DNA of 28,361 nt from IMG/VR virus record IMGVR_UViG_3300031885_000086, positions 1-28,361 of that record; one strand, 5' to 3'. Each line of letters opens with the position of its first letter. Position 1 is the stretch's first letter. The notes below the pieces were generated by a model, which was given only the letters and a program-made list of their open reading frames with translations, made no database searches and was not told the DNA's origin. Positions 1 to 28,361 of the stretch are shown piece after piece. The position numbers were made by a program, and so were the translations under genes. Origin of the DNA: a virus.

Positions 1-104
1 TGTATCGCTGTCTGACCGCACTGGGCCGCGACGGAGCCATCCACTCAGTCGGCAAGGTCGGCAAGAAGACCTTTTATTCCGTTTTGAACAACGACATTGT
101 GTAA
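1..104 (+). CDS. 3' end of an unidentified protein (partial)
   Basis: Reading frame 3 is open from the window edge to a TAA at 102-104 and gives 33 residues ending TFYSVLNNDIV. The upstream part lies outside the window, so the start, length and function cannot be judged. The residues Gly-Arg-Asp-Gly-Ala-Ile-His-Ser-Val-Gly-Lys-Val-Gly-Lys-Lys look like the wing of a winged-helix DNA-binding fold, but this is only an impression from a short tail. It is the last gene before a 294-base non-coding stretch, so it probably closes an operon. Confidence 0.5.
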   Translation, partial: YRCLTALGRDGAIHSVGKVGKKTFYSVLNNDIV

Positions 105-109
105 GATAA

Positions 110-185
110 TGCTTTATCGATTTGTTATAGCAATGGAAATTCTTATGGGGAGAGCCAAGGCTTCACCAAACGAATCGATAAAGCA
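110..185 (+). repeat. 17-bp inverted repeat forming a long hairpin
   Basis: Bases 110-126 pair with 169-185: sixteen Watson-Crick pairs and one G-U pair (123 with 172), enclosing a 42-base loop. The core arms GCTTTATCGATT (111-122) and AATCGATAAAGC (173-184) are perfect reverse complements. The loop has no obvious open reading frame. No T-tract follows on either strand, so it does not look like an intrinsic terminator. Pieces of the left arm recur downstream in the same order (AATGCTTTAT at 206-215, CGATTT at 223-228, TTGTTAT at 233-239), so the right arm could pair with either copy. Confidence 0.7.
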
Positions 186-300
186 AACGCCAGCACTTTC
201 ACCTCAATGCTTTATAAAGGGTCGATTTCAACTTGTTATGATGTGTCTTGAACGTCTTCTCCTCGCGTTTGATTCCGTGAGGAATCCCTCCAAGAAGAGA

Positions 301-368
301 GAAAGACGAAGTCTTTCGAGCGTTTCTTGCCCAGCAGCCCACGCAGCGTGGGCGCAGCCCAGGGCTGC
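301..368 (+). repeat. Three consecutive triloop hairpins upstream of the helicase operon
   Basis: Three perfect inverted repeats with three-base loops follow each other: GAAAGAC-GAA-GTCTTTC at 301-317, GCCCACG-CAG-CGTGGGC at 337-353 and GCAGCC-CAG-GGCTGC at 354-368. The second and third abut. They lie 31 bases upstream of the start codon at 399. They could be RNA hairpins in the leader that affect translation or mRNA stability, or operator-like sites. The first shares its inner part, AGAC-GAA-GTCT, with the hairpin at 21765-21783. Confidence 0.6.
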
Positions 369-398
369 CAGAGCGTTTTCCATTCAGGCAGACAGAGC

Positions 399-1121
399 AT
401 GAGTGAAGAAAAGTTTGAGACAGCGGCGGTTGAGCAGGACCTCAAGGCTTTGAACGAAGACATGTCTAGACCAGAGGCCATTTATTATTTGGCCAAGACC
501 TATGACAATTTGATGAAGCACTACACCAAGAAGCGCACATACTTCTTGGCACCCAGCCAGAAGCCAGAAACGCTAAAGGCCAAGATGGACTGGATTCGGA
601 AGCTCATCACTCTGGCACTGCAGGAAAATGTGCCGCCTGAGATTTTCATGCGAGCGCAATTTGAGGAGCTGACCTATTACAAAATCTTTCCGGCCTTTCC
701 GATATTCGTTTCTGATAAGGCCAGTGAGCGTTTTCGCAAGTGGCTGGACCACAATCAGGTTATTCATTCTGACCCTGCGGCGCGGCAGAAAGCTATTGAG
801 CAGCGGCTAGCGCCTGAAGCTGAGGTGGCTTTGCGGAACAGCATTGAGAGATTTTCAAGGCGACTTCGCAAGGTGCTGAGCATTGTTGGGGTGCTGGATG
901 AGGACATGGCCTTGCTTGAGTTGAAGGTCATGGTGAGAATAGGACATGTGAGTCCTGAATATCTGGTGGTTGCTCCGCTGACAGAAAAGTCAGATGAGCT
1001 GAAGGCCAAGAGGACCCAGGCAATGAAAAAGTTGGATAAGCGCATGGTCAAGACCCTTGCTGCTATCCGAGACCGGCTGCGCGAAGAGATTGCTGAGGAT
1101 AAGGTCTACAAATATGTCTGA
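399..1121 (+). CDS. Unknown protein encoded directly upstream of the helicase
   Basis: A 240-residue protein, Lys/Arg/Glu-rich and probably mostly helical, with no motif I recognise. The open frame extends upstream to 327, but that extension covers the hairpins at 337-368 and encodes an unlikely Ser/Gly/Gln-rich segment, so I chose the ATG at 399 (MSEEKFETA). The ribosome binding site is weak. A compact central part (about residues 90-135, YKIFPAFPIFVSDKA) is followed by a long charged C-terminal half. Its stop overlaps the helicase start by 8 bases (ATGTCTGA), so the two genes are translationally coupled. Position next to a DnaB-type helicase makes a helicase loader or other helicase partner (the role of T4 gp59) an attractive guess, but no sequence similarity supports it. 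Confidence 0.85.
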   Translation: MSEEKFETAAVEQDLKALNEDMSRPEAIYYLAKTYDNLMKHYTKKRTYFLAPSQKPETLKAKMDWIRKLITLALQENVPPEIFMRAQFEELTYYKIFPAFPIFVSDKASERFRKWLDHNQVIHSDPAARQKAIEQRLAPEAEVALRNSIERFSRRLRKVLSIVGVLDEDMALLELKVMVRIGHVSPEYLVVAPLTEKSDELKAKRTQAMKKLDKRMVKTLAAIRDRLREEIAEDKVYKYV

Positions 1122-2493
1122 AACAACATTCGACTATTCAGCTGCCATACAGAACAAGATACTCGCAATGCTGCTGCTTGAGCCCAGAGGCTTCACACAG
1201 AGCATTGATGTCATCAAGCCGGAGTTCTTTGACCACCCAGCCCTGCGTGCGATGGCGGTGATTCTCTACAAGCACTTCCAAAAGTATCACAGCCAAATTG
1301 GACTGGAGGAATTCACACAGGAGTTTGAGGAGCTGCTGGGAGCAGACAGCCGCCTTCCGGTTGACGAATATCGGCGCGTGTTCGATGCGGTGATTGATGT
1401 CTATGCCAAAGCTGTGCAGGACCCGAGCACATTCGACTATGTGCGCGACAAGGTTGTCGTCTTTGCGCGAACACAGGCGGTGCGCAACGCTGTATCCGAC
1501 GCAGCCGACATTGTCAAGAAGCAGAAGAACTATGAAGAAATTCTGAACAAAGTTCGGGCCGCTCTGGCCATCGGCGAACTCAATCAGGATATCGGAGTGT
1601 TCTATTTCGGCAATCTTGAGAATAGGCTTGAGCAGCGCCGCAATGGGCTGACGCGCCGTGACACAGCCATCAGCACAGGCATTCCTTCATTAGACCGCAA
1701 ACTGGGCGGTGGGCTTGGGCGCGGTGAGTTGGGAGTCATCATGGGCCCAATGAAGCGCGGTAAGACCATTTTCTCAGTCAACATGGCGGTGGGTGCAGCC
1801 ACGAATCCTGATGGTGGCATCAAGGTCGTTCATTATATTATGGAAGGTTCAGAGGACAGGCTTCAGGTTCTGTATGATGCGCGAATCTGTGACATTTCGA
1901 AAGACCTGGTGGTGCGGCCCGAATACGCCGACCAGGTCAGAGAGAAGGTCAATGAATTCTATGGACGGCCTGGGATTGAGCGCATTGAGCTGAAGCACTT
2001 CCCAGCATTGAGTTGCTCGCCCATGGCCATTGAGAACCACCTTGACCGGCTGCGTATGTATAATCAATATGAGCCAGAACTGATTATTGTGGATTATCTG
2101 GGACTGATGATAAGCAACAACAAAAAAATTACTGATGCTGGCGACAAGTATGACTTGTTCGGCCAAATCACCAAGGAACTATTATCATTGGCCCAGCGTG
2201 GCGGCTATGCTATCTGGCTGCTACACCAGAGCACTCGTGGCTCATTCACAAAAAAGATTGTTGACATGGACGATTCAGCTGATTCAATTGGCCCCATGCG
2301 CGATGCCGACTTGATTCTGACGCTGAATAAGTATCAGCCCAGAACTGAGGAGAAAGAAAATCCAGAAGCCATGCGCGACAGCGAGAACAAGATAACTGTT
2401 TTCATCGCTGGTGGCCGAGAGGTGGCAGACCGCGAAAGTGTTAGTCTGCGCATTGATAAACTTCGCTGTAAATTCACCGACCTGGAGGGATAA
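1114..2493 (+). CDS. Replicative DNA helicase, DnaB/gp41-like
   Basis: A 459-residue hexameric-type helicase that should unwind the phage replication fork. An N-terminal helical domain (about 8-120) resembles the DnaB N-terminal domain, which contacts primase. The RecA-type motor follows: Walker A GPMKRGKT at 211-218, Walker B LIIVD with Asp327, and a later His-Gln sensor in LLHQS followed by the STRGS stretch. Length fits DnaB and T4 gp41 (about 450-475). The ATG at 1114 is chosen because it is preceded by GAGGATAAGG and gives a normal DnaB start; the longer frame from 1057 only adds sequence overlapping the upstream gene. It ends with TAA immediately before the GTG of the next gene. Its likely primase partner is encoded at 19075. 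Identification as a DnaB-family helicase is firm; subfamily is less certain. Confidence 0.95.
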   Translation: MSETTFDYSAAIQNKILAMLLLEPRGFTQSIDVIKPEFFDHPALRAMAVILYKHFQKYHSQIGLEEFTQEFEELLGADSRLPVDEYRRVFDAVIDVYAKAVQDPSTFDYVRDKVVVFARTQAVRNAVSDAADIVKKQKNYEEILNKVRAALAIGELNQDIGVFYFGNLENRLEQRRNGLTRRDTAISTGIPSLDRKLGGGLGRGELGVIMGPMKRGKTIFSVNMAVGAATNPDGGIKVVHYIMEGSEDRLQVLYDARICDISKDLVVRPEYADQVREKVNEFYGRPGIERIELKHFPALSCSPMAIENHLDRLRMYNQYEPELIIVDYLGLMISNNKKITDAGDKYDLFGQITKELLSLAQRGGYAIWLLHQSTRGSFTKKIVDMDDSADSIGPMRDADLILTLNKYQPRTEEKENPEAMRDSENKITVFIAGGREVADRESVSLRIDKLRCKFTDLEG

Positions 2494-2820
2494 GTGAAAC
2501 GAAAAGACTTCTTGGCAATGGCGCACTGCACGATGCTTTCAGCTGCAGATGTTCTGGAACTCAAGTCGGCATATGCCACCGAGGCTGATGTGTTGGCCTC
2601 CTTCAAGCAGGAGGCGGCGCTGGCCAAGCTGCTTGGCATTGATGCCAGCAATCCTCGCCATCGGGCTGTGAATGAGATTGTCAAAAAATGCTGCCGAATG
2701 ATTCGTGCCGAAGAGCGCGGCTTTCCTGGTGGCATTGATAGTGTTGATGACCTGGTTGTTGACACCATCAACTATGCACTGCTGTATAAAGGTCTGGTCA
2801 GGGAGAAGAAAGATGAGTAA
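2494..2820 (+). CDS. DUF1599/Nmad1-like nucleotide-modification-associated protein
   Basis: A 108-residue protein starting at GTG, with GGAGG just upstream overlapping the end of the helicase gene. Its C-terminal part reads DSVDDLVVDTINYALLYKGLVRE, the pattern (S-V-D-D, then D-x3-Y) seen in DUF1599, also called nucleotide modification associated domain 1. A matching pattern, ESVDDTLRDMAMYSYLGRIVRE, occurs in the protein at 21318, and the two also share D-x2-x-x-F-K early on (DVLASFK / DALLNFK), so I read them as distant paralogues. The family is common in phages and its biochemical role is, to my knowledge, not settled. The gene overlaps the next one by 8 bases (ATGAGTAA). Family assignment is moderate because the N-terminal half is divergent. 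Confidence 0.75.
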   Translation: MKRKDFLAMAHCTMLSAADVLELKSAYATEADVLASFKQEAALAKLLGIDASNPRHRAVNEIVKKCCRMIRAEERGFPGGIDSVDDLVVDTINYALLYKGLVREKKDE

Positions 2821-3742
2821 AAAGTTTGTCATTGGTGGCGGTTTATCAGGGCTGGTGTATGCAGCGCTTCATCCTGGTTACACCGTCATCTCAGCGCTTC
2901 AGCACAAGGACATGGTGGCCAAGCATATTTCACCAGTAGTGCTTCACTATGATGAAGCTATTGCTGGCTGGCTCAAGGACACATACAAACTTGGTGCCCA
3001 GCTGACCTATGTTCAAAGTGAGGTCAAGGTCCGAGAGTGCCAAGTGGAATACAATTATGGCGGCGTGTTCCGAAGGAGCCTGCCAGCAGCGCTCGCATGG
3101 CAATATTTCATGAAGAGTCGGCAGGTGAGCTTGGCCATTGGTCGTGATGTGGCGCTCGGAGACATCAAGGACAATTCGTTCCAATTTTTCGACATCGACT
3201 TGAAGGTGCTTGAGGTCGGTCTGTCTGCTCAAATCGGCACCCACCATATGATTTCTGATATGGTGACGGCCATCCATGACAATCACATCGAAACGGCCAG
3301 CGGTCTCAGCCTTGAGTTTGAGCATTTGGTGTCAACGATTCCAGCGCCGGTGTTCTGGCGGCTGCTGCGTTGGCCTCAGCTGGCCAAGCCCAGCTTTGTG
3401 TTCGTGGGCAAGCAGTATTGTCACATTAAGGACTGTCGCATTCCTTCGGAGCAGTTTCCTGAATGGATGACCAAGGACAGCGACACCAAGGGATATGTTT
3501 ATTATCCCACATTCGACTCGCAGCCCAAGCACCTTTTGCGCATCAGTAATTTGTCATCGGAGGTGGTGGCAGAGTTTACAGGCTCTCAGAAAATCGGCGG
3601 CGCGTATGCCGAAGTGCCTTGGGCATACTTTCTGTCACCAGGGCCGCTCCAAAGTCCCTGTGCCAGCATCGAGTTCGTTGGCCGATTCGCGGAGTGGGAT
3701 GAGAACATTCTCATCCACGACGTGGTGAAGAGGTATCTGTGA
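2813..3742 (+). CDS. FAD/NAD(P)-binding Rossmann-fold oxidoreductase (flavin amine oxidase/UDP-galactopyranose mutase-like)
   Basis: A 309-residue protein whose first residues, KKFVIGGGLSGLVYAAL, form a classic dinucleotide-binding beta-alpha-beta motif (G-G-G-L-S-G at about 7-12). Near the C-terminus, EFVGRFAEWDENILIHDVV resembles the final FAD-contacting segment of flavin amine oxidases and UDP-galactopyranose mutase (GR-x-A-x-W). The substrate cannot be deduced. It is shorter than most relatives, which may reflect a reduced substrate domain. The ATG at 2813 overlaps the upstream stop; longer frames starting at 2705 are rejected. It lies in a block with ThyX and nucleotidases, so it may act on nucleotides or on a base in DNA, but surface-sugar metabolism is also possible. 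The call of flavin-binding protein is solid; specificity is unknown. Confidence 0.8.
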   Translation: MSKKFVIGGGLSGLVYAALHPGYTVISALQHKDMVAKHISPVVLHYDEAIAGWLKDTYKLGAQLTYVQSEVKVRECQVEYNYGGVFRRSLPAALAWQYFMKSRQVSLAIGRDVALGDIKDNSFQFFDIDLKVLEVGLSAQIGTHHMISDMVTAIHDNHIETASGLSLEFEHLVSTIPAPVFWRLLRWPQLAKPSFVFVGKQYCHIKDCRIPSEQFPEWMTKDSDTKGYVYYPTFDSQPKHLLRISNLSSEVVAEFTGSQKIGGAYAEVPWAYFLSPGPLQSPCASIEFVGRFAEWDENILIHDVVKRYL

Positions 3743-4338
3743 CAGACAAGAAGGTGGTGGTGCTGGATATCGACAACACGCTGGTCGATTATACGGCGGC
3801 GTGGCTCAAGTTTATCAAAGCCAGAACAGGCTTGACGTTCAGCACCATCATTGAGGCCAAAGAAGGTCTTGACAGAGACGACTATGTAAACATGAAGGAG
3901 GAATACAGAGCCAGTGGTCGCAAGCGCGACCTTGAGCTTATGAGCCCAGCTATCCCTGCGCTGTTGAACAGGCTGGTTGAGATGGGATGGCGTATTGCCA
4001 TTGTCAGCTCGCGGCCAGCATACAAGAATCCTATGGTGGCTCAGGACACACTTATCTGGCTGGTGGCTCACAGCATTCCAACTGATTATATCTATTTCAC
4101 CGAGGACAAGCATCTCTTGATTGAACGGCTATTCAAAGACTGCTCGCACTGCTATGTGATTGAAGACGAGATTGAATTTGCGGAGAAGATTTCAGCCAGC
4201 GGCTTCACAGTGATGCTGGTGAATCCTGAAGCCTATTGTCAGACAATTGGCCTCAATGTTTTTAAAAGCACCGCTCAGGCGCTGGAGACCATTATTTACA
4301 GCGAAACCCAGGAGGGCAGGGAAGGGGAGGACTCCTGA
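3739..4338 (+). CDS. HAD-superfamily phosphatase, possible 5'(3')-deoxyribonucleotidase
   Basis: A 199-residue protein starting at a GTG that overlaps the upstream TGA (GTGA). All HAD motifs are present: motif I VVLDIDNTLVD (nucleophile Asp10, acid/base Asp12), motif II IAIVSSRP (Ser), the Lys of EDKHLL, and acidic motif IV in CYVIEDEIEFAEKISASGF. This supports a soluble magnesium-dependent phosphatase. Size and motif I resemble NT5C-type deoxyribonucleotidases and the phosphatase half of phage polynucleotide kinases. Given ThyX and an HD nucleotidase next door, dephosphorylation of deoxynucleotides is the most economical role, but the substrate is inferred from context only. It ends at 4338 and is followed by a 60-base gap with a promoter-like element. 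Confidence 0.88.
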   Translation: MTDKKVVVLDIDNTLVDYTAAWLKFIKARTGLTFSTIIEAKEGLDRDDYVNMKEEYRASGRKRDLELMSPAIPALLNRLVEMGWRIAIVSSRPAYKNPMVAQDTLIWLVAHSIPTDYIYFTEDKHLLIERLFKDCSHCYVIEDEIEFAEKISASGFTVMLVNPEAYCQTIGLNVFKSTAQALETIIYSETQEGREGEDS

Positions 4339-4379
4339 TGAGAAAACCACACCTGCACTGTCCTAGCCACAAAATAAGG

Positions 4380-4385
4380 TATAAT
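4380..4385 (+). promoter_or_regulatory. Candidate promoter -10 element before thyX
   Basis: TATAAT sits in the context AAGGTATAATAGAGGAG in the 60-base gap before thyX. No good -35 TTGACA-like hexamer is seen 16-18 bases upstream (the bases there are CACTGT). It resembles the elements at 10073 and 22018. A start 6-7 bases downstream would fall inside the Shine-Dalgarno sequence AGAGGAG (4386-4392), which weakens the case for it as a simple promoter. Confidence 0.4.
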
Positions 4386-4398
4386 AGAGGAGAGCACA

Positions 4399-5148
4399 AT
4401 GAGTAACCAAGAGCCGGTTGTCAAGCTAATCGCTTTCACACCCAACCCCATTGAGGTCATGCTGTTCGGATTCAAGAACATGCACGGCCAGGTTCCGAAC
4501 TCAATGGAGGAGTTCTTGCTTGACCCCAGCATCACGCCACAGCTGAGGGCTGATTTCGTTCAGTATCTCGCAGCTGAACCACTGAGCGGTGGTGTTCAGG
4601 AATTTGTCAATATGGTGTGGGTGTTCAAGAACGTCAGCCGTGCCTTCCAGCAGCAGCTCACGCGTCATCGCACTGCAGCCTATTCTATCCAGAGCATGCG
4701 AGTGGTTCCGAAAGAGCACTTCGCTGAGGACCAGCAGTATCACATCCCACCGAATGTTAAGGACCAGGGAGCTTATGAAGATGCTATGCTGGATATCCAG
4801 GACAGCTATAATGACATGCTTACATGGGGCGAGCCCACAGAGGTGGCGCGTGGCATCCTGCCATTGAACATATTTTCGCCCATCACCATGAGTATCAATC
4901 TGCGAGCGCTGATTGGGCTGATATCAGCGCGGCTTTGTAATATGACGCAGGGCGAATTTAAGACTGTGGCGCTGATGATGATAAAAGAGGTATGTGACAA
5001 GATGGGCACTGAATTCAGCTGCCTGTTCTCAGCGCCTTGCGACCGCGATGGCTTTTGTCCTCATGCCATCACCTGTGGCAAGAGCCCACTGCTCCAGTCC
5101 TGCAAGGGCAGATTCAATGACCGCATTAAAAGTTTTATGAGGAGCTAA
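4399..5148 (+). CDS. thyX: FAD-dependent thymidylate synthase ThyX
   Basis: A 249-residue enzyme that methylates dUMP to dTMP using methylenetetrahydrofolate, FAD and NADPH. The ThyX signature RHR-x7-S is present as RHRTAAYSIQSMR, with Arg89-His90-Arg91 and Ser99. In many ThyX proteins the residue after TA is Ser; here it is Ala. The C-terminus carries a cysteine cluster (C-x6-C-x5-C-x5-C, about 208-236) not typical of bacterial ThyX, which could be a small metal-binding or structural extension. The ATG is preceded by AGAGGAG at good spacing. The gene is followed one base later by the HD nucleotidase gene, so thymidylate supply and nucleotide turnover are co-expressed. Confident family call. 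Confidence 0.92.
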   Translation: MSNQEPVVKLIAFTPNPIEVMLFGFKNMHGQVPNSMEEFLLDPSITPQLRADFVQYLAAEPLSGGVQEFVNMVWVFKNVSRAFQQQLTRHRTAAYSIQSMRVVPKEHFAEDQQYHIPPNVKDQGAYEDAMLDIQDSYNDMLTWGEPTEVARGILPLNIFSPITMSINLRALIGLISARLCNMTQGEFKTVALMMIKEVCDKMGTEFSCLFSAPCDRDGFCPHAITCGKSPLLQSCKGRFNDRIKSFMRS

Positions 5149-5149
5149 T

Positions 5150-5830
5150 ATGAACACAAGAGAAAAAGGCCTGGTCAAGTTTGTCATTGAGCAGCAGAAT
5201 CGGTTGAGCTGTATCATTCGATACAACAACACTCCGAAAATCAACGGCGAGTCGGTGGCCGAGCATAGCTATTATGTGGCACTGATGTCAATGTTGGTGG
5301 CCGACTATTTGACTGACGTTCACAGCATGGCAATCGACAAGCTGAAGCTGATGAAGATGGCGCTGCTCCACGACGTTGAGGAAATCGTTTCGGGCGATAT
5401 CATCAAGGTGCTCAAGACCGCTGGCTTCAAGACTGAGCTTGAGAAGATGAACGAGCGCAGCATGCAGTATCTCACAGGCATTCTTGAATCCGAGCAGGGC
5501 CAGAACTATTATGAGCTCTGGCACACCACCAAGAGCAAGGAAGACCTGGAAGCGCGGTTGGTGGACTTCGTTGACTGGCTGGCGGTGATTGTCTACAGCA
5601 TCAAGGAGTCACACCTTGGCAATAAGTATTTCGAGGAGATTCTGGAATACGGCTTGCGCTCATTCCAGAAGTTCTCGCTGGACATTCCGCAGCTGACCGG
5701 CCTTGTGCGCGAGATAACCATCTATGCGACCAATTATCTTCAGCGCGACCCATTGACTCTTGACAGCATCAACCGCGCTGTCCGCATAGCGCCGCAGGCT
5801 GTGAGCTTTGATAAGGAGGAGAAGAGATGA
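5150..5830 (+). CDS. HD-domain phosphohydrolase, YfbR-like deoxynucleotidase
   Basis: A 226-residue HD-superfamily enzyme. Metal ligands are visible in order: His39 in ESVAEHSYYVALM, His74-Asp75 in ALLHDVEEIVSGD with the following Glu77, and Asp139 in VDFVDW. This spacing matches YfbR-type 5'-deoxyribonucleotidases, which hydrolyse dNMPs, and related phage HD proteins. A good Shine-Dalgarno (AGGAGC) lies 5 bases before the ATG. Its last bases overlap the next gene (ATGAGCAAG). Such enzymes next to thymidylate synthase can adjust dUMP/dCMP supply or remove unwanted dNMPs; which one applies cannot be told from sequence. HD family certain, YfbR-like likely. Confidence 0.88.
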   Translation: MNTREKGLVKFVIEQQNRLSCIIRYNNTPKINGESVAEHSYYVALMSMLVADYLTDVHSMAIDKLKLMKMALLHDVEEIVSGDIIKVLKTAGFKTELEKMNERSMQYLTGILESEQGQNYYELWHTTKSKEDLEARLVDFVDWLAVIVYSIKESHLGNKYFEEILEYGLRSFQKFSLDIPQLTGLVREITIYATNYLQRDPLTLDSINRAVRIAPQAVSFDKEEKR

Positions 5831-6255
5831 GCAAGGACATGATTCCATTTCCATTTAAGGACGGGAAATTTTATTGGACCGTTCTGAAGGACCATGCAGA
5901 TTCCAGAATGGTTTCTGATGGTCTATTCAATCACGATGGTGGTATGGATTACTATGTGGTTGAATCTGATGCTCCCAATGATGGCCTTGCCACTCTGTAT
6001 GCCTATAATAGCAAGGTTGGCTGCTGGCCTCACACATCAGTTGGTCCTGGTGATATTCAGAGAGAAGAAGGCGCTCCTTGGCGTAGAATTTTCACAATTG
6101 ACCATAGACGTGTTGATTTTGAAGATATTAAGCGTCGTCTGCAGGACAATCATCACAGAGGTCACTGTTTACAAGAGCGCGGCGAGAATGTGGATATCAT
6201 TTTCGTCATTATTTATAATGGACCGTGGGATGGGGCGACAGGAAAATTTAAATGA
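5827..6255 (+). CDS. Unknown small protein with distinct codon usage
   Basis: A 142-residue protein of unknown function, starting MSKDMIPFPFKDGKFYW. It is rich in aromatic residues, His, Asp and Gly, with no Cys pairs, membrane segment or known motif that I recognise. Start and stop overlap the neighbours (ATGAG at 5827, ATGA at 6252), so it is a genuine member of the operon. Its codons favour T-ending forms (GAT, GGT, AAT, CCT) more than the C-ending forms used by flanking genes, which hints at more recent acquisition or weaker expression selection. A second frame at 5894-6286 is a shadow. Confidence 0.75.
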   Translation: MSKDMIPFPFKDGKFYWTVLKDHADSRMVSDGLFNHDGGMDYYVVESDAPNDGLATLYAYNSKVGCWPHTSVGPGDIQREEGAPWRRIFTIDHRRVDFEDIKRRLQDNHHRGHCLQERGENVDIIFVIIYNGPWDGATGKFK

Positions 6256-9200
6256 AGCCAGTCACGCACCTTCACTTCCACACTGAATACAGCCTTCAGG
6301 ACAGCCTGGTCCGCATTGACCAGTTGGCTGGACTGATTGAGCGCTTCAATGTCAAGGCGCTGGCCATGACCGACCATGGCACTGTTGATGGCGCTGTCAA
6401 GTTTTATCAAGAGGTCAAGAAGACCAAGGCTGCGCCGCTGCTGGGCTGTGAGTTCTATGTGGTTGATGACCTGAAGGAGCGTGAGAGCAAGCATCGCTAT
6501 CACATGACGGCGCTGGCCAAGAATCGCGACGGCTTCACCAGCATCATGAAGGCGCTGACTGTGGCCAACCTTGATGGGCTTTACTACAAGCCGCGCATTG
6601 ATTGGGAATACATTTTCACTCACATGCACGACATTGTGGTTATGACGGCCTGTCGCGATGGCATATTGAGCCATCCCAACTGGGATAAGCTGCTGCCGAT
6701 ATTCCTGGAGAAATTCGGCGAGGACTTTTATCTTGAAGCCATACTGATAAAAGACCACAAGCCGCAGTTCGGCGTCAATGACATGGTGAAAAGCATCCAG
6801 GAAGGCATGGGCCTGAAGGTTGCTTTCACCAACGACGTTCACTATCTTGAGCCCAAGGACTGGAAGGCTCGCGAGGTCGTGCGTGCCATCAGCTACAATT
6901 TCCGCATTGACCCCAACATGAAGCCGGAGATTGACCAAGCTGATATATATATGAAGGACTATGACCAGATGGTCGCCAGCATGAAGGTCTTTGGCTGGAA
7001 TGATGAAGCGGCGATGACGGCTGTGTGGGACGAGATTGCTGACAAGTGCACTTTTCCATTGGAGGAAAAAGCCGTCAGCATTCCTGTGGCTTATCCTGAA
7101 GCCAAGGCTGACCCTGCAGTCTATTTGCGCAAGGTTTGCGAAGAGGCCTTTGTGGCCGACGACAAACTCTGCAATGACGAGAAGGCACTTGAACGGATGG
7201 AGTATGAGCTAGCCCAAATCATTGAGGGCGGCTTTGCGGAATACTTCCTGCTGGTTCAGGACATGATTCGCTGGGCCAAGACCAATGGCTGTAAGGTTGG
7301 TCCTGGTCGTGGCTCGGTGGGCGGGAGCCTTGTGGCTTTTATCATGGGCATCACCCAGGTCAATCCTCTTGACTATGACTTGGCCTTTGAACGATTCATC
7401 AGCCCTGGTCGTCATGACCTGCCTGACATTGACATTGACTTTGAGGACAGCGAGCGCATCAGGGTCATCGAATATATGCGTGGCAAATACGGCGCGAACA
7501 AGGTGGCGTATGTCTCCACATTCGCCAACACCAAGGGTCGTGGCTCAGTGCGAGATGTTGGTCGAGTGTTCGATGTGCCACTGATTGAGGTTGATAGAGT
7601 TGCCAAGCAAATCCTCGTCCGGTCGGGCGGCGATGCGCGAGCCGACTTTACAGTTGAAGACACAGTGACGCTATTTGAGAATGCAAAGGATTTCCATTCC
7701 AAATATCCGTATGTTATTGACACAGCCAAGGTCATTGAAGGGCTGGTCAAGACCAAGGGCATTCATGCTGCTGGTCTGGTGGTTGACGTCACTGACCTAT
7801 ACAGCGGCGAGAAATGTGTCCTGTCCAGAACCAAGGACGGCGAAATCGCTGTCAATTGGGACAAGAAAGACCTTGAATATATGGGCATGATGAAGATTGA
7901 TGCGCTGGGACTGAAGACACTCAATGTTCTGAGTCGCATAGAGAAGTCTGTCCTTGAGCGCAAAAAAGAGCAAATAGATTTTCTGGCCATTCCCTTTGAT
8001 GAGGAAAAGGTGTTCGACCTGTTCCGCAGAGCCGACAGTGTTGGTGTGTTTCAGTTTGGCTCTGCCGGCATGATGCAGTATCTCAGGGAATTCAAGCCTA
8101 TTAATTTCAAGGAGCTGTATCAGGTCAACGCGCTATGGCGACCAGGCACGCTGCGCAGCGGCCTTGCCAGTGAATTCATCTTGCTGAAGAATGGTCAGAA
8201 GAAGCCAACTTATATCAGTGCGGCTACGAAGAAGATTCTTGAAGAGACTCATGGCATTGTTCTTTTCCAAGAGCAGGTCATGTATATGCTCAACCGGCTG
8301 GGTGATGTTCCTTGGCGCACCACTGACATTATCCGCAAGGTCGTCAGCAAAAGTGAGGGCCAGGAGAAGTTTGAGACCTTTCGTCAGCTGTTCCTTGAAG
8401 GCGTGCGGCGGCTGAATTCTATGACTGAGGAAGAGGCCAACAAAGTTTTCAGTCTGATGAAATACTTCGGCTCGTATGGCTTCAATAAAAGCCACAGCGT
8501 TGAATACACAGTGCTGGGCTATTGGACGATGTGGACAAAGGTTCACTATCCGATTGAATTCTACTGCGCTTCACTGCAACGCGCTGATGACAAAACCGAT
8601 ATCACCGAGCTGCTCAACGATGCCAACCGCCACGGCTTGCAGGCAAAGCTACCAAACATCAACAAGTCTGACATCACATGGCGCATCGAGGACGACAAGA
8701 CACTGCGTGCCGGTCTGGATATTATCAAAGGCATCAGCAGCCGTATAGCTGAGGACATCTTCAATGCGCGGCAGACCTGTGGCGGCCAATTCAAAGACTT
8801 CTGGGAATTCCGCAAGGCTGTGACCAAGCGTATTGTCAATGTCGGCAAGGTCAAGGTGCTGCTGGTGGCCAAGGCCTTCAGCGACATCATGGACGAGACT
8901 ACGCGCAAGAAGCTGTTGGTCTATATCAGTGACAATAAGTCGCTGCCAGAAGACGAGGCTCAGCTGGCTGATGTGGTGGCTGAAACTGAAATCGCCATCG
9001 ACGAGGATGTGTTCAATTTCGAAATGACAGAAGACTATTTCGGCAGCAATAAGAAATTCATCGAAGTGCTGACGCAGAAGTTTGATATCAGAAAGCTCAC
9101 CATGGTGGGCAAGTCAATTGACACAGGCGTATTGCCATTCCACTGGTATCTGGGCAAATTCGATGAAATGAAATACGGCTACAGAACACGAGTTGCCAAG

Positions 9201-10046
9201 AGCGCCGACAGTAAAGGTTATGCCACTGACCTGGGTGGCGTTTATGGCGTGTTCCGCGATGACACATACCATGCCTATGCCACTGTGACAGGTGAGCTTT
9301 ATCACAACCCGAAAAAGAAGGCGCTGATTGAAGAAGCCGCTGGGCGAATTGTCCTAATGTGGGCGAACAAACCTAGCGTCAACGGAAGTTTATTTGCCTC
9401 ACGCATCTATCTTCTCGACGACATCAAGGCTGGTGATTTTGACGACTTGGAAATGGGCGGCATCGTCGGCTTTGATGGCGCGGCGGTTGACACACTGGTG
9501 ACAGAACTCAAGGCTTGTGCCGCTTGCGCAGGCCGCAAGGAGTGTAAAGCACCAGTGCCATTCAGCCCGAGCGCGGTCGGAGGAGCAATGATAGTGGGAG
9601 AGGCACCAGGAGGTGACGAAGACAGAGAAGGAAAAGGCTTTACAGGCAGAGCAGGCAAGACCCTATGGGACACAATGGCCAAGCAGAGGATTGACCGTGA
9701 TTGCGTTCATGTGACCAACGTTCTTAAGTGCCGCCCAAAGGACAACAAAATCACTGACCAGTCTGTAGTCAACTTCTGCGGTGTGCAGTGGCTGCGGAAG
9801 GAGATTGAGGCGACCAGGCCCAAACTCATCCTGTCATTGGGCAAGACGGCGCTGCGCTTCTTCACTGGCAATAAGGACGCCAGCATCATGGAGCGCAATG
9901 GCCAGGTTGAGTGGAACGAGAGAGTCGGCGCTTGGATTGTCTGGGGCGTTCACCCAGCCATGGTTCTGTATGGCGCTGAGAATCAGATTCTGCTTGATAC
10001 GGCGGTCGCTAAGTTCGGCGAAATGTTTTCAAGGCTGTTAGGCTAA
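6252..10046 (+). CDS. DNA polymerase III alpha subunit (DnaE) fused to a family 4 uracil-DNA glycosylase
   Basis: A 1264-residue replicative polymerase with a C-terminal repair domain. The PHP domain comes first (1-200) and keeps all nine expected metal ligands: His8, His10, Asp17, His42, Glu67, His84, Cys134, Asp195, His197. The C-family polymerase core follows, with GPGRGSVGGS, PDIDIDF at 391-397 (catalytic Asp392 and Asp394) and a third Asp550 in KIDALGLKTL. From about 1085 the sequence is a family 4 UDG: Cys1089, Cys1092, Cys1160 and Cys1176 at iron-sulfur ligand spacing, GEAPG at 1116-1120, TNVLKCRPKDN, and HPA at 1234-1236. There is no stop or frameshift between the parts. It should copy the phage genome and excise or sense uracil at the fork. 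The ATG overlaps the upstream stop (ATGA). Both domain assignments are strong; cooperation between them is inferred. Confidence 0.95.
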   Translation: MKPVTHLHFHTEYSLQDSLVRIDQLAGLIERFNVKALAMTDHGTVDGAVKFYQEVKKTKAAPLLGCEFYVVDDLKERESKHRYHMTALAKNRDGFTSIMKALTVANLDGLYYKPRIDWEYIFTHMHDIVVMTACRDGILSHPNWDKLLPIFLEKFGEDFYLEAILIKDHKPQFGVNDMVKSIQEGMGLKVAFTNDVHYLEPKDWKAREVVRAISYNFRIDPNMKPEIDQADIYMKDYDQMVASMKVFGWNDEAAMTAVWDEIADKCTFPLEEKAVSIPVAYPEAKADPAVYLRKVCEEAFVADDKLCNDEKALERMEYELAQIIEGGFAEYFLLVQDMIRWAKTNGCKVGPGRGSVGGSLVAFIMGITQVNPLDYDLAFERFISPGRHDLPDIDIDFEDSERIRVIEYMRGKYGANKVAYVSTFANTKGRGSVRDVGRVFDVPLIEVDRVAKQILVRSGGDARADFTVEDTVTLFENAKDFHSKYPYVIDTAKVIEGLVKTKGIHAAGLVVDVTDLYSGEKCVLSRTKDGEIAVNWDKKDLEYMGMMKIDALGLKTLNVLSRIEKSVLERKKEQIDFLAIPFDEEKVFDLFRRADSVGVFQFGSAGMMQYLREFKPINFKELYQVNALWRPGTLRSGLASEFILLKNGQKKPTYISAATKKILEETHGIVLFQEQVMYMLNRLGDVPWRTTDIIRKVVSKSEGQEKFETFRQLFLEGVRRLNSMTEEEANKVFSLMKYFGSYGFNKSHSVEYTVLGYWTMWTKVHYPIEFYCASLQRADDKTDITELLNDANRHGLQAKLPNINKSDITWRIEDDKTLRAGLDIIKGISSRIAEDIFNARQTCGGQFKDFWEFRKAVTKRIVNVGKVKVLLVAKAFSDIMDETTRKKLLVYISDNKSLPEDEAQLADVVAETEIAIDEDVFNFEMTEDYFGSNKKFIEVLTQKFDIRKLTMVGKSIDTGVLPFHWYLGKFDEMKYGYRTRVAKSADSKGYATDLGGVYGVFRDDTYHAYATVTGELYHNPKKKALIEEAAGRIVLMWANKPSVNGSLFASRIYLLDDIKAGDFDDLEMGGIVGFDGAAVDTLVTELKACAACAGRKECKAPVPFSPSAVGGAMIVGEAPGGDEDREGKGFTGRAGKTLWDTMAKQRIDRDCVHVTNVLKCRPKDNKITDQSVVNFCGVQWLRKEIEATRPKLILSLGKTALRFFTGNKDASIMERNGQVEWNERVGAWIVWGVHPAMVLYGAENQILLDTAVAKFGEMFSRLLG

Positions 10047-10050
10047 TGTT

Positions 10051-10078
10051 TTGCGATATGTGCCATTTCAAGTATAAT
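10051..10078 (+). promoter_or_regulatory. Candidate sigma-70-like promoter before the SSB/recombination operon
   Basis: TTGCGA (10051-10056) and TATAAT (10073-10078) are separated by 16 bases in the 106-base gap after the polymerase gene. The context CAAGTATAATATAGG resembles the elements at 4380 and 22018. A start about 7 bases downstream would fall at the ATG of a 23-codon reading frame. It would drive the SSB and recombination genes. Confidence 0.5.
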
Positions 10079-10084
10079 ATAGGC

Positions 10085-10156
10085 ATGAGCTCGCAGTTTG
10101 ATGAAGCCTTGGCAAGCCTTCCTAAAGCACTGAAAATAAAGGAGATTACATCGTGA
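10085..10156 (+). CDS. Possible 23-residue leader peptide
   Basis: ATG at 10085 opens a frame of 23 codons beginning MSSQFDEALASLPKALK and ending at TGA 10154-10156, which overlaps the GTG start of the next gene (GTGA), an arrangement typical of real coupled genes in this genome. There is no Shine-Dalgarno sequence, but the ATG lies about 7 bases after a TATAAT box, so the message could be leaderless. It may be a regulatory leader peptide or coincidence. Confidence 0.35.
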   Translation: MSSQFDEALASLPKALKIKEITS

Positions 10157-10614
10157 TAGGAAAACTCGACATTATCATTGGCAGCGAGGTCCACACACTT
10201 GACCCTGATGAGGAGCTCAAGCTCTCCGAAGAGACCATCAACGAGGACCTGAAAAGTCAGCCAGCCCGATACGCTTTTTATGCGGTCATGCAGGAAGCGG
10301 CTGAGGGCGAAGTGGCCGATTCCAAGCTGAATCTGGAAACCACTGAGGCAGCGTTGGATGATGTGTTCAGAACTGAGGCCGCAAAAGCCAACACCAAAAT
10401 CACTGAAGCCAACATCAGTAACAAAATCAAGCTCAACGAGGAATACACAGCTGCCGTCATCGCCTTGAACAAGGCAAAGAAACAAGCGGGAACACTGCGC
10501 GCAATCAAAGAGGCATTTGTCCATCGCAAAGACATGCTCGTGACACTAGCCTCAAACATGCGAGCGCAAGCAGACCCAGAGATTTTCATCAACATGCGTA
10601 AAAAGGAGTCATGA
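10153..10614 (+). CDS. Small coiled-coil protein upstream of SSB, unknown function
   Basis: A 153-residue acidic, Ala/Glu/Lys-rich protein starting at GTG with AAAGGAG 8 bases upstream. After a short N-terminal segment (MIGKLDIIIGSEVHTLDPDEE) the sequence from about 30 to 145 is almost entirely helix-forming, with heptad-like hydrophobic spacing consistent with a coiled coil. Its stop overlaps the SSB start by one base (TGATG), so the two proteins are probably made together. A partner of the SSB or of the recombination machinery is a reasonable guess from position, but I do not recognise the family. Confidence 0.82.
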   Translation: MIGKLDIIIGSEVHTLDPDEELKLSEETINEDLKSQPARYAFYAVMQEAAEGEVADSKLNLETTEAALDDVFRTEAAKANTKITEANISNKIKLNEEYTAAVIALNKAKKQAGTLRAIKEAFVHRKDMLVTLASNMRAQADPEIFINMRKKES

Positions 10615-11681
10615 TGAACGACGTGAAATTTGCTCAACCCGACCAGGAGCAGGACAAGAAGTTCCTGGAAGACGAAGCCAAGCGGAAAGGCTTTGACTGG
10701 AAGAATGTTTTCTGGAAGCCCAAGCCAGACCCTGCCGACAATGTCATCCGCATCATGCCGGCCAGGGTGGGCAGTGGCGCGACCTATTATCTGAAGGTCG
10801 CCAAGCACTTTGTCAATCACGGCGAAAAGGACTATGAGGCCTTCATCTGTATGGAAGAGATGTTCGGCCAGCCGTGTCCTGCCTGCGAACGGCGCAAGGC
10901 TCTCTACGACAGCATCAAGAACGAGAAGGACGAGACCAAGAAGTCCGAGGTCAAGAAATCTGCGGCCAGGTATGGCGTCAAGCGGTTGGGCGTGTTCAAC
11001 GTCATCGACCGCAACGCATACCAGGATTTCAAAGATGGCAAGCTCGACAAGCTGCCCAAGGTGCTGCTGTATGAAGCGCCGCGCAAGGCCATTTGGGAGC
11101 GCATCGTTCGCAATGTTGCGAGCCGTGGTCGCACCGCGAACATTTTCGATTCTTATGACGACAAGGGTGCAGTGGCCAAGGCTGGTCGCGATGTCCTTGT
11201 CAAGTTCTATCCTGATTCTGAGCCCAGCACTATGTACGACGTTCAGTATCTTGACCCTGCAGAACTGGGCACGACCGATGAGGTCAAGCAGTGGTATGAG
11301 CAGATTATCGACCTGGTCGCTGAGAAGATTGCCATTTACAAGCCTGTGGACTACCACGATTGTGAAATCAAGGCATTCGGGACCAAGGAAGAGCGCGATG
11401 AGCTGAAGAAGCGCCGCGCTGAAGAGAACCAAGCCGCTGCCACTGCGGCGCAGCCTGCCGAGGAAACGCAGCCTGCCGAGGAGAAGGAGATTCTCGTTGA
11501 CCCGAATGAGGGCAAAGGCGACGAGACTCCTCAGCCCAAGCCGGTTGCCAAGAAGGAAGAGCCTAAGCCGGTTGCCAAGAAGGAAGAGCCCAAGACTGCC
11601 GCACCTGCCGCTGCTGGCGGCGACTTAAAAGACAGAATCGCAGCGGTCAAGGCTCGAGTGGCTGCTGGTAAAAAGGCATAG
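10614..11681 (+). CDS. Single-stranded DNA-binding protein, T4 gp32-like
   Basis: A 355-residue SSB that should coat single-stranded DNA in replication and recombination. After FDWKNVFWKPKPDPADNVIRIMP, the core holds a zinc motif like that of T4 gp32: His in KHFVNH, then C-x8-C-x2-C in ICMEEMFGQPCPAC. The OB-fold core runs to about residue 260. The C-terminal tail is first acidic (Gln-Pro-Ala-Glu-Glu repeats), then has two perfect nine-residue repeats KPVAKKEEP, and ends basic (LKDRIAAVKARVAAGKKA). Many SSBs end with an acidic tip, so this basic end is unusual. ATG at 10614 is preferred over the adjacent ATG at 10611 because GGAG lies 5 bases before it rather than 2. RecA follows, fitting gp32/UvsX partnership. 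Confidence 0.9.
   Translation: MNDVKFAQPDQEQDKKFLEDEAKRKGFDWKNVFWKPKPDPADNVIRIMPARVGSGATYYLKVAKHFVNHGEKDYEAFICMEEMFGQPCPACERRKALYDSIKNEKDETKKSEVKKSAARYGVKRLGVFNVIDRNAYQDFKDGKLDKLPKVLLYEAPRKAIWERIVRNVASRGRTANIFDSYDDKGAVAKAGRDVLVKFYPDSEPSTMYDVQYLDPAELGTTDEVKQWYEQIIDLVAEKIAIYKPVDYHDCEIKAFGTKEERDELKKRRAEENQAAATAAQPAEETQPAEEKEILVDPNEGKGDETPQPKPVAKKEEPKPVAKKEEPKTAAPAAAGGDLKDRIAAVKARVAAGKKA
11538..11591 (+). repeat. Tandem 27-base repeat within the SSB gene tail
   Basis: Two tandem copies (11538-11564 and 11565-11591) of a 27-base unit beginning AAGCCGGTTGCCAAGAAGG differ only at the last base (T versus C). Each encodes Lys-Pro-Val-Ala-Lys-Lys-Glu-Glu-Pro. A second, shorter repeat encoding Gln-Pro-Ala-Glu-Glu lies just upstream near 11451-11484. 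The in-frame length means copy number could vary without breaking the protein. Confidence 0.85.
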
Positions 11682-11688
11682 CATAGTC

Positions 11689-12627
11689 ATGGACATCCGG
11701 AAGGTGGTCGGGAGCATCGACCTGACAAAACGCTTTGCCGATTTAGCTAAGTTTCGTGTGCCGACAGGCATCAAAGCATTTGACAGAGTATTAAGCGGAG
11801 GCATCCCTGCAGGAAAACTCACTGAGATTTATGGCGATTTTAGTTCTGGCAAAAGCCGCATCGCTGCACACATCATCGCTGAGACTCAAAAACTAGGAGG
11901 GATGGCCGCACTCTTGGACACTGAGCGTTCTCTAGACGGCGGTCTTGTTGAGCTAACAGGCATTGATGTCGAATCATTGGTGTATCCCGACCCCGACCGG
12001 ATGCTCGTCAGTATTGAGGACATATTCAAGCGCATTAAGGAAATCATGCAGTTCCGTGATGAGCACAAGACCGACTTGCTCACAATCGTTTGGGACTCAG
12101 TGGCGGCCACTCCTGGCATGGAAGACCTTGAAAAAGAGATTGGTCGCAATGAGGCTTCAATGCGCCGCGCGAAAGTTATCAGCGATGGCCTGAAACAAAT
12201 CATGGCTGAGGTCTATCGCACTAAGACCTGTCTGATTTTCATCAATCAGATTCGCGACAAGATTGGTGTGATGTATGGTGAAAAAGTTGACACAGTGGGA
12301 GGCAAGGCCTTGAAATTCACTGCCTCTGTTCGTATGCACATCCATCTTGCTGGCAAACTCAAGGACGAGACAACCCTCGAACAAATCGGAGCAAAGGGAC
12401 GGATGGTGGTTGAGAAATGTAAGGTCGGAAAGCCGTTCGGCATGGTTCAATTTGAGATGATGACCGAAGCGCCGATAGACCCATACTCCGGACTGCTTGA
12501 TTACATGGTTCGCCACGGCGAGATTGAGGACGAGGGCAGGGGCTGGTTCAAGTTTCCTGGCGACAAAAAGAATTTCCGCGCTGATAGTTTCCCTGAGATT
12601 TACGAGTCACACCAGAGCTCAAAGTGA
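11689..12627 (+). CDS. RecA/UvsX-like recombinase
   Basis: A 312-residue ATP-dependent strand-exchange protein. Walker A is GDFSSGKS (49-56), Walker B is in LLTIVWDSVAA, and the region LIFINQIRDKIGVMYGEKVDTVGGKALKF corresponds to the RecA loop and switch segment (NQIR-x-K-I-G...GG-x-ALKF). It lacks most of the RecA N-terminal and C-terminal accessory parts, like phage recombinases. The protein would load on SSB-coated ends produced by the gp46/47-type nuclease encoded downstream. The Shine-Dalgarno is weak (AAAAAGG 12 bases upstream). Its stop overlaps the GTG of the exonuclease gene. Subfamily (RecA, UvsX or Sak4) cannot be fixed by eye, although the NQIRDKIG stretch favours RecA-like. Confidence 0.92.
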   Translation: MDIRKVVGSIDLTKRFADLAKFRVPTGIKAFDRVLSGGIPAGKLTEIYGDFSSGKSRIAAHIIAETQKLGGMAALLDTERSLDGGLVELTGIDVESLVYPDPDRMLVSIEDIFKRIKEIMQFRDEHKTDLLTIVWDSVAATPGMEDLEKEIGRNEASMRRAKVISDGLKQIMAEVYRTKTCLIFINQIRDKIGVMYGEKVDTVGGKALKFTASVRMHIHLAGKLKDETTLEQIGAKGRMVVEKCKVGKPFGMVQFEMMTEAPIDPYSGLLDYMVRHGEIEDEGRGWFKFPGDKKNFRADSFPEIYESHQSSK

Positions 12628-13517
12628 AGACTATTATCATTGACGGCAACAACACGGCTTTCCAGGCCTTGGGGAAAGCGCCGCTGTTCTATAAAGGACA
12701 GCGGACTGAGGTGATTAAAATCACCCTGGCGATGATTCGCAGCTATGTCGAGCGCTTCAATCCCGACCAGATAATGGTTGTCTGGGATGGTGGTCGCGAT
12801 GAACGTCGCAAGTCCATCTATCCAGAATACAAAAGAAAAAAGCGTGACTGGACAGAAGCTGAGAAGGTCGAGCGCGACATTCTTTTCACACAGATGAGGC
12901 AGCTGGTTCCGGTGATTCAAGGCCTCTGCCTCTCACAATTCAAAATCAATTATCGTGAGGGCGACGATACGATTTTCACTCTGCTGAGTCAGGAGTGGGC
13001 ACCAGCAGGCGAGCGCATAGTCATCAGCACCGACCAGGACATGTTCCAGCTGCTCCACTATTTTTCAGACGTCAGGATTTTCTCGCCTATCAAAAAACTT
13101 GAAATTGATGCTGATTGGGTTGAGCAGGAATTTGGAATCCCAATCACCCAATTCACCTTTTATAAAGCGCTGGTTGGTGATGCGAGTGACAATATCCCAG
13201 GCATTCGTGGCATTGGTCCAAAAAAGGCTGTGAAGCTAATTGAAGAAATGGGCCATGTCAAAAGCACCAAGGAAGGCAAGAAGCTGATATTGACGGCGCT
13301 GAAGGACGAGGATGAGCTAGCGCGGCAGCTGACGCTGGTGACCTTGATGACAATCCCTGAGGAGGAGATGGCTGAGGGCTGTATCTGTCCTGGCCCAGTC
13401 ACAGAGCTTCAGGAGCATGTGATGAGGTTCGCGGAGCAATACGGCTTTGACCATATCCTTGACCACTTCGACAACTTCGTGGCGCCATTTGAGAAGATGG
13501 CGATGAGGGCGAAATGA
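12624..13517 (+). CDS. 5'-3' exonuclease, FEN/RNase H-like
   Basis: A 297-residue structure-specific nuclease starting at GTG overlapping the RecA stop. FEN-family acidic clusters are in order: IIIDGNNTAF near the N-terminus, VVWDGGRDERRKSIYPEYKRKK (Asp plus the arch Arg/Lys residues), EGDD, STDQD, and GDASDNIPGIRGIGPKKA, the helix-hairpin-helix with its two metal-binding Asp. Phage relatives are T4 RNase H and T5 FEN, which remove RNA primers and flaps during lagging-strand synthesis. Size fits (about 290-305). No polymerase domain is attached, unlike bacterial PolA. It overlaps the next gene by ATGA. Confidence 0.93.
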   Translation: MKTIIIDGNNTAFQALGKAPLFYKGQRTEVIKITLAMIRSYVERFNPDQIMVVWDGGRDERRKSIYPEYKRKKRDWTEAEKVERDILFTQMRQLVPVIQGLCLSQFKINYREGDDTIFTLLSQEWAPAGERIVISTDQDMFQLLHYFSDVRIFSPIKKLEIDADWVEQEFGIPITQFTFYKALVGDASDNIPGIRGIGPKKAVKLIEEMGHVKSTKEGKKLILTALKDEDELARQLTLVTLMTIPEEEMAEGCICPGPVTELQEHVMRFAEQYGFDHILDHFDNFVAPFEKMAMRAK

Positions 13518-13963
13518 AAATCATAGCGGTGGCACATTGTGATGAGTGTCCTTTCGCTACAAATCTGGCTGCTCTCACAGACAAAGAGACTATGTGGTGT
13601 ATCCATGGCGAAAGGCCCGAGCCCAAAAAGCTTGAAGGCAGCGTGATGGATGTCCCTGATGACTGCCCATTGGAGGACGACGCTTCGCTCCCATCAGCCG
13701 TTACAGAGGAACTAATTGTGAATTTCGTGGACGACAGAGGGCGTTATTGGAGCATGCCACTGTCGGCAGTATTTGCTCTTGCACACCTTGACCTTTCGCC
13801 CACTCCTGTCCTGCCAGTTAAGGTGAGCAGAAAGAAATTCTATGAAGCAAAGCACAAATGGGCTATGGCCATTGTGCATTGGGCGGTCGGCGACATTTCA
13901 GCAAACGACATTTTTGATGGCATCTGCCACGACCTTGGTTTCCTAGTTGAGGAGAATAAATGA
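13514..13963 (+). CDS. Unknown Cys-rich protein, probable metal binding
   Basis: A 149-residue protein starting MKIIAVAHCDECPFATN. The N-terminal third has Cys and His residues suited to zinc binding: AHCDECP, then WCIHGERP, then DDCPL. The rest has no recognised motif; about residues 60-80 (LIVNFVDDRGRYWSMPLS) suggest beta strands and the C-terminal third is helical. It overlaps both neighbours by ATGA, between the flap nuclease and gp47-like nuclease genes, so it is co-translated with the recombination set. I cannot assign a role. Confidence 0.82.
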   Translation: MKIIAVAHCDECPFATNLAALTDKETMWCIHGERPEPKKLEGSVMDVPDDCPLEDDASLPSAVTEELIVNFVDDRGRYWSMPLSAVFALAHLDLSPTPVLPVKVSRKKFYEAKHKWAMAIVHWAVGDISANDIFDGICHDLGFLVEENK

Positions 13964-14994
13964 AAATCCTATTCTTCAGTGACCTTCACGAGCACAACTA
14001 TCAGGAATTCAGTGAGCTGAAAGATGGACTGAATAGTCGTATGCTTGATGGCCTGGGAGCGCTTCATGCCATTGAGGAGGACGCCAAGGCGAGCAAGGTG
14101 GATGCGATATGCTTTGGTGGCGATGTTTTTCATCTGAAGAATTTCGTTGACAGCCAAGTTATCTGGCACACCATCAAGGCCTTTGAAAGTCTGGCCAAGG
14201 TAGCACCTATTTATATGTGCGCTGGTAACCACGACTACAAGAATTGGGGCAAAGACCCTGTGCTGGTAGAAGCGCTGAGTGGTCTGGTTGATAATGTTCA
14301 TTTTGAAGAGGTTGTTGACCTGCGATTATCTACACGTTCGACTCCAGACCGGTGGAATCTCTTCGTGTTCAACTACAAGCGCAATCTGGATGAGCTTCAG
14401 GCGCTGCTCAATCACTGGAAAACTGACGACCATAGCATTGGTCTATTTCATCAGGATGTGATTGGCAGCAGATACGGCGGCATTGAGGTCATGAAGGGAC
14501 TTGATGCCAAACAACTGAGCGAAAAGTTTCGCTGGTCTTTCGTTGGGCACTACCACACGCCGCGCCAATATGCTCCAAACGTATTCAGCATTGGAGCGCC
14601 ATTGGCTCATAATTTCAGTGACACTGGTGAGGAGCACGGATGGTGGATTCTTGACACCGACAAAGAGCAGGCGCAATTCCGCGCGAGCGGAATAGCACCT
14701 AGATTCATCGATATTGAGCTGGACGGAAAAGAACTGGCTGAGCTTCCTGAATGTGGTCGACAGGACACTGATTTCTTTCGCATCAAGAGCCACAGTCGTG
14801 ACCTGCCAGAGAATATCAGAAACCTGAAATGGAAGCGAGTGAGTTTCATTTCTGAGTCAGATAAAAAGGAGCGCGGCAACTTAAAGTTCTCTGATAACAT
14901 CGAAACGCTGGTGAGCAAATATGTGGCGGCACGCAACACTGAGCTTGACCCTGAGCGGCTTATTGAGATGGGCAAGAAGTATATGGGACAGTGA
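13960..14994 (+). CDS. SbcD/Mre11-type nuclease subunit, T4 gp47-like
   Basis: A 344-residue calcineurin-like metallophosphoesterase. The motifs appear in order: FFSDLHEH (metal Asp and His), GGDVFH, AGNHD, LFHQD and GHYHTP, giving the complete two-metal site of Mre11, SbcD and gp47. With the ATPase encoded next it should form the nuclease complex that resects double-strand ends for recombination-dependent replication. Length matches T4 gp47 (about 340). The C-terminal 100 residues are charged and likely contact the ATPase coiled coil. ATG overlaps the upstream stop; three bases separate it from the partner gene. Confidence 0.94.
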   Translation: MKILFFSDLHEHNYQEFSELKDGLNSRMLDGLGALHAIEEDAKASKVDAICFGGDVFHLKNFVDSQVIWHTIKAFESLAKVAPIYMCAGNHDYKNWGKDPVLVEALSGLVDNVHFEEVVDLRLSTRSTPDRWNLFVFNYKRNLDELQALLNHWKTDDHSIGLFHQDVIGSRYGGIEVMKGLDAKQLSEKFRWSFVGHYHTPRQYAPNVFSIGAPLAHNFSDTGEEHGWWILDTDKEQAQFRASGIAPRFIDIELDGKELAELPECGRQDTDFFRIKSHSRDLPENIRNLKWKRVSFISESDKKERGNLKFSDNIETLVSKYVAARNTELDPERLIEMGKKYMGQ

Positions 14995-14997
14995 GCA

Positions 14998-16929
14998 ATG
15001 AAAATACTATCAGTTGAAGCCATCAATTTTATGTCGTTCAAGCGGATGAGCTATTCCTTTCCTGACAGCGGATTGATATTCGTTGGCGGAGAGGTTCAAG
15101 GCTCAGCCATGAGCAGCAGCAATGGGGCCGGCAAATCTGCTCTGTTCGAAGCGTTGTGCTGGGGTCTGTATGGCAAGACGCTGCGCGGCGCGGCTGTGGG
15201 CGATGTTGTCAACTGGGCTGAGGGTCGCAACTGTTTCGTCCAGGTCATGTTCTGTGACGACACAGGCACTTCCCTTTATACCATTCAGCGCTATCGCAAT
15301 GACAAAGAGCGTGGCAACCAGGTGATTCTATTTCAGAATGAGGACGATGTGACCGGCGCTGGCTCACAGGTCACTCAGGAAGCGATTGAAGCTATGGTTG
15401 GCATGAGCTGGATGGTGTTCAGTGCGGCGGTTGTGTTCGGAGAAAAAGCGCAGCGGTTCACCGAGGCGCGTGACTCCGACAAAAAGCAAATCTTTGACGA
15501 GATTTTGCTCATGAGCCGCTATCAAGAAGCACAGAAAGATGTGCGCCTCAATATGAAAGAGGTTCGTGACAATATGGTGCTTCAGCAGGCCAGCATCAAC
15601 TCTGCTGAGTCGGCTATGAATACAGCGCTGGGAGATTATGAGCAGGCCGAGAATAGCCTTGATGCTCTGACCAAAGACCGCGATGGCGCCAAGATTCATC
15701 TTGACAATATCGCCAAGGAGCTGGATGTGCTGCGCATTCAATTGGCTGGCGAGACTGTTCAGAACACAGCCGCCAACCTAGCGCTGGCTGGGCTAGAAAA
15801 AGACAACAAGGATTTGCTTGAGGCTGTTGTTGACGCTGAGAGGCAGAAAAGCACCTATGTGATTCAGGCTTCACGCCCAGCTATTCAGAAGCGCGTTGAG
15901 GTCAATAACATCAATGGCAATATTGAGAAGCTACAGACCAAACTGAAGGCACTGCGCACACTCAAGGGCCAGAGCAATTGCCCCACCTGCGGCCAGAAAA
16001 TTCTGGCTGAGTCAATTGAGGACGTGGCCAAGCATTACAACGACGAGATAAAGGACCTTGTGGCTGACAAGAACGCTGCTGAAGCAGAAATCTCAAAGCT
16101 AGCAAAGGTTGAAGCGGAAGGCCGCGCCAAGTGGGACAAAGACCTGAACGAAATCATCTCTCTGAAATCCAGTGTTGATAAGGACATCCGTGCCAGGAAA
16201 ACTTTCCTGGTCACCAGTGATGGGAAGATTCGTCAGCTCAATGACAAAATCGGAATGCTTGATAGAGAGAAGATTGAGCAGGAATCGCGCTTCGCCGAGC
16301 GCGAGAAGTTCCTGACTGAGACCCTTGAGCGCATCGGCAAGCGCATTGAGGACGATGAAGCGATTCTGACCACCACCCGTGCCGCGCTGGACAAGTCAAA
16401 GGACGACATTCTGTATCTCGCATTCTGGGAGGGCGGCTTTGGCAATCAGGGCATCAAGAGTCTGCTGCTCGATGAGATTTTGCCCGAATTGAATAGTCGC
16501 GTCAACTTCTATGCCTCAGCGCTCTGCGGCGAGGACATGCGCGTTGTTTTTGACACCGAGTCAACGCTCAAAGGCGGCGGCGTGCGTGACAAATTCGATG
16601 TCCAGATTTTCCGAGGCGAAGGCAAGGTTGATTACACCACATTGTCGGCTGGAGAAAAGCGCCGCATTGATGTGGCCATCCTGCTGGCGCTTCAGAGCCT
16701 GATATTTGAACGCAACGCCAACAATTGTAATCTGGTTGTGCTGGACGAGGTGTTCGACAGCCTTGACCGAGTGGGCGTTGAGCGCGTGGTCAATCTGCTG
16801 GCTGAAGAGGCCAAGGACAAAGCCATCTTTGTCATTTCGCACCTGAACGAATTCAGAGACTACTTTGAGCAGGAAATCATAATCCGCAAACACAGCGGTG
16901 TGAGCGAGATTGTAGGAGCAGAAGCATGA
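14998..16929 (+). CDS. SbcC/Rad50-type ATPase subunit, T4 gp46-like
   Basis: A 643-residue SMC-like ATPase. Walker A GAGKS is at 43-47, followed by ALFEALCWGLYGKT. Two long coiled-coil arms (about 170-320 and 340-480) flank a zinc hook CPTC at 328-331, through which two molecules dimerise. The ABC signature LSAGEKRR (Ser550, Gly552) and Walker B VVLDEVFDSLD (Asp583, Glu584) come near the C-terminus, with the switch His in VISHLNEF. Length is close to T4 gp46 (about 560) with somewhat longer arms. It partners the SbcD-like nuclease three bases upstream. It overlaps the next gene by ATGA. Confidence 0.95.
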   Translation: MKILSVEAINFMSFKRMSYSFPDSGLIFVGGEVQGSAMSSSNGAGKSALFEALCWGLYGKTLRGAAVGDVVNWAEGRNCFVQVMFCDDTGTSLYTIQRYRNDKERGNQVILFQNEDDVTGAGSQVTQEAIEAMVGMSWMVFSAAVVFGEKAQRFTEARDSDKKQIFDEILLMSRYQEAQKDVRLNMKEVRDNMVLQQASINSAESAMNTALGDYEQAENSLDALTKDRDGAKIHLDNIAKELDVLRIQLAGETVQNTAANLALAGLEKDNKDLLEAVVDAERQKSTYVIQASRPAIQKRVEVNNINGNIEKLQTKLKALRTLKGQSNCPTCGQKILAESIEDVAKHYNDEIKDLVADKNAAEAEISKLAKVEAEGRAKWDKDLNEIISLKSSVDKDIRARKTFLVTSDGKIRQLNDKIGMLDREKIEQESRFAEREKFLTETLERIGKRIEDDEAILTTTRAALDKSKDDILYLAFWEGGFGNQGIKSLLLDEILPELNSRVNFYASALCGEDMRVVFDTESTLKGGGVRDKFDVQIFRGEGKVDYTTLSAGEKRRIDVAILLALQSLIFERNANNCNLVVLDEVFDSLDRVGVERVVNLLAEEAKDKAIFVISHLNEFRDYFEQEIIIRKHSGVSEIVGAEA

Positions 16930-17549
16930 GACCAGGTGGTGGCAAAGCAAAAGGTTCGGCGTATGAACGCGCAGTGGCAGAGGTATTGACAAAAGCCTAT
17001 TATCCGGACGGCGATGGTCTGTTCCTGAGAATTCTTCCACAGCCCATTCCGAAGAAGGGCGAGGTGCGTGGGGACTTAAAAGCACTAAAATATAGAACTG
17101 ATTTTCCCATCACGCGCTATGAAGGCCAGGACCTGAGCCGATATCTTGTCTTTGACAATAGCTGGCCATTTGAGGTTGAGTGCAAGAGCTACAAAGAGGT
17201 GAAGCCGTTCTTCTGTGGGCTTTATGCCAAGGAGACGGCACTGTTTGAGTGGATGGCCCAGGCCGCTGAGGTTGCTGACATCGAGAAGCGCACACCACTG
17301 GTGGTGTTCAAGATTTTCCGGTCAGAGCATATTGCCATGCTCCGCACCACCGACTTCTCGCGGTTGATGGATATGTTTGGGGTGTGCAAGGCCAAGCGCT
17401 TCCGGCTGACCATGCTCATTGAAGGCAACGAGACCAAAGGCATGACAATGCTGCTGCTGAAAGACTTCCTGCTCTGGATTGATTGGGGTGTTTACAAAGT
17501 TGGTGGCGGGAGGTATATTAGAAGTCTGATTGGGAAGGAGCCGAAATGA
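16926..17549 (+). CDS. Probable PD-(D/E)XK endonuclease, Holliday-junction-resolvase-like
   Basis: A 207-residue basic protein. GSAYERAVAEVL (Glu14) matches the first helix of Hjc-type and related restriction-like nucleases, and FEVECKSYKEV (Glu85-x-Lys87) is a good E-x-K catalytic strand. Asp50 in RGDLK is the best candidate for the catalytic Asp, though the gap to the E-x-K strand is longer than usual. Position directly after the gp47/gp46-type genes, with ATGA overlaps on both sides, fits a resolvase or branch-cleaving enzyme needed before packaging (the job of T4 gp49). Nuclease fold likely, substrate inferred from context. Confidence 0.72.
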   Translation: MRPGGGKAKGSAYERAVAEVLTKAYYPDGDGLFLRILPQPIPKKGEVRGDLKALKYRTDFPITRYEGQDLSRYLVFDNSWPFEVECKSYKEVKPFFCGLYAKETALFEWMAQAAEVADIEKRTPLVVFKIFRSEHIAMLRTTDFSRLMDMFGVCKAKRFRLTMLIEGNETKGMTMLLLKDFLLWIDWGVYKVGGGRYIRSLIGKEPK

Positions 17550-18151
17550 CAATCAAAGAAATCGTCATCAGTTATCTCAAAGAGCATGGCTTTGAAGGTC
17601 TGTGCAGCGAGGATTGTGGCTGTGACATCGACGACTTGGCTCCATGTGAGAGCAGCATGGTAGAGTGTGTTCCAGCCATGAGAGTACCTTGTCCTGGCAC
17701 TGATGAGTGCGAGGGCGGCTGGACTGGTCCTCATCACCACTATGCTGTCGCGCCTGCGCCTCTGCTGAAGCCGCGCCCAAGAATTATCTGCATGTGTGGG
17801 TCAACACGCTTCACCGACGAGATGCTTCTTAAGCAGTGGCAGATGACCAAGAAGGGACACATCGTCCTGTCGTGGTGCGCTTTGCCTTCCTCATATTTAT
17901 TTCAAGGGCCGCATGTGGGCGATATTGAAGGCGTGAAGGAGCTGATTGACGAGGTTCACAAGCGCAAGATTGATTTGGCCGACGAGGTGTTCGTTGTCAA
18001 TGTGGGCGGCTATGTCGGCGACTCCACCAAGAGTGAAATCGAATATGCCATGCTGCACAATAAGCCAATTGACTGGCTTGAGCCAGAATCAGGAAGTCAA
18101 ATCATGAGCGAGATAGAAATCAGGAGCTGCCAGAAATGTCCAAAGTTGTAA
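17546..18151 (+). CDS. Cys-rich domain joined to a nucleoside 2-deoxyribosyltransferase-like domain
   Basis: A 201-residue two-part protein. Residues 1-70 hold a helix (IKEIVISYLKEHGFEGLC) followed by CSEDCGCDIDDLAPC and CVPA/CPGTDEC, a probable zinc-binding region. Residues about 78-185 resemble nucleoside 2-deoxyribosyltransferase-fold proteins: IICMCGSTRF, then HKRKIDLADEVFVVNVGGYVGDSTKSEIEYAMLHNKPIDWL, with the strand-Gly-Ser-loop start, an Asp-Glu after the central strand, and Ser-Thr-x-x-Glu near the end. Relatives bind nucleotides or transfer deoxyribose between bases, but the exact activity here is not provable. The last 20 residues overlap the next gene by 16 bases. Confidence 0.8.
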   Translation: MTIKEIVISYLKEHGFEGLCSEDCGCDIDDLAPCESSMVECVPAMRVPCPGTDECEGGWTGPHHHYAVAPAPLLKPRPRIICMCGSTRFTDEMLLKQWQMTKKGHIVLSWCALPSSYLFQGPHVGDIEGVKELIDEVHKRKIDLADEVFVVNVGGYVGDSTKSEIEYAMLHNKPIDWLEPESGSQIMSEIEIRSCQKCPKL

Positions 18152-18351
18152 CTGAAACTGCCTACACAAAAATGATTCTCGCCTTCGACGAGACCCAGAA
18201 GACGACTATCAAAGCTGGCGATGGCGGCTTGACGCGCAACGAGCTGAGGCTGCTTGAGCGCAAGGGATTCCTGGAGCGCCTTCGCACTGAGAAGCGCAAA
18301 TGGGCTGACGTCACTCCGAGTCTGCAATATGTTTACAGGAGAGTGAAATGA
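18136..18351 (+). CDS. Small unknown protein, possible winged-helix
   Basis: A 71-residue basic protein beginning MSKVVTETAYTKMIL. AGGAG lies 9 bases before the ATG, inside the end of the upstream gene, which it overlaps by 16 bases. Residues 31-70 (LTRNELRLLERKGFLERLR, then VTPSLQYVYRRVK) have the order helix-helix-two strands expected of a small winged-helix DNA-binding fold, with the wing carrying Lys and Arg. This is a pattern judgement only. It overlaps the next gene by ATGA. Confidence 0.7.
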   Translation: MSKVVTETAYTKMILAFDETQKTTIKAGDGGLTRNELRLLERKGFLERLRTEKRKWADVTPSLQYVYRRVK

Positions 18352-18758
18352 AGAAGGGCGGCAGAGTTCCCAGCACACCGATTCACAGCAACGACAAGAC
18401 CAGACTTGATGATGCGATTGAAAGCCTGGTCATGTATATGGCCTTGTCGGGCGGTGCAGCCAGCATTCTGCGACAAGAGAGGCGCATGAATGAAAAGTTG
18501 GCATTCAGGATGCAGGTTGAAATGGCGTTCGCCAGGAATGTGCTTTCGAATCTGCTGAAGGTTCCTATTGCTGAATATCAGCGCATGCTGGACGAGGTTA
18601 TGGCTTCGCCCAAGTATGAGGAAGAAGTGAAAAAGTATGCTGACTCACTCGTGCCACCGAGGCCGCTGATTATCACACCCGACGAATTCGCTCGCGAGTT
18701 GTCGGCGGCGGCGCGTGATGGCAGACTGGTGCCTGACACCAGAAAGCTGAGAGGATAA
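18348..18758 (+). CDS. Unknown helical protein
   Basis: A 136-residue protein with a basic N-terminus (MKKGGRVPSTPIHSNDK) and three or four probable helices rich in Met, Ala and Glu. The C-terminal segment RPLIITPDEFARELSAAARDGRLVPDT is proline-framed. No catalytic motif, Cys pair or membrane segment is seen. It overlaps the upstream gene by ATGA and is followed at once by a small membrane-protein gene. I do not recognise a family. Confidence 0.75.
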   Translation: MKKGGRVPSTPIHSNDKTRLDDAIESLVMYMALSGGAASILRQERRMNEKLAFRMQVEMAFARNVLSNLLKVPIAEYQRMLDEVMASPKYEEEVKKYADSLVPPRPLIITPDEFARELSAAARDGRLVPDTRKLRG

Positions 18759-18759
18759 C

Positions 18760-18879
18760 ATGAGGAAATTGCTGGCATTGTTGGTCATTCTATTTGGCAT
18801 GGGGTGGTTCTGGCTGATGGTGGATTTTGGAGATTATCGCAATAGGAAGGTGAAGCATGGGCCGAATTATTTTATATGA
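18760..18879 (+). CDS. Small single-pass membrane protein (39 aa)
   Basis: ATG at 18760 is preceded by GAGGATAAC, a good ribosome binding site placed across the previous stop. The 39-residue product starts MRKLLALLVILFGMGWFWLM, an uninterrupted hydrophobic segment after two positive residues, then a charged tail DYRNRKVKHGPNYFI. This is a membrane anchor or uncleaved signal-type peptide placing the tail outside or inside the inner membrane. The gene overlaps the next by 23 bases. Function unknown; small phage membrane peptides can act in lysis control or superinfection exclusion, but nothing here decides this. Confidence 0.6.
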   Translation: MRKLLALLVILFGMGWFWLMVDFGDYRNRKVKHGPNYFI

Positions 18880-19078
18880 GCACCACAGCATCAAGGTCAA
18901 GGTCGACAGCGACTTGAAGGGCAAGCACCGCGCACATTGTCTGTGCTTTCGGCGGTGCAAGTATTTCAAGCCCAACTGTGTTGGCAATTGTCCCATCGCT
19001 CAGATGCTATTTGAGTTCGACAAGAGATATGGCATGACGACACCTGTGTGGGAGTGCCCAAGGTATAGAAGCAAATGA
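18857..19078 (+). CDS. Small Cys-rich protein, probable zinc binding
   Basis: A 73-residue protein, MGRIILYEHHSIKVKVDSD, with six cysteines arranged as HCLCFRRCKYFKPNCVGNCP and a final WECPRY. This density of Cys with basic residues suggests one or two small zinc sites, or a nucleic-acid-binding knuckle. A Shine-Dalgarno AGGAAGG lies about 7 bases before the ATG. It overlaps the membrane peptide gene upstream and the primase gene downstream (ATGA), so it is produced with primase. Function unknown. Confidence 0.75.
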   Translation: MGRIILYEHHSIKVKVDSDLKGKHRAHCLCFRRCKYFKPNCVGNCPIAQMLFEFDKRYGMTTPVWECPRYRSK

Positions 19079-19980
19079 CAATAGAAGAAATCTTTGAAGG
19101 CGGCAGCTGGGTCGGCGAGGAGGAGTATGTTATTCGCTGTCCGTTCTGTGGCGACTCGCCATCTCACAACCACTTTTTTATCAACATAAAAAAGCGGCTG
19201 TTCAACTGCTATTTCTGCGGCGAGACAGGACACCTGAGCTTTCTGCTGAAGAAGTTCGGAGAAGGCTTGGTCTGCGACCTGGACGAAGGTCGCCAAGCCA
19301 AGGTCAGGGAGGTGGCCGACATCAAACCCACTGACTTCTTCAAAGATTTCCAGCCCATCATTGGTGGGCTGTCGCAATCCTCCTGCCAAGCGTTCAGATA
19401 TCTGACTGAGCGTGGCATCAATGAGCTGGAGATTCAACTGTATCAGATTTATTATGCCAGCGCTGGTCGCTATAAAGACCGAGTCATCATTCCCATTATT
19501 GAGAACGAGAAAGTGGTCTGCTTCTCAGCAAGGACATTCCTGGGAGCAGAGCCAAAATATCTTTTCCCTCACAAGGACGAGACCATCATTACCACAGCTG
19601 AAGCCATCTATGGAATTCATTGGGCTCACGAGTATCAGAATGTGGTGCTGGTTGAAGGCGCGTTTGATGCTATGGGCATCAACCGCAAACTGGGATGGGA
19701 GTTCTGCGGATTGTCGCTGCTCAGCAAGCACATGAGCCAAGGCCAATTCATGAAGCTGCTGAAGCTGCCACTGTCAACAAGCTTCTATGTCATGCTTGAT
19801 GCTGATGCCTATTCGGACGGCGTTCGAATGGTGAAAAAGCTGCACCAGTATGGGCGTGAGGTCAAGATGTGCTTTCTGCCACAGGGCGACCCAGCATCAG
19901 AAAGCTCAGAGACACTACAGCTAGCCATTGCCAGTGCCGAAGAGTATTATGCAGGACTAGAACTCCGAGACATAAAATGA
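19075..19980 (+). CDS. DnaG-type DNA primase
   Basis: A 301-residue primase that should lay RNA primers for the DnaE polymerase. The N-terminal zinc ribbon is CPFC at 22-25 with CYFCG at 45-48, preceded by a short helix. The TOPRIM catalytic domain follows: VLVEGAFDAM (Glu194) and FYVMLDADAYSDG (Asp242, Asp244). DnaG-like YKDRVIIPI and FSARTF strands precede the TOPRIM part. At about half the length of bacterial DnaG, it lacks the long C-terminal helicase-binding domain, as T4 gp61-sized primases do. Its helicase partner would be the protein encoded at 1114. It is unlinked to that gene by 17 kb, though expressed in the same direction. Confidence 0.93.
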   Translation: MTIEEIFEGGSWVGEEEYVIRCPFCGDSPSHNHFFINIKKRLFNCYFCGETGHLSFLLKKFGEGLVCDLDEGRQAKVREVADIKPTDFFKDFQPIIGGLSQSSCQAFRYLTERGINELEIQLYQIYYASAGRYKDRVIIPIIENEKVVCFSARTFLGAEPKYLFPHKDETIITTAEAIYGIHWAHEYQNVVLVEGAFDAMGINRKLGWEFCGLSLLSKHMSQGQFMKLLKLPLSTSFYVMLDADAYSDGVRMVKKLHQYGREVKMCFLPQGDPASESSETLQLAIASAEEYYAGLELRDIK

Positions 19981-19996
19981 AACTGCTGAGGACCAC

Positions 19997-20671
19997 ATGT
20001 ATGAAAAGAACCAAATCAACGCGCTGTTCGCTAAGTTTGTGGCAACAGCTGACACCAAAGATTTAGAAGCGCTGCTTGCAGCCTGCAAGCCGATGATTAT
20101 GACTCTTCTGTCGAAGTATGACAATTTCTCGCCATACCACGACGACATAGCTCAAGATGTGCTGTTGCGGCTGTGGCGTGTTCTGCAGAAGGCTGAGAGA
20201 ATGGAAAAAGAGTCGCAGAATCCTTGTGCCTTCCTTTTCTTCTGTGTTGAGCACCACATCTATCGGGTGCTGTGTCAGTATTCGTCAGCCCACGGCGTGC
20301 CGATGAATCTGACGGCTAGAGAAAAAGAGGTGATGGATTTGCACGACGGCGATGGTTTATCATTCATCGAAATCAGTAAACAATTGGACATGGGTGTGGT
20401 GACAGCGCGAGTGTATTACAATATCGCTCACCGCAAATTACATCACATGCTGTATGTCTCGGACAGTGACAAAAGCCTAGCTGAACAGGCTGATTCTGCA
20501 GTCGACCCAGCTAAGAAGTATGAGATGAAGGAGCTGGATGCGATATGGCAGGAGCAGATATCAGCAATGATAAAGCGGCATCCTGGCATGTGCACTAGCA
20601 AGTGGGCCAAGACCATGTTCGAACGCAGCGTCAAAGACCTAGTCGGAAGGGAGATTGAAGATGTCGGATAA
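19997..20671 (+). CDS. Phage RNA polymerase sigma factor (sigma-70-like)
   Basis: A 224-residue protein with sigma-70 region 2 (YHDDIAQDVLLRLWRVLQK, about 50-68) and region 4 (LTAREKEVMDLHDGDGLSFIEISKQLDMGVVTARVYYNIAHRKL, about 106-152), the latter being a helix-turn-helix that reads the -35 element. No region 1.1 or full region 3 is present, like ECF and phage sigma factors. It should redirect host RNA polymerase to phage promoters. The C-terminal 70 residues are an extra acidic helical tail, possibly a target for a co-activator. GAGG lies 6 bases before the ATG. The gene is followed by a second regulator and then late genes, so control of late transcription is likely. Confidence 0.85.
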   Translation: MYEKNQINALFAKFVATADTKDLEALLAACKPMIMTLLSKYDNFSPYHDDIAQDVLLRLWRVLQKAERMEKESQNPCAFLFFCVEHHIYRVLCQYSSAHGVPMNLTAREKEVMDLHDGDGLSFIEISKQLDMGVVTARVYYNIAHRKLHHMLYVSDSDKSLAEQADSAVDPAKKYEMKELDAIWQEQISAMIKRHPGMCTSKWAKTMFERSVKDLVGREIEDVG

Positions 20672-21071
20672 AAGCGAAGCTGTTATTCACAAGGCCTTGG
20701 AATCGCTGGCCAAGGCTTCACCCAACTCAGTGGTGGGCGATTTGATGATGCTGTTCCCTGACGACATGGTCATCAAAATCATCAGCTCCTTCAGTGGCGA
20801 GATAGTGAAAATCCCAAAGGTTGAAACTGTGTGGCGCACATATCGCAACACAGTGGTGAGGGAGACGCTTGACACCAAGAATGACCGACCCAACCGCGAC
20901 CGGCTGGCGGCTTATTTCGGCATATCGACTGAGCATGTGTCGAAAATCTATCGCGAGGAAAGGGCCAAGCATGAGCGCACCACGCGCTCAACAGTGAGAC
21001 GTTCTGCGCGAGTGGCTTATCGCAGCATGTTTGACGACATGATAAAAGACGCAAGGGCAGCGCTGCGATGA
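20661..21071 (+). CDS. Mor-like transcriptional regulator
   Basis: A 136-residue protein. Residues 29-50 (DMVIKIISSFSGEIVKIPKVE) resemble the dimerisation segment of the Mor/C activator family of phage Mu (hydrophobic helix, then a G-x-x-I-x-I-P-K strand). RDRLAAYFGISTEHVSKIYREE is a helix-turn-helix (about 75-95), as in the Mor C-terminal domain. The last 35 residues are strongly basic, favouring DNA contact. The ATG at 20661 is chosen over an upstream TTG because GGAAGGGAG is 7 bases before it. It overlaps the sigma gene by 11 bases. The two together look like a transcription switch. Mor relationship is plausible, not proven; DNA-binding regulator is likely. Confidence 0.72.
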   Translation: MSDKSEAVIHKALESLAKASPNSVVGDLMMLFPDDMVIKIISSFSGEIVKIPKVETVWRTYRNTVVRETLDTKNDRPNRDRLAAYFGISTEHVSKIYREERAKHERTTRSTVRRSARVAYRSMFDDMIKDARAALR

Positions 21072-21301
21072 GGAGCCAGCTGCCACAGGCTCACAGTCAG
21101 CGAGTGGTCAGGAGATTTCTTCTGCTGCCAATGATTCTTCCATATCGCATAGAGCTGACTGACCAAGTCAAGCTCTATGAGCGCCGCTGGCTGGAGTGGG
21201 CTGACATTCTTCAGCGTTATGACTTTGGCGGCTTTCTGCCCTCGTGTGAGTGCTGGCACTCAGTTGCTTGGAACGACGACCCACCGAAAAGACAATCGTG
21301 A
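21068..21301 (+). CDS. Small unknown protein
   Basis: A 77-residue protein starting MRSQLPQAHSQRVVRRF, overlapping the regulator gene by ATGA. It has a basic N-terminus, a middle part rich in Trp, Tyr and Leu (LYERRWLEWADILQRY) and a CECWH patch near the end. No known motif. A weak ribosome binding site suggests translation by coupling. Function unknown. Confidence 0.55.
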   Translation: MRSQLPQAHSQRVVRRFLLLPMILPYRIELTDQVKLYERRWLEWADILQRYDFGGFLPSCECWHSVAWNDDPPKRQS

Positions 21302-21317
21302 AAAGGGAGATGCAGAT

Positions 21318-21755
21318 ATGAAAGCTAAGGAGCGCGACAAGCGGATGGAAGAGCTTTTCAAAGCCGACATGGAGATTCTCAAGGCCAAGGGCCACGACTA
21401 TTCAGGTGACGACGATGCGCTGCTCAATTTCAAAGACTTTGGATTCATGGGCATCGTGGTTCGCATTGGCGACAAATTCAGCCGCCTGCGCTCATTCGTC
21501 AAGAGCGGATTGACAAAGGTCAAGGACGAGTCGGTTGACGACACACTGCGCGACATGGCGATGTATAGCTATTTGGGCCGCATCGTGCGTGAAGAGGAAA
21601 AGCGTTTGCTGACAGGACCCGAGGGTCAGGTCGGACCAGCAGGGATTCAATTCAGCATTCCGGTGTGTCCCAAGTGCTTCGGTGAGGTCACGACGGACGA
21701 CTATTATTGTTCCAAGTGTGGGATTCATGTGGAACCAATATGGGCTGGGAAGTGA
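21318..21755 (+). CDS. DUF1599/Nmad1-like protein with C-terminal zinc ribbon
   Basis: A 145-residue protein with AGGGAG about 11 bases before the ATG; the longer frame from 21177 is a shadow of the upstream gene. Residues 10-95 match DUF1599 (nucleotide modification associated domain 1): KGHDYSGDDDALLNFKDFG, RIGDKFSRLRSF, and KDESVDDTLRDMAMYSYL. From about 117, CPKCFGEVTTDDYYCSKCG is a zinc ribbon. The family is widespread in phages beside nucleotide and DNA-modification genes. A related, shorter copy is at 2494. The added ribbon may bind nucleic acid or a partner. Family assignment confident, activity unknown. Confidence 0.85.
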   Translation: MKAKERDKRMEELFKADMEILKAKGHDYSGDDDALLNFKDFGFMGIVVRIGDKFSRLRSFVKSGLTKVKDESVDDTLRDMAMYSYLGRIVREEEKRLLTGPEGQVGPAGIQFSIPVCPKCFGEVTTDDYYCSKCGIHVEPIWAGK

Positions 21756-21764
21756 CAATTCCTG

Positions 21765-21783
21765 AATTAGACGAAGTCTAATT
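21765..21783 (+). repeat. 8-bp hairpin with GAA loop in place of a ribosome binding site
   Basis: AATTAGAC (21765-21772) and GTCTAATT (21776-21783) are perfect reverse complements around a GAA triloop. The stem ends two bases before the ATG at 21786, where a Shine-Dalgarno sequence would normally be. The inner AGAC-GAA-GTCT is the same as in the hairpin at 301-317. It may control translation of the following gene or protect or end the upstream message; no U-run follows, so a terminator is unlikely. Confidence 0.6.
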
Positions 21784-21785
21784 AT

Positions 21786-21974
21786 ATGCACAACATTTAT
21801 CTGGTGACAAGCATGAGAAAAATGGGCTGTGCATTCTCAGGCCTTTACACCGATAAGCGCCGCGCTGAATACATGAATGACCGATATGGCCACGAGGCTC
21901 CGGTTGAGGTCATTCCTGTGCAGCTGGAATGCCAGGTTTGGCTGTGGTGTGTGTCTCAACGCTGGCCGTTCTGA
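21786..21974 (+). CDS. Small unknown protein
   Basis: A 62-residue protein, MHNIYLVTSMRKMGCAFSGL followed by YTDKRRAEYMNDRYGH and a strand-forming C-terminus with Trp and Cys. The arrangement strand-(variable)-helix with KRRAEY is common in small phage proteins of unknown function. No Shine-Dalgarno precedes the ATG at 21786; a hairpin occupies its place. An alternative ATG at 21813 has GGTGA 8 bases upstream, but using it would remove the first strand. It is the last gene before the late region. Confidence 0.6.
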   Translation: MHNIYLVTSMRKMGCAFSGLYTDKRRAEYMNDRYGHEAPVEVIPVQLECQVWLWCVSQRWPF

Positions 21975-22142
21975 TAGGCACCAGGCGGGAATGTAACAGA
22001 AAAGTCGTGGCCGAAGGTATAGTATAGGGCAACGACAGAAATATGTGTTTATCGATGAAAAATCACCCCACCAAGGCTAACCACGCCCTCCTGAGGGAAA
22101 ACCACGCTAGCAACACCCTGCACCACAAAAACGAGGTAAAAA
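21975..22142 (+). other. Intergenic region at the boundary to the late genes
   Basis: This 168-base gap separates the regulators from the packaging genes. It holds a promoter-like AAGGTATAGTATAGGG (22014-22029), a small inverted repeat CCCTCCTGAGGG (22086-22097), and AACCACGC twice (near 22079 and 22103). A 35-codon frame from ATG 22043 to 22150 has no ribosome binding site and is His/Asn-rich, so it is not called. The A-rich end with GAGG serves the next gene. Confidence 0.55.
22018..22029 (+). promoter_or_regulatory. Candidate late-gene promoter element
   Basis: TATAGTATAGGG in the context AAGGTATAGTATAGG resembles the elements at 4380 and 10073. A pentamer AATGT lies 23 bases upstream of the TATA, at the same distance as in the 10073 element. 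No consensus TTGACA box is seen. If active it would give a leader of roughly 115 bases before the packaging operon. Confidence 0.45.
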
Positions 22143-22652
22143 ATGACTGACCTAGACAGTCCCAGCGCGTTCCAAGAGGCCAAAGCTCAGGTTGCCGCTG
22201 AACAAGCGGCTATCAGCGTTGTCAAAGGCGCGGTGAGTGAGGTTGGATTCAGGACTGTGGCGCGTGCAAAGGCACGGCTGGAAGCCTATGAAAAAGTCAG
22301 CGGCAGTTACAGCAAATACATTGAACAAGAGGCTGAGCGGCTGGCTGAAGGCATTTATGCTGAGACACCATACAAGGAGCTTGGCATAGCGCGGCTGGTG
22401 GCGCTTTGGATAAACGAGTCGGAAGCCTTCTTCAAAGAAGCTGAGCCACTGCTCAATCAGACTGAGCGCTCAATGCGGCGCGGCTTTCTGGAGCAGAGTT
22501 TTGAAAATCTTCCTGCTGACATGAAGGACCGGCTGATGGCTGAGTTTGTGGCCAAGAAGCAGGACCTGCTGGTGTGGTTCGTGACCCGTGTTCAGGAAGA
22601 GATGGCCAAGGTCAATGCTGTGGTCGTGGACATAGAAGCCGATGCGTCGTGA
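22143..22652 (+). CDS. Unknown helical protein, candidate small terminase subunit
   Basis: A 169-residue helical, acidic protein starting MTDLDSPSAFQEAKAQVAAE. It is Ala/Glu-rich throughout with a coiled-coil-like first third and a later amphipathic helix (MKDRLMAEFVAKKQDLLVWFV). GAGG lies 7 bases before the ATG. Position immediately before the large terminase, overlapping it by 11 bases, is where small terminase subunits usually lie, and the size is right, but no clear helix-turn-helix is seen. I rate the terminase role as a guess from context. Confidence 0.8.
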   Translation: MTDLDSPSAFQEAKAQVAAEQAAISVVKGAVSEVGFRTVARAKARLEAYEKVSGSYSKYIEQEAERLAEGIYAETPYKELGIARLVALWINESEAFFKEAEPLLNQTERSMRRGFLEQSFENLPADMKDRLMAEFVAKKQDLLVWFVTRVQEEMAKVNAVVVDIEADAS

Positions 22653-24627
22653 AATTGATTTTGACATCGAAGGTATCGTCGACCGGATGGAGACTGATGG
22701 TTTATCATTGGACTCTGTCGTCGGCGAGATGGACCAAGTGTATCGCAACGGCTTGCCTCCGGTGCCAATTGAGCGCTTTCTGGCTGATGATTATTACATG
22801 GGCAAGGTCGCCAAGGATTTGTATCCAGAGAATGTTCCGGACATGCTTGACATCTTTGCTCCCCACAACAACTACATTGAAGTCATTCTGACCGGCGCTA
22901 CAAGCATCGGTAAGACCTTCATGGCGGCGATGGCCATGACATATGTAGTTTATGTGATGGGCTGCTACAACAACCCTCATCACTGGCTGGGAGGTTCTGA
23001 GGCCAGCCCGATTGTTATCATCAACATGAGCGTCACTGCTCAGAAGGCGCGTGAGGTCATCTTCACCAGAGTCAAGACCATGGTGGATATGAGCCCATAC
23101 TTTCGGGAGAAGTTTCCCAGAGACTTGCGGCTGGTTGACTCGCTGGTGTGGCGCACAAGTCACGATGCTGCTGACCTGAAGGCGCGCACAGGTGCTCAAA
23201 TATTGTTCAAACCAGGGACAGGAGACTCACTGTCTGCCTTAGGCGACGACATATATGCTGGAATCGGCGATGAGCTGAATTTCTTTCGGGTCATCGAAAA
23301 ATCCAAGCGCAGTTTTGGTGAGGCTTTTGACCCTGCTCAAAGACTGTATGATGTCATTGGCAGACGTATGAAGGGTCGGTTCAGCGCTGGCGGATTGGCG
23401 CTGGGCAAGTTCTTTCTGCTCTCGTCTGCGCAATATCCTGATGACTTTATTGAACGACGAATCGAAGAAGCTGAGGCTGATGGCTCGCTAGGCAAGACTG
23501 TCAAAGTCATTCGAAAGTCGATTTGGGAGGCCAAGAGAGGTGTGATGATTCATGGCACGCCGGTGTATTGCGGCAAGACGTTCCGTGTTGAGGTCGGAAC
23601 GAGCAGGCGTGGTTCACGACTCTTGGAGTCATGGGACAAGCGTTCTGGCGAGTTGACGGAGAAAGGCTTTACTGATGTGGAAGGCAAGGTGCTCAATGTC
23701 CCAACTGAGCTTTGGGATGACTTTTACAGGGACATTGAGGGGTCGGTGCGAGACTTTGGCGGAGAAGTCACACGAGCCATCAGCCCGTTTTTTGCTGACA
23801 CTGACGTCATCTATGACGCAATCAGTCCTGAGTTGAATCACCCTTGGACGCGCGAAGAGACGACCCTCATGGACGGCTCGCACATGGAAGTGAGCCAGCT
23901 GTTTGTCAAGGATGAGAAGACCGACCGCCTGACGCCACGGCGCAATCCTGGCAAGCGGCGCTACATTCATGTCGACTTGGCTGAGACCGGCGACAGTGCC
24001 GGCCTGGCAGTGGTTCACATCTCTGGCTGGAAGACCATCATGGAAAGCGGCAAGCAGTTTGATGAGGCTGTATATGAAACTGACTTGGTGCTGAGAATCA
24101 ACCCTCCGGTCGGCGGCTCTATTGATTTCAGCAAGATACGCAACATCATTTACGAGCTGCGCAACCATGGTATGTCGGTCTCTGACGTCACATATGACAG
24201 CTATCAGAGCACTGACAGCATCCAGGAGCTGAACAGTCGCGGCTATAATGCATACAAGCTGAGTGTTGACCGCGACATGAGCCAATACGCTTATTTGAAG
24301 AATTGCTTTTATGACAAACGCATCCTCTTGTACCACTATGAAAAGCTGGAGCAGGAGCTGAGCAGGCTGGAGAAGAAGCTGGACAAAGTTGACCATCCAT
24401 CCAACGGCTCCAAGGACGTGGCTGATGCGTTGTGCGGCGCGGTGTGGACAGCATTCATAGCCGAAGGCGGCATGAGCGCACGACAGATGGAAAGCCGTTT
24501 GCCACAGGCTGTGAAGAAACCTGACCTGATGGCCAATCCCCAAGCGCGTGAGATGGCGCGTGTGGCGCGTGAGTCGGAAGAAGACCTTCGCACCATGATG
24601 GGTGGGAGTAGAATCGTGAGGAAGTGA
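22642..24627 (+). CDS. Terminase large subunit
   Basis: A 661-residue DNA-packaging motor. The ATPase has Walker A GATSIGKT (85-92), the adenine-proximal DYY and aromatic segment upstream, and Walker B YAGIGDELN (Asp210, Glu211). The C-terminal RNase H-like nuclease starts at RYIHVDLAETGDSAGLAVV (first metal Asp), continues with VTYDSYQSTDSIQEL and ends with KDVADALCGAVW (last Asp), the three-acid pattern of terminase nucleases. It translocates DNA into the prohead and cuts it. No Shine-Dalgarno is evident, so translation probably depends on coupling to the gene it overlaps. The portal gene follows with TGATG overlap. Confidence 0.93.
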   Translation: MRREIDFDIEGIVDRMETDGLSLDSVVGEMDQVYRNGLPPVPIERFLADDYYMGKVAKDLYPENVPDMLDIFAPHNNYIEVILTGATSIGKTFMAAMAMTYVVYVMGCYNNPHHWLGGSEASPIVIINMSVTAQKAREVIFTRVKTMVDMSPYFREKFPRDLRLVDSLVWRTSHDAADLKARTGAQILFKPGTGDSLSALGDDIYAGIGDELNFFRVIEKSKRSFGEAFDPAQRLYDVIGRRMKGRFSAGGLALGKFFLLSSAQYPDDFIERRIEEAEADGSLGKTVKVIRKSIWEAKRGVMIHGTPVYCGKTFRVEVGTSRRGSRLLESWDKRSGELTEKGFTDVEGKVLNVPTELWDDFYRDIEGSVRDFGGEVTRAISPFFADTDVIYDAISPELNHPWTREETTLMDGSHMEVSQLFVKDEKTDRLTPRRNPGKRRYIHVDLAETGDSAGLAVVHISGWKTIMESGKQFDEAVYETDLVLRINPPVGGSIDFSKIRNIIYELRNHGMSVSDVTYDSYQSTDSIQELNSRGYNAYKLSVDRDMSQYAYLKNCFYDKRILLYHYEKLEQELSRLEKKLDKVDHPSNGSKDVADALCGAVWTAFIAEGGMSARQMESRLPQAVKKPDLMANPQAREMARVARESEEDLRTMMGGSRIVRK

Positions 24628-26297
24628 TGCCTGAACAAGAAAAAAATTCGTCCTTCGTTGACTCAGTGCGCAAGCGGCTGCAGAAGTTCTTGCAGACGGA
24701 GCCTGAGAAGTCGACTGAATATAAAAAGGCAGACGGCCTGAGTGGTTTTGCTGGCATGATGAGGACGTGGCGTGCCATTTATGACGACATGCTGTCTGGC
24801 TCTGGGACCAGGGCTGAGAAATATCGTCAGCGCGAGTTCCTTGACAAAAATTTGGCTGAAGCTAGCGCTACACTGAACGTCTATGCCGACAATGTCGTGA
24901 GCGGCACTGTGGGCGGCGACGAAAACTATTATGTGGCCATTGATGAGGATTCGGCTGACGTTGAACGGATGGAAGAAATCATCCAAGAGGTTGAAGACCG
25001 AACTAGAATCAAAGACCAGGTCTGGGACATCACTCGCAAGCTCAATCGCGACGGTGACGTTTTCGCTGAGCAGGTGCTGGCTGGCGTTGAAGGCGACCTT
25101 GAACAACTGAAGCTCAAGATTTTACCTGTGAATGAGATATACGCCAATGTGGATGAGTATGGCAATATGGTTGACCCCACGAAGCCGTATTATCAGCAGG
25201 CACAGGGCACCACAGAACGCATTCCTTTGGATTGGTGGCGCATCATTCATTTCAAGGTTGGCAGCGACATCTACGGCGTTGACAATAGCGTCTTTAGTCC
25301 AGCGGCGCTGCGCATTGGGCGTCAACTGATATGGTGCGACGACGCTTTGGTCATTGCGCGCATCAGCCGAGCCTGGCAGCGCTGGGCCTTCATGGTTGAT
25401 ACACCGAACATGAGTCCGGACGATGCCTTTGCATACGTTCAGAAATTCATGGATAGAGTTAAGTCACGGCGCATCGGCAACGACAGCGCCTCGTCTCAGA
25501 TGCAGAGCAGCCTGCTGGATATTCCGCTGATGCCTGACGAGGACGTGGGTATTCCGGTCATGGGCAACAGCAAGGCCGACGTGAAGACGCTGAGTGGCGA
25601 CCCTAATGTTGGGCGCATTGAGGACATCCTCTATCTGCAGAGGAAGTTCCTGGTGGCCTGCACAATGCCCAAGGCCTATGTGAGTCTGGAAGAGGGCGTG
25701 AACGCTCGCGCCACGATGGGCTTCATTGACGTTCAGTTCGCGCGCCAAGTGCGGCGGCGTCAGCAGAATCTCATGCCTGGACTCAAGAAGTTCTACGAGA
25801 TGGCCTTCATTCTGAAGGGCGTTGACCCTGGCAGCTTTGAGTGGACGATTGAATTCCCTGAGCTGGCCACGAGTGACGAGATGCTCAAGTGGGAGATGCT
25901 CAGCGTCAAGGCTGGCATCGCTAGAGTGCTGGCTGTGGATGTGGGCGTGGTCAATACGGAATATGTCCTGCGTGAGCTGTTGGACTTCGACGACGACGAA
26001 GTGAAGAAGTATGCTGCGGCTATGCCCAGTGATGGCACTGGTGGTCCTGCTCCCACACCGAAGGGTGCGGCGGCTGGCGCTGCTGGTGACGCTGCTGCGG
26101 CGGCTGGGATGGCACCTGACAATCAGATGGCTCTCCCACCTAGCACAGCTGAGATTATACGGCGTGACCCTGTCATCCGCACGATGCTCAATGACCTGAA
26201 GGACATTGTGAGCTGGCGGCTGCGCAAAGAAGACGCCGACCAGAAGTATATCAAGGTCGGTCGCGAGAGGGAGGTCAGTCTCCGAGACAAGAGGTAG
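24627..26297 (+). CDS. Portal protein
   Basis: A 556-residue protein that should form the dodecameric portal vertex through which DNA enters. The core (about 75-430) has the order typical of portal proteins: LDKNLAEASATLNVYADNVVSG, a stem and clip region, DWWRIIHFKVGSDIYGVD, SPAALRIGRQL, LLDIPLMPDEDVGIPVM, EDILYLQRKFLVACTMPKAY and EGVNARATMGFID. The C-terminal 110 residues include an Ala/Gly/Pro-rich low-complexity stretch (about 470-500), likely flexible. The ATG at 24627 is preferred to a GTG at 24624 because GAGG is then 5 bases upstream. It follows the terminase and precedes the MuF-like gene, the normal order of packaging and head genes. Confidence 0.88.
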   Translation: MPEQEKNSSFVDSVRKRLQKFLQTEPEKSTEYKKADGLSGFAGMMRTWRAIYDDMLSGSGTRAEKYRQREFLDKNLAEASATLNVYADNVVSGTVGGDENYYVAIDEDSADVERMEEIIQEVEDRTRIKDQVWDITRKLNRDGDVFAEQVLAGVEGDLEQLKLKILPVNEIYANVDEYGNMVDPTKPYYQQAQGTTERIPLDWWRIIHFKVGSDIYGVDNSVFSPAALRIGRQLIWCDDALVIARISRAWQRWAFMVDTPNMSPDDAFAYVQKFMDRVKSRRIGNDSASSQMQSSLLDIPLMPDEDVGIPVMGNSKADVKTLSGDPNVGRIEDILYLQRKFLVACTMPKAYVSLEEGVNARATMGFIDVQFARQVRRRQQNLMPGLKKFYEMAFILKGVDPGSFEWTIEFPELATSDEMLKWEMLSVKAGIARVLAVDVGVVNTEYVLRELLDFDDDEVKKYAAAMPSDGTGGPAPTPKGAAAGAAGDAAAAAGMAPDNQMALPPSTAEIIRRDPVIRTMLNDLKDIVSWRLRKEDADQKYIKVGREREVSLRDKR

Positions 26298-26300
26298 AAG

Positions 26301-28361
26301 ATGTGGCTGAGCGCTGAAAAGATACTAGAGATAATTCCTCAGCTAGAGGAGAGCGATAAAGCTATCAGCGGAGCTACAGCTCGTGACCCTATTATGCAGG
26401 GCCAGACGAATATCTTCTTTGGATTGGGCATGAGCCGAGACCAGGACATCGTGAAAGCTGGTTATGAGCTTTATGCCAAGACACTGGCCGAATTCAAGGG
26501 CCAGATGGTTGACCTGATAAGCCGCTATCAAGGCGGTGGGCTGGGGATTGATAAAGCCATTGCCGAATGGAAGGCTATCACAGGCGCCAACTATAAGACG
26601 ATGTTCAAGGCCGGAGCGATGGCTGTGGGCAATCCCTATTATGATAAGATAGGCCTGCCCGACAAAGACCTGGCCTTCATGAGCAAGGCGCGGCGCTTTG
26701 AGAGCTCATTCTTTAAGAAATTTCTGATGGATATTGATAATCCGAATCATGTGGCGGTCCATCCCTATTTGCAGCGCGCAGAGTATTATGCCGAATCAGG
26801 CAAAGCTCAGTTCTTCAATGGTATGGTGAATGGCGCTGGGGATGACCTGGAAATACACTGGGTGCTGAGTGAGGTTCCGGAAGAGCACTGCGAGGACTGT
26901 CCTGTGCTGGCCAGCCGTAAGTGGACGTGGCGCACACTGCCCACGACCCCACGCGCTGGTGATACGAAGTGTATGTTCCGGTGCTATTGCCATTTGGAGT
27001 TCCAGCCTGCACCCTCTACGTCCGCTAGAAGCTATGCTGGCTCTGCCACGCCTCAAGCACTGAGTGCTGAAGGCCGATGGGCGAGCGTGACCGACAAACA
27101 GGGCAACCCTATGGGCGGTGCTCTGGCAGCAGAGATTGACGATATGTTTGGCGCCATGTTCAAAGCTCGTCAAATGATATCTCTGACCGATGGGCCTGAA
27201 AAGGCAGAATGGATAGGCATAAGGCGACAAATCAATAAAGGCATCATAGACCGTGCTGGGCAGGACTACCGAGCGCTGCCCAACGTCAGTGTCAGCCAGT
27301 TGGAGATTGCAGCCAAGGCCGCCAGTGGAATGGGCGCGGGTCTAGTTTCAGATATAGGTGGACTGCGTGCCGGCGCTGAGGCTGTGTTCCTGCGCGGCAA
27401 CTTCTACACCGCAGGTATCGTCAGCGAACTGGGTGGGGCCAAATACCTGACCGACACCAAGGGCAACCGCCACCAACTCAACGACGAGACCGACATCGTC
27501 TTCACTGCCAAGGAACGGCTCAACCCCATTGACCCTCGCGAGAGGAATGTGGCTAAGTTGCTCAGAAAGAGTGTGTTCGGGACTGAGCAGCTGTATGATG
27601 AATTCCTGGTCTATTATGATGCGGCCAAGGCGGCTAATTCTACCATCCCTTATCAGAGGGCATGGGTGGCTTTTCGGCAGCGCTGGCAGGAGACCGGCGT
27701 GGGCTGGGTGATGAAGCGCACCAATGAGGCGCTTGAGGCGCTGGTGAGTGAGCTACTCGAAGGCGGTGCTGGGAGTGGTAACTTTGACCATGCCGGCAGG
27801 CCTGGGGAAGTCGGCGGCTCTGCTCCGGAAGGCGAAGTTAACACCGACACCACCAGTCCTGACCAAACCTATTTGCCCGACAGGGCCGAAGTTGATGTGG
27901 GCATTGGCACACGCGAAGCTCACGGAGAGTCGGTGAAGGAATTTCTGGTTGGCCTATACACCACCTCCTCAGGCAATTCACCAGCTTGGCAGGATGTGGC
28001 TGGCAAGACATACGGCATTGATGCGGCGCAACAGGCGCTGGCTTTTGCTGACCCTGACGCTATCGGCAGCATCGCACGCAACCTGCAGTGGGAAGAAGAA
28101 ATGCGCCGTGGTGATGTTGATGGCTCTCGCATGTGGCATAGCCTGACTGATGAAGAGCATGCGATGTGGATGAGCAGGGCATACAGCAAGGTGCTAGAAG
28201 AGATTCGTGAGCGGCTTGGATACAGATGGAATTCCTCTGTGGTCAATCCGCAGGCTGCTGATAAACAGATTCTGGCACTGAGGGACGAAGCCAACGCTGT
28301 GGCCACCGAAGGCGCTGACCTGCATCGTGGGATGACGATAAGGCGCGAACTGGCCGATGAG
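26301..28361 (+). CDS. MuF-type minor head protein with a probable C-terminal ADP-ribosyltransferase domain (partial)
   Basis: The frame from ATG 26301 (GAGG 6 bases upstream) stays open to the window edge, 687 codons without a stop. Residues 1-240 resemble phage head-morphogenesis MuF proteins: a helical part, then HWVLSEVPEEHCEDCPVLA, RTLPTTPRAGDTKCMFRCYCHLEF, with Cys pairs that could bind zinc. A helical middle follows. At about 488-506 is GSGNFDHAGRPGEVGGS, a linker I recall from many phage head proteins that precedes effector domains. The next segment (about 540-676) ends in ADLHRGMTIRRE, whose His-Arg-Gly (Arg676) looks like the start of an ADP-ribosyltransferase fold. The remaining catalytic residues would lie past the window. 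Such proteins can be injected with the DNA and modify host proteins. Confidence 0.85.
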   Translation, partial: MWLSAEKILEIIPQLEESDKAISGATARDPIMQGQTNIFFGLGMSRDQDIVKAGYELYAKTLAEFKGQMVDLISRYQGGGLGIDKAIAEWKAITGANYKTMFKAGAMAVGNPYYDKIGLPDKDLAFMSKARRFESSFFKKFLMDIDNPNHVAVHPYLQRAEYYAESGKAQFFNGMVNGAGDDLEIHWVLSEVPEEHCEDCPVLASRKWTWRTLPTTPRAGDTKCMFRCYCHLEFQPAPSTSARSYAGSATPQALSAEGRWASVTDKQGNPMGGALAAEIDDMFGAMFKARQMISLTDGPEKAEWIGIRRQINKGIIDRAGQDYRALPNVSVSQLEIAAKAASGMGAGLVSDIGGLRAGAEAVFLRGNFYTAGIVSELGGAKYLTDTKGNRHQLNDETDIVFTAKERLNPIDPRERNVAKLLRKSVFGTEQLYDEFLVYYDAAKAANSTIPYQRAWVAFRQRWQETGVGWVMKRTNEALEALVSELLEGGAGSGNFDHAGRPGEVGGSAPEGEVNTDTTSPDQTYLPDRAEVDVGIGTREAHGESVKEFLVGLYTTSSGNSPAWQDVAGKTYGIDAAQQALAFADPDAIGSIARNLQWEEEMRRGDVDGSRMWHSLTDEEHAMWMSRAYSKVLEEIRERLGYRWNSSVVNPQAADKQILALRDEANAVATEGADLHRGMTIRRELADE

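What the first reader, a model, noticed from the sequence alone, without database searches (positions are those of the whole stretch)
6252..10046. DnaE replicative polymerase fused to a family 4 uracil-DNA glycosylase
One uninterrupted frame contains the complete PHP and C-family polymerase core and, from about residue 1085, a UDG with four Cys at C-x2-C, x67, C-x15-C spacing, GEAPG and HPA motifs. Family 4 UDG is linked by name to a polymerase because the SPO1 phage polymerase carries a related domain attached to an A-type enzyme. The same idea on an unrelated C-family polymerase and at the other end would be convergent. The tether could remove or stall at uracil in the template during copying, which fits the nearby ThyX and nucleotidases.
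Basis: partly seen in the sequence, partly recalled or inferred. Interest (0 to 1): 0.75.

Follow-up and report, generated by a model that had tools for sequence, protein, structure and literature searches.

The report
Phage replicase with built-in uracil remover
A phage's own DNA-copying enzyme carries, as part of the same protein, an apparently working enzyme that cuts uracil out of DNA; the joined layout was noted once before in passing, but it proves widespread in phages and mostly intact at its active site, so it can now be tested whether copying and uracil removal are coupled.

Summary
Window 6252-10046 (+) is one 1264-codon frame: PHP, C-family polymerase core, HhH, a predicted OB fold, then a family 4 uracil-DNA glycosylase (UDG) from residue ~1085. 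Two IMG/VR relatives (67-69% identical) keep it, and UDG dN/dS in four close relative pairs is 0.05-0.12, so it is no sequencing artefact. I found 45 distinct DnaE+UDG proteins; 37 keep all four Fe-S cysteines and the key pocket residues. The UDG takes the place of the tau-binding C-terminal domain, in a conserved cassette (DnaE-UDG, ~155-aa protein, gp32-like SSB, RecA). The architecture is not new: Timinskas et al. (PMC3919608) mention a DnaE variant with OB and CTD replaced by UDG. But phages with the OB-less form and a name that I could read (SSU5, nickie, RHEph10) have a wrecked UDG site. New are a broad, mostly intact clade and an OB-retaining form, to which the window belongs. Most likely it is an active, fork-tethered UDG whose fold also has a non-catalytic role (several lineages lost catalysis but kept the domain). 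Uracil excision during copying is inferred, not shown. ThyX, dUTPase and AP endonuclease do not consistently accompany it.

The parts
6252..10046 (+). DnaE-UDG fusion gene, 1264 aa, stop codon included
   Evidence: conserved in L002, L003
6267..6686 (+). PHP domain (residues 6-145); the nine metal-site residues checked (some lie beyond the Pfam match) are present and conserved in 34 of 35 fused proteins, so a PHP exonuclease is predicted
7122..8411 (+). C-family polymerase core and finger (residues 291-720), with catalytic Asp 394, 396 and 550 conserved in 35 of 35
8640..8897 (+). helix-hairpin-helix HHH_6 (residues 797-882)
9132..9413 (+). predicted OB fold (about residues 961-1054), retained here and apparently lost in the short-linker variant
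   Evidence: the structural match to Taq DnaE runs to model residue 1006 = window residue 1070; linker lengths
9504..10043 (+). family 4 uracil-DNA glycosylase domain (residues 1085-1264); E1117, E1123, F1130, N1156, N1165, H1234 match Tth E41, E47, F54, N80, N89, H155; Fe-S ligands C1089, C1092, C1160, C1176
10153..10614 (+). 153-aa protein of unknown function (phrog_2058), a relative of which lies downstream of the fusion in 37 of 46 loci
10611..11681 (+). gp32-like single-strand DNA-binding protein, downstream in 35 of 46 loci
11689..12627 (+). RecA/UvsX-like recombinase, a neighbour in 30 of 46 loci
12624..13517 (+). 5'-3' exonuclease, a neighbour in 12 of 46 loci

Best explanation
It is the replicative polymerase of a phage with a T4-like portal, in which the C-terminal, tau-binding domain of DnaE has been replaced by a family 4 UDG while the OB fold is kept. 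Shown by computation: a single protein, intact polymerase and PHP sites, intact UDG active site and Fe-S ligands, purifying selection, a widespread phage clade, a conserved replication cassette. Inferred: the UDG is catalytically active and is held by the OB fold near DNA at the fork, where it removes uracil (from cytosine deamination or dUTP) from template or newly made DNA; the abasic sites are then handled by recombination functions (RecA and SbcCD are encoded nearby). Also inferred: the UDG fold has a second, non-catalytic job (DNA holding or replisome contact in place of the lost tau-binding domain), because several lineages have lost the catalytic residues and kept the domain.
For: Domain and fold matches. 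Active-site residues defined by mutagenesis of Tth UDGa (PMC5387724) are all present. 37 of 45 fused proteins keep four Cys, E/Q41, E/D47, N80 and H155; 33 with Glu at both positions (counted from the table). In the 38-row C-terminal alignment (A6) every invariant column lies in the UDG domain, and 12 of the 13 nearly invariant ones do. UDG dN/dS 0.05-0.12; UDG and DnaE parts of L002/L003 give 0.10 and 0.09. DnaE-core tree: 37 of 40 rows in one clade are fused; of the three exceptions one (L159) is a fusion broken by a frame change. Cassette: the ~155-aa neighbour is in 37 of 41 fused but only 4 of 67 unfused loci, three of these from the same clade. Domain kept after loss of catalysis: nickie, RHEph10, SSU5, Cupriavidus phage-plasmid, L040, and separately L053 and L148. 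CTD binds tau (PMC3919608).
Against: No assay; conserved residues do not prove turnover. The motif 3 Asn (Tth N89; N89A lowers k2/Km about 7-fold in PMC5387724) is Ser or Thr in 24 fused proteins, though not in the window. No consistent AP endonuclease, dUTPase or ThyX partner in 19 records (records may be fragments). Excising uracil from single-stranded template at a fork could block copying. The position of the UDG relative to the polymerase active site was not resolved (pTM 0.73, weaker confidence around the OB fold). Sampling was seeded with fused proteins, so frequencies are not population estimates.
Confidence: 0.55

Rival explanations
1. The UDG domain is mainly a structural DNA-holding or processivity module, like vaccinia D4 in its holoenzyme; excision is incidental at the fork.
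For: The domain outlives its catalytic residues in several lineages. It occupies the place of the tau-binding CTD. No clamp was detected in the window, and only weak clamp-like hits in four relatives. Vaccinia D4 is a precedent for a UDG as processivity factor (PMC10253040).
Against: In most lineages the most conserved residues of the whole C-terminal region are the Fe-S and catalytic ones, which a pure scaffold would not need. Some relatives may encode a clamp.
Confidence: 0.25
2. The domain senses or binds uracil and stalls the polymerase, as archaeal Pol-B does, rather than cutting it out.
For: Pocket residues E47, N80, H155 are conserved; template-uracil stalling is known in archaeal Pol-B and Pol-D (PMC4942837).
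Against: H155, whose main effect in Tth UDGa is on catalysis rather than binding, is conserved too; family 4 UDGs are efficient enzymes.
Confidence: 0.1
3. The UDG acts on other DNA (host chromosome, or uracil-DNA of rival phages) and is only parked on the polymerase.
For: Uracil-DNA phages exist (PMC7824862).
Against: Fusion to a replicase inside a replication cassette gives no reason for such targeting; no defence-family match.
Confidence: 0.04
4. Artefact: two genes joined by a sequencing or assembly error.
For: None found.
Against: Same frame and junction in independent contigs down to about 30-40% identity; codon-level purifying selection.
Confidence: 0.01

Closest known systems
[quoted passage not shown]
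   Same: PHP-Pol3-HhH followed by a C-terminal PF03167 UDG domain in a C-family polymerase
   Different: There OB and CTD are both replaced; here OB is kept. A phage of seemingly that type that I could read (Salmonella phage SSU5, L215) has lost E41, N80, H155 and the cysteines, while the window keeps them all. That the published proteins are close to SSU5's is my inference; I did not read them.
Nickievirus and Rhizobium RHEph10-type phage DnaE
   Same: C-terminal UDG-like domain, same gene cassette
   Different: UDG catalytic residues and Fe-S ligands largely lost, short linker without room for OB; PHP residues degenerate in RHEph10 and by eye in nickie
A-family phage polymerases with N-terminal UDG (SPO1 gp31, PaBG gp205 in PMC7412058, phiLo PDB 9QHS)
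   Same: family 4-like UDG covalently joined to a phage polymerase
   Different: unrelated polymerase family, other terminus, UDGs on the other side of a branch in the UDG tree (PolA-fused UDGs of viral contigs); SPO1's UDG is degenerate, phiLo's keeps the motifs
Thermus thermophilus UDGa (1UI0), free-standing family 4 UDG
   Same: fold (Z 25.8), four-Cys spacing, pocket and motif residues (Ala for Gly at position 42)
   Different: free-standing; the fused UDGs have a conserved Trp (W1221, 37 of 45) and mostly Tyr or His where the other UDGs in the alignment have Arg after HPA
Vaccinia D4/A20 polymerase cofactor
   Same: a UDG built into a viral replication polymerase complex
   Different: a different UDG family (own knowledge), separate subunit, unrelated polymerase

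Membership tests
Family 4 uracil-DNA glycosylase | four Cys Fe-S ligands at C-x2-C-x67-C-x15-C | tested here: met
   C1089, C1092, C1160, C1176; same spacing as 1UI0. Cluster binding itself not testable.
Family 4 uracil-DNA glycosylase | motif 1 GE(G/A)PG, motif 2 HP(A/S), and pocket residues E41, E47, F54, N80, N89, H155 | tested here: met
Family 4 uracil-DNA glycosylase | fold | tested here: met
   Z 25.8, 1.6 A over 184 residues to 1UI0
Family 4 uracil-DNA glycosylase | uracil excision from ss and ds DNA | not testable with these tools
   needs an assay
UdgX | KRRIH loop and Gln in motif A (GEQPG) | tested here: not met
   motif is GEAPG and no KRRIH occurs in the sequence; UdgX definition from the abstract of PMC10359453
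DnaE (C-family) polymerase | PHP, Pol3 core with three catalytic Asp, HhH | tested here: met
DnaE (C-family) polymerase | OB fold after HhH | tested here: met
   by predicted fold only; Taq DnaE match to model residue 1006; no Pfam OB hit
DnaE1 replicase | C-terminal tau-binding domain | tested here: not met
   UDG stands in its place
DnaEX-UDG of PMC3919608 | OB and CTD both replaced by UDG | tested here: not met
   OB predicted present; linker 245 aa against 56-129 aa in the short form

The most novel reading that the evidence does not exclude
A large phage clade runs a replicase that excises uracil in cis while copying, a built-in fork-coupled start of base excision, with the glycosylase taking the place of the tau-binding domain as a DNA-tethering element.
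Probability: 0.3. Interest if true: 0.75.

Novelty: new variant of a known kind. Interest (0 to 1): 0.5.

Why it matters
Whether replication and uracil removal are physically coupled is usually asked with separate proteins. Here they are one polypeptide, with natural relatives that range from intact to catalytically dead, which gives ready-made controls. It also shows glycosylases joined to polymerases repeatedly: A-family N-terminal, C-family C-terminal (apparently at least twice) and C-family N-terminal.

Tried and rejected
Sequencing-error junction: rejected. 'Fits ThyX and nucleotidases': not general. BER partner AP endonuclease PF01261: one sub-threshold hit in 19 records. Clamp PF02768: none over cut-off in 19 records, weak clamp-like hits in four neighbours; exonuclease III-type AP endonucleases and T4-type clamps were not searched. 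A genome-contig scan with the full-length profile gave no relatives; with the UDG profile only one fused hit, a 4 kb contig in a Syntrophaceae MAG, which may be viral. No match in the defence library, no tRNA or Rfam hits in the window. Literature searches for a DnaE-UDG fusion in phages found nothing beyond PMC3919608, but only open papers are held. A second UDG in the same phage: none, 18 of 18 records with the fusion show a single PF03167 match. The UDG tree's DnaE branch is not decisive (84.7), and the tree is short with long branches. The geometry of UDG and polymerase could not be measured (no coordinates given).

Full report
What is there. Window 6252-10046 (+) encodes one 1264-aa protein. 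Pfam finds PHP, polymerase core, finger, HhH and, at 1113-1243, UDG. phmmer against solved structures gives DnaE structures for the first ~880 residues and family 4 UDGs for about 1082-1256. The cysteine spacing equals Thermus UDGa, and the residues that mutagenesis showed to matter there (E41, E47, F54, N80, N89, H155; PMC5387724) are E1117, E1123, F1130, N1156, N1165, H1234; position 42 is Ala, which that paper gives as a normal family 4 state. The nine PHP metal residues checked and three catalytic Asp are present.

Not an artefact. Two IMG/VR contigs carry the same protein at 69% and 67% identity. UDG dN/dS is 0.10 in L002/L003 (0.09 for the DnaE part), and 0.05, 0.12 and 0.11 in three other close pairs.

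Structure. A 430-aa C-terminal model (pLDDT 90) shows helices, a beta-rich OB-like fold and a UDG; the UDG matches 1UI0 at Z 25.8. A 1200-aa model (residues 65-1264; pLDDT 86, pTM 0.73) matches DnaE structures at Z 32-45, to Taq DnaE as far as model residue 1006 (window 1070), and family 4 UDG from model residue 1010-1014 on. So the UDG begins where the tau-binding CTD would.

How widespread. Profile scans of viral contigs and reading of all loci gave 45 distinct DnaE+UDG proteins: 43 of the main C-terminal type, one separate C-terminal case (L156, whose UDG groups with a PolA-fused one) and one N-terminal case (L063). Four further UDGs in the same clade (L135, L137, L138, L142) lie close to the end of the stretch held, and L159 is a fusion broken by a frame change. 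Counts are not frequencies, because the queries were themselves fused.

Evolution. On a DnaE-core tree one clade of 40 holds 37 fused proteins, L159, and the near-identical L043/L044, which keep the ~155-aa neighbour (L043 also gp32) and seem to have lost the UDG. nickie, RHEph10 and L040 lie elsewhere, among unfused DnaEs. Their UDG-like domains are nearest to DnaE-fused UDGs in the UDG tree, and they share the cassette, so descent from the same fusion is likely but not shown. Linker length is bimodal: 56-129 aa (28 proteins) and 162-294 aa (17, window included); the deeper branches of the main clade are mostly of the long form, so OB loss after UDG gain is the simpler reading.

Is it active? 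37 of 45 keep four Cys, E/Q41, E/D47, N80 and H155 (33 with Glu at both positions); H155 is kept in 38 of 43 readable cases. The most conserved columns in the whole C-terminal alignment are the Fe-S and active-site ones. Motif 3 Asn is relaxed (N 13, S 12, T 12). Losses: nickie, Nican01, RHEph10, RHph_Y2_11, SSU5, the Cupriavidus phage-plasmid, L040, and separately L053 and L148. So catalysis is usually kept, sometimes lost, with the domain retained: two roles are the simplest reading.

Context. The window is a phage segment with DnaB-like helicase, HAD and HD nucleotidases, ThyX, the fusion, gp32-like SSB, RecA, 5'-3' exonuclease, SbcCD, a primase-like protein, a large-terminase-like protein and a T4-like portal. 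Relatives of the ~155-aa protein, gp32 and RecA are neighbours in 37, 35 and 30 of 46 loci. ThyX, dUTPase and AP endonuclease are not regular companions.

What is known. PMC3919608 reports a DnaE variant in strains of Y. pestis and S. enterica in which OB and CTD are replaced by this UDG. I did not fetch a Y. pestis plasmid; the phage SSU5 stands in, and its domain is degenerate. A-family polymerases with N-terminal UDG are known (PMC7412058; PDB 9QHS). Vaccinia D4 is the functional parallel for a UDG inside a replicase (PMC10253040).

Verdict. Real, conserved, probably active, and a new variant of a described but little noticed architecture. The mechanism at the fork is inferred.

Noticed in passing
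L049 and L136, UDG motif 1: Motif 1 reads GQDPG, the Gln-Asp doublet of family 1 UNG, inside DnaE-fused family 4-type UDGs: a natural case of the doublet that PMC5387724 made by mutation.
   Followed up: partly
L012:7989-12896, L047:2409-7772: Inteins at the DnaE FGxYGFNKSHS motif; L012 seems to have two mini-inteins four residues apart (FGAY / SFNR / SHSVSY).
   Followed up: partly
L063:5842-9594: UDG-like domain at the N-terminus of a DnaE (PF03167 at 47-204, E 5e-15), with GQNP, ITN and HPA: another way of joining the two.
   Followed up: partly
L156:2-1963: C-terminal DnaE-UDG whose UDG groups with a PolA-fused one (support 96): apparently an independent fusion.
   Followed up: partly
L083, L102, L106: Free-standing UDG genes just upstream of dnaE; in L102 and L106 DnaE is split into PHP and polymerase genes and the UDG lacks the usual N-terminal Cys pair.
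   Followed up: no
window 10153-10614: Unknown ~155-aa protein (phrog_2058) downstream of the fusion in 37 of 46 loci and rare beside unfused DnaE; perhaps a partner.
   Followed up: partly
L045:77-1135, L125:1549-2514: TET-associated glycosyltransferase and radical SAM genes upstream of the fusion, hinting at modified DNA in some of these phages.
   Followed up: no
window 26301-28361: Large open-ended ORF (687 aa so far) after the portal gene with only weak family matches.
   Followed up: no
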